Shown piece after piece: positions 1 to 64,000 of a stretch of 64,000 nt of DNA. Location: NCBI RefSeq assembly GCF_019972315.1, contig NZ_BLIZ01000001.1:1976513-2040512 (forward strand). The letters are read 5' to 3'. Both the position numbers and the translations under genes were made by a program. The notes beneath the pieces are model-generated. The model saw only the letters and a list, made by a program, of their open reading frames with translations, had not been told where the DNA came from and did not search any database. Each line of letters opens with the position of its first letter. Position 1 is the first letter of the stretch. The stretch comes from Geobacter sp. AOG1. Lineage in GTDB: Bacteria > Desulfobacterota > Desulfuromonadia > Geobacterales > Geobacteraceae.

Positions 1-1
1 A

Positions 2-502
2 CGGCAGCTCCTCACCCCTACTACCTTCAGCCTCATCCACTGCACCGATTTTGCCGACCGCTACGAGCGGCAGATACTGCCGCTTCTCAAGGCGGGATAC
101 CTGGTGCTGTGCGACCGTTACATTTTCACCGCCTTTGCCCGCGATGCGGTGCGCGGCTGTCCCCGTCCCTGGCTGCACAACCTCTATGGTTTCGCCCGTC
201 GGCCGGACATCACCCTCTTCTTCAATACCCCCCTGCAGGTTGCCCTCTCGCGCATACTTTCCGGCCGCCCCCAGCTGAAATTTCACGAGGCGGGGATGGA
301 CCTTGGCCTGGCTAACGATCCCTACGAAAGCTTCAGCCTTTTCCAGGAGCGGATTTATAACGAATACCTGGCCATGAAGGACGCGTTCGGGTTCCGGGTC
401 ATCGACGGTTCGGCCACCATCGAAGCGCAGCAGGCGGTGGTCCGTGACATGGTCAGTGATGCCATCGATCTTCCCCGCTACCGCTGGAAGACGATGCGAT
501 GA
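2..502 (+). CDS. Thymidylate-kinase-like P-loop kinase, 5' end cut by window
   Basis: The reading frame is open from base 2, so the N-terminus and P-loop lie outside the window. The visible 166 residues resemble the second half of thymidylate kinases: a DRY motif (CDRYIFTAF), a segment matching the LID region, and a C-terminal helix. It is a paralogue of the next gene; both share DRYI(F/Y)T, the W-x-x-x-LYG block and the EAGMDLGL block. The stop is 13 bp before the next start, so the two are co-transcribed. The true substrate may differ from dTMP because the operon continues with CHAD and Ppx/GppA genes. Family assignment is fairly sure; substrate is unknown. Confidence 0.75.
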   Translation, partial: RQLLTPTTFSLIHCTDFADRYERQILPLLKAGYLVLCDRYIFTAFARDAVRGCPRPWLHNLYGFARRPDITLFFNTPLQVALSRILSGRPQLKFHEAGMDLGLANDPYESFSLFQERIYNEYLAMKDAFGFRVIDGSATIEAQQAVVRDMVSDAIDLPRYRWKTMR

Positions 503-515
503 GGGTAGAGGTCTT

Positions 516-1196
516 ATGAAATTCTATGGCGATGGCATACCGGGCGTGCATGCTGAGGACCTGGTCGGCAAGCTGGTGGTTATCGAGGGAGCGGACGGCT
601 CGGGAAGGTCCACTCAGATCGATCTTCTGCGGGATTACCTGGAGGGGAAGGGGCATGCCACGGTCAACATGGGACTCCGGCGCTCCACCCTCGTATCGGA
701 GGAGTTGCAGGAGGCCAAGCAGGGGAACGTGCTGAGCGAGATCACCCGGAGCCTCTTCTATGCCACCGATTTCGCCGACCAACTGGAAAACCGTATCATG
801 CCGGCTCTCAGGGCGGGCTTCATCGTTCTCGCCGACCGGTACATTTATACCCTCATGGCTCGAGACATCGTGCGGGGTGCCGACCGCGGCTGGGTACAAT
901 CACTCTATGGAATAGCCCTCATCCCCGATCTGGTCATATACCTGCGGGTGAGTCCTGCCCAACTGGTGGAGCGGAATTTCCGCAAAAATCCGACCCTCGA
1001 CTACTGGGAGGCGGGGATGGACCTGGGGCTTTCCCGGGACATCTTCGACAGCTTCATCCGTTACCAGCGCCTGATCCAGAAGGAGTTCGCCCTGATGCAG
1101 GAAGAGTACTCCTTCCATGTGGTGAGTGGCAATCTTTCCATCCGTTCCGTCGGGAGGGAGATCGTCTCTCTCGTCGAACAAAAGCTGGAGGTTTAA
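516..1196 (+). CDS. Thymidylate-kinase-like protein with Arg in Walker A
   Basis: This 226-residue protein has the Tmk fold signature: VVIEGADGSGRSTQ near residues 22-35, a DRYIYT motif near 109, and the EAGMDLGL block shared with the upstream paralogue. The Walker A lysine of canonical dTMP kinases (GxxGxGKST) is replaced by arginine (GSGRST), so ordinary kinase activity is doubtful. The ATG at 516 is chosen because it leads directly into the conserved domain and overlaps no upstream gene; an earlier in-frame start at 444 would overlap the upstream paralogue. It lies second in a tight operon ending in CHAD and Ppx/GppA genes. It could be a regulatory or polyphosphate-linked derivative of Tmk; that is inference. 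Confidence 0.8.
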   Translation: MKFYGDGIPGVHAEDLVGKLVVIEGADGSGRSTQIDLLRDYLEGKGHATVNMGLRRSTLVSEELQEAKQGNVLSEITRSLFYATDFADQLENRIMPALRAGFIVLADRYIYTLMARDIVRGADRGWVQSLYGIALIPDLVIYLRVSPAQLVERNFRKNPTLDYWEAGMDLGLSRDIFDSFIRYQRLIQKEFALMQEEYSFHVVSGNLSIRSVGREIVSLVEQKLEV

Positions 1197-1197
1197 G

Positions 1198-1614
1198 GTG
1201 CTTGGCAGGGAAGGGAAAGGACGGAAGGATTCGGGAAAAGCGGACAAGGGGGCCAACGGCAAGGAACTCCAGGCCGAGTTGACGGCGGAGCTGCGGCAGT
1301 TGAGGCGGCTGGTGCGTGATATTGGCGAGAGCTTCATCCTGCGCCGTGAAGGTGAGATCGAGACCCTCATCGCTTACCTGGCAGCACTCCCCGCCGGCAG
1401 GGTCAGGGCGGAGGCGCCTGCCTGGCTGCGCATGGTGCGGCAACTCAAGGTTAAGCCTGCCAAGGGGCGTCTTAAGGACGTTAAGGATATGGACCGGCTC
1501 ATCGGCGAACTCATGGATGTCCTGATCGACGCCCAGGAAAAAGGCAAGGCGTCGGCGCCCCGGAAGTCCGGGGAGACGATGGTGGCATCTCCTCCTCTTG
1601 AGGATGCCGGGTAA
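1198..1614 (+). CDS. Small unknown protein in the CHAD/Ppx operon
   Basis: The family is not recognised. The product is 138 residues, with a very basic, low-complexity N-terminus rich in Lys and Gly (residues 1-24), then a helical, charged body rich in Glu, Arg and Leu. There is no signal peptide or membrane segment. The GTG start at 1198 follows a GAGG ribosome site (1188-1191) and lies one base after the previous stop, so it is translationally linked to the Tmk-like gene; an ATG at 1126 would overlap the upstream gene heavily. Its 3' end abuts or overlaps the CHAD gene. The basic N-terminus would suit an anionic ligand such as polyphosphate, but that is only inference. Confidence 0.65.
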   Translation: MLGREGKGRKDSGKADKGANGKELQAELTAELRQLRRLVRDIGESFILRREGEIETLIAYLAALPAGRVRAEAPAWLRMVRQLKVKPAKGRLKDVKDMDRLIGELMDVLIDAQEKGKASAPRKSGETMVASPPLEDAG

Positions 1615-1618
1615 CCTT

Positions 1619-2509
1619 ATGAAGATCGGCGCGGGCACACCGCTCTGGGTTGCCGCGCGGGCTCTCCTGTCACTGCGCCAGAAAGAATTTTTCCGCTGCT
1701 GGCAGCAGGTCCAGCGGGGGTTCGAAGCTGAGCCGATCCACGACCTGCGGGTTGCCTCCCGGCGTCTACGGGAGGGGTTGGCGCTCTTTGCTCCCTGCTA
1801 TCCCGCCAAAGCCCTCGTCCATATCACTCGCCGGGTAAAAGGGCTGAGCCGGCTTCTGGGAGACGTGCGCAATGCGGACGAGGCGCTCCTTTATTTCAGC
1901 TGTCTCGCCGAACGGCAGGATGGCCCGACGGCCGCCGCTCTTGCCTCCCTTGTTGCCGGTCTGCGCAAGGAACGTGAGCGCGGGGCAAGTCATCTGAAGT
2001 CAGCGCTGGAATCATTATCACTCCGGGTCCTCAGCTTCTATTTTAAGAAAACCCTTGAGAATCCGTGCCTTTTTGCCCTTTCTCCCGATTCGGCTGATCC
2101 CTTTTGCACCATCGGCTCCTTTGCCCGGCAGACCGCTGGCGAGCGACTGTCGCTGGTGCTGGTGCTGGTGCCGCAAGCTTCCGATGAGGCGGATATCGCT
2201 GCCCAGCACCAGCTGCGGATCGCAATCAAGCATTTTCGCTACCGTCTGGAGATTCTGTCCTTTCTTGCCACGGGGGGATACCGGGAAATCGTTGCCGATC
2301 TGAAGCGTTACCAGGAGTTGCTCGGCCGGATGCATGACCGGGACGTGTTCGCCGGCCTGGTGCGAAAAGCGGGTTTTCCTCCTTCCGCGGAACGCAGCGT
2401 GCTGGCATTGATTGCCAGGGAACGGCAGGAATTGTACGATGAATTTCTGGTTCTCCTGAAGGATACGCCTCTCGAAGGTATTGGTGAACGGGTAAGGAGT
2501 CTGCTGTGA
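1619..2509 (+). CDS. CHAD domain protein
   Basis: The protein is 296 residues and carries the CHAD (conserved histidine alpha-helical domain) signature: HDLRVASRRLREGL near residues 41-54 and a second half-repeat with HQLRIAIKHFRYRLE near 198-212. CHAD domains are known to bind polyphosphate through basic surfaces lined by these His/Arg helices. Start choice is uncertain: ATG 1619 begins the conserved part, but ATG 1604 and TTG 1598 are in frame and overlap the upstream gene. The 3' end overlaps the Ppx/GppA start by 4 bp, a sign of translational coupling. The neighbours make a polyphosphate-related role likely. Confidence 0.85.
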   Translation: MKIGAGTPLWVAARALLSLRQKEFFRCWQQVQRGFEAEPIHDLRVASRRLREGLALFAPCYPAKALVHITRRVKGLSRLLGDVRNADEALLYFSCLAERQDGPTAAALASLVAGLRKERERGASHLKSALESLSLRVLSFYFKKTLENPCLFALSPDSADPFCTIGSFARQTAGERLSLVLVLVPQASDEADIAAQHQLRIAIKHFRYRLEILSFLATGGYREIVADLKRYQELLGRMHDRDVFAGLVRKAGFPPSAERSVLALIARERQELYDEFLVLLKDTPLEGIGERVRSLL

Positions 2510-4050
2510 GAGGCAACCGGCTGGCAGCCATCGACATCGGAACCAACTCCATTCGCTCCATCGTGGTGGAGGTGGGGACGACAGGCACGTTCAGGATTCT
2601 TGACGATGAGAAGGCGACGGTGCGCCTTGGCGAGGGATTTGCCGGGACCGGAGCAATTTCACCAGCTGCCTGGCAGCGGGCCATGGACAGCCTCTCCCGG
2701 ATGAGGAAAATATTTGACGGTTACGGCGTGAAGAACGTGGAAGCGGTAGCCACCAGTGCGGTGCGCAAGGCGACCAACGGGCCCGCGTTCGTGGATGCCA
2801 TCAAGAACGATATCGGCATCGACGTCACCGTCATCGACGGGGAGGAAGAGGCAGAGCTGGCCGTTCTTTCCGCCCAGAACAACTTCGACATGGAAGGGAT
2901 GCGTTATGCCATGGTCGACATCGGCGGCGGCAGCCTGGAAATCGTCACGGCCCTCGGCAATCACATTGAGGAGATCTATTCCCTGGAACTTGGGGCAGTG
3001 GTCCTGACGGAGAAATTCATTGGGTCCGATCCGGTCAGTCGTGGAGACTACTCGAGACTTCGCAAACATGTCCGCAAGACTCTCAAGGAAGCCTTTGACG
3101 GCGAGGAGGTCGCGCTCAACACCATTCTCGGCTCGGGAGGGACAATGACCGCCATTGCCGCCATGGTCATGGCCATGCGCAGGGAAGGCTATGGGTCGAT
3201 CCATGGCTACGAGGTGCTCCGTTCCGAAGTGGTGCATCTCCTTGCCATGCTGCTGCGCAGGGACATGAAGGGACGGCGGGGGGTGGCCGGCCTGAATCCC
3301 GACCGGGCCGATATCATCGTGGCGGGCGTGGTGGCGGTGGACGAACTGATGGATTTCTTCGGCGCCAACATGCTCAAGGTCAACGAGCGAGGTATCCGCG
3401 AGGGGCTCATCCTTCGTAGCCTTAAAAAGCACCGGTTGCTGCCGGCGTCACCAAAGGCGCGGAGCTGGCGGCAGGCGGTGCTGGATTTTGCCCGTTCCTG
3501 CCATTTCGACGAAGAGCACTCCCTTCACGTGGCACGACTGGCGCTGCAGATATTTGATCCCCTGGCGGGCCCCTTCAAACTGGGGAAACGGGAACGGCAA
3601 CTCCTGGAGAGCGCCGCCCTGCTCCATGACATCGGCTATTTCATCAGCTATTCCCGGCATCACAAGCATTCCTACCATCTGATCCGTCATGCCGATCTGT
3701 TCGGATTCACCCCGCGAGAGATGGAGCTGATTGCCAACATTGCCCGTTACCATCGCAAGTCCCTGCCGAAAAAAAAGCATGAGAGCTTCGCCCGCCTCGC
3801 CCCGCCCGATCAGCTACTGGTGAACCAGCTTGGCGGGATACTCCGCCTTGCCGATGGGCTCGACCGCCGCCGCAATTCCTTCGTCGAGGGTGTGGAGTGT
3901 AACCTCTCACCTGCCGCTCTCATCGTTCGTCTGACCGGGGGTGAAGACCTGTCGGTGGAGCTGTTCGGTGGCAAGCTGAAGGGGGACCTGATGGAAGCTG
4001 CCTTCAAGCGGAAACTCCAGCTGGTCCCGGCCGTTCCCTCCCTTTCCTGA
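2506..4050 (+). CDS. ppx: Ppx/GppA family phosphatase with HD domain
   Basis: This 514-residue protein has the ASKHA fold of exopolyphosphatase/guanosine pentaphosphate phosphohydrolases. Visible motifs are AIDIGTNSIRSIVVE (residues 6-20), the DGEEEAELA loop near 114, and the second phosphate-binding motif VDIGGGSLEIV near 143. The C-terminal third is an HD domain with LHDIGY near residue 373. The family hydrolyses polyphosphate and/or pppGpp; which substrate applies here cannot be read from sequence. The GTG start overlaps the CHAD stop by 4 bp. It is the last gene of the operon. The pairing with CHAD favours a polyphosphate substrate. Confidence 0.88.
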   Translation: MRGNRLAAIDIGTNSIRSIVVEVGTTGTFRILDDEKATVRLGEGFAGTGAISPAAWQRAMDSLSRMRKIFDGYGVKNVEAVATSAVRKATNGPAFVDAIKNDIGIDVTVIDGEEEAELAVLSAQNNFDMEGMRYAMVDIGGGSLEIVTALGNHIEEIYSLELGAVVLTEKFIGSDPVSRGDYSRLRKHVRKTLKEAFDGEEVALNTILGSGGTMTAIAAMVMAMRREGYGSIHGYEVLRSEVVHLLAMLLRRDMKGRRGVAGLNPDRADIIVAGVVAVDELMDFFGANMLKVNERGIREGLILRSLKKHRLLPASPKARSWRQAVLDFARSCHFDEEHSLHVARLALQIFDPLAGPFKLGKRERQLLESAALLHDIGYFISYSRHHKHSYHLIRHADLFGFTPREMELIANIARYHRKSLPKKKHESFARLAPPDQLLVNQLGGILRLADGLDRRRNSFVEGVECNLSPAALIVRLTGGEDLSVELFGGKLKGDLMEAAFKRKLQLVPAVPSLS

Positions 4051-4052
4051 CC

Positions 4053-4076
4053 GATCGCCGGATATCGCCGGCGATC
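4053..4076. terminator. Hairpin between convergent genes
   Basis: A perfect 9-bp stem (GATCGCCGG and CCGGCGATC) with a 6-base loop sits between the converging ppx-like gene and the RMD1/YagE-type gene. It just overlaps the stop codon of the minus-strand gene and has no clear U-tract, so it may act as an mRNA 3' end barrier rather than a classic intrinsic terminator. Confidence 0.45.
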
Positions 4077-4905
4077 ATCCCCCCTTGCGGATGATATCGA
4101 AAACATAGATCACTATCTCGATGAAGATGAGGATAATGATGATCCACTCCAGGCGGGTGGCGCGCCGGGCATGGGAGAGGCTCGAGAATACCTCAGTGAT
4201 GTCGAGGAGCGTATCGGACTTGTGTTTTATCTCCTGGTAGCGCTGGGAGAGCTCGAACTGGTTGGCCATGGTCAGGTAGAGGCGTTCGGCGGCCAGGTCC
4301 TCCCAGGTTATGTCCGGCTTGTCGAGTATCATGATGTGGGAGATGGAACGGTACTTGAAGTTGAGGATGGTGGAGGCGAGTTTGGCAAGGCGCCGGTCAG
4401 TGATGCCGAGTTTGCCCTGGTCGAGAAGGGCAATGAGTCCTTCGACCTCGTCGAGGACCGTGTCCACCTTCTCCTCGATTCGTTCGAGGGCGACGGACTT
4501 GGCGATGACGAAGGCAATTAGGTCTGCGAATACCGGGGCGTAGACGGGCACGATGGCGTAGTTGTTGGCAACGACAGGTTCGCGCCGTGCCTCCACTCGC
4601 AGTGAGTAGGTTTCCCGGTATTTAGCGATGGAGAAGGTATTGAATGCCTCGACCGTCTTTCCCATCCGGTGGGCAAAGTCTGCCATCACCTGCTCGGGGC
4701 AATCAAGGTAAACCACGCCGCCGAAATAGTAGAGGTAGACCTGGCGCCCCTGACCCTGTCCCGCCGTGATCGGCGCGAGGGTGTCGGGATCGAGGAGGAG
4801 AGGTTCTTCCCAGCGGTAACGCCGGCCGATTCCGAGCTGGCCGGCAAGCCTGTTAAGGTCGATCTCCCCCGCCAGGGCAAAGGCGGTGAATTCCCGTCCG
4901 GTCAT
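4075..4905 (-). CDS. RMD1/YagE family (DUF155) membrane-anchored protein
   Basis: The 276-residue product matches the DUF155/RMD1 family: an N-terminal region with YLYYFGGVVYLDCP near 56-69, a conserved YRETYSL stretch, then a helical region of about 110 residues rich in Glu, Lys and Leu, and a single C-terminal membrane helix (about residues 252-270) followed by a basic tail. This tail-anchored layout is typical of the family. The biochemical function is unknown; eukaryotic homologues sit on mitochondrial membranes. It is separated from the upstream GspB gene by 66 bp on the same strand, so co-transcription is possible. Confidence 0.8.
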   Translation of the reverse strand: MTGREFTAFALAGEIDLNRLAGQLGIGRRYRWEEPLLLDPDTLAPITAGQGQGRQVYLYYFGGVVYLDCPEQVMADFAHRMGKTVEAFNTFSIAKYRETYSLRVEARREPVVANNYAIVPVYAPVFADLIAFVIAKSVALERIEEKVDTVLDEVEGLIALLDQGKLGITDRRLAKLASTILNFKYRSISHIMILDKPDITWEDLAAERLYLTMANQFELSQRYQEIKHKSDTLLDITEVFSSLSHARRATRLEWIIIILIFIEIVIYVFDIIRKGG

Positions 4906-4971
4906 GACGCGTTCCTCCTCTCCTAATAGTAACGTACGGAGAAGTAGGACGCAAATTCTGTCCGACGCAGA

Positions 4972-5667
4972 TCAGCGGTCGGCGGAGGATTTCCCCAGCG
5001 GTACCTCGAAGCTCCGCTTTCCTGCCGCAAAGCGGACCCGGTCCGGGTAAATTTCCTCGACCCGGGCTCCTTCCACCATTCCCCCTTGTGCCACTGCCGC
5101 GCCATTTACCATTGCCAGACGTGACGAGCTGTCCTTGTCCCACGCTATGCCGGTCACTTTCAGCGTCGGCAGAGGAGGAGCGGCGGGTGGAGATACCGGA
5201 TCCATCTTTGCAGGAACTGTGGGGGGCGCTTGAACGGGAGACTCGGGCTGCGGAACGACCTGTTGAGGGGGGAGAGGCGCAGATTTTGATGCAACGGCCC
5301 TGGTGGCTGGCAGTGACATTGGGGGAGCCTGACGTTTCTGACTGGCCGGGAGCGATGTGGCGGGCAATCTGACGGCTGGCGTCGGTGAAACTACGGGGGG
5401 TACCGACGCCGCGACCTTTTCCGGTAGGGTACCGATCGGAGGAATAGCGACCGGCTTTGGCCCGGTGCGGGCAAATCCTCCCATGGCAGCGTAGGTGATG
5501 AGCACCGCCAGAAGGGTCACTCCGGCCATGGCGCCGGGTATCAACCAGGGAGAACGGTGCTTGGGAGCTGGCGGCTTGACGATATCGACGGCAACATCGG
5601 GAGCAACCTGGCGGCGGCTTGACTTTTCCTGTTCCAGTTTCTGCAGGGCCTTGAGAATAGAACTCAT
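4972..5667 (-). CDS. gspB: GspB-like general secretion pathway accessory protein
   Basis: The 231-residue protein starts with the typical GspB leader MSSILKALQKLEQEK, has one transmembrane helix (about residues 40-62), a long Pro/Ala-rich periplasmic linker (about 70-165), and a C-terminal domain beginning KVTGIAWDKDSSSRLAMVNG that matches the GspB/PilP-like fold. With GspA it forms the inner-membrane complex that helps place the type II secretion secretin through peptidoglycan. Its start overlaps the gspA stop by 4 bp. No other Gsp genes are in the window, so the apparatus it serves must be encoded elsewhere. Confidence 0.8.
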   Translation of the reverse strand: MSSILKALQKLEQEKSSRRQVAPDVAVDIVKPPAPKHRSPWLIPGAMAGVTLLAVLITYAAMGGFARTGPKPVAIPPIGTLPEKVAASVPPVVSPTPAVRLPATSLPASQKRQAPPMSLPATRAVASKSAPLPPQQVVPQPESPVQAPPTVPAKMDPVSPPAAPPLPTLKVTGIAWDKDSSSRLAMVNGAAVAQGGMVEGARVEEIYPDRVRFAAGKRSFEVPLGKSSADR

Positions 5668-7343
5668 CGTTGTAGTCTCCCCCCCTTGCCAGTCAGCCGC
5701 GGTACGACGAATTTCCCCGCGTCGCGGTAGAGGAGAAGAAGGGTAATCCCCTCCGGCTGCCCGTCCTCCGCGATTCCATGCCCCTTCTGGAACTCCTTGA
5801 TGGCATCCGTGGTCTCTCGATCGTAGACCCCGGTCGGTTCGTGACCGTACGTTTTTGCTCCCGCCAGCAGAATCTGGAGGCGGATGACTTCAACCCCGCT
5901 TGCGCCGGTAGCGGAAGTTTGTGTTAACTGGTTGAAATCTTTCCAGGGAAGGTAGGCGCTGCCGGTCCAGAAGCGCTTCAAGTCGGTTTTGCTGAACGAA
6001 CTTTTCCCCAGCAGTGGTGGAGACACCGAAACCCCCTGGGCATTCACTCCGGTCAGCGCAATGTAGCGTCTACTGTTTTTGCCGGGGAGGGGAATTTCCA
6101 GCAGGGCGGGGACATCGAGGCGGAGCAGCGTGTCAAGATCGGTGTCCATGTGCGCCAGGCGAAGCCCGCGCTGCCCGGCCAGCAGTTCCAGATCGCCGGG
6201 CAGGGAGAGTTTCCTGCCGGCCTTAACCTGGCGGACATGCCAGCTTTTGGCCATGGCGTTGAAAGCCCTAACCGCGCTCGTGCTTTCTCCCGTGTTGGAC
6301 AATTCCCAGCGGACCGCCGCGGCGAAATCGTCGCTTACTGAAAGGAGAACGGTTTTTGCCGAGGAAGGGGAGCCCTTCAGCGTGGCAGATGGGGGGGATG
6401 GGGGAACAACGACAGCCGGTGGCACCGGTCTTCGCTGCGCACGGTGGTATGCCGCAATAAGCGTTGCAACGGCAGCAACTATCAGGAGACAGGTCCATGC
6501 TCTGCGCAGTCGCTCCTTCGGCCACGTGGCCTTTCCGAATTCGCCCACCTCTTTGATGGCCCTTCGTGCCATGGAGGCAGAGATGTTCCGTTTCTCGTCG
6601 GTGTAGCCGATCAGCAGTGCCCGGTCGCAGGCGACGTTAATGAGCCGGGGCACGCCGCCGGCCCGGCGAAATATCCGCTGCAAGGCTCCCCGAGAAAAGG
6701 CGGCGGCCCCCTTACCTCCTGCTATGGCCACCCGGTGGTCAATGTAGGCCTGCGCATCCTCGAAGTCGAGGGGGAGAAGATGGTAGCGCACTGACACACG
6801 CTGGGCGAGCTGGCGCAGTTCCGGACGGGACATGAGGTGCTCCAGTTCGGGCTGACCGGCGAGCACGATCTGGATCAGTTTGTCGGTATCGGTTTCCAGG
6901 TTGGAGATGAGGCGAATCTGTTCCAGGGTTTGGGGGGGGAGGTTCTGGGCTTCGTCGATGACCAGTACGACGGTATGGCCGGCGCTGTTCTCCTCCAACA
7001 AGAAGCGGTTGAGATGGTCGAGTAGGTCGGCGTTGTCGAGCCCCTCCGCCGGGAGGCCGTATTCGCGGTTGATGCTCCGCAGGAGTTCAAGCGCGGAGAT
7101 ACAGGGGTTGAAAATCAGAGCGGTTCGGTACCGGCCATCGTCCAGCTTTTCCATGAGGGTGCGGAGAACGGTTGTCTTGCCGGTTCCCACTTCGCCGGTC
7201 AGGACGATGAATCCCCCGTGGTTGTCGATGCCGTAGAGGAGATGGGCGAATGCCTCCCGGTGATTTTTACTGAGAAATACGAAACGGGGGTTGGGGGTGA
7301 TGGTGAACGGTTTTTCCCGAAACCCGTAATAGGTGCAGTACAT
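5664..7343 (-). CDS. gspA: GspA/ExeA-type AAA ATPase with peptidoglycan-binding domain
   Basis: The 559-residue protein begins MYCTYYGFREKPF, the hallmark of ExeA/GspA ATPases. It has Walker A GEVGTGKT near residues 51-58, Walker B VVLVIDEAQNL near 123-133, one transmembrane helix around 281-299, and a C-terminal peptidoglycan-binding domain (about 475-545, with YGHEPTGVYDRETTDAIKEFQ). A C39-like segment may lie between. GspA/ExeA couples cytoplasmic ATPase activity to cell-wall binding during secretin assembly. It overlaps gspB by 4 bp and is the first gene of the unit; the 396-bp gap upstream probably holds its promoter. Confidence 0.88.
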   Translation of the reverse strand: MYCTYYGFREKPFTITPNPRFVFLSKNHREAFAHLLYGIDNHGGFIVLTGEVGTGKTTVLRTLMEKLDDGRYRTALIFNPCISALELLRSINREYGLPAEGLDNADLLDHLNRFLLEENSAGHTVVLVIDEAQNLPPQTLEQIRLISNLETDTDKLIQIVLAGQPELEHLMSRPELRQLAQRVSVRYHLLPLDFEDAQAYIDHRVAIAGGKGAAAFSRGALQRIFRRAGGVPRLINVACDRALLIGYTDEKRNISASMARRAIKEVGEFGKATWPKERLRRAWTCLLIVAAVATLIAAYHRAQRRPVPPAVVVPPSPPSATLKGSPSSAKTVLLSVSDDFAAAVRWELSNTGESTSAVRAFNAMAKSWHVRQVKAGRKLSLPGDLELLAGQRGLRLAHMDTDLDTLLRLDVPALLEIPLPGKNSRRYIALTGVNAQGVSVSPPLLGKSSFSKTDLKRFWTGSAYLPWKDFNQLTQTSATGASGVEVIRLQILLAGAKTYGHEPTGVYDRETTDAIKEFQKGHGIAEDGQPEGITLLLLYRDAGKFVVPRLTGKGGRLQR

Positions 7344-7739
7344 GGGGTTGATCCTTCTTCAGCCGGGGTCGCGTGGGGAGTGTTGCTACATGGAGATTAT
7401 TCCATAACTATCGGCCGCTTACAAGGGGAATCGGGCTCCTTGGGCTTGACTGTTCATGACGTGTGGGGGAGACATTTTTTGTCAGTCGGGGGGCGAGATC
7501 GCCGTTCTGACGGCCAATTTTTCTCCTGCCGCATTTCGTCGGAGCCCTTTTCCTTCGTGTTTACGGCACGGTATCGCATATAAATCCGCAAGGTACGCTA
7601 TTTGCTTGTTTTTAACCCCGTAACGACATTGTTGTCAGCAAAACGGTACGGAAGATGGGCGGGCTCTTCCTCCACAAGCGTCAATCATAGATTCCGGCTC
7701 TTTCCCTTCTCATTCAATCTGCAAGGAAGGTTTCCGACG
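7344..7739. other. Divergent intergenic region, no gene seen
   Basis: This 396-bp gap lies between the divergent gspA (-) and zinc-ribbon protein (+) genes and must hold both promoters. Composition is more AT-rich near 7560-7640. I see no convincing coding frame, no RNA gene and no strong palindrome. A good ribosome site (AAGGAAGG, about 7723-7730) precedes the plus-strand start. Confidence 0.4.
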
Positions 7740-8678
7740 ATGAAGATACAGTGTCCCCATTGCCAGCTCAGTGGCCAGATAAGTGATCTGAATGTCCCTC
7801 CCGAGGGGATGAACATGGATTGTCCCCGCTGCAAGACCAGTTTTTTCGTGAAGAAAGAGGCGACTACCAGCTGGAAGGATACGGCGACCGAATGTCCGGC
7901 CTGCCGGTTTTCGACCTTTTCCGAAGAGCGGTTCGATATCTGTCCCACGTGCGGCCTGGTGATCAAGGATTACAACGAGAAGAAGGGAAAAGGCGGGCTC
8001 GCTCCGGCGCGGTCTGCGTCGAGCAAGCCACCCCGGCAGCACGAGGCGCTCGCTCCGACCGAAATACGGCGGCGGGCGGAAGAAGACCTGCGACGGCTCG
8101 AAGAGAAGAATGCCGGCAGGTCGTACGGCGGTTCTGAAGCGATGCCGGTTTCGCCTCCCGAACCGGCAGCCGCTGCCCGACTGCTGCCGGCTATCCCTCT
8201 GCCGGTGCAACTGGTGGGGTGGGTAGTTATCGTGGTAGCACTCACCGTCATGGTCTATTCGCTACTGGGAATCAGCTCCTATTATGAAAAGTTGCGGGAA
8301 GTTGCGGGAGACCAGTTTCTTGCCGAGGAGTATGCCGCACTCCACTCCGTATGGGGCGGGGTGGTGTTCCCGGTTGTACAGATACTGTTCGGCGCCGTGA
8401 CGATCTGTGTTGCCGCCTGCTTTCTCAGGCTGCTCCCCTGGGCTCGTAGGGGACTGGAGATCTGTGCCTGGGGGTGGCTGGCCTATGTTGCCGGTGACCA
8501 GCTGGTTTCCCTGGTGAACTGGGTTCAGCGTTCGTCGAGCGATGCAACCATTCTCTACTATTTCATCGGTGTGATGAGCATGCTGGTCATGCTGGCGCTC
8601 TGGTCCGTGCCGTTCCTGGCTGCCATCTGGTTCTTGCGTGGCGATCTGGTCGGCGATCTGTTCGAGGAAGTTGCCTGA
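7740..8678 (+). CDS. Zinc-ribbon protein with four membrane helices
   Basis: The 312-residue product opens with two zinc-ribbon-like units: CPHC (residues 5-8) paired with CPRC, then CPAC paired with CPTC near 55-76. A charged linker follows (about 85-150), then four hydrophobic segments at roughly 160-180, 213-235, 240-262 and 270-298. ATG 7740 is chosen because it follows AAGGAAGG and starts directly with the ribbon; upstream in-frame codons look non-coding. Such zinc-ribbon membrane proteins are common in Geobacteraceae, but their function is unknown. It stands alone between oppositely oriented genes. Confidence 0.75.
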   Translation: MKIQCPHCQLSGQISDLNVPPEGMNMDCPRCKTSFFVKKEATTSWKDTATECPACRFSTFSEERFDICPTCGLVIKDYNEKKGKGGLAPARSASSKPPRQHEALAPTEIRRRAEEDLRRLEEKNAGRSYGGSEAMPVSPPEPAAAARLLPAIPLPVQLVGWVVIVVALTVMVYSLLGISSYYEKLREVAGDQFLAEEYAALHSVWGGVVFPVVQILFGAVTICVAACFLRLLPWARRGLEICAWGWLAYVAGDQLVSLVNWVQRSSSDATILYYFIGVMSMLVMLALWSVPFLAAIWFLRGDLVGDLFEEVA

Positions 8679-8690
8679 CGTACGAACACG

Positions 8691-9962
8691 CTATTTTGAC
8701 GCAAGGCCCTGGATATTGCGCAACAGTTCCAGTTGGCCGCCCACCCCCATGACCGGTTTTAGTATGGCCCGCTCCAGTAACGGGGGGAGGGCCGTTTCCG
8801 GGCCGCAGCGTGGGAAAGGTCCCGCAGCCAGATGATGGATCAGTTTCATGGTCCTGAGACCGTCGAACCAGCCGTGGAACGCCTGAATCAGGGCATCTTC
8901 GCGCCGGTTGTGGCGTTTCAGTCCGGCCCAGGTTGCGCTGAAGCATTCATTCTCCAGATACTCCGCCAGATGGGGTGAGGCGTCTGCCGCAGCCGCCAGC
9001 AGAGTGTCACCATCACGATCCAGACCGTTACCTACCAGTTGCAACCATTCCCCCAGCAGAAAAAAGCATTCCGAGCGGTAAAAGCCGATGGCCGAGCTGT
9101 CACCGGCAAGGGTCCGTCCAATGGCCCTCCCGGTACCGAACGGCACGCGATGGGATGGGCGGGATGCCGGGTGGACCGTTGTTCCCCGTACCTGATCGAT
9201 GCCTGCCGTCCGGTGGAGCTGCTGGAGGAAGTAGAAATCTTCACCGGCGGCCCGGCGGTTCATCCCACCCATTCGTGCGTAAGCTGAAGCGGTGCAGACC
9301 ATGGCGCTTCCCACGGTATGAAAGGCGTAGGGGGAGCCGGCTACCTCAAGCCCAAGCACGTAGCTCCGGAGGAACAGCTCGTATCGGTCGATAGCCTCCT
9401 GTTCGGCCGGCGTCTCTCCCGGCAGGTGCCGGAACGGGATGGTGGCGCCTCCGCGTTTCGTCTCCGTGAAGTGATCGATAATGGCCTGCAGGTAAGACGG
9501 TTCCACGAGTGTGTCGGCATCGAGGCTGACGAGGAGCGGGTCTACGCCGTTGTCTGCGAGTCGGGGGAGAGCCAGATCGAGGCCGATCTTGCGGGCCAGG
9601 CCTACCCCACCCCCCTTGACCGGCAGTTCCCGGCCAGGGGAGGCGGCATCCACCCAGGCAAGCCTGAGTGGCCGGAGCTGTCGGTTCCATGTGGGCAGCA
9701 ATCCGAGTGTTGCAAGATTGTCGGCCTTGTCCCCATCCGGAGCGTCGGTTCGCTGGTTCACCACCACGACGATGAGGAAACGGGCCAGGAGTTCGGCCGG
9801 ATTGGCGGCGAGAGAGCAGAGGGTAGCGCCTAGGCGTGCGCTTTCCGCCAGGGCGGGGATGACCACGGTTCCAGCGAAGCCGGTTTCGTCACAGCCAGCG
9901 AGTTCCCACGGACCGGCGATGGCGCGGGTGCAGAGATAGCGGGAACGGATGTCAGGTGTCAT
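8691..9962 (-). CDS. Family 2-type glycosyltransferase
   Basis: The 423-residue protein has a GT-A fold N-terminal half: TVVIPALAESARL near residues 32-44, and a DxD-like motif LVSLDADTLVEPSYL near 142-156. A GEDFYFL motif near 244 fits the ED catalytic-base region of GT2 enzymes. The C-terminal third (about 300-423) is helical with no membrane helix predicted, so it appears cytosolic. Acceptor and sugar are unknown. Its start overlaps the miaA stop by 11 bp, placing it downstream of ctpA-miaA in one unit. Confidence 0.78.
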   Translation of the reverse strand: MTPDIRSRYLCTRAIAGPWELAGCDETGFAGTVVIPALAESARLGATLCSLAANPAELLARFLIVVVVNQRTDAPDGDKADNLATLGLLPTWNRQLRPLRLAWVDAASPGRELPVKGGGVGLARKIGLDLALPRLADNGVDPLLVSLDADTLVEPSYLQAIIDHFTETKRGGATIPFRHLPGETPAEQEAIDRYELFLRSYVLGLEVAGSPYAFHTVGSAMVCTASAYARMGGMNRRAAGEDFYFLQQLHRTAGIDQVRGTTVHPASRPSHRVPFGTGRAIGRTLAGDSSAIGFYRSECFFLLGEWLQLVGNGLDRDGDTLLAAAADASPHLAEYLENECFSATWAGLKRHNRREDALIQAFHGWFDGLRTMKLIHHLAAGPFPRCGPETALPPLLERAILKPVMGVGGQLELLRNIQGLASK

Positions 9963-10872
9963 GCCGTTTCCGTGATACTATCTCCATCGCTTCTGCCAGC
10001 GGGTCGCCGGCCCCGTCGAGCCAGTGGATCGTTGTCCCGTTTCGTTCCATACGGCGAAACCAGGTGTCCTGACGCTTGGCGAAGTCGTGGATGGCGCTGT
10101 TCAGCTTCTGGAACAGGTCGTTGCGATTGAGTTCCCCCTGCAGGTGTTTTGCCACGAAGCGGTATTCCAGTCCGTAGAACTCAAGTCTTTCCCAGGGAAT
10201 CCCTTCGGCGTGAAGTCGTGCAACCTCCTCGATCAGCCCGTGGCCGAGCCTGGCCCGGAGGCGGTCGGTAATGCGTTGGCGCAGCACGCTTCGTTCCCAG
10301 CGGATGCCGAGGACGAGCGGACGAATTTCTGGCAGCGGCTCCGGTGTGTGGTCCCGTTCGTAAGCGGCGATCTCGATGGCCCGCACGAGGCGCTCCCGGT
10401 CGAGAAGGTCGGTGGTGTTGTGGAGACGGGGGCTGGTGCTCCGCAGCCTTCCTGCGAGTGACTCCATGGTGAGGGATGCCAGTTCCTGACGCAGGGTGGG
10501 GTCTTCCTGAACTTCCATCAGGCGATATCCCTTCAGGACGGCTTCCAGATACATGCCGGTCCCTCCCACGAGGACAGGAAGTCGGCTGCGCTGGCGGATA
10601 TCGTCGAAAGCCTCCAGGAAGCGGCGCTGGAACTCGAAGACATTGAACTCGTATGCGGGCTCAACGATGTCGATGAGGTGGTAGGGGATGCTGCCGTACT
10701 CCGTCAGGTCCTTGCCGCTACCGATGTCCATACCACGGTAGACCTGGCGTGAGTCGGCGGAGATGACCTCCCCGTCGAGGCGTCGGGCCAGCTCGACCCC
10801 CAGGCGGGTCTTGCCCGAGGCGGTCGGTCCCAGTACGACGAGCAGGTTGATGTGGCTGGCAATGACCGTCAT
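9952..10872 (-). CDS. miaA: tRNA dimethylallyltransferase
   Basis: MiaA transfers the dimethylallyl group to N6 of A37 in tRNAs reading UNN codons. The 306-residue product has the expected length. It shows the P-loop GPTASGKTRLG near 15-25, the substrate loop SADSRQVYRGMDIGSGK near 39-55, the PVLVGGTGMYLEAVLKGY motif near 99-116, and the C-terminal FAKRQDTWFRR motif near 263-273. Its start overlaps the ctpA stop by 4 bp, so it is translationally coupled. Confidence 0.95.
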   Translation of the reverse strand: MTVIASHINLLVVLGPTASGKTRLGVELARRLDGEVISADSRQVYRGMDIGSGKDLTEYGSIPYHLIDIVEPAYEFNVFEFQRRFLEAFDDIRQRSRLPVLVGGTGMYLEAVLKGYRLMEVQEDPTLRQELASLTMESLAGRLRSTSPRLHNTTDLLDRERLVRAIEIAAYERDHTPEPLPEIRPLVLGIRWERSVLRQRITDRLRARLGHGLIEEVARLHAEGIPWERLEFYGLEYRFVAKHLQGELNRNDLFQKLNSAIHDFAKRQDTWFRRMERNGTTIHWLDGAGDPLAEAMEIVSRKRHDT

Positions 10873-12218
10873 TTTTTCTTGGGGGTGGGTGTGATTCCCC
10901 CCATGACGTCGAGGCCGCGGAGGAGTTCCATGGCGCGGAAGAGCTGGTAGTCTCCGGTCAGTTCGTCATCGGGCTTCGCCGGCGTTGGGGGCTTGGTGGC
11001 GGGAGAATGCGTCTGGGGCTCGCCCTTCTCCGGCATGTCAATGTGCCCGTCCAGGTCCTTTTCATGGAACTCGGGGATGGTCTGCTTCTTTACCCCCTTC
11101 AGATCGATACTGCCGACTATGATGTCCGGGGTTATCCCTTTCGCCTGGATGGACCGCCCGCTGGGGGTGTAGTAGAGGGCCGTGGTCAGTTTCAGTCCTG
11201 CTCCGTCGCGGAGGGTGATGATCGACTGGACCGACCCCTTGCCGAAGCTCTGGGTCCCCATGACGATTGCCCGCTTATGGTCCTGGAGCGCCCCTGCCAG
11301 TATTTCGGAGGCGCTGGCTGTGCCGCCGTTGATCAGCACCACGATGGGGTAGAGAGGTTCCTTTTCGCCGATGGAGGCGGTCAGTTGCTGGTTGGCGGTC
11401 GGGATGCGCCCGCGGGTCGAGACGATGAGGCCGTTGTCAAGGCGGTCGCCGATGAAACGCCCTGCCACCTGGGTGCACGATTCCAGAAGGCCGCCGGGGT
11501 TGTTGCGCAGATCGATCACTAACCCTTTGAGGGTGCCACCATTCTGTCCCCTGAGCTTGTCGAGCGCCGCGACGACTTCATCCCCGGTGTGCAGTTGGAA
11601 CTGGCTGATGCGCAAGAGGCCATATCCCGGCTCAAGAAGCCGATATTTCACGCTCTTCGTCTGGATGATGGCCCGTACCAGGGGAAAGACCAGCGGTTTC
11701 GTGTTCCCCTCCCGGAGTATGGTCAAGGTGACTTTCGTTCCCTTCTGACCGCGCATCCGGTTGACCGCTTCGGTTATGGTCAGTCCGCGGGTCGGCTTAT
11801 CGTCGATTTTCACGATATGGTCGTTGGGCTTGATGCCGGCACGGAAGGCGGGCGTATCCTCGATGGGTGAGACGACGGTCAGTTTCCCCTCCTTCAGGGT
11901 AATCTCGATGCCGACTCCGCCGAAGGAGCCGGACATCTGGATATTCATCTCCTTGAATGGTTCGGGGGGGAGGTAGGCGCTGTGAGGGTCGAGGGATGCC
12001 AGCATGCCGGTGATGGCGCTCTGCATGAGTTTTTTTGACTCCACCTTTTCGACGTAGTTCTTTTCCACCGTGCCGATGACCTGCCGGAACAGATCGAGAT
12101 AGTACTGGTCGCTCCGGGTCACCGTCCGTTTCACGAACTGCATGCTGGACATGACTGCCAGGGTGGCGATGGTTACTCCTGCCACCAGCAGGAAGAATCT
12201 TTTCACTCTTTGCATCAT
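10869..12218 (-). CDS. ctpA: S41 carboxyl-terminal processing protease
   Basis: This 449-residue periplasmic protease has an N-terminal membrane anchor (about residues 6-24), a DPHSAYLPPEPF motif, a PDZ domain (about 95-170, with GGVGIEI) and the S41 catalytic domain. The Ser is in GGTASASEILAGAL (around 305) and the Lys in GTQSFGKGSVQS (around 332). The C-terminal tail is Pro/Lys-rich. ATG 12218 is preferred because AGGAGG (complement of 12229-12234) lies 10 bases upstream; a TTG at 12239 would bury that site. It heads the ctpA-miaA-glycosyltransferase unit. Confidence 0.92.
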   Translation of the reverse strand: MMQRVKRFFLLVAGVTIATLAVMSSMQFVKRTVTRSDQYYLDLFRQVIGTVEKNYVEKVESKKLMQSAITGMLASLDPHSAYLPPEPFKEMNIQMSGSFGGVGIEITLKEGKLTVVSPIEDTPAFRAGIKPNDHIVKIDDKPTRGLTITEAVNRMRGQKGTKVTLTILREGNTKPLVFPLVRAIIQTKSVKYRLLEPGYGLLRISQFQLHTGDEVVAALDKLRGQNGGTLKGLVIDLRNNPGGLLESCTQVAGRFIGDRLDNGLIVSTRGRIPTANQQLTASIGEKEPLYPIVVLINGGTASASEILAGALQDHKRAIVMGTQSFGKGSVQSIITLRDGAGLKLTTALYYTPSGRSIQAKGITPDIIVGSIDLKGVKKQTIPEFHEKDLDGHIDMPEKGEPQTHSPATKPPTPAKPDDELTGDYQLFRAMELLRGLDVMGGITPTPKKK

Positions 12219-12388
12219 GAAACGGGTGCCTCCTGGCAAATACTGATTATCCCGGGTGCAACAGGTACCGATGGGATTCTGCCACTTTAATTTTGGGAAT
12301 GACGGATGTCAACAGCGAAGTGGGGTATGCCATGGGGAGCCGGCGCCCACTGGAGGACCGGTGGGCGTACGGCGTGAAGGAAGACTTT

Positions 12389-12511
12389 TACCAATTTCAG
12401 ATCAAGGATGAAATCAAGGCGACGAGGATTGAGGCGACGCAGGCGTACAGACAGTACGTTGAGGAGCCGAAGACGAGCCAACGCAGATAGCGCCTTAATC
12501 TGGAATTGGTA
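12389..12511. repeat. 123-bp element with 18-bp terminal inverted repeats and central hairpin
   Basis: The ends are TACCAATTTCAGATCAAG (12389-12406) and, as reverse complement of 12494-12511, TACCAATTCCAGATTAAG: 16 of 18 positions match. At the exact centre lies a small hairpin, GCGTAC-agaca-GTACGT (12443-12459). The interior is rich in GACGAG and GGCGACG words. It occupies the gap between ctpA and the roadblock gene. The structure suggests a MITE-like or REP-type dispersed element, or a structured RNA. No coding role is supported. Confidence 0.6.
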
Positions 12512-12515
12512 TTTG

Positions 12516-13205
12516 TCAGGTGATCGGTGTCACGACCAGTGGGTCGCCGGCGGCGGCGCAGAGCTTTTTTTCGATGGCGGGACTGAGTATGAGCGTGCCG
12601 TCGTAATGGTTCGTTTCGTCATTGATGAGCATGACCGGGAAGGTGCCGGTGGCGCCGCTCTGCGTGTGGGCGATGGTCACCTTCTTGAATGGCCCGCACT
12701 GGTAGCGGTCGCTGATCTGGCGGGCGGTGAGATGGTTCATGCCAACCATGCCGAGTTCGTTGAAGCCGCGGCTGGCGGCGCTGCTCTCTAACCGGCCGGC
12801 GGCAAGGACTCCCTCCGTTGCGTCGGCAGCTGCGGCGGACGTTGCTGGCGCGGTATCTGTAGTGGGGGAGAGGAGAACCTCCTCCAGTTTTGATTTGGCC
12901 ACATTGAGGGAGATGTTCAGTATCGCCAGGTTGACGGCCTTGGTGCAGAGCACCATGAGAAGCCCCCCGCGCAGTTCCCGGGCGATGATCCGGCCGTCGC
13001 TGTACCGGAGGTCGAGCGTGCCGTTCAAGCCGACATCGTTCTGCAGGGAGAGGGATTTGTCGGTAAGGAGCGATGCCGCCTTCTGGACGATGGATGAATC
13101 GAACAGCGGCGGGAAGTCGTGAGCCAGGACCTGGCCGGTGGTGTCGCACACCAGGCTGCCGACCACTTCGGGCACGCCGTTGACCTGATGGAGGATTTCT
13201 TTCAT
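12516..13205 (-). CDS. Roadblock/LC7-domain protein
   Basis: The 229-residue protein begins MKEILHQVNGVPEVVGSLVCD and carries a roadblock/LC7 domain over about residues 1-115, then an Ala/Thr-rich linker and a C-terminal region of about 75 residues ending in VVTPIT that I do not recognise. Bacterial roadblock proteins usually act on small Ras-like GTPases of the MglA type. No GTPase gene is nearby. Start 13205 is chosen since it begins the domain and lies 2 bp after the stop of the DUF4388 gene; longer frames overlap that gene. The two genes form a pair. Confidence 0.75.
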   Translation of the reverse strand: MKEILHQVNGVPEVVGSLVCDTTGQVLAHDFPPLFDSSIVQKAASLLTDKSLSLQNDVGLNGTLDLRYSDGRIIARELRGGLLMVLCTKAVNLAILNISLNVAKSKLEEVLLSPTTDTAPATSAAAADATEGVLAAGRLESSAASRGFNELGMVGMNHLTARQISDRYQCGPFKKVTIAHTQSGATGTFPVMLINDETNHYDGTLILSPAIEKKLCAAAGDPLVVTPIT

Positions 13206-13207
13206 GG

Positions 13208-13924
13208 TTAACCCTGCTTCCTGGCAGTAAGCGCCGCCCGGAGGTCGGTTTCCACCTGGCCTAGCTGGCTGGAACCCTGGACCGCCACACAGAGATAATT
13301 GTTCCGTGCTTCGAACATGAGCAACTGGTAGTTTCTCCCTTGCCAAGCGGCGGATTTTACCGCTCCGACACCGAACAACCCCCCCAGGCCGTTGCCGATC
13401 CTGGCCAGGGTCACTCCCTGGCGGGCCAGGGATTCGGCCTCGAAGCTGTCATCCTGCTGTGGAACGCCGCTACTGTCGGTGACGACGGCGTAGGTAACAC
13501 CAGGCACGGCCAGTGCACGTTCGGCGATGCCGGGAAGCGACCGTTTGCTGTCCTGCTCCGGCTCTGGCTGCCGGATTCCGGCCTGGGCTTCGTCCATGAG
13601 CCGGTGGGCTTCCAGCAGGAGATAGTTCAGGCTTTCCGTGATGGTGCGACTGGTGGTAGTCACCTTCGGCTGGATGGCAAACTTCCCCCCGGGCCAGCAG
13701 ATGATGGCGTTGAAGGCCGATACTCCCGTCGCTTTTCCTTGTTCCGCATGGATGATCTCTCCATCGCGGAAAAAGATCATCCCCTGTTCGGTTCCGTATT
13801 CCACGGTAATGCAACCGGAAAACCGGTTGTGTCCCTTCAACTGCAGGACATCTGCCAGGTGGAGGCCATCGACCGACCCTGCAAAGCCTATTGTCGGGGA
13901 TTTTTGAGGTGTTTCCTGCGCCAT
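13208..13924 (-). CDS. DUF4388 plus roadblock-like protein
   Basis: The 238-residue protein has an N-terminal DUF4388/PATAN-like domain (about 10-105, with GLHLADVLQLKGHNRFSG and the GEIIHAEQGKATGVSAF stretch). A C-terminal half of about 100 residues resembles a roadblock/LC7 fold, judged from VTYAVVTDSSGVPQ and NYQLLMFEARNNYLCVAV. Such proteins occur in gliding or polarity and signalling systems of delta-proteobacteria-like groups. It is directly upstream of the roadblock gene with a 2-bp gap. The partner GTPase is not in the window. The domain call for the C-terminal half is tentative. Confidence 0.72.
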   Translation of the reverse strand: MAQETPQKSPTIGFAGSVDGLHLADVLQLKGHNRFSGCITVEYGTEQGMIFFRDGEIIHAEQGKATGVSAFNAIICWPGGKFAIQPKVTTTSRTITESLNYLLLEAHRLMDEAQAGIRQPEPEQDSKRSLPGIAERALAVPGVTYAVVTDSSGVPQQDDSFEAESLARQGVTLARIGNGLGGLFGVGAVKSAAWQGRNYQLLMFEARNNYLCVAVQGSSQLGQVETDLRAALTARKQG

Positions 13925-14280
13925 GTCGTCCCTCTCTCAACAAGTGAGGTGCAAAAAAAAGAGTCTCTACTCTACCAAACAAAATGGAAAATAAAAATAG
14001 GTTAATTCCCACACGTCGAGAAGGGGACGGAGCGGGATGTCCGGATTACGCCGGGACCGATTCGGCGAAATGACGGAATATATTAGAATTGACTGAAGAT
14101 AGGGTGGCCGGGTCGATGTGGCGAATCCCGCATGATTGCATGGTCGGCATGACCGTGCTAGCCCGGTCGACATACGCACCTGCCAATGGGAAAGCAAAAT
14201 GTACGCCGAGTTGGTGGGAAATAATGGGGGAGTGTCGTGCCCGGAGACGCACCGGTCGGCACGTCTCCGGAATGGGGGAA
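13925..14280. other. Intergenic region upstream of DUF4388 gene
   Basis: This 356-bp region is more AT-rich than its surroundings near 13950-14000 and 14070-14100 and probably holds the promoter of the DUF4388-roadblock pair. I see no supported gene. A 9-bp perfect stem (CCGGAGACG, 14241-14249, with CGTCTCCGG, 14262-14270) lies just downstream of phoU and may mark its mRNA 3' end, though it has no U-tract. Confidence 0.4.
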
Positions 14281-14952
14281 TCAGGCGATGGTGTGGCGGA
14301 TGTCTTTGCCTTTGACCATGAAGATGACCATCTCCGCCACGTTGGTGGCGTGGTCGGCAATTCTCTCGATGCACTTGGAGACGTGGTTTACCTTGATGGC
14401 CCGGGAGATGGTTGACGGGTCCTCGATCATGAAGGTGAGGAGTTCCCGCTGGATCTGCTCGTTCAGCTGGTCCACGAACTCGTCGTCCTTGCAGACCTTC
14501 ACGGCAAGTTCATCGTCCCCCCTGACGAAGGAGTCCAGTGCCTCCTTTACCATCCCTATGGCATAGTGGGCCATACGGGGAAGGTCGATGTAAGGCTTGA
14601 GGGGGGGCTCGGTGTTCAGCTCCCGCGCCCTTTTGGCGATGGCGGCGCACTGGTCGCCGATCCGTTCCAGGTCGGTGACGATCTTGAAGGCGAGGGTGAT
14701 GAAGCGGAGGTCGCGGCCGGCCGGCTGGCGCCGGGCCAGGACCTCCAGGCATTTGTCGTCGATCTCCATCTCCAGCGTATTGATTTCGTGGTCGAAGGCG
14801 ATGGTCTGCTCGGCCAGTGGCGTGTCCCGCTCCACCAGGGCCTTCATGGCATTGACGAGCATTACCTCCACCTTTCCCCCCATCTCCAGGAGCTTTTCCC
14901 GGATGATGTTGAGTTCCGCGTCGTACTGTCTGCTGAAATGTTCCCGTTCCAT
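14281..14952 (-). CDS. phoU: Phosphate transport system regulator PhoU
   Basis: PhoU links the Pst transporter to the PhoR/PhoB two-component system and restrains Pho signalling when phosphate is ample. The 223-residue product has the usual length and two PhoU repeats of three helices each. Family motifs visible are RRQPAGRDLRF with the following ALKI-like FKIVTDLERIGDQCA near 73-100, and CIERIADHATNVAEMV near 193-208. It is the last gene of the psiE/pst cluster, downstream of pstB with a 121-bp gap that contains an inverted repeat. Confidence 0.93.
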   Translation of the reverse strand: MEREHFSRQYDAELNIIREKLLEMGGKVEVMLVNAMKALVERDTPLAEQTIAFDHEINTLEMEIDDKCLEVLARRQPAGRDLRFITLAFKIVTDLERIGDQCAAIAKRARELNTEPPLKPYIDLPRMAHYAIGMVKEALDSFVRGDDELAVKVCKDDEFVDQLNEQIQRELLTFMIEDPSTISRAIKVNHVSKCIERIADHATNVAEMVIFMVKGKDIRHTIA

Positions 14953-14969
14953 GGTAACCCCGTTATCAG

Positions 14970-15069
14970 GGACTGGGGATCGGGGACTGGTTGAACCAGA
15001 ACCCTTACCTCGTCCCTCTGATTTTGTCTGTTTTTTTGCCCGTCCCTAATCCCTAGTCCCCAGTCTCTA
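14970..15069. repeat. Inverted repeat of GGGACTGGGGAT type between pstB and phoU
   Basis: The block GGGACTGGGGATCGGGGACTGG begins near 14969, and a near reverse complement lies near 15043-15067 (CCCTAATCCCTAGTCCCCAGTC). They can form a long imperfect stem enclosing about 50 bases that include a T-run (about 15029-15037). The words resemble intergenic REP-like repeats; whether it modulates the phoU transcript is inference. Confidence 0.5.
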
Positions 15070-15073
15070 GATT

Positions 15074-15832
15074 CTACCCGAATCTTCCCGTGATGTAGTC
15101 CTCGGTCTGCTTCCTGTCTGGTGTGGTGAATATCTTCTTCGTGACACCGCATTCGATCAGTTCACCCAGGTAGAAGAAGGCGGTGACGTCGGAAACCCGG
15201 GCGGCTTGTTGCATGTTGTGGGTCACGATGATGATGGTGTACCGCTCCTTCAGTTCCTCAATCAGTTCCTCGATCTTCATGGTGGAGATCGGGTCGAGGG
15301 CCGAGGCGGGTTCATCCATCAGGATCACCTCCGGCCGGACGGCGATGGTGCGGGCGATGCAGAGGCGTTGCTGCTGACCTCCCGAAAGCTCCATGGCGTT
15401 GCTTTTCAGGCGGTCCTTCACTTCGTCCCAGAGGGCGACCCGCTGCAGGCTCGATTCGACGATCTCGTCGGCCTCGTCCCGCCGCATCCGGCCGTTCAGC
15501 TTGTAGCCGGCTATCACGTTATCATAGATCGACATGGCTGGGAAGGGGTTTGGCTTCTGGAACACCATGCCGATCTTGCGCCGGATGGCGACCGGATCCA
15601 CTCCCCGCCCGTAGATGTCGGTGTCGTCCAGGAGTATCCGACCGGTTACCTGGGCGCCGGGTGTCATGTCGTGCATCCGGTTGACGGCGCGAAGGACCGT
15701 GGATTTGCCGCAGCCGGAGGGGCCGATGATGGCGGTGACGCTGTTGGCGGGGAAGTCGATGTTGACCCCCTTGACTGCGTGGGTGCCGCCGAAGTGGACG
15801 TTCAGGTCGTCGAGCTTTACTTTGCTGTTCAT
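15074..15832 (-). CDS. pstB: Phosphate ABC transporter ATP-binding protein PstB
   Basis: PstB is the ATPase of the high-affinity phosphate importer. The 252-residue protein has Walker [10 protein letters not shown] near 36-44, the Q-loop region [11 protein letters not shown], the ABC signature [14 protein letters not shown] near 150, Walker [14 protein letters not shown], and the switch His in [16 protein letters not shown]. The start at 15832 begins the conserved [16 protein letters not shown]; longer frames run into the pstA-pstB spacer. It sits 50 bp downstream of pstA on the same strand. Confidence 0.96.
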
Positions 15833-15882
15833 GAAAACCTCATGTGGTGCGGACGTGCGGAATAAACCGCGGTCATTCCGCG

Positions 15883-16773
15883 CTAATTTTTGTGTCCGGT
15901 TCTGCCGAAATACCGGGCCGTCAGGCTCAGGGCGAACATGGTCACGACGAGTACCAGGGCGCCGGCCCATGCCAGCCGGTGCCAGTCGTCGTAGGGGGCG
16001 ATGGCGAAGCTGAAGATCTGGAGCGGCAGCGCCGCGATCGGCTGGGTCAGCTTGCTGCTCCAGAACTGGTTTCCCAGCGCCGTGAAGATGAGTGGCGCCG
16101 TTTCTCCCGCCACCCGGGCGATGGCCAGCAGGATGCCGGTCGTCACGCCGGTCAGGGCGCTTCGGAGGGTTACCTTGAGGGTTGTGCGCCAGAGGGGAAC
16201 CCCCAAGGCAAGTGATGCCTCCCGCAGGGAGATGGGGACCATTTTCAGCTGTTCCTCGGTGGTCCTGAGCACGATGGGAATCATGATGAGGGCCAGGGCG
16301 AAGGCGCCGGCCAGGGCGGAAAAACCCTTCATCGGCACCACCAGCATGCTGTAGACGACCATGCCGGTAATGATGGAAGGTATGCCGGAAAGGACGTCGG
16401 CGCAGAACCGGATTACCGTGGAGATGCGTGAGCCGCCGTATTCGGAGAGATAGATGGCGCCGAAAATACCGACCGGAATCCCCAGCAGGGAGGCCATGCC
16501 GATGAGGACCATGGAGCCGACCATGCCGTTGGCCATTCCTCCCCCCGCTTCACCGGTCGGCCGCGGGATGTGGAGAAAAAAGTCGAGGCTGATGGAACTC
16601 AAACCCATCTTCATGATATGGACGAAAATGAGTCCGAGGGGGAAGAGAACCGCTAGCAGCGCCCCTCCCATCAGCAGGGTCATGATGGTGTTCTTGGCGT
16701 TGCGCAGGAAGAGCGAGCGCAGGGCAGTCCGTTGCTCCACGACAGGTTGGTTTGCCGAAGTCATGGTATTCAC
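15883..16773 (-). CDS. pstA: Phosphate ABC transporter permease PstA
   Basis: This 296-residue inner-membrane permease has six predicted membrane helices and the EAA loop consensus [19 protein letters not shown] near 213-231. The GTG at 16773 overlaps the pstC stop (GTGA) and follows a G-rich ribosome site 7 bases upstream; ATG 16764 is the alternative and would shorten the product by three residues. A longer frame to 17541 is only a shadow of pstC. It forms the membrane channel together with PstC. Confidence 0.93.
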
Positions 16774-17732
16774 AGTTTTGCCCCCCGTGCCGCTCCGCGG
16801 CTCATGCTCCAGAGGAGAAGTCGTGCCAGGGCATTGATGATCAGGGTGATGACCAGCAGGAGCAGGCCGATATTCATGAGCGCCGCACTGTGGAGGGGAG
16901 AGGAGGCCTCGGCGAACTCGTTGGCGATGACACTCGGCATGGTATAGGCAGGACTGAAGAGCGACAGGGATATCTTCGGATTGTTGCCGATCACCATGGT
17001 CACCGCCATGGTTTCGCCGATGGCCCGCCCCAGGCCGAGGATCACCGCGCCGAGTATACCGGATTTGCCATAGGGGAGGACGGCCATCCTGATCATCTCC
17101 CAGCGGGTCGCCCCCAGGGCGATGGCGGCCTCGCGCTGGCTGCGGGGAACGGCCAGCAAAACCTCCTTGGTGATGGAAGTTATGATCGGCACGACCATGA
17201 TCATCAGGATCAGCACCCCCGCCAGCATGCTCACGCCGTAGGCGGGACCCTGGAAGAAGGGGAGGAACCCGAGATATTTCTGCAGCAGGGGTTGGGCGGT
17301 CTGCTGCAGCCAGGGGGTCATGATGAGAATGCCCCAGAGGCCGTAGATGACGCTCGGGATGGCGGCCAAAAGTTCCACGAGGGATGCGGCAAACCCGCCG
17401 AGGCGGCGGGGCGCGATCTCCGTGATGAACAGTGCCGTGCCGACGGCAAGGGGGGTGGCGAGGAGGAGCGCCAGGACGGAAGAGATCACCGATCCGTAGA
17501 TGAACGGGAGCGCGCCGAACTGCTCCTGGACCGCATCCCAATCCATGCCGGTCATGAAATGGCCGCCGAATTTCCTGAGAGAAGGGAGGCTCTGGGAAAC
17601 CATTTCATAGAGCATCAGCATCAGAATCACGAGAATGCTGAAGGCGAACAGGACGGTCACGGCCTTGAAGATGAAATCGCCGGACAACCCTTTTTCAATT
17701 TTCCATCGATGCGATGCCGTGACGTCGGACAC
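16770..17732 (-). CDS. pstC: Phosphate ABC transporter permease PstC
   Basis: The 320-residue permease has about six membrane helices. The first is near residues 23-46, and the EAA loop reads REAAIALGATRWEMIRMAVLP near 206-226. It pairs with PstA to form the phosphate channel. It starts 183 bp downstream of pstS, with an intrinsic terminator in that gap, so its transcript level is expected to be lower than that of pstS. The stop overlaps the pstA start. Confidence 0.95.
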   Translation of the reverse strand: MSDVTASHRWKIEKGLSGDFIFKAVTVLFAFSILVILMLMLYEMVSQSLPSLRKFGGHFMTGMDWDAVQEQFGALPFIYGSVISSVLALLLATPLAVGTALFITEIAPRRLGGFAASLVELLAAIPSVIYGLWGILIMTPWLQQTAQPLLQKYLGFLPFFQGPAYGVSMLAGVLILMIMVVPIITSITKEVLLAVPRSQREAAIALGATRWEMIRMAVLPYGKSGILGAVILGLGRAIGETMAVTMVIGNNPKISLSLFSPAYTMPSVIANEFAEASSPLHSAALMNIGLLLLVITLIINALARLLLWSMSRGAARGAKL

Positions 17733-17851
17733 GGTATTCTCCTGAGCGGCTCCGGTGAAAATCTGTCAATACGCATTCACTGGCGGTTTCCCCGGGCCGT
17801 CGATCTGTTTGTGGCAAACTCTTAACGTATCTGTAACTATTGTCAGAGCAG

Positions 17852-17896
17852 AAAAAGGCCCGGCCAGGGCGAAGGGGGCTGCACGCTGGCCGGGCT
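17852..17896 (-). terminator. Intrinsic terminator/attenuator between pstS and pstC
   Basis: On the minus strand a 9-bp perfect stem (GCCCGGCCA with TGGCCGGGC, extendable by one G-U pair; arms 17857-17866 and 17887-17896) is followed directly by TTTTT (complement of 17852-17856). It lies 20 bp after the pstS stop. It would end most transcripts after pstS and let some continue into pstCAB-phoU, a common way to make more binding protein than permease. Confidence 0.82.
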
Positions 17897-17915
17897 GCAT
17901 CACAGGGCAACTGGG

Positions 17916-18947
17916 TTAGTATTTGATGGTCTTGATGGTTTTTTCCACCATCTTCTCGACGTTTTCCGGCAGCGGCGCATAGAGGAGGGCACTTGCCATC
18001 TTCTGCCCTTTCGCCAGCTCCCAGTGGAGGAATTCCACCAGCTTCTTCCCCTTGACCTTGTCCTTCTGCTGTTCGTAGACCAGGAGCCAGGTGAAGCCGA
18101 CAATGGGGTAAGCGTCCTTGCCCGGCTGGTTCACCAGGGAGATACGGTAGTCGGCCGGCATGTGTTTCACGGCTGCTGCCGCGGCGGCACTGGTGCTCTT
18201 GATGGAGGGTTCGACCCAGTGGCCGCTCTTGTTTTTCAGGGTGGCGAAGGGAAGCTTGTTTTCGAAGGCGTAGGCAAGTTCCACGTAGCCGATGGTGTAG
18301 TTGGTGTTCTTCACCTGGCCGGCGACCCCTTCGTTACCCTTGCCGCCAAGGCCGATCGGCCACTTGACGGAGGTGCCCTTGCCGACTTTTTGCGTCCATT
18401 CGGCGCTTACGCCGGAGAGGAAGTCGGTGAAGATGTTGGTGGTGCCGCTCCCGTCGGAGCGGTGGACGACGACGATCGGCTGGTTGGGGAGTTTGACGCC
18501 GGGGTTGTCATCGGCGATGCGCGGGTCGTTCCACTTGGTGATCTTGCCGAGGAAGATATCGGCCACGTCCTCGACCTTCAGTTTGAGGCCTTTCGGTACG
18601 CCGGGAATGTTGTAGGTCACGACCACGGCTCCCATCACGGTAGGAATGTGAATGAGCTTGCCGGGAGCGGCTTTCAGCTGCTCGTCAGAGAGAAAGGCGT
18701 CGGAAGCGCCGAAGTCGACGGTCTGGGCGGTGATCTGCTTGATGCCGCCGCCTGAGCCGATGGACTGGTAGTTGAATTTTACGCTGGGGTCGACCTTGGC
18801 GTATTCGCTGAACCATTTGGAGTAGATGGGGTAGGGGAAGGTGGCGCCGGCGCCGTTGATGAGGGTCTCGGCGTGAGCCTGACCCGCTACTGCGGCTGCC
18901 GCAACGATTGCCAGGGCCAGCAGGCTTTTGCTGATTTTCTTGAGCAT
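17916..18947 (-). CDS. pstS: Periplasmic phosphate-binding protein PstS
   Basis: PstS captures phosphate in the periplasm for PstCAB. The 343-residue precursor has a Sec signal peptide (about residues 1-26, ending AGQAHA). Ligand-binding blocks are GAGATFPYPIYSKW near 33-46, SIGSGGGIKQI near 63-73, and HRSDGSGTTNIF near 162-173. It heads the pst genes and is preceded by a clear Pho box. An AAGGAG ribosome site lies upstream of ATG 18947. Confidence 0.96.
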   Translation of the reverse strand: MLKKISKSLLALAIVAAAAVAGQAHAETLINGAGATFPYPIYSKWFSEYAKVDPSVKFNYQSIGSGGGIKQITAQTVDFGASDAFLSDEQLKAAPGKLIHIPTVMGAVVVTYNIPGVPKGLKLKVEDVADIFLGKITKWNDPRIADDNPGVKLPNQPIVVVHRSDGSGTTNIFTDFLSGVSAEWTQKVGKGTSVKWPIGLGGKGNEGVAGQVKNTNYTIGYVELAYAFENKLPFATLKNKSGHWVEPSIKSTSAAAAAAVKHMPADYRISLVNQPGKDAYPIVGFTWLLVYEQQKDKVKGKKLVEFLHWELAKGQKMASALLYAPLPENVEKMVEKTIKTIKY

Positions 18948-19006
18948 GGATGCATGTCTCCTTCTGTTTGGTCGTTGTAAGTCTGGGGTATACTACCCCG
19001 ATCAAT

Positions 19007-19024
19007 GTTACAGCTGTGTCACAG
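19007..19024 (-). promoter_or_regulatory. Pho box upstream of pstS
   Basis: The minus strand reads CTGTGAC-ACAG-CTGTAAC: two 7-base PhoB half-sites with the standard 4-base spacer. A possible -10 (TAGTAT, minus strand, near 18988-18995) lies about 10 bases downstream, as expected for PhoB-activated promoters that lack a -35. The pstS start codon is at 18947. Confidence 0.8.
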
Positions 19025-19056
19025 CTTGCTGAATAGTGGGCAAATTCCGGCGAGCA

Positions 19057-19494
19057 CTAGAACTCTTCCCGGGCCCGGCGAGGGGAGAAACGGACGGCGA
19101 TGATCCGGACCAGGGCCAGGGAGAGGACCAGCACGATCACCATGGCGAGTTGCTGCCATCCCATCTCCCGGTACCAGAATGCCATCACCTCGGTGAGGAC
19201 CATGACGATGACCGTATCGATGATGTAGGTTACCTTGACCCGTCCTTCAGAGAAATAGGCAAGTGCCGTCCGGAGGACCTCCACCAGCGCCATGACGGTC
19301 AGGATGTCGACGAGGATGGTCCTGAAGGCACCATGGAAATCGCTCATGAGGACCAGTCGCAGGTCGTAAAAGGTGTAGAGTGTCCCTGCCAGGATTGCCA
19401 TAAGTATAGCAGTAATGAGCAGGCTCAGCAGGACCCGGGCAGAGATCTCGAAAAAACGCGCCAGTTTCAGATCGATGACATCTTCTTTCCACAC
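19057..19494 (-). CDS. psiE: PsiE-family phosphate-starvation-inducible membrane protein
   Basis: The 145-residue product has four predicted membrane helices (about 18-42, 60-80, 88-108 and 115-135) and the PsiE-family layout, including FHGAFRTILVDILTVMALVEVLRTALAYF near 54-82. The function of the family is unknown, but E. coli psiE is under PhoB control. Here it lies 109 bp upstream of the pstS start on the same strand, so Pho control is likely; a partial Pho box lies upstream of it. Confidence 0.8.
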   Translation of the reverse strand: MWKEDVIDLKLARFFEISARVLLSLLITAILMAILAGTLYTFYDLRLVLMSDFHGAFRTILVDILTVMALVEVLRTALAYFSEGRVKVTYIIDTVIVMVLTEVMAFWYREMGWQQLAMVIVLVLSLALVRIIAVRFSPRRAREEF

Positions 19495-19536
19495 AGTGGC
19501 CTCCTTTGTTTGATGGAGACATTCTGACCCGCATCT

Positions 19537-19554
19537 GTTACAGCGATGTCAACC
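19537..19554 (-). promoter_or_regulatory. Possible partial Pho box upstream of psiE
   Basis: The minus strand contains a good half-site, CTGTAAC, preceded at 4-base spacing by the degenerate GGTTGAC. It is 43 bp upstream of the psiE start. Weaker than the pstS site; an activator-only or low-affinity site is possible. Confidence 0.45.
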
Positions 19555-19641
19555 GCCGGTAAGAACTGGGAAAAGATTGAAGTCGGGAAGGGGATGAAGT
19601 ATGCTCGTAACCGTACATCATCCGCACGTTCGAGGTTCGTC

Positions 19642-20232
19642 ATGGAAAACGTATTCAAGCATCTCAAGGGGAGGTTCGCCGCCGGACTGTTCGTCGTCAT
19701 CCCCCTGGGGATAACCATCTTCATCCTGAAGTTTCTCTTCAACTTCGCCGACGGGATTCTCGGCACCTATCTCGATGCCTTCTTCACCGCCCTGAGTCAT
19801 CAGGAATTCTATTTCCCGGGGCTCGGGATGCTCTGCGGTGCGGTCGTCATCTATCTGGCCGGTCTTCTGGCAACGAATGTCATGGGACGGCGCCTCATTC
19901 TCATGTGGGACGAATTCCTCTCCCATATCCCCTTGGTCAAGTCCATATATACCTCCAGCAAGCAACTTGCCCAGGTCTTCAAGGAAGGAAAGACCTCTTA
20001 CCGGCGGGCAGTATTCGTCGAGTGGCCGCGCAAGGGGGTCCGGGCGGTCGGCTTCGTTACCGCCGAGGTGGAACGTGGCGGGGAACGGCTCGTGGTGGTC
20101 TACGTTCCGACCATGCCGAACCCCACATCCGGCTTTGCCCTTTTTTTCCGTGAGGAAGAGGTCATGGAGTGCGGCATGAGCGTGGAGGAGGCGGTGAAAT
20201 TCGTGGTTTCCGGCGGGGTCGTGGTGTCGTGA
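19642..20232 (+). CDS. DUF502 family membrane protein
   Basis: The 196-residue protein matches DUF502: ENVFKHLKGRFAAGLFVVIPLGITIFIL (residues 2-29), a second hydrophobic segment near 53-74, then a cytosolic or peripheral C-terminal domain containing IPLVKSIYTSSKQL near 97-110 and the PTMPNPTSGFALFF motif near 158-171. The family is found in many bacteria and has no defined function. ATG 19642 starts the family N-terminus; earlier in-frame codons are atypical. It is divergent from psiE. Confidence 0.82.
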   Translation: MENVFKHLKGRFAAGLFVVIPLGITIFILKFLFNFADGILGTYLDAFFTALSHQEFYFPGLGMLCGAVVIYLAGLLATNVMGRRLILMWDEFLSHIPLVKSIYTSSKQLAQVFKEGKTSYRRAVFVEWPRKGVRAVGFVTAEVERGGERLVVVYVPTMPNPTSGFALFFREEEVMECGMSVEEAVKFVVSGGVVVS

Positions 20233-20305
20233 GCGGGCGCATTTGCGTACGTGTCGAGAAGAGCTAAACTCTCTTTACGGGACCGGGCGATAGGGGGAGG
20301 CGACC

Positions 20306-20839
20306 ATGGATATGGGGAGAGTTTTAACGGGATTGGTTCTCTGTGCGGCAATAACTGGCACGACGGCAATGGCCCAGCAGGCGGCAAAACAGATCCGGAC
20401 CTATTCGGTAGCCAAGGGGGGGTATGTCATGACGGACAAGGTGGCCAAGAGCGAAGCGGAGTGGCGCAAACAGCTCACCCCCGAACAATTCAAGGTCTCC
20501 CGGAAGGGTGGGACCGAGCCGGCCTACAAGAATGAGTACTGGAACAATCATGCGAAGGGGATCTACCGCTGCATCTGCTGCGATCTCGATCTGTTCAGCT
20601 CCGAAGCCAAGTACGAGTCGGGAACCGGCTGGCCCAGCTTCTGGCAACCGGTGGCCCTGGAAAATATCCGCACCGTCGAGGACCGCTCATTTTTCACACG
20701 CCGGACCGAGGTCGTTTGTGCCCGCTGCGACGCACACCTGGGGCATGTTTTCAACGACGGCCCCAAGCCTACGGGGCTCCGCTACTGCATGAATTCGGCA
20801 GCCCTGAAATTTGTTCCACAGGAGAAGGGAGGGCATTAG
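20306..20839 (+). CDS. msrB: Peptide-methionine (R)-S-oxide reductase, exported
   Basis: MsrB reduces R-methionine sulfoxide in proteins. The 177-residue protein has zinc-binding CICC (near 88-91) and CARC (near 135-138), the [10 protein letters not shown] motif, and the catalytic Cys in [11 protein letters not shown] near 157-167. A hydrophobic N-terminus ending TAMAQQ (about 1-24) predicts export to the periplasm. The ribosome site GGGGGAGG precedes ATG 20306. The catalytic residue is Cys, not selenocysteine. Confidence 0.92.
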
Positions 20840-20853
20840 CACAGGAGGCGCGG

Positions 20854-20916
20854 ATGGATGTTTCCGCGGCTTTACGCGTCAATAACCCGGAAAACGTGGG
20901 CCATATGGCGGATTGA
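20854..20916 (+). CDS. Possible 20-residue small ORF
   Basis: An exact AGGAGG (20843-20848) sits 5 bases before ATG 20854, which opens a 20-codon frame ending TGA at 20914. It lies 14 bp after msrB and just before an intrinsic terminator. The peptide has no hydrophobic stretch. The strong ribosome site is the only support; it could be a leader peptide or chance. Confidence 0.35.
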   Translation: MDVSAALRVNNPENVGHMAD

Positions 20917-20934
20917 CAATAACGGACACACGAT

Positions 20935-20976
20935 AAAAGCCCTCGGGGAGCCCGTCCTCCCGGTGGCTTTTTTTTT
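20935..20976 (+). terminator. Intrinsic terminator after msrB
   Basis: A stem of AGCC-CTCGGGGAG with CCTCCCG-GTGGCT, slightly imperfect, is followed by nine T residues. It ends the msrB transcript and the possible small ORF. Confidence 0.8.
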
Positions 20977-21040
20977 GCATGGCGCAGAGGATGCAATGAA
21001 CAGATGGACGGGCCGGACATAGGGCCTGAGGGGGAGGAGC

Positions 21041-21484
21041 ATGCCGCACGTTGATGGTGAGCGGGAATTTGCGCGGGGTACGGCGGAGCTCTCGGAAGGG
21101 AACACCCTTGCCGCACTCGTCCATTTCGAGAAGGCGGTACAGGCGGATTGCCGGCCGCACTATCTCTCCTATCTGGGCTACTGTCTTGCCTGTCAGCGGG
21201 GTCAGGTGCAGAAAGGGATCGGGCTCTGTCGACAGTCTATGGAGGATGAGCCTGGCGTATCTGATCATCACTTCAACTTGGGGCGGATTCTCCTCCTCGC
21301 CGGCAACAAGGCGGAAGCGCTTGAGGTTCTGCGGGGGGGGATGGCGGTAGCTCCTCACCCCGGCATCGGTGAGCTTCTCAATACCATCGGTTCCCGCAAG
21401 CCGCCGGTCATTGGCTTTCTCGACCGGGATAACCCCATAAATAAGCACCTTGGCATTCTCTTCAGCCGGCTGGGGATGAGGTGA
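21041..21484 (+). CDS. Small TPR-type protein
   Basis: The 147-residue protein consists of tetratricopeptide-like helical pairs: residues 6-35 (GTAELSEGNTLAALVHFEKAV), 38-70, and 76-108 (HFNLGRILLLAGNKAEALEVLRGG). It ends in a short tail with GFLDRDNPINKHLG, which recurs in related Geobacter proteins as far as I recall. There is no signal peptide or membrane helix. It probably mediates protein contacts; the partner is unknown. GGGGGAGGAG precedes ATG 21041. Confidence 0.7.
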   Translation: MPHVDGEREFARGTAELSEGNTLAALVHFEKAVQADCRPHYLSYLGYCLACQRGQVQKGIGLCRQSMEDEPGVSDHHFNLGRILLLAGNKAEALEVLRGGMAVAPHPGIGELLNTIGSRKPPVIGFLDRDNPINKHLGILFSRLGMR

Positions 21485-21515
21485 CGCGCGGCACCGACGT
21501 GCTGCCAGCGGTTTG

Positions 21516-22175
21516 TCAGAGAGGGGAGAATTGCCATTTCTTTACCCCAACCAGTCGATCCGCCGCCCGCTGGGGTTCGGGGAGGCGGTATCGGGTGCAG
21601 CAGCCCAGAATGATTCCCACTACTTCTTCAATGGTCACGAGATGGCCGGGTGAGATGAAGAGCGGTTTGATCCCCTGTCTGGTCCGGAGAACGGTGCCGA
21701 CGATCCGCTCCCGGTAGAAAAGGGGCGTCCAGCTACCCCGTTCGGCGGGGGGGGGATCGTAGGTGCCGACAAGACGGGACTTGGCGCTGCCGATGGTGGG
21801 GCGGTCCAGCAGGACGCCGAGGAAGGTGGCGATACCGATGCCGCGCGGGTGGGCGATCCCCTGGCCGTCGACGATGAACAAGTCGGGTTGGATGGAGAGT
21901 TGGTTGATGGCGGCGAGAATTGCCGGCCCTTCCCGGAAGGAGAGGTAGCCGGGGACGTAGGGAAACGTGGTGGGGAGCGCCGCGACCGCCTCCTCCCGGA
22001 GGGTCAAGGTAGGGTAATCGTACACAACCGCGGCGGCTATGGTCTGCCCGTTGCAGTAAGCGGCGTCAATACCGCAGACGGTTGCCGGTTCGCGGATGAG
22101 CGGTATCAGCCTCACCCTGCCGGCCATCTCTTCCTGGAGCCGTTTCGCTTCCGTCATGGTGGTTGGCCATTCCAT
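21516..22175 (-). CDS. nfi: Endonuclease V (deoxyinosine 3'-endonuclease)
   Basis: Endonuclease V nicks DNA one base 3' of deoxyinosine. The 219-residue product has the catalytic Asp in CGIDAAY near 34-40, FPYVPGYLSFREGP with the Tyr-wedge motif PYxPGYLxFRE near 71-84, and DGQGIAHPRGIGIATFLG near 102-119. The start at 22175 is chosen at the first Met of the conserved region; longer frames run over the divergent M23 gene. It is divergent from that gene and separated by 64 bp. Confidence 0.92.
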   Translation of the reverse strand: MEWPTTMTEAKRLQEEMAGRVRLIPLIREPATVCGIDAAYCNGQTIAAAVVYDYPTLTLREEAVAALPTTFPYVPGYLSFREGPAILAAINQLSIQPDLFIVDGQGIAHPRGIGIATFLGVLLDRPTIGSAKSRLVGTYDPPPAERGSWTPLFYRERIVGTVLRTRQGIKPLFISPGHLVTIEEVVGIILGCCTRYRLPEPQRAADRLVGVKKWQFSPL

Positions 22176-22239
22176 CGGTTCCGTTCCTCCCCAACCGATT
22201 GTAGACCGGATTGTCAATTCTGCAAGGATGGGTCGTATC

Positions 22240-23256
22240 ATGTTCAGACTGAAGCTGATCGTATGTATATTAATGGTTATCGCCGCACCGGTGATCGCCT
22301 CAGCTGGGCCGCTGGCATGGCCCATCGGCTGCACTCCCGGCCTGGACTGCACCGGGAGCAGGTTTTACGTCGGTTTTCCGGACCTGGATGGGGTCGGGAA
22401 AGCGTTTAACTGCGGAGCGCCGGGATATACGGGGCATACGGGGACCGATATTGTCGTGTCGTCGGTCGAGGCGGGCGTCCCCGTCTATGCGGCCGCCGAT
22501 GGCGAGGTGCTGTGGGTGGCTGGCGGCCGTTTCGACCACTGCCCCAACGGCGATGAGCCGGAGTGCCGCACTGCTTTGCCTCCCCAGTTGGCCGGGAGCA
22601 CAGGCCGCGTCAGTGACGATGTGACCGATAACGAGTTCTGTTCCGCCAAGGACGGGTGTTTCAGCTGGGGGTTTGACGCGGGGAATTACGTTCTTGTCGC
22701 TCACCGGGGCCTTCCGGAGGTGGCGGCCACCCTGTATGCGCATCTGCGTACCGGTTCCCTGGCGGTCGTCGTGGGGCAGAGGGTCAAAAAAGGGCAAAAA
22801 CTTGCGGAGGTGGGGAGTTCCGGCGCCTCCCTCCTCCCCCACCTCCATTTTGGCGTCTTCAGGCGGGTGGAGGGGGTAATAAAGCTTGCGGATCCCTGGG
22901 CAGGTCCCTGCGGTCCCAATTTTGGCCCCGCTCTCTGGCAGTACGATCCCCCCTTCCGGGCCGATATTACCGTGGAGAGGAGTTCGCCGGGTGACGGTGT
23001 GGTGACTGGCGGGGAGGGGACCATCAGCTGCGGTTCCGGATGTTCGGCGAGTTTTGTCCCCGGGACCATGGTGACCCTCACGGCTGTTCCCTATTTCGGG
23101 GCGGAATTCGTGGGGTGGGAGGGGGCATGCAGCGGTTCGAAGCCGGAATGCATGTTGACGGCAGCCGGAGTGCAGAGTGCAAAGGCGGTTTTTCGCCGTG
23201 CCTCGCCTGCCGGTGTGAACGTGGCATCACGCCCGTCCGTCCGGAGCAGCAATTAA
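22240..23256 (+). CDS. Secreted M23 peptidase with C-terminal InlB-type repeat
   Basis: The 338-residue precursor has a signal peptide (about 1-23, ending ASAG). The M23/LytM metallopeptidase domain has the GHTGTDI motif (first His and Asp, near 63-69) and the LLPHLHFG motif near 200-207. A C-terminal domain of about 80 residues (VERSSPGDGVVTGGEGTI and FVGWEGACSG) resembles divergent InlB B-repeats. Ten or more Cys suggest disulfides. It probably cuts peptidoglycan peptides outside the cytoplasm. ATG 22228 is an alternative start. Confidence 0.82.
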   Translation: MFRLKLIVCILMVIAAPVIASAGPLAWPIGCTPGLDCTGSRFYVGFPDLDGVGKAFNCGAPGYTGHTGTDIVVSSVEAGVPVYAAADGEVLWVAGGRFDHCPNGDEPECRTALPPQLAGSTGRVSDDVTDNEFCSAKDGCFSWGFDAGNYVLVAHRGLPEVAATLYAHLRTGSLAVVVGQRVKKGQKLAEVGSSGASLLPHLHFGVFRRVEGVIKLADPWAGPCGPNFGPALWQYDPPFRADITVERSSPGDGVVTGGEGTISCGSGCSASFVPGTMVTLTAVPYFGAEFVGWEGACSGSKPECMLTAAGVQSAKAVFRRASPAGVNVASRPSVRSSN

Positions 23257-23290
23257 GGGCTTATCTGCAAATTACTGACGAGTTGTCATG

Positions 23291-23324
23291 AAAAAAGGCT
23301 TCCGCCGGAACGGAAGCCTTTTTT
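23291..23324. terminator. Bidirectional terminator between M23 gene and phoR
   Basis: AAAAAAGGCTTCCG and CGGAAGCCTTTTTT form a perfect stem with a short loop. Poly-A on one side and poly-T on the other let it serve both the plus-strand M23 gene and the minus-strand phoB-phoR operon. Confidence 0.9.
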
Positions 23325-23366
23325 CATTGACGCGCGGTGGCCGGGAAGGAGTGGCCTTGTTCAGTC

Positions 23367-25133
23367 TCAGGCGGCCCGCAGGGTGAAGGAGAAGACGGAG
23401 CCACGCCCCGGCGTGCTGGTAACCACGATGGTCCCGCCGTGAAGCTGGACGATGTGCTTGACGATGGAGAGGCCGAGACCGGTTCCTCCCTGGTCGCGAC
23501 TCCGGGCGCTGTCCACCCGGTAGAAACGTTCGAAGATGCGGGGGATGTCCTGGGAAGGGATGCCGACACCGGTGTCGGCAATGGATATCTTTACCATATC
23601 CCCTTCTCTGGTGCCGTCGATGGTTATGGTGCCCCGTTCCGGAGTGTACTTGATGGCATTGTCGAGCAGATTGATGAGCACCTGTTCCAGTCGGCCCCGG
23701 TCGGCGAGAGCTTTGGTCATCCCTTTCAGGTCGCTGCAGGTTATGGTTATCCCCTTCTGTTCTGCCGACTGCCCCAGCAGGGCGATGACACTGCTCACCG
23801 TACTTTCCAGGTTGACCTGGCTTACTTCCAGTGAGAGATCGCCCGATTCCAGTTCCGACAGGGTGAGGAGATCGCCGATGAGCGCGGCAAGGCGTTCCGC
23901 GTGGTTGTAAATGATCCTGAGAAAACGGGAAGACCGTTCCTGGTCGGTGGCCAGCCCTCCTTCCAGGAGGGTTTCTGCATACCCCTTGATAACGGTGACC
24001 GGCGTACGCAGCTCGTGGGAGACATTCGCCACGAAATCGCGCCGGATCTTCTCCAGCAGCTTCAGGTCGCTGATGTCGTGGAACACCGCCACGACGCCGA
24101 GGAGCATCTCCTCGTCCTGAAGCGGTACCCAGTGGGTGAGGAGGGTTTTCTCTCCTCCGAGCTGGATGGTCAGTTCCTCGATCCGTTCGTTGCCGGTAGC
24201 GAGGACCTTGCGGTACGCCTCATGGAGGCCCGGATGGCGGGTGATGGCAATGAGCTGTTTCCCTTCCACCTCTTCACCGATGGCGAAGAGGGTGCGGAAG
24301 GCAGGGTTAACAAGGGTGACGACACCCTCTGCGTCGGTCACCATGAGTCCCTCCCCCATTCCCCGCAGGATTGTGTCGAGTCGGGTTTTTTCCGCGGCGA
24401 GGCGTTCCAACTGCCCTTTGATCCGCTCGCTCATGTCGTTCATCACCTGTGCCAGCTCTCCCAGTTCGTCCCTGGTCCGGACCGGAATGCGGCGACCGAA
24501 CTCCCCTTTGCCTATGCGGGCGGCACTGGCGGTCATGGCGCGCAAAGAGTGGGACGTAACCCGGGAAAGAATGTAGCTGAAGAAGAGGGAAAGCATGATC
24601 GCCACCGCCAGGGCAGCACCGAGCATGGTATGGAGGTTTTCCCTGGTCTTGTCGAGGGCTGCCAGGGGCAGGGCCAGACGGAGAACGGCGGTGGTCTTCC
24701 CCTCCGTCTGTATGGGGAGGGCGACGTACAGCATGGAGGTTCGAAGTGTGGAAGAGTAGCGGATGGCACTGCCATTGCCGGTCGTCAGTGCCTGCTGTAT
24801 CTCGGGGCGCTGCAGATGGTTTTCCAACCCGGCCAGGTCGGCGGCTTTGACTTCCGAATCACCGATTACCCGGCCGTCGGTGGCGATTACCGTGACGCGT
24901 GCTTTGATTTCTTTGCCGATGGCATCAGCCAGGGCCGGCGCATCCTGCAGGTTGCCGCCGTGCCGAGTGGCGGTGAGTCTGGCCAGGCGGGCCTCGTTGA
25001 AGAGGTTGTCCCGGATGCCGTTCACCAGGTAGTCGGTGAGGGAGTGATTGAGGTAGGCGTAGAGAGCCCCCCCCATGAGCAGTACCAGCAGGAGGTAGGA
25101 TGCCATCAGTTTCCATTGCATCCTGATTTTCAT
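23367..25133 (-). CDS. phoR: Phosphate regulon sensor histidine kinase PhoR
   Basis: The 588-residue kinase has a transmembrane helix (about 9-28), a periplasmic sensor loop (about 30-160), a second helix (about 165-187), HAMP (about 188-240), PAS (about 250-350), HisKA with the phosphorylated His in FVANVSHELRTPVT near 370, and HATPase_c with N (NLLDNAIKYTPERG), G1 (ADTGVGIP) and G2 (GTGLGLSI) boxes. It overlaps phoB by 4 bp. The long periplasmic loop differs from E. coli PhoR, so the input may differ. The role is inferred from phoB and the pst genes nearby. Confidence 0.9.
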   Translation of the reverse strand: MKIRMQWKLMASYLLLVLLMGGALYAYLNHSLTDYLVNGIRDNLFNEARLARLTATRHGGNLQDAPALADAIGKEIKARVTVIATDGRVIGDSEVKAADLAGLENHLQRPEIQQALTTGNGSAIRYSSTLRTSMLYVALPIQTEGKTTAVLRLALPLAALDKTRENLHTMLGAALAVAIMLSLFFSYILSRVTSHSLRAMTASAARIGKGEFGRRIPVRTRDELGELAQVMNDMSERIKGQLERLAAEKTRLDTILRGMGEGLMVTDAEGVVTLVNPAFRTLFAIGEEVEGKQLIAITRHPGLHEAYRKVLATGNERIEELTIQLGGEKTLLTHWVPLQDEEMLLGVVAVFHDISDLKLLEKIRRDFVANVSHELRTPVTVIKGYAETLLEGGLATDQERSSRFLRIIYNHAERLAALIGDLLTLSELESGDLSLEVSQVNLESTVSSVIALLGQSAEQKGITITCSDLKGMTKALADRGRLEQVLINLLDNAIKYTPERGTITIDGTREGDMVKISIADTGVGIPSQDIPRIFERFYRVDSARSRDQGGTGLGLSIVKHIVQLHGGTIVVTSTPGRGSVFSFTLRAA

Positions 25134-25810
25134 GATTCCTCCAGCTTGTAGCCAAATCCGCGGATGGTTTTGATGAGGTCGCCGGCAATCCCCAGCTTGG
25201 TGCGAAGGCGGGTGATGTGGGTGTCGACGGTGCGGGTGTCGCCGATGTAATTGTAGCCCCAGACGTTTTTCAGGAGCAGGTCCCTGCTCTGGACTCTGCC
25301 CGTTCGTTCTGCCAGGTTGAGGAGGAGCTTGAACTCGGTGGTGGTGAGGATGATTTCTTCGTCTTCGACATTGACCAGGTGTCGGTCGGTGTCGATGGTG
25401 AGCGGGCCGATGCGAAGGAGCTTTTCGCCTGCCCTGTCGGGAATGGTCCGGCGCAGGACCGCTTTTATGCGCAGGAGCAGCTCCCGGCTGGAGAATGGCT
25501 TGACAATATAGTCATCGACCCCCACTTCAAAGCCGACCACCCGGTCAATCTCTTCACCCTTGGCAGTGAGCATGATGACCGGAATGGCTGCCGTCTTCTC
25601 GTGGTTCTTGAGGAGTTTGCAGAGTTCAGTCCCCATGATGCCGGGGAGCATGAGGTCGAGGAGAATCAGGTCCGGCAGGTTGCGACGGGCGGCTTCCAGG
25701 CCGGCGGTGCCATCGAGGGCGATGAGGGGACGATACCCCTCCTTTTCCAGGTTGAATGCCACCAACTCCGCAAGGTCGTGTTCGTCTTCGATGATCAGGA
25801 TGGTTTTCAT
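25130..25810 (-). CDS. phoB: Phosphate regulon response regulator PhoB
   Basis: This OmpR/PhoB-class regulator has 226 residues: a receiver domain with the acidic pair EDE near 7-9, the phospho-acceptor Asp in LILLDLMLPGIMGTE near 50-64 and Lys in YIVKPFSSREL, and a C-terminal winged helix (about 130-226, ending TVDTHITRLRTKLG and TIRGFGYKLEE). It binds Pho boxes such as that before pstS. Start 25810 is chosen because GGAG precedes it and it begins the domain. The stop overlaps the phoR start. Confidence 0.92.
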   Translation of the reverse strand: MKTILIIEDEHDLAELVAFNLEKEGYRPLIALDGTAGLEAARRNLPDLILLDLMLPGIMGTELCKLLKNHEKTAAIPVIMLTAKGEEIDRVVGFEVGVDDYIVKPFSSRELLLRIKAVLRRTIPDRAGEKLLRIGPLTIDTDRHLVNVEDEEIILTTTEFKLLLNLAERTGRVQSRDLLLKNVWGYNYIGDTRTVDTHITRLRTKLGIAGDLIKTIRGFGYKLEES

Positions 25811-26263
25811 GGGGTCACTCCTGCCGTCAGGGTAGCGGCAAAAAGTTGCAGTCATGTTACAGTTGTGTTAATTATGGCGTAAATACAGCAGGTTATACGT
25901 AATCCACACAAGTTGTGGAAAGCCTTGTGGAAAAAGGTGGGGCGACTCTCCAAGGGGTACAACTCTTAACCGAAATTAGCTCATTGCATAAAAAAAGGGC
26001 AGAGAATTTTTCAGGTTTTATTGCAAAAAAACCTAGTAAATACGGTGTTATAGCGTAACTGTCTGGAATCCTCCGAAAAGTTCCTGTCAACCTTTTTTGC
26101 TACCTGTAGCACATTTGTGACCGACCGGAAAGTGATAATACCTTGTTTTAAAATTTCTTGACTTGCGGCACGCTCCGTGTTAATCCATAAAATCCCAGTT
26201 AAATCAACACGTTTCGTTTAGATGAACATATTTTGTATTCCTGCTGGAAAGGGAGGATGTTTT
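25811..26263. other. Divergent intergenic region between phoB and acyl-CoA ligase
   Basis: This 453-bp AT-rich region must hold both divergent promoters. It contains the possible Pho box at 25856-25873 and, nearer the ligase, TTGACT (26158-26163) with TAATCC 17 bases later, a weak sigma-70-like candidate. No gene is supported; short frames here have poor codon use. Confidence 0.45.
25856..25873 (-). promoter_or_regulatory. Possible Pho box upstream of phoB
   Basis: The minus strand reads AATTAAC-ACAA-CTGTAAC: one perfect PhoB half-site and one degenerate half-site at the correct spacing, 46 bp upstream of the phoB start. It suggests phoB-phoR autoregulation. Confidence 0.55.
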
Positions 26264-27919
26264 ATGACTCAGCAACTGGAATGTACGATCGGTGGACTGC
26301 TCGACCAGATGGCGGACAAGTACCCCCATAATGACGCGCTGGTCTACCCTGAGCGGGACCTGCGTTACTCCTGGCGCGAGTTCAACGAGGTCTGCCGCCA
26401 GGTGGCGAAGGGATTGCTGAAGCTTGGTATCAGGAAGGGGGACAATGTCGCCATCTGGGCCTACAACGTCCCCGAGTGGGTGGTGCTCATGTTTGCCAGC
26501 GCCAAGATCGGCGCCATTCTGGTGACGGTCAACACCGCCTACAAGTCGGCAGAGCTGGAGTACCTTCTGAATCAGTCCGATTCCACCACCCTGTTCATGG
26601 TGAAATCGTGGAAGGACACCGATTACGTCGCCACCCTCACGGAGGTCGTGCCCGAACTGCCAGGCACCAAGCCGGGCGAGCTCAACAACCCCAAGCTGCC
26701 GTTTCTCAAGACCGTCGTGTTCATCGGCGAAGAGACCCCCGACGGCATGCTGAATTTCAACCAGATCATGGATATGGGTAAAGATGTCTCCGATGCCGAA
26801 CTGGCTGCGGTGGAGGCTACGGTCGACAAGCATGATACCATTCAGATGCAGTACACCTCCGGCACCACCGGATTCCCCAAGGGGGTGATGCTGACCAGCC
26901 ACAACCTGGTCAACAACGGCTTCCACATCGGCGAGTGCATGAAGTTCACCGACAAGGACCGGCTCTGCATCCCGGTGCCGTTCTTCCACTGCTTCGGGTC
27001 GGTCCTGGCGGTTTTGGCATCTGTCACCCACGGCACCGCGATGGTGCCTGTGGAGATCTTCGATCCGCTCAAAGTGCTGCAGACCATCGCCGCGGAGCGC
27101 TGCACGGCGGTACATGGCGTTCCCACCATGTTCATCGCCGAATTGGAACATCCGGAGTTCGGTAACTACGATCTCTCCTCTCTCCGAACCGGCATCATGG
27201 CTGGGTCGGTCTGCCCCATCGAGGTGATGAAGCGGGCCGTAAGAGATATGAACCTGACCGAAATTACCAGTGTCTACGGCCAGACCGAGTCTTCTCCCGG
27301 CATTACCCAGACCCGCACCGAGGATTCCATCGAGTTGCGGGTCTCCACCGTCGGCCGGGCACTCCCCGGTGCCGAGGTGAAGATCATCGATATCGAGACC
27401 GGTGCTACCCTGCCGCCGGGTAAGCAGGGTGAACTCTGCGCCCGGGGTTACATGGTCATGAAGGGGTACTACAAGATGCCGGAAGAGACCGCCAAGGTGA
27501 TAGACACCGATGGCTGGCTCCACACCGGTGACCTGGCGGTGATGGACGAGAACGGCTACTGCAAGATCACCGGCCGGATCAAGCAGATGATCATCCGAGG
27601 TGGCGAGAATATCTACCCGAAAGAGATTGAGGAATACCTCTATACCCATCCGAAGATCTCCGATGTGCAGATCTACGGCGTCCCGGACCGCAAGTACGGC
27701 GAGCAGGTCATGGCTGCGGTTATTGTCAAGAAGGGCGAAACCATGACCGAGGACGAGGTCAGGAATTTCTGCAAAGGGAAGATTGCCAATTACAAGATAC
27801 CCAAATACGTCAAGTTCGTGGATGGCTACCCCATGACGGCAAGTGGCAAGATCCAGAAGTTCAAGCTGCGGGAGATGGCGATTAAGGAACTTCAGCTGGA
27901 GGAGGGAGAGAGCGCCTGA
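26264..27919 (+). CDS. Acyl-CoA synthetase (AMP-forming), FadD-like
   Basis: The enzyme activates a carboxylic acid to its acyl-CoA through an acyl-AMP. The 551-residue protein has the AMP-binding P-loop motif YTSGTTGFPKGVMLT near 203-217, the A5-type SVYGQTESSPG near 337-347, GWLHTGDLAVMDENGY near 424-439, and the catalytic Lys in MTASGKIQKFKL near 525-536. GGGAGG precedes ATG 26264; an ATG at 26222 is in frame but less likely. Its closeness to citrate synthase suggests oxidation of acids. Chain-length preference is unknown. Confidence 0.88.
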   Translation: MTQQLECTIGGLLDQMADKYPHNDALVYPERDLRYSWREFNEVCRQVAKGLLKLGIRKGDNVAIWAYNVPEWVVLMFASAKIGAILVTVNTAYKSAELEYLLNQSDSTTLFMVKSWKDTDYVATLTEVVPELPGTKPGELNNPKLPFLKTVVFIGEETPDGMLNFNQIMDMGKDVSDAELAAVEATVDKHDTIQMQYTSGTTGFPKGVMLTSHNLVNNGFHIGECMKFTDKDRLCIPVPFFHCFGSVLAVLASVTHGTAMVPVEIFDPLKVLQTIAAERCTAVHGVPTMFIAELEHPEFGNYDLSSLRTGIMAGSVCPIEVMKRAVRDMNLTEITSVYGQTESSPGITQTRTEDSIELRVSTVGRALPGAEVKIIDIETGATLPPGKQGELCARGYMVMKGYYKMPEETAKVIDTDGWLHTGDLAVMDENGYCKITGRIKQMIIRGGENIYPKEIEEYLYTHPKISDVQIYGVPDRKYGEQVMAAVIVKKGETMTEDEVRNFCKGKIANYKIPKYVKFVDGYPMTASGKIQKFKLREMAIKELQLEEGESA

Positions 27920-27962
27920 TTTCCGCTTTCCGCCGTGAACGCTCTCTTCGAAAGGTAGTGTC

Positions 27963-28121
27963 GTGCGATCCCTTATTCTTGGAACCATTTTCTTTCTCTT
28001 CTTTGCCTGTTTTGTCGCCATCGTGGTCGAGGAGCTGTTTCTCGGCGGCCGGAGACGTCGTCGGCTGGAAAAGCAACTCCGCCAGGACCGGCTTTCCGTG
28101 CAGGAGCCGATGAAGAAATAA
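27963..28121 (+). CDS. Small 52-residue membrane protein
   Basis: A GTG start at 27963 follows AAGGTAG and opens a 52-codon frame. The peptide has one strong hydrophobic helix (residues 4-24, rich in Phe, Leu, Ile and Val) followed by a run of Arg and a charged C-terminal tail of about 25 residues, so it should be a bitopic protein with the tail in the cytoplasm. It lies 43 bp after the acyl-CoA ligase and 73 bp before the M24 peptidase, in the same direction. The family is not recognised. Confidence 0.6.
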   Translation: MRSLILGTIFFLFFACFVAIVVEELFLGGRRRRRLEKQLRQDRLSVQEPMKK

Positions 28122-28194
28122 CGTCCATCTGTTTCCGAGCCGTGCCCCGCAGGAAGAGGCATCGCTGTACCCCAAATTTACGACAGGAGTGGTT

Positions 28195-29385
28195 ATGCGT
28201 CTTACCCCCGCCACCGAGCTTGAGTACCGCTGTAAGAGATTACAGGAAGAGATGGCGTTGTCGGGCCTGGACGCGGTGATCATTCTGCAGAATGCCGATC
28301 TGTTTTACTTTACCGGCACGATTCAGTCAGGAAATCTCTATGTTCCGAAGGAAGGGCAGCCGATCTACATGGTGCGCCGGGACGCCGGACGGGCCAGGAT
28401 GGAGTCGGGGCTCAGAGAGGTTTGCCCCTTTGCCTCCATGAAGGATATCCCTCGCGTTCTGGCCGATTATGGTTATCCGGAGCCGATGCGAATCGGCATG
28501 GAGATGGATGTCCTGCCGGTGAACCTGTTCGAGCGCTATCGCACAGTATACCCTAGGGCGGAATACAGCGATGCAACACCGATCATCCGCAAGGTCCGGA
28601 TGATCAAGAGTCACTACGAGATACACATCATGCAGGATGCCGCAGACCAGGTGGACAAGGTTTACCGGCGGGCCAGGGACGTTATCCGCGAGGGGATGAC
28701 GGATCTGGAACTGGCGGCTGAACTGGAGTACGTGGCCCGGAGGGAAGGGCACCTGGGACTCATCCGGATGCGGGCCTTCAACGGCGAAATGATGTTCGGC
28801 CACACCTTTTCGGGGGCCGACAGTGCGGTGCCGGCCTATACCGACACCCCTCTGGGGGGGATGGGGCCGAGCCCCTCCTTTGGCCAGGGGGCCAGCCTGA
28901 AGCCGATCGGCCGCAACGAGCCAATCATCGTCGACTTCGCGGGGAGTTACGACGGATATCTGGTGGATCAGACCAGGGTCTTTGTTATCGGCACCCTTTC
29001 AGACCGTCTCCGGAAGGGATACGATGACATGATAAAAGTCCAGGAGCGGATGATGGCGATGGCGCCGGAACGCCCCACCTGGGGCGAAATCTATGATGAG
29101 TGTCTCTCTCTGGCCGAGAAGCTGGGATATGCGGAGAGCTTCATGGGGAACCGGGGAGCACAGGTCTCATTCATCGGCCATGGCATCGGCATCGAGGTCG
29201 ACGAGTACCCTTTCCTTGCGCGCGGATTCAATGACCAGCGGCTGGAGCCGGGCATGGCATTCGCTTTTGAACCAAAGTTGGTTTTCCCCGGCGAGGGGGC
29301 AGTCGGGATCGAAGACACCTTCTATCTTACCACGAGCGGCCTCAAGCAACTCACCCATTCGGAACAGTCACTCGTCATTATTTAA
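28195..29385 (+). CDS. M24 family metallopeptidase (Xaa-Pro peptidase type)
   Basis: The 396-residue protein has the creatinase-type N-terminal domain (about 1-140) and the pita-bread M24 fold. Metal-ligand motifs are visible: two Asp in IVDFAGSYDGYLVDQTR near 243-259, His in FIGHGIGIEVDEYP near 325-338, and Glu in FEPKLVFPGEGAVGIED near 360-376. It may be an aminopeptidase P/prolidase or a non-peptidase relative. ATG 28195 is preferred with AGGAG 6 bases upstream. It is probably in one unit with the acyl-CoA ligase. Confidence 0.85.
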   Translation: MRLTPATELEYRCKRLQEEMALSGLDAVIILQNADLFYFTGTIQSGNLYVPKEGQPIYMVRRDAGRARMESGLREVCPFASMKDIPRVLADYGYPEPMRIGMEMDVLPVNLFERYRTVYPRAEYSDATPIIRKVRMIKSHYEIHIMQDAADQVDKVYRRARDVIREGMTDLELAAELEYVARREGHLGLIRMRAFNGEMMFGHTFSGADSAVPAYTDTPLGGMGPSPSFGQGASLKPIGRNEPIIVDFAGSYDGYLVDQTRVFVIGTLSDRLRKGYDDMIKVQERMMAMAPERPTWGEIYDECLSLAEKLGYAESFMGNRGAQVSFIGHGIGIEVDEYPFLARGFNDQRLEPGMAFAFEPKLVFPGEGAVGIEDTFYLTTSGLKQLTHSEQSLVII

Positions 29386-29669
29386 ATAATTTTAAGAAAA
29401 CTGAAAGATTTTTGTTGAATTTAATTTTTTGCAATGGTATACAGTTGCAAAATTTTTTGTATACAGTATACTAAAAACTCATTTTCCCTCCCTTGGTATC
29501 GTTCTCTGTAAATTCATGCAAAATAAGTATCCATGGGTGGTTGTGGACGTTCCACCTTTGCGCTTGCCGTATATCAGGACTGGAAAGGAGGGGCTTCAAG
29601 CGTCTTCAGGGATTAGGTAACTTTAAATGTTATTTTTTAACACCACCAGACGAAAGGAGATTAAGCACC
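29386..29669 (+). promoter_or_regulatory. Citrate synthase promoter with repeated GTATACAGT operator
   Basis: TTGAAT (29415-29420) and TATACA (29438-29443), separated by exactly 17 bases, form a good sigma-70-type promoter. GTATACAGT occurs at 29437-29445, on the -10 box, and again at 29459-29467 within the odd palindrome GTATACAGTATAC (29459-29471), where transcription would begin. A leader of about 200 bases follows. The layout fits a repressor site. HgtR is known to repress citrate synthase in Geobacter, but I cannot confirm that this is its site. Confidence 0.6.
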
Positions 29670-30998
29670 ATGGCACTTAAGGAAACGCTTAAACAGAAAA
29701 TTGAGGAGCACCGTCCCCGCACCACCAAACTTACCAAGGAATTCGGCAAGGTCATCATCGACCAGGTGACCATCGACCAGTGCATTGGCGGCGCCCGTGA
29801 TATCCGCTCTTTGGTAACCGATATTTCTTACCTCGACCCGCAGGAAGGTATCCGTTTCCGCGGCAAGACCATCCCCGAGACCTTCGAGGCGCTCCCCAAG
29901 GCTGCCGGTTCCGACTACCCGACGGTCGAGTCCTTCTGGTATTTCCTCCTCACTGGCGACGTCCCGACCCCGGCCCAGGTGGACGAAGTCGTCAAAGAGT
30001 GGAAAGTTCGTCAGGAAGTTCCCCAGTATGTGTTTGATGCCATTCGTGCCCTGCCGCGTGACAGCCACCCCATGGTGATGCTCTCCGTAGGTATCCTTGC
30101 CTTGCAGAAGGATTCCAAATTTGCCGGTTTCTACAACTCGGGCAAGTTCAACAAGATGATCGCCTGGGAATACGTGTATGAAGATGCCTATGATCTCGTC
30201 GCCCGGATTCCCGTCATCGCGGCATTCATCTACAACCTGAAGTATCGTGGCGACAAGCAGGTTGCTATCGACAAGAATCTCGACATGGGTGCCAACTTCG
30301 CCCACATGATCGGCCAGAGCGAGCAGTACAAGGACGTGGCCAGGATGTACTTCATCCTCCACTCCGACCACGAGTCCGGCAACGTCTCCGCCCACACCAC
30401 TCACCTGGTGCATTCCGCCCTGTCCGACCCGTACTATGCATACTCTGCCGGCCTCAATGGCCTCGCCGGCCCGCTCCATGGCCTCGCCAACCAGGAAGTT
30501 CTCGACTGGACGATCAAGTTCCAGGAGAAGTACTGCAAAGGGGTTGAGCCGACCAAGGAACTCGTTACCAAGGCTCTCTGGGATACCCTTAACGCAGGTC
30601 AGGTCGTTCCGGGTTACGGCCATGCCGTTCTCCGCAAGACCGATCCGCGCTATATGTCGCAGCGCGAGTTCTGCCTCAAGACCCCCGGCCTGAAGGACGA
30701 TCCGTTGTTCAAACTGGTCGCCATGATCTTCGAAACCGCCCCTGGCGTCCTCATGGAGCATGGCAAGGCCAAGAACCCCTGGCCGAACGTCGACGCACAG
30801 TCCGGCGTCATCCAGTGGTACTATGGCCTCCGCGAGTGGGACTTCTACACCGTCCTCTTCGGCGTCGGTCGTGCCCTCGGCTGCATGGCCAATATTACCT
30901 GGGACCGTGGTCTCGGTTACGCCATTGAGCGTCCCAAGTCGGTCACCACTGCAATGCTCGAGAAGTGGGCTGCCGAAGGTGGCCGCAAGCTGGCCTAA
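29670..30998 (+). CDS. gltA: Citrate synthase, eukaryotic type
   Basis: Citrate synthase condenses acetyl-CoA and oxaloacetate as entry to the TCA cycle. The 442-residue protein resembles mitochondrial citrate synthases: RGKTIPE near 64, HSDHESGNVSAHTTHLVHSAL around 231-251 (first catalytic His), GLNGLAGPLHGLANQEV near 259-275 (second His), and PGYGHAVLRKTDPRY near 311-325. This eukaryote-like branch is documented for Geobacter. ATG 29670 follows AAAGGAG; a longer frame to 29493 is AT-rich leader. It is followed by an intrinsic terminator. Confidence 0.96.
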   Translation: MALKETLKQKIEEHRPRTTKLTKEFGKVIIDQVTIDQCIGGARDIRSLVTDISYLDPQEGIRFRGKTIPETFEALPKAAGSDYPTVESFWYFLLTGDVPTPAQVDEVVKEWKVRQEVPQYVFDAIRALPRDSHPMVMLSVGILALQKDSKFAGFYNSGKFNKMIAWEYVYEDAYDLVARIPVIAAFIYNLKYRGDKQVAIDKNLDMGANFAHMIGQSEQYKDVARMYFILHSDHESGNVSAHTTHLVHSALSDPYYAYSAGLNGLAGPLHGLANQEVLDWTIKFQEKYCKGVEPTKELVTKALWDTLNAGQVVPGYGHAVLRKTDPRYMSQREFCLKTPGLKDDPLFKLVAMIFETAPGVLMEHGKAKNPWPNVDAQSGVIQWYYGLREWDFYTVLFGVGRALGCMANITWDRGLGYAIERPKSVTTAMLEKWAAEGGRKLA

Positions 30999-31023
30999 TG
31001 TGCCTGCAAGCTGTCTGAACGTG

Positions 31024-31055
31024 AAAAGGGGAGGTGCTTATGCGCCTCCCCTTTT
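31024..31055. terminator. Terminator after citrate synthase
   Basis: AAAAGGGGAGG (31024-31034) and CCTCCCCTTTT (31045-31055) form a perfect 11-bp stem with three further pairs inside. It can serve both strands: the citrate synthase gene and the converging AMMECR1-type gene. Confidence 0.88.
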
Positions 31056-31125
31056 CTTCTTTATCCCCAGCAACTACGGCAAGCAGGCCGAGGCACTCAT
31101 GTCCAGCAACTGCCGTAACCCCAGA

Positions 31126-31668
31126 TCAACTGAAAACTTCTGCAGTGAAAACGGAGATGGTGGCCCCTTCCATCCAGGAATTTTCGTCAAGTCCTGCCTT
31201 GAGGCAGGTTTGCCGCAGAAATGTTTCCCGATCCCACCCCTGTTCCATTGCCACTTGGGGAAGAAGCACTCCGCGGGAAAAGTTCTTCTCGATGTAAACG
31301 CCGTGCAGGCCGACTTTGATCGTCTCAGGGGAAGAGATTTTTTGGAGAGGGGAAAGAACGGATATCTCCAACTGGAAATCAGTCAGGTCCGAGGGCTTCA
31401 TGGGATAGAAACGGGGATCGCGAGTTGCCGCCGCTGCTGCCATCTCCTGGACCTGTTGGTAGAGAGGGGTGTCGGCGGTGAAGTTGCCGATGCAACCGCG
31501 CAGGGCACCATTAATTTTAATACAGACGAAGCAACCTCGTTTGGCAAGAAGGTTTGCCTGCTTTATCGTGCGAGGGATTTTCCCCCCAGCCGTTACGGAG
31601 GCAACGACGGCCTCACGGCCAATTTCTAGAAGAAGTTGCTTTTCTTCACTGGTCAATAAGCTCTGCAC
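31126..31668 (-). CDS. AMMECR1 domain protein
   Basis: The 180-residue protein matches the AMMECR1 family (AmmeMemoRadiSam system protein A): GCFVCIKINGALRGCIGNF near 45-63 contains the six-residue LRGCIG signature, followed by DPRFYPMKPSDL and LEISVLSPL motifs. The family is small, globular and widespread, with unknown function; fusions or neighbours with radical SAM and Memo proteins are known, but neither is adjacent here. No ribosome site stands out. It converges on citrate synthase. Confidence 0.88.
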   Translation of the reverse strand: MQSLLTSEEKQLLLEIGREAVVASVTAGGKIPRTIKQANLLAKRGCFVCIKINGALRGCIGNFTADTPLYQQVQEMAAAAATRDPRFYPMKPSDLTDFQLEISVLSPLQKISSPETIKVGLHGVYIEKNFSRGVLLPQVAMEQGWDRETFLRQTCLKAGLDENSWMEGATISVFTAEVFS

Positions 31669-31766
31669 CCTGTCGCCCTCCCTGGTAATTGGTTGCTAAT
31701 GATTTGTTAACGTAATATATTGACCGTCGCTTGGCAAGAATTAATGGACTTCCTCAGGAGGAGCTC

Positions 31767-33194
31767 ATGACAAAACGTTACAGGGTGCTTGTTGGTGGCG
31801 AGTGGGTGGGTGACGGCTGGCCCGGGATTGAGGTAATCAATCCCTTCGACGATTCGGTGATCGGCATTGTCCCCGAAGCATCTGCCACAGAAGTCGACCG
31901 GGCCATTGAGGCGGCTCTCAAGGGGGCTGCCGTTATGGCCGCGTTGCCGGCCTATAAGAGGTCTGACATCCTTAACCGCGCGGCAGACTTCATATTGCGG
32001 GACAAAGAAGAGATCGCGGAAATCATTGCGCGTGAGGCGGGGAAATCGTGGAAATTTGCCCTGTCCGAGGCAGAGCGGAGCTCTGAAACGCTACGCTTTG
32101 CCGCTCTTGAGGCAAAGACGAGCCATGGCGAGATTGTCCCCATGGATGCTTCACCGGTTTCTGCCGGCCGTTTCGGGTTTTACCTGCGTACCCCCATTGG
32201 CGTGATTGGTGCGATTACTCCCTTCAATTTTCCCTTGAATCTGGTGGTTCATAAGGTGGCTCCCGCACTTGCCGCAGGCAATGCGCTGGTACTCAAGCCG
32301 GCCACCAAGACCCCCCTTGCATCCATCAAGCTTGCTGAAATCCTGGTGGAGGCTGGTTTGCCTGCAGGCGCCCTCAACCTGGTCATCGGAAGTGGCGTCA
32401 CCGTGGGTAACCGACTCGTGGAAGACGAGCGTCTTGCCATGATTACCTTTACCGGCAGCCCGCCGGTGGGGAGAGAAATCAAGGCGCGCTGCGGTCTGAA
32501 GCGGGTGACTCTGGAGCTCGGCTCCAATTCCCCTACCATCATCGAGGAAGACGGCGATGTGGATGCCGCTGTTGGCCGCTGTGTCGTCGGAAGTTTCGCC
32601 AACTCCGGGCAGGTCTGCATCTCGGTGCAGCGGATATTTGTCCATCGTAATCGCTATGCGGAATTCATCGACAAGTTTGTTGCCGCAACACGCCAGCTCA
32701 AGGTCGGAGATCCTCTGGACAAGGGGTGTGACATTGGGCCGATGATCAGCCGCAAGGAACTTGCCCGTTCGCTGGAGTGGCTCGAAGAGGCCAAAAATAT
32801 GGGGGCCGTCGTTGCTGCCGGTGGCGAGGCTGTCGGCAACTGCCTGCAACCGACGATCCTGACCGGCGTGACCCGGGAGATGAAGGTGATGTGTTCAGAA
32901 GTGTTTGCTCCGATCGTCTCGGTTCTCTCCTACGGTAATTTTGACGAAGCGCTGGAAATGGCGGATGATTCTGTGTATGGCCTCCAGGCAGGGGTCTATA
33001 CCAACGACATCAATAAGGCGTTTAAGGCCGTCAAAAGGCTGGACGTCGGCGGTGTCATCATCAACGATGTACCCACATTCAGAGTCGATCATATGCCCTA
33101 CGGAGGCAACAAAGAGAGCGGTTTGGGTCGTGAAGGGGTTCGCTATGCCATGGAGGAGATGACGAATATCAAGATGGTGTGCATCAATCTATAA
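31767..33194 (+). CDS. NAD(P)-dependent aldehyde dehydrogenase
   Basis: This 475-residue ALDH has the cofactor/active-site Asn in GAITPFNFPLN near 148-158, the GSPPVGREI nucleotide loop, the general-base Glu in VTLELGSNSPTII near 246-258, and the catalytic Cys in NSGQVCISVQRIF near 282-294. The overall pattern is closest to lactaldehyde or phosphonoacetaldehyde-type enzymes, but the substrate is not certain. AGGAGGAG precedes ATG 31767. It appears to be a single-gene unit. Confidence 0.88.
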   Translation: MTKRYRVLVGGEWVGDGWPGIEVINPFDDSVIGIVPEASATEVDRAIEAALKGAAVMAALPAYKRSDILNRAADFILRDKEEIAEIIAREAGKSWKFALSEAERSSETLRFAALEAKTSHGEIVPMDASPVSAGRFGFYLRTPIGVIGAITPFNFPLNLVVHKVAPALAAGNALVLKPATKTPLASIKLAEILVEAGLPAGALNLVIGSGVTVGNRLVEDERLAMITFTGSPPVGREIKARCGLKRVTLELGSNSPTIIEEDGDVDAAVGRCVVGSFANSGQVCISVQRIFVHRNRYAEFIDKFVAATRQLKVGDPLDKGCDIGPMISRKELARSLEWLEEAKNMGAVVAAGGEAVGNCLQPTILTGVTREMKVMCSEVFAPIVSVLSYGNFDEALEMADDSVYGLQAGVYTNDINKAFKAVKRLDVGGVIINDVPTFRVDHMPYGGNKESGLGREGVRYAMEEMTNIKMVCINL

Positions 33195-33279
33195 TCGGCT
33201 ATTACGCGTAGCGGTTTCGATGTTGTCTAACTGGCTGAAATTTCGGGTTATGGAAAAATTATAGACAGCTAAAAAAATG

Positions 33280-33307
33280 TTGACATTTGTCTCAAAGGTA
33301 GTATATT
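33280..33307 (+). promoter_or_regulatory. Sigma-70-type promoter for small lipoprotein gene
   Basis: A consensus -35 TTGACA (33280-33285) and -10 TATATT (33302-33307) are separated by 16 bases, about 80 bp before the lipoprotein start. The strength fits an abundant small lipoprotein. Confidence 0.65.
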
Positions 33308-33385
33308 TCGCATTTGTTGTCTCCGAAAAACCATGCGCTTGGCGCCATAAATGGTAATCAAAAAAGAAAAGAGGTGATTACGTCA

Positions 33386-33580
33386 ATGAAAAAACTGATC
33401 TCTTTGGCTCTGTGCTTGACCTTCGCGCTGGCATTCACTGCTGGCTGCAAGAAGAAAGAGGAAGCTCCGGCTCCGGCTCCGGCTGCTGAGCAGAAAGCTC
33501 CCGAGCAGAAACCGATGTCTTCTGCTAAGGCTCCTGAGGCTGCTCCGGCTGCCCCGGCTGCCCCGGCTGAGAAGAAGTAA
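33386..33580 (+). CDS. Small Ala/Pro-rich lipoprotein
   Basis: The 64-residue precursor has a signal peptide with lipobox FTAGC (Cys at residue 21), a KKKEE segment, then a low-complexity tail rich in Ala, Pro, Lys and Glu to the end. It is likely lipid-anchored in the envelope, with a mature part of only about 44 residues. GAGGTG precedes the ATG. It has its own promoter and terminator, so it is monocistronic. The function is unknown; it recalls small abundant envelope lipoproteins but shares no recognised domain. Confidence 0.78.
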   Translation: MKKLISLALCLTFALAFTAGCKKKEEAPAPAPAAEQKAPEQKPMSSAKAPEAAPAAPAAPAEKK

Positions 33581-33605
33581 TCTCGGTTTCCTGTTTGTTC
33601 TGAAC

Positions 33606-33643
33606 AAAAATAGCCTACAGAATTAATTCTGTAGGCTATTTTA
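33606..33643 (+). terminator. Terminator after small lipoprotein gene
   Basis: AAAAATAGCCTACAGAATT and AATTCTGTAGGCTATTTT form a long perfect stem (about 18 bp) with almost no loop, ending in T residues. Confidence 0.85.
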
Positions 33644-33661
33644 TTTGTATTCAGAAACCAC

Positions 33662-33690
33662 TTGACATGCGTATGACCACGTGATACTAA
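33662..33690 (+). promoter_or_regulatory. Sigma-70-type promoter for ndk
   Basis: TTGACA (33662-33667) and TACTAA (33685-33690) with a 17-base spacer lie about 50 bp before the ndk start. Confidence 0.55.
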
Positions 33691-33741
33691 ATTCGGTCTT
33701 CATATATTCTCGCAACCAGACGATTATCGAGGGAGGAAGTT

Positions 33742-34155
33742 ATGGAAAGAACGTTTGCAATCATCAAACCCGATGCCGTAGAGCGCAAGATAACCGGCAA
33801 GGTGTTGGCCAAGATCGAGGAGGCCGGTTTCAGTATAGTGGGGATGAAGAAGATCCACCTGAGCAAGGCCCAGGCGGAAGGGTTCTACTATGTCCACAAG
33901 GAGCGCCCCTTCTTCAACGATCTTTGCGCATTCATGTCGCGCAGCCCTGTAGTGGTGCTGGTGCTGGAGCGGGAGAACGCCATTACCAAGTGGCGCGAGG
34001 TGATGGGGGCTACTAATCCGGCCAACGCCGAGCCTGGGACCATCCGCAAGGAATTCGGGGTCAGCATAGAAGAGAATTCAGCCCATGGTTCCGACGCCCC
34101 GGAAACAGCCGCTTTCGAGATTCCTTATTTCTTCAGCCAGCTTGAACTGGTCTGA
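33742..34155 (+). CDS. ndk: Nucleoside diphosphate kinase
   Basis: Ndk transfers phosphate between nucleoside triphosphates and diphosphates through a phospho-histidine. The 137-residue protein is full length: [14 protein letters not shown] at residues 2-15, [18 protein letters not shown] near 91-108, and the active-site His in [13 protein letters not shown] near 113-125. GGGAGGAAG precedes ATG 33742. It is followed by a terminator-like hairpin but only 62 bp separate it from rlmN. Confidence 0.96.
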
Positions 34156-34180
34156 GCTAAACCGAACTGAGATGACGATA

Positions 34181-34205
34181 AGCCCTTCATACGAAGGGCT
34201 TTTTC
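34181..34205 (+). terminator. Terminator between ndk and rlmN
   Basis: AGCCCTTC-ATAC-GAAGGGCT is followed by five T residues. Since rlmN starts at 34218, read-through or a promoter near the hairpin must feed the downstream genes. Confidence 0.8.
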
Positions 34206-34217
34206 ATATCCACACCC

Positions 34218-35258
34218 ATGGCTAACGTTGACCTGAAAAATTTGACCCTCGCGGACCTTGAAGCCTTCATAGCGGGGCAGGGTAAGGAGCGTTTCCGCGC
34301 CCGGCAGATCTTCAAATGGATCTACCAGCAAGGGGTGATCGATTTTGCGTCGATGACCAACCTGTCCCGGGAATTCCGAGCAGAACTGGCTGCTACCGCC
34401 TGCGTCAGCGACCTGCAACCGGAGGTGGTGGAGGTTTCGACGGACGGAACGCGCAAGTACCTGTTCCGTCTCGAGGATGGAGCCAGCGTGGAGTCGGTGC
34501 TGATACCGGATGAAGGGCGCAACACTCTCTGCATCTCCAGTCAGGTAGGTTGTGCCATGGCGTGCGAGTTCTGCCTGACCGGTACCTTCCGGTTTACCCG
34601 CAACCTGACCACCGCGGAAATCGTCAACCAGGTCTGTACCGTGCAACGGGATGCGGAGATACGGAATATCGTCTTCATGGGGATGGGGGAACCGCTGGCA
34701 AACCTGGACAATGTCGTTCCTGCCATCAAGATTCTCATCGATAACGACGGGCTGCAGTTTTCCAACCGCAGGGTTACGGTCTCAACCTCTGGCCTTGTCC
34801 CTGAACTCGACATCCTCGGGGCATCGGTGACGGTCAACCTGGCAGTTTCCCTCAACGCCACCACCGATGAACTGCGCGACCGGATCATGCCGATCAACCG
34901 CAGGTATCCGCTCAAGGAGCTGCTTGCCGCCTGCAAGCGCTTTCCCCTGCCGTCCCGCCGCTACATTACGTTCGAATACGTGCTGATCAGGGATCTGAAC
35001 GATACCCTCGACGATGCGCGCAGACTGGTCAGGCTTGTGAGCGATATTCCCTGCAAGATCAACCTGATCGCGTTCAATGAGCATGAGGGGTGCACTTTCC
35101 GGGCGCCCACCCAAGAGGCGATCGACCGCTTCCACAAATACCTGCTGGACAAGCACTTCACCGTCATCACCCGGGCAAGCCGGGGAGGTGACATCTCGGC
35201 TGCCTGTGGGCAATTGAAGGGGCGGCTGGATAAATCCGTTCAAGGTTCAACGTTCTAG
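34218..35258 (+). CDS. rlmN: Dual-specificity 23S rRNA/tRNA A2 methyltransferase RlmN
   Basis: RlmN is a radical SAM enzyme that methylates A2503 of 23S rRNA and A37 of some tRNAs. The 346-residue product has the CAMACEFC cluster motif (CxxxCxxC, near 112-119), [14 protein letters not shown] near 152-165, the SAM-binding [10 protein letters not shown] near 187-196, LAVSLNA, and a C-terminal Cys in SAACGQLKG that serves as methyl carrier. The length is usual. Plausible other starts are not evident. Confidence 0.95.
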
Positions 35259-35306
35259 GCTCGACGTTCAAATCCACATCAGTCTCGTTACAAGAGGGGG
35301 GCGGAA

Positions 35307-36170
35307 ATGGCGGAACAGATTATCGGTGTCATCGGTGGCAGCGGACTCTATGAGATGGAGGGGCTGACGGACATAGAGAAGGTGACGGTCGATACGCCGT
35401 TCGGTGCTCCCTCCGACGAATTTGTCACCGGCATCCTGGAAGGGGTGCGGATGGTGTTTCTTCCCCGTCATGGCCGGGGGCATCGACTGCTCCCCTCTGA
35501 GGTGAACTACCGGGCAAACATCTATGGTATGAAGAAGCTGGGAGTAGAGCGAATCATCTCCGTTTCGGCTGTGGGAAGCATGAAAGAGGATATTCCGCCG
35601 GGGGATATCGTAATTCCCGACCAGTTCATCGATCGAACCAGGGGAATCAGGAAGGATACCTTTTTCGGCGAGGGGGTCGTGGCCCATGTGGGCTTTGCCG
35701 ACCCGGTCTGCGGCTCCCTTTCGGACATCCTCTATGCGGCGGCACGCAAGGCGGGGGCCACCGCCCACAAGGGTGGTACGTACGTCTGCATGGAGGGGCC
35801 CGCATTCTCCACCCGCGCCGAGTCGCTGCTCTACCGTTCTTTCGGTGTGGCGGTCATCGGCATGACCAACCTGACTGAGGCGAAACTGGCCCGGGAGGCG
35901 GAAATATGCTACGGCACCATAGCGCTCTCCACCGATTATGACTGCTGGCACGAACATCACGACGACGTGACCGTCGATGCGATCGTGGCCATCATCAAGC
36001 AAAATGTTACCATGGCCAAGAACATCATCCGCCATGCCGTTGCCGAGATCGGTGGTGAGCGCAGTTGCCCCTGTTCAACGGCCATGCAGTTCTCCATAAT
36101 CACCGAGAAGTCGCATATTCCGGATGGGACACGGCAGAAGCTCGATCTGCTGATCGGAAAATACCTCTAA
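35307..36170 (+). CDS. mtnP: Methylthioadenosine-type purine phosphorylase
   Basis: The 287-residue protein is of the MTAP/PNP family, which splits 5'-methylthioadenosine (or inosine) with phosphate: IGVIGGSGLYEMEGL at 6-20, FLPRHGRGHRLLPSEVNYRAN near 51-71, GGTYVCMEGPAFSTRAES near 154-171, and GMTNLTEAKLAREAEICY near 187-204. GNAT-like substitutions that separate MTA from inosine enzymes cannot be judged with certainty, although TNLTEA with Asp in STDYDCW is MTAP-like. It lies 16 bp before the PfkB kinase. Confidence 0.88.
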   Translation: MAEQIIGVIGGSGLYEMEGLTDIEKVTVDTPFGAPSDEFVTGILEGVRMVFLPRHGRGHRLLPSEVNYRANIYGMKKLGVERIISVSAVGSMKEDIPPGDIVIPDQFIDRTRGIRKDTFFGEGVVAHVGFADPVCGSLSDILYAAARKAGATAHKGGTYVCMEGPAFSTRAESLLYRSFGVAVIGMTNLTEAKLAREAEICYGTIALSTDYDCWHEHHDDVTVDAIVAIIKQNVTMAKNIIRHAVAEIGGERSCPCSTAMQFSIITEKSHIPDGTRQKLDLLIGKYL

Positions 36171-36186
36171 GAAGGGAGACAGTCTC

Positions 36187-37101
36187 ATGGGCATCGTCGT
36201 AGTAGGCACGGTCGCATTCGATACGGTAGAAACACCTTTCGGACGGAGAGAGAATGTGCTGGGTGGTTCGGCAACGTACTTCTCCACCTCGGCAAGTTTC
36301 TTCACCGATGTCTCACTGGTGGCGGTGGTAGGCGAGGATTTTCCCGACGAGCATGTCCAGTTCCTCCGTTCCCGTGAGATCGACGTCCGCGGGTTGGCGC
36401 GCATTCCCGGCAAGACATTTCACTGGACGGGACGCTATGGCTACGATCTGAACGAGGCCCAGACCCTTGACACCCAACTCAATGTGTTGACTCAGTTTCG
36501 TCCCGACCTCCCCGAAGCATACCGGGAGGCAGAGTATCTCTTTCTTGCCAACATCGATCCCGACCTCCAGCTTGAGGTGCTCGACCAGGTGCGACGTCCC
36601 CGGTTGGTGGCATGCGATACCATGAATTTCTGGATAGCCTCCAAGCCGGAAGCACTGAAAAAAGTGCTGCAGCGGGTGGATCTGGTGGTTATCAACGAAG
36701 GAGAGGCGCGCCAGTTCACCGGTGAGGCGAATCTGGTCAAGGCAGCCCGACAGATTGTGGCCCTCGGCTGCAAACGGCTGGTGGTCAAGCGAGGCGAATA
36801 TGGTGTGCTGATGTTCACTGCGTCATCCATTTTTGCCGCACCCGCCTATCCGCTGGAAGAGGTATTCGATCCGACCGGTGCGGGTGATACTTTTGCAGGC
36901 GGGATGATGGGGTATCTTGCCAATACGGGGGACCTCTCCGAAGAGGGGATACGCCAGGGGATCGTCTTCGGTAGCGTCATGGCATCCTTCAACGTGGAGG
37001 ATTTCAGCCTCGATCGCCTGAAAAGCCTGGACTATCCCGAGATCGAGGAGCGCTACCGCACCTTCAAGTCTATGACCCATTTCGAGGGTCTGGCTGACTG
37101 A
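36187..37101 (+). CDS. PfkB family sugar/nucleoside kinase
   Basis: The 304-residue kinase has VGTVAFDTVETPFG near the N-terminus, GGSATYFSTSASFF near 25-38, and the PfkB signature 2 DPTGAGDTFAGGMMGYL near 228-244 with the catalytic Asp. The family phosphorylates sugars or nucleosides. Adjacency to the MTAP-like gene (16 bp) suggests a nucleoside or methylthioribose-related substrate, which is inference. GAAGGGAG precedes the ATG. Confidence 0.85.
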   Translation: MGIVVVGTVAFDTVETPFGRRENVLGGSATYFSTSASFFTDVSLVAVVGEDFPDEHVQFLRSREIDVRGLARIPGKTFHWTGRYGYDLNEAQTLDTQLNVLTQFRPDLPEAYREAEYLFLANIDPDLQLEVLDQVRRPRLVACDTMNFWIASKPEALKKVLQRVDLVVINEGEARQFTGEANLVKAARQIVALGCKRLVVKRGEYGVLMFTASSIFAAPAYPLEEVFDPTGAGDTFAGGMMGYLANTGDLSEEGIRQGIVFGSVMASFNVEDFSLDRLKSLDYPEIEERYRTFKSMTHFEGLAD

Positions 37102-37201
37102 AGCTAGCCGCCACCAGGCTTTGCGGCCTCGTAATCCTGATTCAGGCGAGTTGACAAGTTCTAAAACATGTTTCTCCGCCTGCGTTCGCCCGGCACCGTG
37201 A

Positions 37202-37230
37202 TTGACAGAACCGTTCAAATCTGGTAGCTT
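37202..37230 (+). promoter_or_regulatory. Possible promoter for PilW-like/RodZ-like operon
   Basis: TTGACA (37202-37207) is a full -35; TAGCTT lies 17 bases later (37225-37230), a weak -10. The site is about 85 bp before the TPR lipoprotein start. Confidence 0.45.
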
Positions 37231-37316
37231 TCACATCCTGAAGCTATTATCTCCTTACGGATAAACGTTTGCGGCTGCCGGCAAGGTGCCCCGACCCGTC
37301 GGGACAAGGAGTGAAC

Positions 37317-38063
37317 GTGAAGCTCGTCAAGCTTATCGGCATCTTATTTCTTTCCTCCTTCTGCCTCTCCTGCGCAGCGGGTTCCGCTGCCACCAAAAAA
37401 GCATCCTACCATTACCAGATGGGTCTCTCCAATTTCGCGGAAGGGAATTACACCAGTGCACTGGTCGAGTTCACCGAAGCGGAAAGCCTCACGCCGGACG
37501 ACCCGGAACTCCTCTACTACCTGGGCAGGACCTATTTCGAAAAAAAGAAGTACGACCTGGCGGAACAGCGCTATCTGAAGTCGCTTGCCTTGAAACCGAA
37601 CAATTCCAGTGTCCGTAACGATCTGGGGGTCGACTATCTGGAGATGAAACGCTGGGACGACGCGATTATCCAGTTCAAGATAGTGTCAGAGGACATCTTT
37701 TTTCAAAACCAAGAGGCGGCCAGTATCAATCTGGGCATAGCCTATTTCAACAAGGGGGATTATCCCCGCGCGCTGTCTGTCCTCCGGTCGGTCGTCGGCA
37801 ACAATCCCCGGGAACCCCGGGCCCGACTCAACCTGGGTAAGGTCTATTTCGCCATGGACAAGATCGACTTGGCGATTGGAGAGTACAACCGGGCGATCGA
37901 GCTTAACAGCAATTACGTCAATGCGTACTATAACCTCGGACTTGCCAACCTGAAACAGAAGGAAAACAAGGCAGCCGCGACCGCCTTTCGGGAAGTTCTG
38001 CGCATTGCACCCGATTCCGAACTCGGCCAACTTGCCAGGGAGTATCTTGATGTGCTCAAGTGA
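37317..38063 (+). CDS. PilW/PilF-like TPR lipoprotein
   Basis: The 248-residue precursor has a lipoprotein signal (lipobox FCLSC, Cys near 19) and at least five tetratricopeptide repeats from about residue 32 to 240 (for example YHYQMGLSNFAEGNYTSALVEF and ARLNLGKVYFAMDKIDLAIGEY). The layout matches PilF/PilW pilotins that assist type IV pilus secretin assembly at the outer membrane. GTG 37317 is preferred because AAGGAG lies 5 bases upstream; GTG 37311 also occurs. Its 3' end overlaps the RodZ-like gene. Confidence 0.78.
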   Translation: MKLVKLIGILFLSSFCLSCAAGSAATKKASYHYQMGLSNFAEGNYTSALVEFTEAESLTPDDPELLYYLGRTYFEKKKYDLAEQRYLKSLALKPNNSSVRNDLGVDYLEMKRWDDAIIQFKIVSEDIFFQNQEAASINLGIAYFNKGDYPRALSVLRSVVGNNPREPRARLNLGKVYFAMDKIDLAIGEYNRAIELNSNYVNAYYNLGLANLKQKENKAAATAFREVLRIAPDSELGQLAREYLDVLK

Positions 38064-38887
38064 GGGGCTGCTTGCCTGAATCGGGTCCCGGCCATAACGG
38101 CGAAAAGCCGATTGGTGCTTACCTGCGGGAAACTCGCGAGGCGCGTGGGTTGCACCTGGACGATGCAGCCCGGGTAACCCGTATCGGGAAAAATTATCTC
38201 GTCGCCCTCGAAGAAGGGATGTTCGACAAACTCCCCAATCCCGCCTATGTCAAGGGGTTTCTGCGTATTTATGCCGGTTACCTGGGACTCTCTGGCGATG
38301 ACGTCGTGGGGATGTTCGAGCGTGAAACCTCTCCACAACCGATCCGCACGGTGACCGAGAGGAAGTCTGCCCGGCAGGACATCCCCCCGACGCGCGGCAA
38401 GGGTCGCTGGCTCATACCATCCATGCTTCTCGTTCTGGTTCTCATGGTGGCGTATTTCTTCGACGATAGAGAGCCGAAACCCCGCCCCGCCCCGCCGATC
38501 CCAGTTCCATCTCCCGCGGCAAACGTGCAGGTTCCGGTGCAACCGGCCCGAACTTCCGTAACGGTCGTTGCGACTCCTCCGGCATCTTTACCCGAGCTCC
38601 CTCCTGCCGAGGTTGCTACCACCCCTTCCGAACCGCCGGGAAAAGGGATTGTTTTGCGGCTCAAGATAAATCAGGACAGTTGGTTGAATATTACTATTGA
38701 TGGTGCCATTTCCCAGCAGTACGATCTGAAGGCGGGAGATCTGATCGAGTGGAAGGGAGAGCGGTCTTTCGCCCTTGACCTGGGGAATGCAGGTGGCATC
38801 GAAGGCGAGTTCAACGGTAAGCCCCTCAAGCCCTTCGGCGAACAGGGGAAGACGGCCCATGTCGAACTGAAGGCAGACGGCGCATGA
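38060..38887 (+). CDS. RodZ-like HTH/DUF4115 membrane protein
   Basis: The 275-residue protein has a RodZ-type helix-turn-helix domain (about 17-90, with GAYLRETREARGLHLDDAARVTRI), a single membrane helix (about 115-133), a Pro-rich periplasmic linker, and a C-terminal DUF4115 domain (about 198-272, with DSWLNITIDG). RodZ links MreB to cell-wall synthesis, but many such proteins of this group have other roles. The GTG at 38060 overlaps the upstream stop; TTG 38072, behind GAGGGG, is a fair alternative. Confidence 0.8.
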   Translation: MRGCLPESGPGHNGEKPIGAYLRETREARGLHLDDAARVTRIGKNYLVALEEGMFDKLPNPAYVKGFLRIYAGYLGLSGDDVVGMFERETSPQPIRTVTERKSARQDIPPTRGKGRWLIPSMLLVLVLMVAYFFDDREPKPRPAPPIPVPSPAANVQVPVQPARTSVTVVATPPASLPELPPAEVATTPSEPPGKGIVLRLKINQDSWLNITIDGAISQQYDLKAGDLIEWKGERSFALDLGNAGGIEGEFNGKPLKPFGEQGKTAHVELKADGA

Positions 38888-38969
38888 CAGATCCGTTATG
38901 CCGACGCGGATGTAACAGACAAGAACGTACGTAAGGCAGGACGACTCAACGACAAGGAGATTGCTGCGT

Positions 38970-39707
38970 ATGCAACTGGCGGCGCGTTGCCGAAAATGCG
39001 GCAGGGTGATGAAGAGTGAGCGGGTGGACAGCTACCGGATCAAAATGACCTGCAGCTGCGGGTTTTCCGACTTCCGAACGATGACGGAGAAGGTCAAGAC
39101 CGTCAATCCCTTTTACCAGAAGGCAATATTCACTCCCTTCATCGAAAGCGAAAAGGGGAAGATGGTATTGACCATGCAGAAGGCCAACCGGGAGCACCTG
39201 GAGATCATCTCTCTGGAAGAGATCAGCATGCTTGTCTCGTCCGACTTCGATCTCCCGCAGGTGCTTCAGAAGGTCGCCCAGAAAATGGCCGGCCAGCTCA
39301 GGGTGAGTGTCTGCAATATCTATCTGGCCGAGGGAGATGAACTGGTCCTAGCCGCTACTCACGGTTTCGATGCGGAGTTTGTCGGCAAAATCCGCATAAA
39401 GGTCGGGGAAGGGATCACGGGTACTGTTGCCCGCGACAAGCAGTACATAGCCCTCAGCAGCGCCTCCCAGGACCCACGTTACAAACTCTTCCCCGAATTG
39501 CAGGAGGAGAAATACAACGCCATGCTTTCGTTTCCCGTTGCGGACAAAAACGAGGTATATGGCGTCATCAACCTCAACTCGACGGCCTTGAAGACCTTTT
39601 CCGATGATGAGATATACTTTGTCTCCATCATAGCCAACCTCATCCTCACGGCAGTCAAGCTGCGGAAGAGGGTGGCACTCGGAAAAACGGGTCGCGACCT
39701 GCCTTGA
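38970..39707 (+). CDS. GAF domain protein with N-terminal zinc ribbon
   Basis: The 245-residue protein begins with CRKCG and CSCG (residues 7-31), a likely zinc ribbon, followed by a short linker and a GAF domain (about 80-230, with IKVGEGITGTVARDKQYIALSSASQDPRY). There is no output domain, so it may sense a ligand and contact a partner. ATG 38970 is chosen with AAGGAG about 11 bases upstream; TTG 38961 is another option. It opens a run of signalling genes. Confidence 0.78.
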   Translation: MQLAARCRKCGRVMKSERVDSYRIKMTCSCGFSDFRTMTEKVKTVNPFYQKAIFTPFIESEKGKMVLTMQKANREHLEIISLEEISMLVSSDFDLPQVLQKVAQKMAGQLRVSVCNIYLAEGDELVLAATHGFDAEFVGKIRIKVGEGITGTVARDKQYIALSSASQDPRYKLFPELQEEKYNAMLSFPVADKNEVYGVINLNSTALKTFSDDEIYFVSIIANLILTAVKLRKRVALGKTGRDLP

Positions 39708-39742
39708 CAGGGTATAACTCCATGCTAGACTGAATCAGGACT

Positions 39743-40150
39743 ATGATTTCATCAGCATGGAGATTGCTTTTGCCGCGAGACCAGAAGAGAATCCTCGTCG
39801 TAGACGATGAAGAAAATGCCCGCATCGGTTTGTCCCGCCTCCTTGCCAAAGAAGGGTTTCTTGTCGACAGTGTATCCAACGGTTACGAGGCGCTTAATTA
39901 CCTGAGGCAGCAGGACGTCAACCTCATCGTGACGGATATCAATATGCCTGAAATGAACGGCATCAACTTCCTCAAGGAGCTGAACAAGAGTTTTCCCAAG
40001 AGCAACGTGATCATGGTCACCGCCTACGGGGGGGTCGAATCATACATCGAGGCGATGAATCTCGGCGCATTCGAATACATCAACAAGCCGGTAAAGATGG
40101 ACGAGCTGAAATCGATTCTCAAGAAGATATTCAAGGAAACCAACCACTGA
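39743..40150 (+). CDS. Single-domain response regulator
   Basis: The 135-residue protein is a stand-alone receiver: acidic pair VVDDEEN near 18-24, the phospho-acceptor Asp in LIVTDINMPEMNG near 62-74, the Thr/Ser position in VIMVTAYGG, and the Lys in YINKPVKMDEL. The first 14 residues look atypical, so an alternative start (TTG near 39770) is possible. It has no output domain and may act on a kinase or by protein contact. Confidence 0.85.
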   Translation: MISSAWRLLLPRDQKRILVVDDEENARIGLSRLLAKEGFLVDSVSNGYEALNYLRQQDVNLIVTDINMPEMNGINFLKELNKSFPKSNVIMVTAYGGVESYIEAMNLGAFEYINKPVKMDELKSILKKIFKETNH

Positions 40151-40182
40151 ATCTGCTAATTCCCGTCACGGAGGGTGTCACC

Positions 40183-40623
40183 ATGCAACTGGAAAAGATA
40201 CTGTTCGCTACCGATTTTTCCGAAAATTCAGAGCACGCCTTTGAGTACGCCCTCTCTCTGGCACGGCAGTTCAATGCCAGGCTTTACCTGGTCCATGTCA
40301 TCAACGAGCCGGTCGACTTGCGGGGCTTCTATGTCCCGCACATCTCTTTTGAAAAGCTGGAAAAAGAGATCGAGGAAGGTGCAGAAAAGATGATGCAGAA
40401 GTTCTGCCAGGCCAAGATGAGAGATTTCTCCAACTATGAATCGTTGATCATTGCCGGTATCCCCTACGAGGAAATTCTGAAAAAGGCCGAGGCGGAGAAC
40501 ATCTCGCTCATCGTTCTGGGGACCCAGGGGCGCAAAGGGCTTGACCATTTCCTTTTCGGCAGCACCGCAGAGCGGGTGGTCAGAAGTGCCAAGTGCCCCG
40601 TCATGACCGTCCGTCTCCCCTGA
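40183..40623 (+). CDS. Universal stress protein (UspA family)
   Basis: The 146-residue protein has the Usp fold: KILFATDFSENSEHAFEYALSL at the start and the ATP-binding GTQGRKGLDHFLFGSTAERVVRSAKCPV motif near 109-136, with G-2x-G-9x-G(S/T) spacing. It is likely an ATP-binding stress protein. It lies between two response-regulator genes, 32 bp after the first. CGGAGG precedes ATG 40183. Confidence 0.9.
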   Translation: MQLEKILFATDFSENSEHAFEYALSLARQFNARLYLVHVINEPVDLRGFYVPHISFEKLEKEIEEGAEKMMQKFCQAKMRDFSNYESLIIAGIPYEEILKKAEAENISLIVLGTQGRKGLDHFLFGSTAERVVRSAKCPVMTVRLP

Positions 40624-40723
40624 TGCAAGGCTCGGCCTTGCCGGGGCACACGACCAGGGCAGCAACCGCTGCCCTTTCTTTTTCCCTGTCGTCGACTCAA
40701 CCAGACTGAAAAACAACCGTACG

Positions 40724-41929
40724 ATGGAACGTTCTGGCACCCCTATGACAGAGGTTACACAGAAACCCAGAAAGATTCTGATCATCGATGACGAGAAGGT
40801 CATTCTCGACCTTACTTCAATCATCCTGAAAAACCGTGGCTACCAGGTGTTTACCTCCCAGGACGCCATGGCCGGCCTGGAGCTTGTCGAGGCAGAGCAG
40901 CCGGAGCTTGTCCTTCTCGATTTCATGATGCCCGGCATGGACGGCCTTACCGCTCTCAGGGAAATCAGGAGGCGTTTTCCCGATACCTACGTGATCATGT
41001 TCACCGGCAAGGGGAACGAAGAGATTGCGGTCGAACTGATGAAGGCGGGTGCCTCCGATTATCTGCTCAAACCGTTCAACAACCAAGACCTGGCCGAACG
41101 GATCGAGAACGTCCTGCACATTCGGGAGATCGAGATCAACAACCGGGAACTGCTCCGGGAACGGGAGCACCTCCTGGCGGAGATCGAGGCATGGAACCAG
41201 GAACTGGAGGCCCGTGTCCAGGAAAAGACCGAGGCACTGCAACGGGCTCAAGCTGAGATCGTCCAGGCGGAAAAACTAGCTACTCTGGGCTATTTGTCGG
41301 CGGGGATGGCCCACGAGATCAGGAATCCGCTCAACTCCATCACCCTGTTCGTGCAGCTTATCAAGAGCGGTCCGGACGAACCGGAAAAACTGGAATACAT
41401 CGAAAAAATCCTCAAGGAGATCGACCGGATCGACAACATCCTCCGCAAGCTCCTGGATGCATCCAAACGCCCTATGTACGAAATCCGCGAGGTACGAATC
41501 GACCAGGTAATCGATGGCATCCTCGACACATTCAGGCCCCAGATCGAGGTAAAGAAGGTCAGAGTAGAGCGTCTTTATCACCGCATCCCGCCGGCAATCC
41601 CGGCAGATGCTGCCGAAATCGAGCAGATTTTCACCAACCTCTTTCTCAATTCACTGCACGAGATGCCCACAAACGGCATCCTCGGTGTGGAGCTGGATCA
41701 CGATGACCAGGAAATAACCATCCGGGTAAGCGACACCGGCCCGGGTATTCCCGTGGAAAACCTTCCCAATATCTTCGATCCCTTTTTCACCACCAAGAGC
41801 AGCGGTACCGGCATGGGGCTGGCGGTGGTCCTCCGGATCGTCAAGACCTACAAGGGGAAAATCGAAGTGGAAAAAACCGACGAGACCGGCACTACCTTCC
41901 GCATCAGGCTCCCCCTTCGTTCACACTAG
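40724..41929 (+). CDS. Receiver-histidine kinase hybrid (REC-HisKA-HATPase)
   Basis: The 401-residue protein has an N-terminal receiver (Asp in LVLLDFMMPGMDG near 63-75), a coiled coil (about 135-185), HisKA with the phosphorylated His in AGMAHEIRNPLNSI near 194-207, and HATPase_c with NSLHEMPTNG-like N box, DTGPGIP and GTGMGLAVV. There is no membrane helix, so it is cytosolic. The order REC then kinase suggests that it receives phosphate from another kinase. Start is uncertain (ATG 40745 possible). Confidence 0.88.
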   Translation: MERSGTPMTEVTQKPRKILIIDDEKVILDLTSIILKNRGYQVFTSQDAMAGLELVEAEQPELVLLDFMMPGMDGLTALREIRRRFPDTYVIMFTGKGNEEIAVELMKAGASDYLLKPFNNQDLAERIENVLHIREIEINNRELLREREHLLAEIEAWNQELEARVQEKTEALQRAQAEIVQAEKLATLGYLSAGMAHEIRNPLNSITLFVQLIKSGPDEPEKLEYIEKILKEIDRIDNILRKLLDASKRPMYEIREVRIDQVIDGILDTFRPQIEVKKVRVERLYHRIPPAIPADAAEIEQIFTNLFLNSLHEMPTNGILGVELDHDDQEITIRVSDTGPGIPVENLPNIFDPFFTTKSSGTGMGLAVVLRIVKTYKGKIEVEKTDETGTTFRIRLPLRSH

Positions 41930-42001
41930 ACCTGTTTCCCCTTTTCTTTTAATGCTCTTTTTTGTATGATGCGGGCATCTGAAGCCCCTCGTGAGGTTGC
42001 G

Positions 42002-42406
42002 ATGGAACCCCTCTGCAGGAAAGTCCTCCTTATCGACGACGATCCTTTTTTTCTCAAGGTATTGTCCGACGTCTTTTCCCAGAACGGGTTCGAGGTCGTT
42101 ACCGCCGATAATGGCATTGCCGGCATCAAGGCCTTCGTCGATAACGCGCCGGACGTGGTGATCTCCGACCTCATCATGCCGCGCATGGGGGGGGTCAGTA
42201 CCTGCATGGAAATCAAGCGTCTGGCCGGTGACCGGGAGCCGGTCATCATCCTGCTCACCTCCATGTTCAGGGGGGCTCCCCATGAACACGAGATGCCGGA
42301 GATGGGAGCCAGGGTTCATATTCCCAAATCCACCAACCCCCTTGACATTGTCATCATTGTCGAACAGCTGCTGGAACGCCATCTAAGCCGGCCGGCCTCC
42401 AGCTGA
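42002..42406 (+). CDS. Single-domain response regulator
   Basis: The 134-residue receiver has the acidic patch LIDDDPF near 11-17, the phospho-acceptor Asp in VVISDLIMPRMGG near 54-66, and the Lys in HIPKSTNPLDIV. A short tail follows with no output domain. ATG 42002 follows GAGG by 6 bases; ATG 41966 is in frame but less likely. It ends 8 bp before the FAD dehydrogenase and may form a unit with the kinase upstream. Confidence 0.85.
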   Translation: MEPLCRKVLLIDDDPFFLKVLSDVFSQNGFEVVTADNGIAGIKAFVDNAPDVVISDLIMPRMGGVSTCMEIKRLAGDREPVIILLTSMFRGAPHEHEMPEMGARVHIPKSTNPLDIVIIVEQLLERHLSRPASS

Positions 42407-42414
42407 CGGTCCCC

Positions 42415-43995
42415 ATGCCCTTTCTGCTGCGCAATCTCATTCTCAATCTGGACGAAGTTGAAGAACAGCTCAAGTTCAGGCTGTGCGGCCGCTTTGGCCT
42501 GAAACCAGCGGCTGTCCTAACTTTCAACCTTGTGCGGAAAGGGATCGACGCCCGCAAGAAGCCGCGTATCAAGTTTGTCTGCACCGTGGAATTTACCCTT
42601 GACGACGAAGAGGGATTCTGGCGCCATTACGGCGATGATCCTGACCTGGAGCGGATTTCCCTTCTGTCTGAATCGGTTCTCCCCCATCTGACAACGTCCC
42701 GGCGGATCGTTATCGTCGGCGCTGGCCCGGCGGGGCTGTTCACCGCACTGCGGCTCACCGAGTACGGTCTTTCCCCCCTGCTCCTGGAGCGGGGGAAGCC
42801 GGTAGCGGACCGGGTCAGGGACGTGCAGACCTTCTGGAGCGAGGGAAATCTCGATCCGGAAAGCAATGTACAGTTCGGCGAGGGGGGAGCGGGGACCTTT
42901 TCCGACGGCAAGCTGACGACCCGGGTGAAAGATCCCAACACCCGCTATGTTCTCGACCGGCTGGTGCAGTTCGGTGCCCCACCGGAGATCCTCTGGCTGG
43001 CAAAGCCCCATATCGGCACCGACCGGCTGCGCGGGGTGGTGACCTCCCTGCGCCGGCACCTGGAGGCCCAGGGGGTGACGGTCCGGTTTCAGTCGCGGCT
43101 CAGCGGCCTTGTTGCCGGTTCCCGCAGGCTGGGCGGCGTGATTATTGATGGGCGCGAGGAATATCCTTGTGATATACTGGTGCTTGCGCCGGGGCACAGC
43201 GCCCGCGATACCTACGGGATGCTGGCGGAGTGCCAGGTCCTCCTGGAACCCAAACCGTTCGCCATCGGGGTGCGGGTGGAGCATCCCCAGGAACTGATCA
43301 ATCGGATCCAGTACGGTATTGCGTCACACCCCCGGCTCCCTCCGGCCGATTATCAACTGACCTACAATAATCCCCGTACCGGGCGCTCCGCATACTCCTT
43401 CTGCATGTGTCCGGGGGGGGTGGTGGTGGCCAGCACGTCGGAGAAGGGGGGGGTGGTGACCAACGGCATGAGCGGTCATCTCCGCAATGCCCCCTTTGCC
43501 AACAGTGCACTGGTGGTGACGGTGGGACGGGGAGATTTCCCCGGCAGCGGTCCTCTGGCGGGGGTGGAGTTCCAGCGTCATTGGGAACGGCTGGCATTCC
43601 GTGAGGGGGGGGGAGATTACCGTGCTCCGGCCCAGAACATGCTGGCGTTTCTCGGCCAGCCGGGTTCCCACCCCCTGACATCCTCTTACCGGCCGGGGGT
43701 GCGGGAGACCGACCTTGCCCAGGTGCTGCCGGACTATGTGGTGGCGACCCTGCGGGAAGGATTGCTCCATTTCGACCGGAAGATGCGGGGATTTGTCACC
43801 GGGGAAGCGACCCTGACCGGCGTGGAAACGCGGACCTCGGCGCCGCTCCGGATCGTGCGGGGAGAAGACTTCCAGTCAGTGTCATTGGAGGGGCTCTATC
43901 CTGCCGGCGAGGGTGCCGGTTACGCCGGCGGGATCATGAGTGCCGCTTTGGACGGCATCCGGGTGGCGGACGCCATTGCGGCGAAGTTGATGTGA
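42415..43995 (+). CDS. FAD-dependent dehydrogenase (COG2509 type)
   Basis: The 526-residue protein has a short N-terminal RRM-like or unknown domain (about 1-85), then a Rossmann FAD-binding motif VIVGAGPAGLFTALRL near 98-113, a conserved GEGGAGTFSDGKLTTR stretch near 156-171, and a C-terminal GAGYAGGIMSAALDGIR near 502-518. This matches the uncharacterised FAD-dependent dehydrogenase family COG2509. The substrate is unknown. Its stop overlaps the next frame. Confidence 0.85.
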   Translation: MPFLLRNLILNLDEVEEQLKFRLCGRFGLKPAAVLTFNLVRKGIDARKKPRIKFVCTVEFTLDDEEGFWRHYGDDPDLERISLLSESVLPHLTTSRRIVIVGAGPAGLFTALRLTEYGLSPLLLERGKPVADRVRDVQTFWSEGNLDPESNVQFGEGGAGTFSDGKLTTRVKDPNTRYVLDRLVQFGAPPEILWLAKPHIGTDRLRGVVTSLRRHLEAQGVTVRFQSRLSGLVAGSRRLGGVIIDGREEYPCDILVLAPGHSARDTYGMLAECQVLLEPKPFAIGVRVEHPQELINRIQYGIASHPRLPPADYQLTYNNPRTGRSAYSFCMCPGGVVVASTSEKGGVVTNGMSGHLRNAPFANSALVVTVGRGDFPGSGPLAGVEFQRHWERLAFREGGGDYRAPAQNMLAFLGQPGSHPLTSSYRPGVRETDLAQVLPDYVVATLREGLLHFDRKMRGFVTGEATLTGVETRTSAPLRIVRGEDFQSVSLEGLYPAGEGAGYAGGIMSAALDGIRVADAIAAKLM

Positions 43996-44099
43996 TGGAG
44001 AACAACAGCGCGGGAGCGCGGAAGCATGCAGGGGAGCCATTCAGGTTCCCGTCGGGCTTCCGTACTTCAGCCTTCCGTGCTTTCAAGAAGGGATCGGCT

Positions 44100-45197
44100 G
44101 TGCGCAAGACATACGTAGCGGATATCAGGGAACGGGACCAGGTGGACGCGGTCTTCCTCGTCAAGGACAAGATCATGGCCATGGCCAAGAATGGCAAGCC
44201 GTACCTGACGCTTCGCCTCATGGACAAGAGCGGCGAGGTGGAGGCCAAGGTGTGGGACAACGTGGATACCTTCGCGGCCACCTTCGAGCGGGACGACTTC
44301 ATTTCCATCCGGAGCAAGGCGACGGTCTACCTGGGGAAGATGCAGCTGATCATTTCCGAACTGCGGCGGATCCCGGATGAGGAAGTGGAACTGGCGGATT
44401 TCCTCCCCGAAACGGACCGCAGCATCCAGGAGATGGAGGCCGAACTGGCGGAACTTCTCACGACCCTTACGGACGACAACATCCGGCGGCTCCTGTCAGC
44501 CTTTTTCGACGACCCGCTGCTCATGGCCAGCTACCGGCTGGCTCCGGCGGCCAAGGGGATGCACCATGTCTACCTGGGGGGGCTTTTGGAGCACTCTCTT
44601 GCGGTGGCCCGGCTGGTAGACCGTATCGTTCCGCTCTACTCGGGGATCAACCGTGACCTCCTCATTGCCGGGGCGCTGCTCCACGACGTGGGGAAGGTGC
44701 GGGAGATGGCCTACCAGCGCTCCTTCGACTACACCGACGAGGGGAAACTCCTGGGTCACATCACCATCGGCGTGGAGATGATTCAGGAGAAGCTCGTTAC
44801 TCTTCACGGGTTTCCGCCGGAGTTGGCCATGCTCCTCAAGCATATGCTCCTTTCCCACCATGGCCAGTACGAATTCGGTTCCCCCAAGCGTCCCAAAACG
44901 CTGGAGGCGACCATTCTCAACTATCTGGACGATCTTGATTCCAAGATCAACGGCATTCGTACTCATATCCGGAAGGAGCCGGACAATCCGTCCCGCTGGA
45001 CCGCCTACCATCGCCTCTATGACCGCTATTTCTTCAAGGAGAACGGTCTTGATGGGGAAGAACCGCTGCCGGTGGAGGTGGTGCCCGATGAACCGGTGCC
45101 TCCTCCCCGCGAGCAGGTCCGGGAGGAGAAAGAACGGAAAAGCTTTCACAACAACCCTTTCGAGCAGCTGAAGGAAAAGAACCTGGACCTGTTCTGA
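44100..45197 (+). CDS. YhaM-like 3'-5' exoribonuclease (OB-HD)
   Basis: The 365-residue protein has an N-terminal OB-fold nucleic-acid domain (about 1-95) and an HD domain with HHVYLGGLLEHSLAVARL near 155-172 and LLHDVGKVREM near 193-203. This is the layout of YhaM-type 3'-5' exonucleases and of CMP-binding-factor-like proteins. The C-terminal 60 residues are charged. The start is uncertain: GTG 44100 begins the conserved region behind AAGGG, while ATG 43995 would add 35 residues and would overlap the upstream stop. Confidence 0.82.
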   Translation: MRKTYVADIRERDQVDAVFLVKDKIMAMAKNGKPYLTLRLMDKSGEVEAKVWDNVDTFAATFERDDFISIRSKATVYLGKMQLIISELRRIPDEEVELADFLPETDRSIQEMEAELAELLTTLTDDNIRRLLSAFFDDPLLMASYRLAPAAKGMHHVYLGGLLEHSLAVARLVDRIVPLYSGINRDLLIAGALLHDVGKVREMAYQRSFDYTDEGKLLGHITIGVEMIQEKLVTLHGFPPELAMLLKHMLLSHHGQYEFGSPKRPKTLEATILNYLDDLDSKINGIRTHIRKEPDNPSRWTAYHRLYDRYFFKENGLDGEEPLPVEVVPDEPVPPPREQVREEKERKSFHNNPFEQLKEKNLDLF

Positions 45198-45234
45198 CGG
45201 GGCAATTTTTTGATCAACATAAGCGAGGAATTAG

Positions 45235-45864
45235 ATGATATTTGAAACCGTTGTGGTCGGTCCGCTGGAGGTGAACTGCTTCATCCTCGGCTGCGCGGAG
45301 ACCGGCGAGGGGGTGGTGGTCGATCCGGGGGCCGATGGTGAGCGGATCCTGGCCACCGTTAGCCGCCTTGGGCTGAAGATCAGCTACGTCATCAATACCC
45401 ACGGTCACTTCGACCATGTGGGGGGGAACAAGTCTGTCCTGGCTGCCACCGGTGCCCAGCTCTTTATCCACGAGAGTGACATACCCTTTCTTACTCGTGC
45501 CGCCGACGTTGCCGCCATGTACAACCTCGTTACGGAGAACTCCCCCCGTCCCGACCGGCTGCTGGAAGATGGGATGACCATCACGTTCGGTACTCACTCC
45601 ATCCGGGTGCTCCATACGCCGGGGCATACGCCGGGGGGATGCTGTCTCTATCTGGCAGAAGCGGGGATTGTCATTACGGGAGACACCCTGTTTGCCGATG
45701 GGGTGGGGAGGACCGATTTCCCCGGAAGTTCCCACCAGGCACTGATCGACAGCATCCGCGACCAGCTCATGACCCTGCCGGACGAGACCCGGGCCTATCC
45801 GGGACATGGCCCGGCCACCACCATCGGTCACGAACGGCGGCACAATCCGTACATTTCCCTCTGA
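45235..45864 (+). CDS. Metallo-beta-lactamase fold hydrolase (glyoxalase II-like)
   Basis: The 209-residue protein has the THGHFDHVGG motif near 54-63, the HTPGHTPGG motif near 123-131, ITGDTLFADGVGRTDFPG near 144-161, and a final metal His in YPGHGPATTIGHE near 186-198. Such hydrolases act on thioesters or similar substrates; substrate is unknown. GAGGAATTAG precedes ATG 45235. The gene is 10 bp before coaBC. Confidence 0.88.
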   Translation: MIFETVVVGPLEVNCFILGCAETGEGVVVDPGADGERILATVSRLGLKISYVINTHGHFDHVGGNKSVLAATGAQLFIHESDIPFLTRAADVAAMYNLVTENSPRPDRLLEDGMTITFGTHSIRVLHTPGHTPGGCCLYLAEAGIVITGDTLFADGVGRTDFPGSSHQALIDSIRDQLMTLPDETRAYPGHGPATTIGHERRHNPYISL

Positions 45865-45874
45865 CGGAGGCACT

Positions 45875-47080
45875 ATGCTGAAGGATAAAGTGGTAGTTCT
45901 CGGCGTTACCGGCGGGATCGCCGCCTACAAAGCGGTGGAGCTTCTCCGTCTGCTGACCAAGGCCGGCGCCACCGTCCATGTCATCATGACCCGGTCTGCC
46001 ACGGAGTTCGTGACCCCGCTCACGTTCCAGACCCTCTCCATGAATCCGGTCCATACGGAGCTGTTCAACCTCATCTCCGAGCAGGAGATCGGCCATATCT
46101 CCCTGGCCGACCGGGCGGACCTGCTCATCATCGCCCCGGCCACTGCCAACGTCATCGGCAAGCTGGCTCACGGCATTGCCGACGACATGCTCACCACCAC
46201 GGTAATGGCTACGAAAGCGCCGGTCCTCATCGCCCCGGCCATGAACGTCAACATGTACCAGAACCCTCTCTATCAGGAGAACGAGGTGCGTCTCGAGGCC
46301 CACGGCTACCTCTTCGTGGAGCCTGCCCGAGGGATGCTCGCCTGCGGTTGGGAGGGGGAGGGGAAGCTCCAGGAACCGTCAATCATTTTCGAGGCGGCCC
46401 TGGCAGCCCTGACTCCCAAGGACCTGGCGGGAGAGCGCGTGCTGGTGACGGCCGGACCGACCCGGGAGGAACTGGACCCGGTCCGCTTCATCAGCAACTA
46501 CTCCTCGGGCAAGATGGGGTATGCCATTGCCCGGGCGGCCAGTCGCCGTGGGGCAAAGGTCACCCTGGTGGCCGGCCCGACCTGCCTCGATGCCCCCTGG
46601 GGGATGGAGACCATTCCGGTCACCAGTGCCCGGGAGATGCGGGATGCGGTACTGGCGCGGTTCTCGTCCTCGTCCATCGTTATCAAGGCGGCGGCCGTGG
46701 CGGACTACCGCCCCGCCCGCCGGGCAACGGACAAGGTCAAGAAGACCGACCAGCCCGAAACCATCGAACTGGTGCGCAATCCCGATATCCTGGCAGAGCT
46801 GGGGACGAACAAGGGGGGACAGCTCCTGGTCGGCTTTGCCGCCGAGACCGAAAGCCTCCTGGAGAATGCCGGGAAGAAGCTGAACGAGAAGAACCTGGAT
46901 ATGGTTGTGGCCAATGATGTGGGGCAGGCCGGGGCTGGCTTCAACGTGGACACCAACATCGTCAGGCTCCTCTACCGGGATGGCCGGGTGGAAGAGCTTT
47001 CCCTCATGGGAAAGGACGCGCTGGCGGACGTGATTCTCGACCGGGTGATGGAAGCGAAAAAAGTGAAAAGCGAAAAGTGA
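45875..47080 (+). CDS. coaBC: Bifunctional phosphopantothenoylcysteine synthetase/decarboxylase
   Basis: CoaBC makes 4'-phosphopantetheine from phosphopantothenate and cysteine in CoA synthesis. The 401-residue fusion has the decarboxylase half (VTGGIAAYKAVELLR near 9-23, the His in the SxA-type motif ADLLIIAPATANVIGKLAHGIADD, and PAMNVNMYQNP near 123-133) and the synthetase half (TAGPTREELDPVRFISNYSSGKMG near 192-215, AAVADYRP, and KIKK-like KVKKTDQPETIEL). ACGGAGG precedes ATG 45875. Confidence 0.96.
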   Translation: MLKDKVVVLGVTGGIAAYKAVELLRLLTKAGATVHVIMTRSATEFVTPLTFQTLSMNPVHTELFNLISEQEIGHISLADRADLLIIAPATANVIGKLAHGIADDMLTTTVMATKAPVLIAPAMNVNMYQNPLYQENEVRLEAHGYLFVEPARGMLACGWEGEGKLQEPSIIFEAALAALTPKDLAGERVLVTAGPTREELDPVRFISNYSSGKMGYAIARAASRRGAKVTLVAGPTCLDAPWGMETIPVTSAREMRDAVLARFSSSSIVIKAAAVADYRPARRATDKVKKTDQPETIELVRNPDILAELGTNKGGQLLVGFAAETESLLENAGKKLNEKNLDMVVANDVGQAGAGFNVDTNIVRLLYRDGRVEELSLMGKDALADVILDRVMEAKKVKSEK

Positions 47081-47084
47081 AAGG

Positions 47085-47993
47085 TTATTCGGTGGAGAGT
47101 ATCTGCAGGAGCTGCTCTGGTTCCCAGATCGCCTCGCGCAGCTTACCCTTCATCTCATCCAGCTGCTCCAGGGCCTGTTCCTTGGTGAGCTTGCCGCTTC
47201 GGTAGAGGAGCCTCAGGTTCTTGCGCACCGCTTCGGCGGTCACCAGTGCCCGCTCGCCAGTGGGGTCGGCGTGGAAGTAACGTGATTCCTCCATCCCGTT
47301 GAGGAAGTCGAACACCGCCTCTTGGGCGAGCCCCATGTACTCCTCCCGGTCGCTCTCTTCCAGGTTGTAGCGAGAGGTGTCGCTCAAGGTCTGCAGCACC
47401 TGCTGCCACTTTTCCAGCCGGCTCACCAGGAGGATGGAGTTGAAGATCCGCTTGTTGGTGCCGAAAGAGAAGATGGTGTCCGACAGGACTTTGCGCAGCA
47501 GGGCATCGTTGGCACGGTAGTTCTCCTGGGATACCTTCCGGGCGGTGTCCCATATCTCCCGCTCTACGAAGTTCTCGAAGCGCATCTCCCAGTAGGCATG
47601 CTTCAGGGTCAGGGTGGCGAAACTCCGCATCACCTTGTACGGGACGAAATAGTTGTGGGCTATGGTATCGGCTGCCAGGTGGGAGAGGTAGCCATAGGCG
47701 CAGGCCTTCTGGGGATCGGGGCCGGCGTTCTCCAGGACCTTCATGCCGACCCGCCAGCGGTGGCAGTGGAGGAGGAAGTGGGTGAATTTCTTGCCGATGG
47801 TGATGTCGGCGGCGATGCAGCCGTAGAGGAAGTCGTAGGGGTAGGCACCGATAACGGCGGCGACGGCGGGACGGACTGCCGTCAGGTTGTTCAGTACCGC
47901 GGTTCCCAGCTGCAGATGAATACCACCCCCCCAGGCCAGGGCGTCGGCGGGGGTGCATATGATAAGCAGCAGCGCTGCCCCGATGAATAGCAT
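47085..47993 (-). CDS. Zinc-dependent phospholipase C-like exported protein
   Basis: The 302-residue product has a signal peptide (about 1-19), then WGGGIHLQLGTAVL near 20-33 and several His/Asp positions typical of the zinc-dependent PLC family: GCIAADITIGKKFTHFLLHCHRW near 58-80 and GYLSHLAADTIAHNYFVP near 98-115. It probably binds zinc and is secreted. The substrate is unknown. The start at 47993 has no clear ribosome site; longer frames would overlap the divergent UDG gene. Confidence 0.75.
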   Translation of the reverse strand: MLFIGAALLLIICTPADALAWGGGIHLQLGTAVLNNLTAVRPAVAAVIGAYPYDFLYGCIAADITIGKKFTHFLLHCHRWRVGMKVLENAGPDPQKACAYGYLSHLAADTIAHNYFVPYKVMRSFATLTLKHAYWEMRFENFVEREIWDTARKVSQENYRANDALLRKVLSDTIFSFGTNKRIFNSILLVSRLEKWQQVLQTLSDTSRYNLEESDREEYMGLAQEAVFDFLNGMEESRYFHADPTGERALVTAEAVRKNLRLLYRSGKLTKEQALEQLDEMKGKLREAIWEPEQLLQILSTE

Positions 47994-48040
47994 AGGGGCA
48001 AATGATATTGAATATTTACGCAAATGTAAAGGAGTTTGGG

Positions 48041-48808
48041 ATGACGGCTGATGGAGCGGCGGCCGACCTGGTCGCCGCGTTGAAGGCGTACCTTGAGGAA
48101 CTGCGGGAAAGTGGAGTGGATGGACTGCCATGGGTTCCAGCGCAGGAGATTGCAGCGGTTCCGGCCAAGGCTGGTGCGGGTGGGGACGTTCCTGCAGCCG
48201 TAGCCAACGAAGCGGCGGCCGACGGGGAAAGTCTTGACCGTATCAGGGGAGACCTGGGGGCGTGCCAGCGGTGCGCCCTTGGCGCGACCAGGACCAACCT
48301 CGTGTTCGGAGTGGGAAATCCCCGGGCTCGGATCGTCTTCGTCGGGGAGGCGCCCGGCCGGGATGAGGACTTGCAGGGGGAGCCGTTCGTGGGGGAAGCG
48401 GGGCAACTTTTGAACCGTATTATTACCCGGATGGGGCTGAAGCGCGAGGACGTTTACATCTGCAACGTTCTCAAGTGTCGCCCGCCGGGTAACCGCAACC
48501 CGGAACCAGCCGAGATGGAACAGTGCGGGCCGTTCATGCTTCGGCAGGTGAAGGCGATCGCCCCCGAGGCCATAGTAACGCTCGGCACCTTTGCCACCCA
48601 GGCCCTCCTGGGGACGAAGGCCCCCATCTCGAAGCTGCGCGGCAAGTTCCACGATTACCACGGCATCCCCCTCATGCCGACCTTTCACCCTTCGTTTTTA
48701 CTGCACAACAAAAAGGATACGAGTAAGTTCTGGAATGTCTGGGATGACATGGTGCAGGTGTTGAAAAAACTTGCTATGGCGGTGCCTGACGTCAAGCGGA
48801 AAGATTGA
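48041..48808 (+). CDS. Uracil-DNA glycosylase, Fe-S type (family 4/5)
   Basis: The 255-residue enzyme removes uracil from DNA. It shows ACQRCALGATRTNLVFGVGNP near 80-100, with Cys pair for the 4Fe-4S cluster, VGEAPGRDEDLQGEPFVGEAGQLL near 107-130, NVLKCRPPGNRNPEPAE near 144-160, and the His motif PTFHPSFLL near 219-227. About 75 N-terminal residues precede the catalytic domain and are Ala-rich. AAGGAG lies 7 bases before ATG 48041. Confidence 0.9.
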   Translation: MTADGAAADLVAALKAYLEELRESGVDGLPWVPAQEIAAVPAKAGAGGDVPAAVANEAAADGESLDRIRGDLGACQRCALGATRTNLVFGVGNPRARIVFVGEAPGRDEDLQGEPFVGEAGQLLNRIITRMGLKREDVYICNVLKCRPPGNRNPEPAEMEQCGPFMLRQVKAIAPEAIVTLGTFATQALLGTKAPISKLRGKFHDYHGIPLMPTFHPSFLLHNKKDTSKFWNVWDDMVQVLKKLAMAVPDVKRKD

Positions 48809-49275
48809 TGCATAGGGGTAGCATGGGAGGATTTGTGTACAAGAAAGTCTACGAAGAGCCGATGACCGCAGGAACGCCGCTGCCGTTCCGGTTGCCGGAA
48901 TGGATCGCCTGCGCGCCGTTCGAGGAATACCTGGGGATGGATATCCTGGAGGCGCGGGATGGCATGGCGGTGCTCACCATGCCGTTCAAGGTGAAGCTGG
49001 CCCAGGGGAAAGGGCTCATGCACGGCGGCGCGGTGACGTCCCTGGCCGACACGGCGGTGGCCATGGCGATCAAGAGCGTTCTGCCGGAGGATACCCACTT
49101 TGCAACCATCGAGCTGGGGCTGAAGTTCCATGCACCGGTGCGGGGAGGGACGGTGAAGGCGGTGGCGCGCGTAGCGGAGCGGGACGACCGGACTATTCGG
49201 GGGGAGGCGGAGGTCTTCGATGGGGACGGGACGAAGGTGGCAACTTTCCACTCGGTGTTCAAAGTCAAAAAATAA
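48808..49275 (+). CDS. PaaI-type hotdog thioesterase
   Basis: The 155-residue protein has the PaaI motif GLMHGGAVTSLADTAVAMAI near 68-87, followed by ELGLKFHAPVRGGTVKAVA, typical of a hotdog-fold acyl-CoA thioesterase. The catalytic Asp would be in SLADTAV. ATG 48808 shares a base with the preceding stop. GTG 48835 and ATG 48823 are alternatives. The substrate is unknown. Confidence 0.85.
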   Translation: MHRGSMGGFVYKKVYEEPMTAGTPLPFRLPEWIACAPFEEYLGMDILEARDGMAVLTMPFKVKLAQGKGLMHGGAVTSLADTAVAMAIKSVLPEDTHFATIELGLKFHAPVRGGTVKAVARVAERDDRTIRGEAEVFDGDGTKVATFHSVFKVKK

Positions 49276-49349
49276 ATCATAGGCGAATCTTGTATGCGCT
49301 CACCGTCATGGGCAATCACAAGATCGTTCTCCGTTGTCGCGAGAATGAT

Positions 49350-49376
49350 AAGGGCATCCGTTGGATGCCCTTTTTT
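49350..49376 (+). terminator. Terminator after thioesterase gene
   Basis: GGGCATCC-GTT-GGATGCCC is followed by six T residues. It ends the UDG-thioesterase unit and separates it from the next gene. Confidence 0.85.
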
Positions 49377-49502
49377 CGTGCCGGGGAAAAATGTCCGTAG
49401 GTGCCTCCCGATGGGCACAATTCGGCCGATTTGTATTTCCCGGGAAGAATTGTAAGCTTACCTGTATCCATAGCTGTAGTAGTAAGCGATTAGGAGGTGA
49501 CC

Positions 49503-50858
49503 ATGGCAAAAGAGCGTTTGGTGATTATAGGCGGTGATGCGGCGGGAATGAGCGCCGCATCCCAGGCTAAACGCCGGAACACCGATCTGGAGATCGTCGT
49601 TTTTGAGAGGAGTCCGCACACCTCATTTTCTGCCTGAGGGATTCCCTACTATGTCGGCCGGGTTGTCGACAGGGAAGAGGCACTCGTTATCCGCACTCCG
49701 GAAAAGTTCCGGGCCCGGGATGGAATTGATGTCAGAATCCTCCACGAAGTTGAAGAGATCGATGCGGCGGCGGGAAAGGTGCGGGTACGTGACCTGCAAC
49801 GTGGCCGCGTGGCGTGGGAAGCCTATGATCAACTCGTGATAGCCACCGGCGCGGTGCCGATCTGCCCGGACCTTCCCGGCGCTGACGCCGTCGCCGTCTG
49901 CGGAGTGAATACCCTGCAGAGCGGTATCGAGCTGCGCCGAATCCTGGATGACGGAGGCGCAAAAAGGGGAGTTGTCGTGGGCGGGGGCTACATAGGCCTG
50001 GAGATGGCGGAAGCCCTGGTCAGGCGCGGCCTGGAGGTATCGCTGATAGACAGGTCTCCCGAGGTGATGGGAACCCTCGATGACGACATGGGGCAGCTGG
50101 TTTCCCAGGCACTGCGGGATTTTGGGGTGACCCTCTATCTGGAGGAAGCTCTCACGGGATTCGAGACAAAAGGGGGGAAAGTTACGGGAGTCGTGACCGA
50201 CAAGCGGAGCCTTCCGGTCGACATCGTGGTCCTCGGCCTCGGCGTGCGGCCCAATACCGCGCTTGCCGCGGCGGCGGGCGTTCCCCTCGGGGGAAAAGGC
50301 TCGATCCGGGTGAATGGACGGATGGAAACCGGCATGGCCGGCATCTGGGCGGCAGGGGATTGCGCTGAGTCGTTCCATCTGGTCAGTCGCAGACCCTTCT
50401 ACATAGCCCTCGGCACCGTCGCCAACCGCCAGGGGCGGGTAGCGGGCATCAATCTGGGAGGGGGGTATGCCACGTTTCCCGGGGTAGTGGGGACAGCGGT
50501 CACAAAAATCTGTCAGGTGGAAGTGGCCCGTACCGGGCTTCAGGAAAAGGAGCTCGGGGTGTTGGGCATCGAGTGGGAGAGCGCCGTAATCAAGAGCCGG
50601 ACCAAGGCGGGATACTTCCCCGGCGCAGGTGAGATAACGGTGAAGGTGCTGGCTGAAAGAGGCAGTGGCCGCCTGCTTGGAGGCCAGATTGTGGGGATGG
50701 AAGGTTCGGCCAAGCGGATAGACACCCTGGCGACCTGCCTTCATGCCGGCTTGACGGTGGAAGAGATGATCAATCTCGACCTCGGCTACGCGCCCCCCTT
50801 TTCACCGGTCTGGGACCCGGTCGTGACCGCTGCGCGTGAGGTGGTCAAGAAGCTTTAA
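49503..50858 (+). CDS. Predicted selenoprotein: CoA-disulfide reductase/NADH oxidase-like flavoprotein
   Basis: From ATG 49503 (ribosome site AGGAGG 5' of it) a single frame of 451 codons runs to 50858, with one in-frame TGA at 49635-49637 (codon 45). The translation on either side is conserved: VIIGGDAAGMSAASQAKRR (FAD motif), then HTSFSA-TGA-GIPYYV. Family members have a redox-active Cys at exactly this position (SFSACGIPYY-like). Downstream are VVVGGGYIGLEMAEALVRRG (NAD motif), IWAAGDCAE and the dimerisation domain. A SECIS-like hairpin follows the TGA. Selenocysteine is the best reading. The substrate may be a CoA disulfide, persulfide or oxygen. Confidence 0.9.
49635..49676 (+). promoter_or_regulatory. 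SECIS-like element with Sec TGA
   Basis: After TGA 49635-49637, TTCCC (49642-49646) pairs with GGGAA (49672-49676), and TGTCG (49652-49656) pairs with CGACA (49667-49671), with a one-sided TACTA bulge. The apical loop (49657-49666) contains GGGTT, giving the GGU typical of bacterial SECIS loops, about 24-26 bases after the TGA. Confidence 0.75.
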
Positions 50859-50948
50859 CAGGCCAGAGTTAAACGTTCTATGAAAAGGACCTGTAGCCCG
50901 CATGGCGTCTCCCTCAATACGGTGGCAACTGTGGAAAGCAGACGCTCG

Positions 50949-50980
50949 CTCGCCCGGTTCAATGATTCGAACCGGGCGAG
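50949..50980. terminator. Perfect 12-bp hairpin between convergent genes
   Basis: CTCGCCCGGTTC (50949-50960) and GAACCGGGCGAG (50969-50980) form a perfect stem with an 8-base loop between the predicted selenoprotein and the converging YceI gene. There is no U-tract on either strand, so it may be an mRNA-stabilising barrier rather than an intrinsic terminator. Confidence 0.55.
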
Positions 50981-51023
50981 TTGTCAGTGCTGATACCCAA
51001 AGTCCAGTGAGTTAGTTAAAATC

Positions 51024-51614
51024 CTATTTCTTGATCATTTCGATTTCCAGGGTGATGGTCACTTCTTCACCCACGGCAACACCGCCGGTTTCCAGGGCTG
51101 CGTTCCAGACCAGGCCGAAATCCTTGCGATTGATTGTGGTGCTGGCCGTTGCACCGCGCCGGATGTTGCCCCACGGGTCCTTACTCTCTTTAGACAAACC
51201 GTCCACATTAAGCACTACCTGGCGGGTCACGCCGTGCAGCGTCAGGTCGCCCGTGACTTTCAGCTTGTCCTTGCCGACCGTTGCTATCTTTTGCGATACG
51301 AAGGTCATGGTAGGGTATTTGGCCACATCGAAGAAATCGCTGCTCCGGAGGTGTTCATCCCGCTTCTGCACGTTGGTATTGACGGAAGTGGTGTCGATAG
51401 TGACGTTCACCTTTGACTTGGTGATGTCCTTGTCGTTGAGTTCGACAGTGCCCGTGTACTTGTCGAAACTTCCCTTGACATTGGATACCATCAGGTGACG
51501 CACCTTGAACCCCACGTTGGAGTGGTCGGTATCGATATTCCAGGTCGAGGCCGAGGCGAAGGCCGGAAGGGCCAGGGTGGTAACTACGGCTAGTAACTTG
51601 ATAAAACGTTTCAT
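51024..51614 (-). CDS. YceI family periplasmic protein
   Basis: The 196-residue precursor has a signal peptide (about 1-22, ending ASAS) and the lipocalin-like YceI domain: WNIDTDHSNVGFKVRHLMVSNVKG near 25-48 and LTLHGVTRQVVLNVDG near 125-140. YceI proteins bind isoprenoid-like lipids. It is divergent from a MarR-type regulator gene, with a possible shared operator at 51657-51671. Confidence 0.9.
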   Translation of the reverse strand: MKRFIKLLAVVTTLALPAFASASTWNIDTDHSNVGFKVRHLMVSNVKGSFDKYTGTVELNDKDITKSKVNVTIDTTSVNTNVQKRDEHLRSSDFFDVAKYPTMTFVSQKIATVGKDKLKVTGDLTLHGVTRQVVLNVDGLSKESKDPWGNIRRGATASTTINRKDFGLVWNAALETGGVAVGEEVTITLEIEMIKK

Positions 51615-51656
51615 GGTTTGAATGCTCCTTAAAGTGGTTTGTTATTAGAGGTATAG

Positions 51657-51671
51657 TGATTTAGCATTAAA
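51657..51671 (-). promoter_or_regulatory. Possible operator upstream of YceI gene
   Basis: The minus strand reads TTTAATGCTAAATCA, similar in 12 of 15 bases to TTTAATATCAAATGA upstream of the MarR gene. It is 43 bp upstream of the YceI start. A shared MarR-type regulator site is inferred. Confidence 0.4.
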
Positions 51672-51685
51672 AAATTTAGTTCCTT

Positions 51686-52144
51686 TTATTCCCTCCTTTC
51701 TCTTAGCCCAAGCATACGGCAAAGGCGTCCAAGTTCGTCCTGCTCGGTTTCCTCAAGAATGCCCATCTCCTCCACGATGGCAGCCAGAACGCGCGGGAAA
51801 ACCTCCGCAATCACCTGCTGTCCTTCGTTGGTCAGATGAATGGTGATAAAGCGCCGGTCCTCGGTGGCCCGCTCCCGTCGTGCCAGTCCCCGCCGCTCCA
51901 GGTTGTCGATGACCATGGTAATGTTGCCGGTGCTCTTGAGTATCTTCGTTGCAATATCGCGCTGGCAGAGAGGGCCCTTGTGAAACAGTGCCTCAAGAAT
52001 GCCGAACTGGCTTACGGTCAGATCGGTGGCTGCCATGATGCGGCCGGTGCGAGCCGTCACCGACTCTGCAGCCCGCATCAGCTTGGTATAGGCGTTCAAC
52101 GCCCTTTTTTCGGTGTCCGTATAGATCTCTGGTGATTTCTTCAT
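51686..52144 (-). CDS. MarR family transcriptional regulator
   Basis: The 152-residue protein has the MarR winged helix: SQFGILEALFHKGPLCQRDIA near 44-64, STGNITMVIDNLERRGLARRERATEDRRF near 69-97 (recognition helix and wing), and a dimerising C-terminus. ATG 52144 follows GGAG; longer frames are less likely. A near-palindrome of 19 bp lies 18 bp upstream of its start, suggesting autoregulation. The ligand is unknown. The enzymes downstream on the other strand may be part of its regulon. Confidence 0.88.
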   Translation of the reverse strand: MKKSPEIYTDTEKRALNAYTKLMRAAESVTARTGRIMAATDLTVSQFGILEALFHKGPLCQRDIATKILKSTGNITMVIDNLERRGLARRERATEDRRFITIHLTNEGQQVIAEVFPRVLAAIVEEMGILEETEQDELGRLCRMLGLRERRE

Positions 52145-52161
52145 GGCGTCTCCGTGTAACA

Positions 52162-52180
52162 TTAAATCATTTGATATTAA
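52162..52180. promoter_or_regulatory. Imperfect palindrome upstream of MarR gene
   Basis: TTAAATCATTTGATATTAA has an ATCA-tt-TGAT core and TTAA ends, with one extra base on one side. It lies 18 bp upstream of the MarR start, where a MarR dimer would repress. Confidence 0.5.
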
Positions 52181-52327
52181 ACTATTCCCGAAAGCGTTTC
52201 TTGTCAACTGATTTATTTAGGGAGCAAACTTATGGCTAGGGCTGGTCACGAAAATAGCCAATTGAATTTATGAATTGCAAAAGTACACTTCTGAAAGGTG
52301 TCAAATTCTTAAGGAAGGAATCACCTC

Positions 52328-52981
52328 ATGAACTATACGGAATTGCTCAATCCGCAGAACTCAGCCCTTGTCCTCATCGACTTTCAACCCCAGATGGTCT
52401 TCGGTGTTGCCAGCATCGACCGGCAGACCCTCTTCAACAACGTCATGCTCCTGGCCAAGGCGGCCAAGATCTTCAACGTGCCGACAATCCTCACCACGGT
52501 GGAGTCGAAAGGTTTCTCCGGCAACATGTGGCCGCAGATCCTCGACATCTTTCCCAACCAGGAACCGGTGGAACGAAGCTCCATGAACTCGTGGGAGGAC
52601 GCGAAATTCGTGGCGGCAGTGAAAGCTACCGGGCGGAAGAAGCTGGTCATGGCGGCCCTCTGGACCGAAGTCTGCCTGGCATTCCCGGCCTTGGAGGCAC
52701 TCAAGGCCGGCTATGATGTCTATGCCGTGGAAGACGCTTCGGGAGGGACCAGCGTCACCGCCCATAACGCCGCCATGCGCCGCGTCGAGCAGGCGGGTGC
52801 CGTGCCGATGACAGCGCTGCAGACCCTCCTTGAATACCAGCGTGACTGGGCGCGCAAGGACACCTATGACGCCGTTATCGAGGTAGTCAAGGAACACTGC
52901 GGCGCCTACGGCCAGGGGGTGGAGTACGCCTACACCATGGTGCACGGCGCACCTCCCAGCAGGAAAGGTGCTGGTCGTTGA
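52328..52981 (+). CDS. Isochorismatase-family hydrolase (YcaC-like)
   Basis: The 217-residue protein has the catalytic-triad positions of cysteine hydrolases: Asp in ALVLIDFQPQMVF near 13-25, a Lys in ATGRKKLVMAALWTEVCLAFP near 99-119 and the Cys in TEVCLAF. It is closest in pattern to the YcaC group of uncertain substrate. AAGGAA precedes ATG 52328. The next gene, an amidohydrolase, starts 42 bp later, so the two look like an operon. Confidence 0.85.
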   Translation: MNYTELLNPQNSALVLIDFQPQMVFGVASIDRQTLFNNVMLLAKAAKIFNVPTILTTVESKGFSGNMWPQILDIFPNQEPVERSSMNSWEDAKFVAAVKATGRKKLVMAALWTEVCLAFPALEALKAGYDVYAVEDASGGTSVTAHNAAMRRVEQAGAVPMTALQTLLEYQRDWARKDTYDAVIEVVKEHCGAYGQGVEYAYTMVHGAPPSRKGAGR

Positions 52982-53022
52982 CGACATAACAGCCCTGGGA
53001 AACGGGACCGGGAGGCAGCACT

Positions 53023-54894
53023 ATGAACGCATCCGACCTGATTTTGTATAACGGAAAGATCACCACCCTCGATAGCGCCCAGCCCCAGACTTCGGCCGTT
53101 GCCATGACCGGGGGACGCATATCCGCCATCGGGGGAGAAGAACTCCTCAACACCGCCACCGACAGAACCAAACGGATCGACCTCAAGGGGCGGCGAGTCA
53201 TCCCCGGACTCAACGATTCACACATGCATGTCATCCGTGGAGGCCTCAGCTACAATCTGGAGCTGCGCTGGGACGGCGTTCCCTCTCTCTCCGACGGCCT
53301 GCGCATGCTGAAAGAGCAGGTGCAACGCACGCCTCCCGGCCAATGGGTTCGGGTCATCGGCGGCTGGAGCGAATTTCAATTCGCCGAGCGGCGCATGCCC
53401 ACCCTCGATGAGATCAACGCCATCTCTCCCGATACGCCGGTCTTTGTCCTGCACCTCTATTGCCGTGGAATGTTGAACAAGGCTGCGCTGCGGGCCTGTG
53501 GCTATACGAAAGACACTCCGAATCCGCCTGCCGGGGAAATCCAGCGCGATATCCACGGTAATCCCACCGGGCTTCTCATCGCCCGTCCCAATGCCGGCAT
53601 TCTGTACGCCACCGTCGGCAAGCAACCAAAGCTGCCTCCCGAACATCAGATGAATTCCTCGCGTCACTTCATGCGCGAACTGAATCGCCTCGGTCTCACC
53701 AGCCTGGTGGACGCGGGGGGCGGATCGCAGATCTATCCCGATGACTACGCGATCGTGGAGGAGCTGCATAAGCGGGACGAAATGACCGTGCGCATGGCGT
53801 ACAACATTTTCACGCAACGGCCCAAGGAGGAAAAAGAGGATTTCCTGCGCTGCATGAAGCTGACCGCGCCTGGCAGGGGTGACGATTTCTACCGCTGCAA
53901 CGGCGCCGGGGAGATGCTGGTTTACTCGGCGGCGGATTTCGAAGATTTCCTGGAACCCCGTCCCGACCTCCCGTCCAACCTGGAAAAGGAGCTGAAAGAG
54001 GTAGTTACGCTCTTGGCTGCCAATAAATGGCCGTTCCGCATTCACGCGACCTATGACGAAAGCATCTCCCGCATGTTGAACGTTTTCGAAGAGGTGAACC
54101 GCGACATCCCCTTCGGCGATACAAGCTGGTTCTTCGATCACTGCGAAACCATCTCCGACCGCAGCCTCGGGCGGGTCAAGGCGTTGGGGGGGGGCATCGC
54201 CATCCAGAACCGCATGGCCTTCCAGGGGGAGTATTTTCTTGACCGCTATGGGAAGCAGGCGGCGGAGCGGACTCCTCCGGTGCGAAAGATGCTCGATCTC
54301 GGCATCCCCGTGGGAGCGGGCACCGATGCCACCCGTGTCTCCAGCTACAACCCCTGGCTTGCCTTGTACTGGCTGGTGGCCGGGAAGACCATCGGCGGTG
54401 CCTCGCTGTATTCGGAAGCAAACCGCCTCAGCCGGGAGGAGGCGCTGCGGCTCTATACCCAGGGGAGCAGCTGGTTTTCGGGTGAAACCGGCAAGAAGGG
54501 GACCATCGCCGTCGGCCAGCTGGCGGATGTAACCGCGCTGACCGAAGATTACTTCACGGTGCCGGAAGAGAAGATCAAGGGGATCGAGTCGGTCCTAACC
54601 ATTGTTGGGGGCAAGGTCGTCTACGGCGCCGGGGAATTTGGTAATCTTGACCCGACCCCGCTGCCCGTGTTGCCGGAATGGTCACCCGTGAAGGTTTATG
54701 GTGGGTACGGTGCGCCGTTGGACGTTCGCAAAGCCGCTCGCGCCGGCGTACCTGTCCCCCGGCACCAGCACACCGCCGAGTGCCACTCGCACGGCTGCCA
54801 ACATGCTGGCCACCTACTTCAGGTCGGCTGCAAAGCGGCCGCTCCCCGTTACAGTGACTTCTGGGGCTTTGGCTGCGATTGCCTAGCGTTCTGA
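53023..54894 (+). CDS. YtcJ-type amidohydrolase with Cys/His-rich C-terminal tail
   Basis: The 623-residue metal-dependent hydrolase has the HxH motif in GLNDSHMHV near 65-73, a likely metal ligand in RIHATYDES near 343-351, the FDHCETIS motif near 371-378, and GTDATRVSSYNPW near 426-438, plus the beta-barrel end KGTIAVGQLADVTAL. After about 560 residues it gains a tail with HQHTAECHSHGCQHAGHL and a final FGCDC, which looks metal-binding. Similar tails occur in some relatives as I recall. There is no signal peptide. The substrate is unknown. Confidence 0.85.
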   Translation: MNASDLILYNGKITTLDSAQPQTSAVAMTGGRISAIGGEELLNTATDRTKRIDLKGRRVIPGLNDSHMHVIRGGLSYNLELRWDGVPSLSDGLRMLKEQVQRTPPGQWVRVIGGWSEFQFAERRMPTLDEINAISPDTPVFVLHLYCRGMLNKAALRACGYTKDTPNPPAGEIQRDIHGNPTGLLIARPNAGILYATVGKQPKLPPEHQMNSSRHFMRELNRLGLTSLVDAGGGSQIYPDDYAIVEELHKRDEMTVRMAYNIFTQRPKEEKEDFLRCMKLTAPGRGDDFYRCNGAGEMLVYSAADFEDFLEPRPDLPSNLEKELKEVVTLLAANKWPFRIHATYDESISRMLNVFEEVNRDIPFGDTSWFFDHCETISDRSLGRVKALGGGIAIQNRMAFQGEYFLDRYGKQAAERTPPVRKMLDLGIPVGAGTDATRVSSYNPWLALYWLVAGKTIGGASLYSEANRLSREEALRLYTQGSSWFSGETGKKGTIAVGQLADVTALTEDYFTVPEEKIKGIESVLTIVGGKVVYGAGEFGNLDPTPLPVLPEWSPVKVYGGYGAPLDVRKAARAGVPVPRHQHTAECHSHGCQHAGHLLQVGCKAAAPRYSDFWGFGCDCLAF

Positions 54895-54985
54895 GCGGAG
54901 GTCCAATGAGCGCAATTTCAGTACCACTCTTCGGCTCTTCGCTAACTGGGTCACAACCAACACTAACCAAGAGAGGTAAGTGACA

Positions 54986-55627
54986 ATGACTGCAATGATA
55001 ATGAAATCAACTAAACCGATGGCCCTATTGTTAAGTGCAGCCCTGATCACCATCGTGGTTGCGTGGACAAGCGTCGCATTTGCCGAGATGAAATACGCGC
55101 CCGGAACATATGAAATAGACACCGTTCACACCCGAGTGTCGTTTATCGTTCCTCATTTTGTAATTACCCATGTCGAAGGTCGATTCAACGATGTTAAGGG
55201 CGACTTTACTTTGGGCGACCCGTTTTCCGCATCAAAAGCGAACGTCACAATTCAAATCGAGTCGATCGACACGGGCGTAAAGCAGCGGGACGATGATTTG
55301 CGGTCAAAGAATTTCTTTGAGGTCTCAAAATACCCGATCATGACATTTGTTGCGAAGTCGTTCAGGGGCACGCCTGATTCTTGTAAGGTCGTGGGGGACC
55401 TTACGATCAAGGATGTCACAAAGGAAGTAACCCTGGATGGCAAATACACCGGGGTAGTAACCGATCCCTGGGGAAACCAGCGCGCGGCGATTCAACTCAC
55501 GGGTGTAATAAATCGAAGGGACTTCCATATCAACTACAACAAACTGATGGATATTGGCCCTGAGATCGGTGACGAAGTCACGATTCGTATATTCGCTGAC
55601 GGGATCTTACAGAAAAAAGGGAAATGA
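54986..55627 (+). CDS. Second YceI family protein
   Basis: The 213-residue precursor has an N-terminal hydrophobic signal (about 12-33, ending AFAE) and the YceI domain: YEIDTVHTRVSFIVPHFVITHVEGRF, FEVSKYPIMTFVAKSF, and LTIKDVTKEVTL. It is about 30% alike to the other YceI protein 3.4 kb away by eye. ATG 54986 follows AGAGAGG. It overlaps the M20 gene by 4 bp. Confidence 0.88.
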   Translation: MTAMIMKSTKPMALLLSAALITIVVAWTSVAFAEMKYAPGTYEIDTVHTRVSFIVPHFVITHVEGRFNDVKGDFTLGDPFSASKANVTIQIESIDTGVKQRDDDLRSKNFFEVSKYPIMTFVAKSFRGTPDSCKVVGDLTIKDVTKEVTLDGKYTGVVTDPWGNQRAAIQLTGVINRRDFHINYNKLMDIGPEIGDEVTIRIFADGILQKKGK

Positions 55628-56883
55628 TGATGTGTGCCTTCGTAAGTCGTCTTCTTGGTGAGGTCAAACATGTGCTGCCGATGGTTGAGGCCACATATAA
55701 AGATCTCCATCAGAATCCCGAACTGTCTCTGCAAGAGACGCGTACCGCTGGCATCGTAGCGCAGAAGTTGCGCGAAGCTGGTTACGAAGTGACGGAAAAG
55801 GTTGGCAAAACCGGGGTGGTTGGCATCATGAAAAATGGCGACGGTCCCACGGTCATGTTGCGTGCAGATATGGACGCTTTGCCGATGAAGGAAGATACCG
55901 GAGAGTCTTACGCCAGCACCAAAGAAGGCGTCAACGCCAAAGGTGAGACTGTGCCGGTGGCGCATTCCTGCGGGCATGATATGCACACCTCGTGGCTGCT
56001 CGGTGCCGCCATGGTATTGTCGCTGGCGCGCGAAACCTGGCACGGCACGCTCATGGCGGTGTTCCAACCGGCGGAAGAGACCGCCCAGGGTTCGCAGGCC
56101 ATGCTCGATGACGGTTTTACCCAGCGTTTCCCTAAGCCTGACGTCATCATGGGTCAGCATCTGCTACAGTATCGCGCCGGCACAGTGGGCTGCCACTCCG
56201 GGCAAGTACTGACGTCTGGCGATAGCTTTTTGGTGCGCTTTTTCGGCAAAGGAGCGCACGGCGGTATGCCACAAAACGGAATCGATCCGATCGTGATGGC
56301 CGCCTCGGCTGTACTGCGCCTGCAAACCATCGTCAGCCGCGAGATTTCCCCCCAGGCACAGGGCGTGGTGACGGTGGGCGAATTTCATGCCGGCACTGCG
56401 GAAAACATTATTCCCGCCGAGGCATATCTCAAGCTGAATGTGCGGACCACGGACGAAGCCGTTCGCGATCACGTGCTGGCTGCAATCAAGCGGATCTGCA
56501 TCGCCGAGGCCCGCGCATCGAATGCACCGAAAGATCCGGAGTTCGAAGAAATCAACAATTATCCTCTGACCGTCAACGATACCGAGATGGCGAAAAAGGT
56601 TATCGACGCGTTTCGCGACCAGTTTGGCGAGCAGTTTATCGATATACCATCCCAGGGGGCCAGCGAGGACTTCGGCCGTTTCGGGAATGCCTGGAATTCC
56701 CCCTATACATACTGGTTCGTCGGCGGTTGCGCGCCCGAGAAGTACGATAAAGCGGTGCAAGAGGGGACGGTGGCGCAACTGCCCGGTCCGCATTCACCCT
56801 TTTGGGCGCCCACCCTGCATCCTACATTACAAACCGGCATTGAAACCATGTTGACTGCTGCTGGTGTCTGGTTGGCCAAATAG
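55624..56883 (+). CDS. M20 family metallohydrolase (amidohydrolase type)
   Basis: The 419-residue protein is of the hippurate hydrolase/IAA-amino-acid hydrolase subgroup: VMLRADMDALPMKEDTGESYAS near 76-97, VAHSCGHDMHTSWLLGAA near 115-132, and VFQPAEETAQGSQAML near 148-163, which give the metal-binding Cys/His/Glu set. It cleaves N-acyl amino acids or similar amides. The ATG overlaps the YceI stop. No signal peptide is seen. The substrate is unknown. Confidence 0.87.
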   Translation: MMMCAFVSRLLGEVKHVLPMVEATYKDLHQNPELSLQETRTAGIVAQKLREAGYEVTEKVGKTGVVGIMKNGDGPTVMLRADMDALPMKEDTGESYASTKEGVNAKGETVPVAHSCGHDMHTSWLLGAAMVLSLARETWHGTLMAVFQPAEETAQGSQAMLDDGFTQRFPKPDVIMGQHLLQYRAGTVGCHSGQVLTSGDSFLVRFFGKGAHGGMPQNGIDPIVMAASAVLRLQTIVSREISPQAQGVVTVGEFHAGTAENIIPAEAYLKLNVRTTDEAVRDHVLAAIKRICIAEARASNAPKDPEFEEINNYPLTVNDTEMAKKVIDAFRDQFGEQFIDIPSQGASEDFGRFGNAWNSPYTYWFVGGCAPEKYDKAVQEGTVAQLPGPHSPFWAPTLHPTLQTGIETMLTAAGVWLAK

Positions 56884-56899
56884 ATCAGAGGGAATCAGC

Positions 56900-57898
56900 A
56901 TGACTACCAATAACAACAGTGCGGCAATTACAGGGGGTGCTCTGGCACCCGGCTCTTACCAAGGGAATGACAAGCTCCTGTTCGGCATCGTCTTGGCTGT
57001 CGTTACCTTCTGGCTCTTTGCCCAGACGACTCTCAACATAGCTCCCGACATGCGCTCTGATCTCGGCATCGACGAGAGCTGGAGCAACATTGCGGTAAGC
57101 ATCACGGCCCTATTCTCCGGTATTTTCATTGTGGTTATGGGGGGGCTCGCTGACCGCTTCGGGCGTGTGAAGATCGCGCTGACCGGTGTCGTTCTCAGCA
57201 TGATCGGTTCTCTGCTCATTGCTGTTTCGCCATCGGGAACCATCGTTTTTCTCATGGCAGGCCGTATCATCCAGGGTCTTTCGGCAGCATGCATCATGCC
57301 CTCTACCCTGGCCCTACTGAAAGCATACTACGACGGTGCGCAGCGCCAAAGGGCAGTCAGTTACTGGTCCATCGGTTCGTGGGGTGGCTCCGGACTCTGC
57401 TCCCTGTTCGGCGGTGTCATTGTCTCGACGATCGGCTGGCGGTGGATCTTCTGGATGGCGATTGCAGTCTCTATAAGGTGCGGCATAACAACGCTTGGCA
57501 TCCTGCTCACATGTGCGACATTTCTCTATGCCTGGCAGTACATGATCGTGACTGTTGTCGGGTTCACTCTTTACGGCATCGGTCTGGGCTTCTACGCAAC
57601 CCCCTCCACCGACGCTGCGCTGTCAAACGTCCCCCAGAACCAGGTAGGTTCCGCGGCCGGCATCTACAAAATGGCCTCGTCGCTTGGCGCAGCATTCGGT
57701 GTGGCGATTTCGGCAGCACTGTTCACCGGGCTCAGTGCCGGACAAGTGATATACGGGGAAGGTTTCTTCGTCGGCCGTACCGACAACATCCAGGTACGCT
57801 ATGCCGCTGCGATTGCCCTGCTGTTCAATGTCTTCATGGTGATCGTTGCGATGATTGCCATCCTCAAGACTGTTCCGCCCGGGAAGACCGCGAACTGA
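56900..57898 (+). CDS. MFS transporter with internal deletion
   Basis: The 332-residue protein has the first six MFS helices, with the GGLADRFGRVKIAL loop motif near 86-99 and GRIIQGLSAACIMPSTLALLK near 122-142. At about residue 195 (IAVSIRCGITTLGILL) it jumps to the region of the last helices, ending with YATPSTDAALSNVPQ. DHA2-type relatives have about 450-500 residues, so roughly 120-150 residues are missing in frame. Transport function is doubtful. Coupling to the M20 gene (16 bp) suggests a former substrate exporter or importer. Confidence 0.75.
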   Translation: MTTNNNSAAITGGALAPGSYQGNDKLLFGIVLAVVTFWLFAQTTLNIAPDMRSDLGIDESWSNIAVSITALFSGIFIVVMGGLADRFGRVKIALTGVVLSMIGSLLIAVSPSGTIVFLMAGRIIQGLSAACIMPSTLALLKAYYDGAQRQRAVSYWSIGSWGGSGLCSLFGGVIVSTIGWRWIFWMAIAVSIRCGITTLGILLTCATFLYAWQYMIVTVVGFTLYGIGLGFYATPSTDAALSNVPQNQVGSAAGIYKMASSLGAAFGVAISAALFTGLSAGQVIYGEGFFVGRTDNIQVRYAAAIALLFNVFMVIVAMIAILKTVPPGKTAN

Positions 57899-57910
57899 GC
57901 TGGAGGTGTC

Positions 57911-58627
57911 ATGGAACCCGCTGGGTTTATGATGGTGAAAAAGGAACTAACGGTGGACCGGCTCGTGCTGGTGCTCGATCTTGTCGGTACTTTTGTCTTT
58001 GCGCTCAGCGGAGCTATGGCGGCGGTCCGGCGCCGGCTTGATCTCTTCGGCGTGCTGGTACTGTCCTTTGCAGCAGCCACTTTCGGCGGAATTACCCGCG
58101 ACCTCCTGATCGGAGCGGTACCGCCGGCGGCAATCAGTAACTGGCGTTATCTGGTAGTGTCGCTAGTTGCCGGTATTATCACCTTTTACTGGCATCCTGC
58201 CATCAATCGGTTGAAGAACCCCGTTCTCATCTTCGATGCTGCGGGATTAGGACTCTTCGCGGTCGCCGGAACGCATAAGGCTCTCTCCTACGGCCTCAAT
58301 CCGGTTATGGCGGCACTTCTTGGCATGTTGACGGGGATCGGTGGAGGTATGGCGCGTGACGTGCTGTTGACTGAGATTCCGGTGGTCTTGCGATCCGAGC
58401 TTTATGCCGTTGCCGCTTTGGCTGGTGCGGCCGTGGTTGTAAGCGGTGACATGCTGCGACTTCCGCCCACCACGGCACCTGTCGTGGGCGCGGCCCTTTG
58501 TTTCGGGCTCAGGTTCATGGCCATCCGCCACGGTTGGCAGCTCCCCGTTGCCCGGAGTCTCAAACAGCCTGCCGAGGAAACGCAGGGGCCTCAAGACGGG
58601 GAAGATGATGGCACGAAGATGCATTGA
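57911..58627 (+). CDS. TRIC-type cation channel (UPF0126)
   Basis: The 238-residue membrane protein has the two-repeat UPF0126/TRIC fold: seven hydrophobic segments with the repeated Gly motif FGGITRDLLIG near 58-68 and IGGGMARDVLL near 142-152. Prokaryotic TRIC homologues are potassium-type channels. A charged C-terminal tail of about 30 residues follows the last helix. It is 12 bp after the MFS gene. Confidence 0.85.
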   Translation: MEPAGFMMVKKELTVDRLVLVLDLVGTFVFALSGAMAAVRRRLDLFGVLVLSFAAATFGGITRDLLIGAVPPAAISNWRYLVVSLVAGIITFYWHPAINRLKNPVLIFDAAGLGLFAVAGTHKALSYGLNPVMAALLGMLTGIGGGMARDVLLTEIPVVLRSELYAVAALAGAAVVVSGDMLRLPPTTAPVVGAALCFGLRFMAIRHGWQLPVARSLKQPAEETQGPQDGEDDGTKMH

Positions 58628-58688
58628 ATATTCCTTAGATGAATTCAATTTGCCTGTATGCGTCACGACCGCGAGATAGGAGCATGAC

Positions 58689-58996
58689 ATGAAAATAGTG
58701 CTGTTGGGTGCGACCGGATTTGTCGGTTCAGTGCTGCTTGACGAAGCACTTCGTCGAGGGCACAGTGTAACTGCCATCGTCCACCATCCAGAGAAGCTTC
58801 CTGAACAGGAAGGGCTTGTTGCCCAAGCCGGTGACGTTAATGATTTCTTGTCCCTTGCAAAACTGATCCGGGGCCACGATGCGCTTGTCAGCGCCTTCAA
58901 TCCCGGCTGGCAAAATCCCAATCTGTACAATGACAAGTACGCGGCACGACGCACATCATTGCTGCCGTGAAACATGGAAGAAACGATGTCGAGTAG
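58689..58996 (+). pseudogene. Broken NAD(P)-binding (NmrA/YwnB-like) gene
   Basis: The start MKIVLLGATGFVGSVLLDEALRRGH is a clear NAD(P)-binding Rossmann motif of the atypical short-chain dehydrogenase group, normally about 210 residues. The frame ends at 58970. A +1 shift near 58950 opens HIIAAVKHGRNDVE, which matches the expected family continuation, and then stops at 58994. So there is a frameshift and a loss of the C-terminal half. Confidence 0.75.
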
Positions 58997-59085
58997 TCAG
59001 CATGTTCCTTAGTAAATAAGTGAAGTTAATACACATAAATTTCTCTCTGATCTTCTTCACTGATCGGGAGAAGCAGGAGGCCACA

Positions 59086-60168
59086 ATGTCAGACACAACC
59101 ATCAAGGACCGCGCAGCCGGTGCAATCATGGGCGCCTTTATCGGCGATGCCCTGGGACTTGGGCCGCATTGGTATTACGATCTTGCCGAGTTGCACCGCG
59201 ACTACGGCGAGTGGATCAACGGCTATACCGATCCTCAGCCGGGACGCTACCACGCCGGGCTAAAGGCCGGACAACTTTCCCAGGCCGGTTTTATCCTGAA
59301 GTTAACGCTCAGTTCACTGGTTGTGTGCGGACAGTATGATGAAGTGGACTTTTGTCGACGTATGGATGAAGAATTGTTGCCATTACTGGACGGCACCCCC
59401 ATAAACGGACCTGGCGGCTATACCAGTCAGTCGATTCGCGACTTGTGGCAACGAAGGGTACAGCAGAAACTGCCCTGGGGGCAGACCGGAGGCCACGCTG
59501 ACACAACAGAGGCAATCGAACGCACGTTGGCCTTGGCGGTGCGTTATGCTCTCGACCCTTCCCGATTGGCCAGCACCATCACCAGTAACACCATCCTGAC
59601 CCAGAACGATGATACGGTGGTGTCAATGACTGTTGCCTTTGGATCAGTTTTGGGGTTGCTGGTTCAGGGGCACACTCTGGATGCCAAGTTGTCCGGCACG
59701 TTAATGAAACTGGTGCATGACGGAGAACTTCCTTTCCACGCTGTTACCAGCGACAATCTACAGCCACCGCGCCCCGGTGATCCTGACCCGCCTCGCGCCG
59801 GGAGGTTTGCCTCTCCTGATGCACTGCTGACTCCATCATACATGGCTGCCGCTTCAGTAGATCCGGACATTCGCATTGAACCGGCCTGGAAGGTGTCGAT
59901 CGTTTACGGTATGCCATGCGCCATCTATCACCAGTTACCGGCGGCCTATTACCTGGCGGCCCGTTTTCATGACGATCTCGAATCAGCTTTGCTGCATGCT
60001 GTCAATGGGGGCGGGCAGAATCAGGCACGCGCTATTCTGACCGGTGCCCTTGTCGGCGCTCAGGTCGGTCTTTCGCGGATTCCACAACGGTTTCTGGACG
60101 GACTGGAAGAGTCCGCCTCCCTGCGCACGTTGGCCGAAGAGCTGGCAGCGGGTATCGAAAAATCATAA
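59086..60168 (+). CDS. ADP-ribosylglycohydrolase-fold protein
   Basis: The 360-residue protein begins DRAAGAIMGAFIGDALGLGPHW, the family's N-terminal motif, and has THE-like TTEAIERTLALA and TILTQNDDTVVSMTVAF near 169-185, with the metal-ligand aspartates (NDDT). This is the ADP-ribosylglycohydrolase fold (PF03747). The DraG-type metal ligand pattern is only partly visible, so activity on ADP-ribose is not certain. AGGAGG precedes ATG 59086. Confidence 0.83.
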   Translation: MSDTTIKDRAAGAIMGAFIGDALGLGPHWYYDLAELHRDYGEWINGYTDPQPGRYHAGLKAGQLSQAGFILKLTLSSLVVCGQYDEVDFCRRMDEELLPLLDGTPINGPGGYTSQSIRDLWQRRVQQKLPWGQTGGHADTTEAIERTLALAVRYALDPSRLASTITSNTILTQNDDTVVSMTVAFGSVLGLLVQGHTLDAKLSGTLMKLVHDGELPFHAVTSDNLQPPRPGDPDPPRAGRFASPDALLTPSYMAAASVDPDIRIEPAWKVSIVYGMPCAIYHQLPAAYYLAARFHDDLESALLHAVNGGGQNQARAILTGALVGAQVGLSRIPQRFLDGLEESASLRTLAEELAAGIEKS

Positions 60169-60199
60169 CGTTTCACGGGCCTGAGCACAGGGGGTATTG

Positions 60200-61432
60200 A
60201 TGAACACAAAGAGAATAACTTTCCCCAATGCCCAGGGGGAACGGATTGCCGCCAGGCTGGAACTGCCCGAAGACGAACAGCCGCTGGCCTATGCCCTGTT
60301 TGCTCACTGCTTCACCTGCTCCAAGGACCTCAAGGCGGTGGTGAATATTTCGCGTGCCTTGAGCAGCAAGCGCATCGCCGTGTTGCGCTTTGACTTTACC
60401 GGCCTGGGGGAGAGCGAGGGGGACTTCTCCGCGACGACCTTTTCCTCCGAGGTGAGTGATCTGGTCGCGGCTGCCCGCTTTCTGGAGCGTGAATATGTGT
60501 CCCCCCGGCTGCTCATCGGCCATTCCTTGGGTGGTGCGGCTGTGTTGGCCGCCGCCGCGGATATTCCCTCGACGACCGCCGTAGTCACCATCGCCGCCCC
60601 GTTCGACCCAGCCAACGTGCGAAGGCTGCTGGGAGTGACGATGGAACAGATCGAGCAGTCTGGTCAAGCCACTGTCAGCATCAGTGGCCGCGAGTTCACC
60701 ATCCGCAAGAGTCTGCTGGACGACCTGGAGTCCCAGCAACCGGCAGAGACGCTGCGTCGGCTCAAGGCGGCGCTTTTGGTGATGCACTCACCCCGCGACC
60801 AGGTGGTGGGGATTGAAAACGCCGCCGACATCTACCGGGCCGCTCCTCACCCCAAGAGCTTCATCTCCCTTGACTCGGCCGACCATCTTCTTTCCGATAC
60901 CCGGGACTCCCGCTATGCAGGTGAAATCATCGCTACCTGGGCCGGTCGCTACCTTGAGCTTCCCGATACGTCGGCTCCTTCCCGTACCCCACCGGAGGTT
61001 ATCGATAACCGGGTTACGGCACGAACCACGGCAGACGGCTTTCGTACCGAACTGTTCGCTGACGGTTTCCCTCTTGTAGCCGATGAGCCCGTGGAATACG
61101 GTGGCGGCAACGAGGGGCCTTCCCCATACGAGTATCTGTTGGCCGCTCTCGGCGCCTGCACCGGCATGACTCTTCGGTTGTATGCACGCAACAAGGGATG
61201 GCCACTGGAGGACGTGGTGGTGCGTCTCTCTCACCAAAAGATCCACGCCGAAGACTGCCGCGACTGCGATGAGAAGGAACGGCAGATCGACAGGATCGAA
61301 CGGGAACTGGAATTCCACGGTGAGTTGAACGACGCGCAACGGCAGCGCTTACTGGAGATTGCTGGGCGATGCCCGGTGCATCGCACCCTGACAGGAGAGG
61401 TGCGAATAGAGACCACATCGCGGCAGAAATGA
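60200..61432 (+). CDS. Alpha/beta hydrolase-OsmC fusion
   Basis: The 410-residue protein has an N-terminal alpha/beta hydrolase (about 1-255: nucleophile Ser in LLIGHSLGGAAVL near 105-117, and a His in DSADHLL near 228-234) fused to a C-terminal OsmC/Ohr-like domain (about 270-405, with GPSPYEYLLAALGACTGMTLRLYA and GRCPVHRTL, the two Cys of peroxidase-type OsmC). It may be a hydroperoxide-reducing or detoxifying enzyme. GGGGG lies upstream of ATG 60200. Confidence 0.85.
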   Translation: MNTKRITFPNAQGERIAARLELPEDEQPLAYALFAHCFTCSKDLKAVVNISRALSSKRIAVLRFDFTGLGESEGDFSATTFSSEVSDLVAAARFLEREYVSPRLLIGHSLGGAAVLAAAADIPSTTAVVTIAAPFDPANVRRLLGVTMEQIEQSGQATVSISGREFTIRKSLLDDLESQQPAETLRRLKAALLVMHSPRDQVVGIENAADIYRAAPHPKSFISLDSADHLLSDTRDSRYAGEIIATWAGRYLELPDTSAPSRTPPEVIDNRVTARTTADGFRTELFADGFPLVADEPVEYGGGNEGPSPYEYLLAALGACTGMTLRLYARNKGWPLEDVVVRLSHQKIHAEDCRDCDEKERQIDRIERELEFHGELNDAQRQRLLEIAGRCPVHRTLTGEVRIETTSRQK

Positions 61433-61515
61433 GGCTTCTGCATTGATAGCCGCCGGAAGATGCTACATAAAATAGGCTGGAAAGTTGCTTGATAACTACA
61501 AAAGGAGGCTTAACC

Positions 61516-62115
61516 ATGAAAAAACCCTTGATCCTGGCATTAACGGTGTTCCTGATGACTATGTTGTGCGCCACATTGGGCACGGCTGCGGAACAGGTAG
61601 TGCCACGAGTGAGCATCGACATTTCGGGTCATCCCTTCAAGGGGCCGGCGAACGCGCCGGTTACTGTCGTGGTATTTTCAGACTACCTCTGACCGGTCTG
61701 CAAACGGCTCGAGCCGTCACTCCAGCAGGTGCTGGAGAGGTATCCCAAGGATGTGAAGCTGGTCCACAAGTTTCTTCCCCATTACCGCGAGTTCTCCCTT
61801 AAGGCCGCAATAGCCGCTTTGGCAGCGGACGACCAGAAGAAGTTCTGGGAATTTCACGACAAGCTGTTCGAAAATCAGGGGGGCCTCAAAGACGCGATGA
61901 TTACAGAGATCGCCGTATTACTGAAGTTGGATGTGGAACAGTTCAGGAAAAAAATGCAGGACCTCGCCATTGAAGAGCTGATCAACAGGGACATTAACGA
62001 CGCGAGAGAACTTGATATCCGTGGGACGCCGCAGGTCTACATTAACGGCAGACTTCTTAAGGACCGCTCCTTTCCCAGCTTCGTCGATGCCATCGACAAA
62101 GAGCTGAAGAAATAG
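61516..62115 (+). CDS. Predicted selenoprotein: DsbA-like thiol-disulfide oxidoreductase
   Basis: From ATG 61516 (AAGGAGG 7 bases upstream) one frame of 199 codons runs to 62115, broken only by TGA at 61690-61692 (codon 59). The context is TVVVFSDYL-TGA-PVCKRLEPSL. DsbA-family proteins have FSDYQCPVCKR here, so the TGA replaces the first Cys of CxxC, giving a Sec-Pro-Val-Cys motif. A signal peptide (about 1-23, ending TAAE) predicts a periplasmic place. Downstream are the DsbA helical insert and the cis-Pro loop IRGTPQVYING near 167-177. A SECIS-like hairpin follows the TGA. Confidence 0.9.
61690..61737 (+). promoter_or_regulatory. SECIS-like element with Sec TGA
   Basis: After TGA 61690-61692, CTCCAGC (61720-61726) pairs perfectly with GCTGGAG (61731-61737), with the loop AGGT, which contains the GGU typical of bacterial SECIS. 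The loop is 34-38 bases past the TGA, at the long edge of the usual range. An inner palindrome ACGGCTCGAGCCGT lies just before and could form an alternative stem. Confidence 0.65.
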
Positions 62116-62163
62116 ATAACCTCTGACATATCTCCGTCAGAGGCTCGCCTAGGAAGAGAGACG

Positions 62164-63582
62164 ATGAGATTGCGCTACGTAAGTGTCTATGTTTGCACCA
62201 TCATCATCGTGATGATGACGATCCCGATGACACCTGCATCTGCCGAACCGGGAACAAATCTCCAACTCCCTTCATACCGGCTCAACCGTGCCGACGAGGA
62301 CTATCGCTACCTGCGCGATCCCGCACGTCGTATCGACTTCTGGGACCCAGTGAAATATGTGCCGCTCGACGAGACCGGGGGCTGGTTCATCTCCATCGGC
62401 GGGGAGGCGCGGGAGCGGTACGAATACTTCGGTCATCCCGGTTGGGGACAGAACCCCCAGGACCACGGCTATCTCCTCCAACGCTACTTCTTGCATGGCG
62501 ATCTTCAGATGGGTGAGCACGTCCGCCTTTTCAGCCAGCTCCAGAGCAGTCTGGAAGATGGGCGAAAAGGTGGCCCACGAACATCTGACGAAAACGAGCT
62601 TGATCTGCACCAGGCGTTCCTCGACCTGAAGCTGGATTTAGGCGGGGATTCATCGTTTACCCTGCGCTCGGGCCGGCAAGAGTTGGCGTATGGCACTCAG
62701 CGTATCATCTCGGTGAGGGAAGGGCCAAACGTGCGTCAGAGCTTCGACGGTTTCCGGGGCATCTATCGGGGGGGAGATGTTCAGATAGATGGCTTTGCCA
62801 CCAAGCCGGCGCAGACTAACCGCCATGTCTTCGACGACGGGCCGGATAATGCCAAGGCCCTCTGGGGGGCGTATGCAGTACTCCCCTTTCAGCTCCTCCC
62901 CAAGGGGAATATTGATCTCTACTACATCGGCTTGTTCCGCCGCAATGCGAGCTTTGATCAGGGGACTGCCCGTGAGACGCGGCATTCGGTGGGAACCAGG
63001 TTGTGGCGCACCGCTGCCCCCCTCGATTACAACTTTGAGTTCCTCTACCAGTGGGGAAGCTTTGGCAGCGGTGATATCGCTGCCTGGACTGCCGCTTCCG
63101 ACACCGGCTACACCTTTGCGGCGCTTCCACTCCGCCCGCGCATCGGCCTGCGCGCGGACATAGCCAGTGGCGATAGGGACCCGGCCAACCCCGACCTACA
63201 GTCCTTCAATCCGCTTTTCCCCAAAGGGGCCTATTTCAGCGAGGCGGGCCTTATCGGTCCGGTCAACTTCATCGACCTGAACCCTTGCTTCGACCTCCAC
63301 GTTACCGACCGTCTCACCATTATCTTCGACTGGGATTTTTTCTGGCGGGAGAGCACCCACGACGGGCTTTACAGCAGTGCCATTGTTCGGGTCCGCTCCG
63401 GCACGGCGAGCGACGCCCGCTACATTGGCAGCATGCCACAGGCGCAATTGTTGTGGGATATCAATCGCCACCTTTCGTTTACGGCGATTTACGGCCATTT
63501 CATTGCCGGCCGTTTCCTGAAAGAGACCGGCCCCGGTGAGGATGTGAACTACGTGACGACGTGGCTAACCTACAAGTTCTGA
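62164..63582 (+). CDS. Alginate-export-type outer-membrane porin
   Basis: The 472-residue precursor has a signal peptide (about 1-27, ending ASAE) and many alternating hydrophobic/polar strands. It begins with the typical YRLNRADEDYRYLRDPARR and contains WFISIGGEARERYEYFGHPGWG, SSFTLRSGRQELAYGTQRI near 165-183 and a final aromatic Phe, all as in alginate_export family (PF13372) beta-barrels. It is probably an outer-membrane channel. It lies 48 bp after the DsbA-like gene in the same direction. Confidence 0.85.
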   Translation: MRLRYVSVYVCTIIIVMMTIPMTPASAEPGTNLQLPSYRLNRADEDYRYLRDPARRIDFWDPVKYVPLDETGGWFISIGGEARERYEYFGHPGWGQNPQDHGYLLQRYFLHGDLQMGEHVRLFSQLQSSLEDGRKGGPRTSDENELDLHQAFLDLKLDLGGDSSFTLRSGRQELAYGTQRIISVREGPNVRQSFDGFRGIYRGGDVQIDGFATKPAQTNRHVFDDGPDNAKALWGAYAVLPFQLLPKGNIDLYYIGLFRRNASFDQGTARETRHSVGTRLWRTAAPLDYNFEFLYQWGSFGSGDIAAWTAASDTGYTFAALPLRPRIGLRADIASGDRDPANPDLQSFNPLFPKGAYFSEAGLIGPVNFIDLNPCFDLHVTDRLTIIFDWDFFWRESTHDGLYSSAIVRVRSGTASDARYIGSMPQAQLLWDINRHLSFTAIYGHFIAGRFLKETGPGEDVNYVTTWLTYKF

Positions 63583-64000
63583 CATAAGGCATACCAACGA
63601 GGCATTGACCGGGCAGTTGCGAGCACCTCTGTCAGAGCACATCTAAATACCGAATTACTCTTGCGGTGCGAACTGAAGTCTTTTGCCGAAGTAGTCAGAG
63701 GTGTTCTTTAGCCCCTCCAAGTAGTTTCCGTGGACCGCAGCCCAGATTTATTGAATTTACTGTAAGGATTTTCTGGAGGAACAGTGCAACCAGGAGGAAC
63801 GGTGGGCATTTAATTGTTGACTAGACTTAATCAAGACGATACAACATGTCAGAAAGATAGTAGATTATGGCATTTACATTTTTAGGATGTTTCTACGACG
63901 TCCCTGTATCTGCTGATCCCGTTATTGAATATTGATTGATAGTTGTTATTGAATTAATACATTTAGGTGGTGCAATTGAACCAACTTATTAAACAACTCA
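63583..64000. other. Intergenic region at right end of window
   Basis: This 418-bp stretch is much more AT-rich than the rest of the window, especially after 63800, and holds no supported gene. TTGACT (63817-63822) and TACAAC (63840-63845) with a 17-base spacer form a plausible promoter facing right. AGGTGG followed by TTG (near 63979) could start a gene that leaves the window. Confidence 0.4.
63817..63845 (+). promoter_or_regulatory. Possible sigma-70-type promoter at right end
   Basis: TTGACT and TACAAC with a 17-base spacer. The first possible downstream start is TTG near 63979. Weak, as no gene is visible. Confidence 0.35.

Follow-up and report, generated by a model that had tools for sequence, protein, structure and literature searches.

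The window analysed here, a whole stretch of 64,000 bases, carries a gene whose single in-frame TGA most probably encodes selenocysteine (Sec) at the redox position of a CoA-disulfide reductase / NADH oxidase-like flavoprotein, a reading to which we give a probability of roughly 0.92. The earlier note on this DNA had proposed that Sec replaces the redox cysteine, and the proposal is supported by homologues, by a SECIS hairpin downstream of the TGA and by a complete Sec machinery in the genome; from these we infer that residue 45 is physically Sec. The gene adds a new member to a known selenoprotein family: selenoproteins of this kind were recorded in Geobacter some two decades ago, and selenoproteome tables already in print include the family, with an example from Geobacter.

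The gene and its in-frame TGA

49503-50858, forward strand: predicted selenoprotein gene, CoA-disulfide reductase / NADH oxidase-like FAD flavoprotein, 451 residues with TGA read through as U, stop codon TAA
49635-49637, forward strand: predicted selenocysteine TGA, codon 45, at the redox Cys position of the family according to homologue and solved-structure alignments
49492-49499, forward strand: likely ribosome-binding site AGGAGGTG, 3 bases ahead of the ATG, read directly from the sequence

The frame opens with the ATG at 49503, meets its sole TGA at 49635-49637 and closes with the TAA ending at 50858, in agreement with the 451 codons described before. The flanks reported for codon 45, HTSFSA upstream and GIPYYV downstream, are present as well, and the residue lies in a U-G-x-P motif, here UGIP. 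An ordinary ORF caller had been expected to split the gene, and a plain table-11 list does so, returning a 359-aa ORF in the same frame from GTG 49779, which makes this a clean case of a gene divided by a plain ORF list. Nine relatives were compared with the window gene, and dN was lower than dS upstream and downstream of the TGA in every case for which dS could be obtained (L128 and L135 gave no upstream dS value); for the relative L052, dN and dS were 0.043 and 0.80 upstream, and 0.025 and 0.29 downstream.

Codon 45 across homologues

The order search matched 34 of 141 genomes at 1e-100 or better, and the phylum search 254 of 395 genomes at 1e-60; the homologous stretches fetched numbered 170, of which 154 were distinct. 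Codon 45 is TGA in 69 of the distinct stretches, TGC in 69 and TGT in 11, while five alignments stop short of the position. The Sec rows comprise 33 near forms and 36 distant forms, and the 69 Sec against 80 Cys forms do not represent a frequency, because a TGA reported by the phylum search was the ground for fetching 35 of the 36 distant rows. The position of the TGA was not selected on, and judged from the alignments the pattern is far beyond chance, because all 69 TGA homologues have it at codon 45 and nowhere else. No further in-frame TGA was found within the aligned stretches of the 154 homologues; in L139, a Cys row, codon 449 at the gene end is TAA.

That the family uses Cys at this position, as had been claimed, is supported by the 80 homologues with TGC or TGT and by three solved relatives, 6ruz, 3cgb and 3nta, which align over nearly the whole length and place the Cys of a C-G-L-P motif opposite codon 45.

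Family assignment and proposed function

The read-through protein matches Pyr_redox_2, Pyr_redox and Pyr_redox_dim. When it was read with C for U, its best NCBIfam match was TIGR03385 (CoA-disulfide reductase, CoADR) with 436.9 bits; because this is below the curated cut-off of 578.8, the protein appears related to TIGR03385 at the family level and not at the equivalog level. Other CoADR equivalog models also stay below their cut-offs (NF007123, 418.8 against 458; NF010037, 257.2 against 394). The name 'CoA-disulfide reductase' thus denotes the closest family only, and CoADR activity is unproven. The best solved relatives, 6ruz (named NADH oxidase) and 3cgb, align over near full length. Two further codons are relevant to the assignment:

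50613-50615, forward strand: codon of Tyr371, aligned with a CoADR active-site Tyr
50787-50789, forward strand: codon of Tyr429, aligned with the second CoADR active-site Tyr

We take these positions, drawing on the alignment with 3cgb, to be the two active-site tyrosines of CoADRs, as regards both catalytic role and numbering. The Tyr371 position is Tyr in all 33 near Sec forms, in 66 of the 80 Cys forms and in 15 of the 36 distant Sec forms; the Tyr429 position is Tyr in every near (33) and distant (36) Sec form and in 78 of the 80 Cys forms, the alignments of the other two falling short. The protein combines a single redox residue, Sec45, with both tyrosines, as CoADRs would have it. One active-site Cys is described for CoADRs in PMC10910545.

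A rhodanese domain, as carried by CoADR-rhodanese fusions, was not detected in the Sec protein by Pfam at E 0.001. It is present at the C-terminus of a paralogue in the same genome (L207, G000:C1:607663-609006), which shares a CoADR-like flavoprotein core at about 40% identity and an aligned redox residue, but has Cys at that position.

As we picture it, SelB and tRNA-Sec would insert Sec at codon 45 under the direction of the hairpin described below, so that the whole protein of 451 residues is made, an NAD(P)H oxidoreductase which depends on FAD and belongs to the CoA-disulfide reductase / NADH oxidase branch with a single redox residue. By analogy with homologues, electrons would pass from NAD(P)H to FAD and on to Sec45, whose selenolate would attack the S-S bond of a small substrate; the resulting Se-S intermediate would then be resolved by the reduced flavin. 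The substrate would most likely be CoA disulfide, CoA persulfide or polysulfide, and its narrower identification as CoA disulfide or persulfide is put forward tentatively; no measured substrate of the Sec enzyme was found in the literature searched.

The same selenoprotein could instead be an NADH oxidase or peroxidase, with Sec45 reacting with oxygen or peroxide in a selenenic acid cycle and not with CoA disulfide. We consider this rather unlikely: although the Geobacter metallireducens protein was named 'NADH oxidase' in 2006 (PMC1794560), the best solved match 6ruz bears the same name and the score lies under the CoADR cut-offs, the score against the model of the H2O-forming NADH oxidase (NF046103) is further from the cut-off of that model (243.2 bits against 600) than the score against the CoADR model is from its own (437 against 579), and both CoADR tyrosine positions are present.

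Relation to catalogued selenoproteins

'NADH oxidase' is listed among eight selenoproteins of Geobacter metallireducens in PMC1794560; this protein resembles that of the window in belonging to a Geobacter relative, in family name and in its Sec form. The table of that article gives one selenoprotein of the family, whereas 69 distinct TGA-bearing stretches were collected here from genomes of the same phylum. A second catalogued protein, WP_011365774.1, is entered as 'FAD-dependent oxidoreductase (CoA-disulfide reductase, NADH oxidase)' in PMC9312934, where the entry gives no motif, and as 'FAD-dependent oxidoreductase (CoA-disulfide reductase)' with TIGR03385 and UGxP in PMC13188914; both articles cite Kryukov and Gladyshev 2004, The prokaryotic selenoproteome, as reference 12. 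It shares with the window protein the best-hit domain family, one Sec and the U-G-x-P motif (U-G-I-P in the window), but it is the gene of another species, and the window protein scores below the TIGR03385 cut-off.

A conserved hairpin downstream of the TGA

49652-49671, forward strand: putative SECIS hairpin, 7-bp stem (49652-49658 with 49665-49671) and loop CGGGUU (49659-49664), from covariation and synonymous constraint

The hairpin starts 14 bases past the UGA and holds a GGU at 49661-49663 inside its loop. A longer GGU-loop hairpin had been drawn at 49642-49676: a hairpin does exist there, but the conserved stem is the shorter one of 7 bp at 49652-49671, and the long outer stem is a trait of the window's own group (L022, L052, L053), its outer pairs being different or absent in other relatives. 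Folding energy alone is weak evidence for a SECIS. The stretch 49635-49680, whose fold had been suggested as a check, is not striking by energy (z -0.63, 45 of 200 shuffles as good), and 49642-49676 reached z -1.91 (8 of 200 as good); no Rfam family was found at gathering scores in the 64,000 bases.

From the TGA onward, 42 bases align without gaps across the 33 near Sec rows. All seven stem pairs are possible in 31 of these, against 3 of 64 Cys rows (L132, L133 and L136). Over 30 distinct Sec rows, 99.0% of the cells are paired; shuffles gave 93.6% (sd 0.9), and none of 500 came as high. Changes on both sides occur in 20 cells, compared with 7.6 in shuffles (sd 3.3; 0 of 500). Compensation is seen in two pairs, the outermost one changing from C-G to U-A and its inner neighbour from G-C to A-U. 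The number of pairs with double changes and that of further pair types showed no excess over the same 30 rows (369 and 500 of 500 shuffles as high, respectively).

Synonymous constraint was measured between the window and 15 Sec relatives, drawn from the 18 Sec rows with more than 78% identity, the others being the window itself, L126 (which starts at codon 4) and L065 (gapped). Where the residue was the same, codons 51-57 were identical in 89 of 92 comparisons (96.7%, the median being 59.7%), and this stretch ranked first of 438 codon windows. Covariation and synonymous constraint together place a SECIS a short way 3' of the UGA, and its location at 49652-49671 is supported by this sequence evidence.

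None of the 36 distant Sec forms has more than five of the seven near-stem pairs. Distant Sec forms (L170 and L172-L206, 37-46% identical) carry other types of post-UGA hairpin, about four by eye, e.g. TACATC-GGN-GATGTA and GTATC-TGGT-CAGATAC. Two Sec paralogues, L146 and L205, occur together in one genome (G405).

Selenocysteine machinery

The presence of selA, selB, selC and selD had been proposed as a check, and all four were found above cut-off in the genome of the window, a single contig of 3.68 Mb: selA with 614 bits, selB with 341 (376.5 with a neighbouring in-frame stretch), selD with 370 and tRNA-Sec with 74.7. The selD gene (L011, G000:C1:1793170-1794093) carries one in-frame TGA itself, and the selenophosphate synthetase of this genome is probably also a selenoprotein.

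Among the 33 genomes with near Sec forms, searched at E 1e-30 for selA and 1e-60 for selB, selA was found in 31 (not in G046 and G063) and selB in 30 (not in G043, G063 and G231, the last rated 93% complete). G046 is a Sec carrier (L027/L065) rated 100% complete, with selB and with selA not found at E 1e-30; its assembly comprises about 170 contigs, and gaps are the sole explanation that we can offer for the missing gene. The genomes with related Cys forms have selA in 12 of 13 cases and selB in 12 of 13, the exception being G132, rated 53% complete.

The presence of Cys at this position in 80 homologues would also suit a UGA decoded by read-through as Cys or as another standard residue. We hold this to be very improbable: the conserved SECIS-type hairpin tracks the TGA and is weakened or absent in the Cys forms, and the full set of selA, selB, selC and selD is present; taken together, these make Sec the economical assumption. 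That the TGA is a real stop or a sequencing error, leaving a pseudogene or a gene that starts downstream at 49779 as the table-11 ORF of 359 residues would have it, is just as improbable, and we reject it on account of the same TGA in 69 distinct homologous stretches and of dN below dS on both sides of it; the downstream ORF would moreover be missing 92 codons at the beginning of the gene, among them the FAD-binding start and the codon of the redox residue, and the Sec machinery is at hand.

Probable exchange between selenocysteine and cysteine

TGC stands at codon 45 in L132, L133 and L136, three close relatives at 81-83% identity. All seven stem pairs are possible in them, with three wobbles each against one or two in the Sec rows, and the 20-base stem-loop folds at -3.7 to -5.3 kcal/mol, compared with -5.9 to -9.5 kcal/mol in the 33 near Sec rows. 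By these measures the SECIS stem is weakened and not lost, and the remnant may be kept in part only through conservation of the protein sequence. Their genomes (G065, G131 and G109) retain selA and selB.

On trees built without codons 45-58, the three Cys forms were placed inside the Sec clade by both protein and DNA (the DNA tree also leaving out L065 and L145, which have gaps), and the partner of L133 is L137, a Sec form, with good support (95/94 on the protein tree, 100/99 on the DNA tree). A single Cys clade was rejected on the DNA tree (p-AU 0.00044) but not on the protein tree (p-AU 0.0685), and L132 and L136 as products of one event are compatible with the DNA tree (p 0.402); many forks of the trees are open. 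There were probably two or more Sec-to-Cys changes among these close relatives; the count is likely and not proven, because the single Cys clade is rejected on DNA and not quite on protein.

On a broader scale, the Sec/Cys label needs nine changes on a quick tree of 111 rows, four of them forced by starred branches; this tree came with a warning of long branches meeting, and three quarters of the Cys rows at 52-58% identity (L069-L124, mostly actinobacterial) and the rows aligned over less than about 400 residues had been dropped from it. The different post-UGA hairpins in other Sec clades suggest separate Sec gains. On balance we favour, with some reserve, a family in which Sec and Cys have replaced each other repeatedly, each by the other, with at least two Sec-to-Cys changes in the order of the window, where selA and selB are kept and the stem is weakened yet pairable, and with separate gains of Sec elsewhere in the phylum.

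In PMC1794560, 15 Sec-to-Cys events are reported in four families (FdhA 7, SelD 3, FrhD 3 and HesB-like 2), some of which leave remnant SECIS-like structures, and Table 1 of that article gives for NADH oxidase no Sec-to-Cys event, one Cys-to-Sec event and one loss. For other families, Sec-to-Cys changes that leave SECIS remnants have thus already been published, and what would be new, if our reading is true, is their occurrence in this family and the repeated pattern. The close relatives form a natural series, from TGA with a strong stem to TGC with a weakened stem and selA and selB kept, in which one could test directly, within a single enzyme, what is gained by having Sec and not Cys.

Genomic neighbourhood

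49350-49372, forward strand: terminator-like hairpin upstream of the gene, 10-bp stem followed by TTTT, a consensus match only

Three terminator-like sites were found against 1.9 expected in shuffles, and the same motif search found no promoter-like site; the gene may be transcribed on its own. In the loci of 16 relatives (L052-L067), several of them with short flanks, the upstream genes of the window were matched only in L052 and L053, which belong to its own group, and the downstream genes in none of the 16. No conserved neighbour pointing to the substrate was found in these loci. The nearby coaBC (45806-47080) was considered as evidence for a role in CoA metabolism and set aside, because the neighbours are unmatched outside the window's own group.

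A second selenoprotein candidate in the window

61516-62115, forward strand: second selenoprotein candidate, thioredoxin/DsbA-G-like, with UxxC (U-P-V-C) at the TGA 61690-61692 and a Thioredoxin_4 domain

When the window was scanned for in-frame TGA codons with coding-like sequence on either side, 49 places came up, including the TGA of codon 45, and by eye most of the others look like antisense shadows or ordinary ORF ends. One of the 49, the TGA at 61690-61692, lies in a frame whose best NCBIfam match, NF041057, is below its cut-off (92.4 against 190) and whose start resembles, by eye, a signal peptide. Behind the TGA comes a hairpin with AGGU as its loop (z -1.39 when the entire stretch is folded, 19 of 200 shuffles as good), and relatives were found at 1e-30 in 2 of 46 other genomes of the family, each with one TGA; as a predicted selenoprotein, this candidate looks real.
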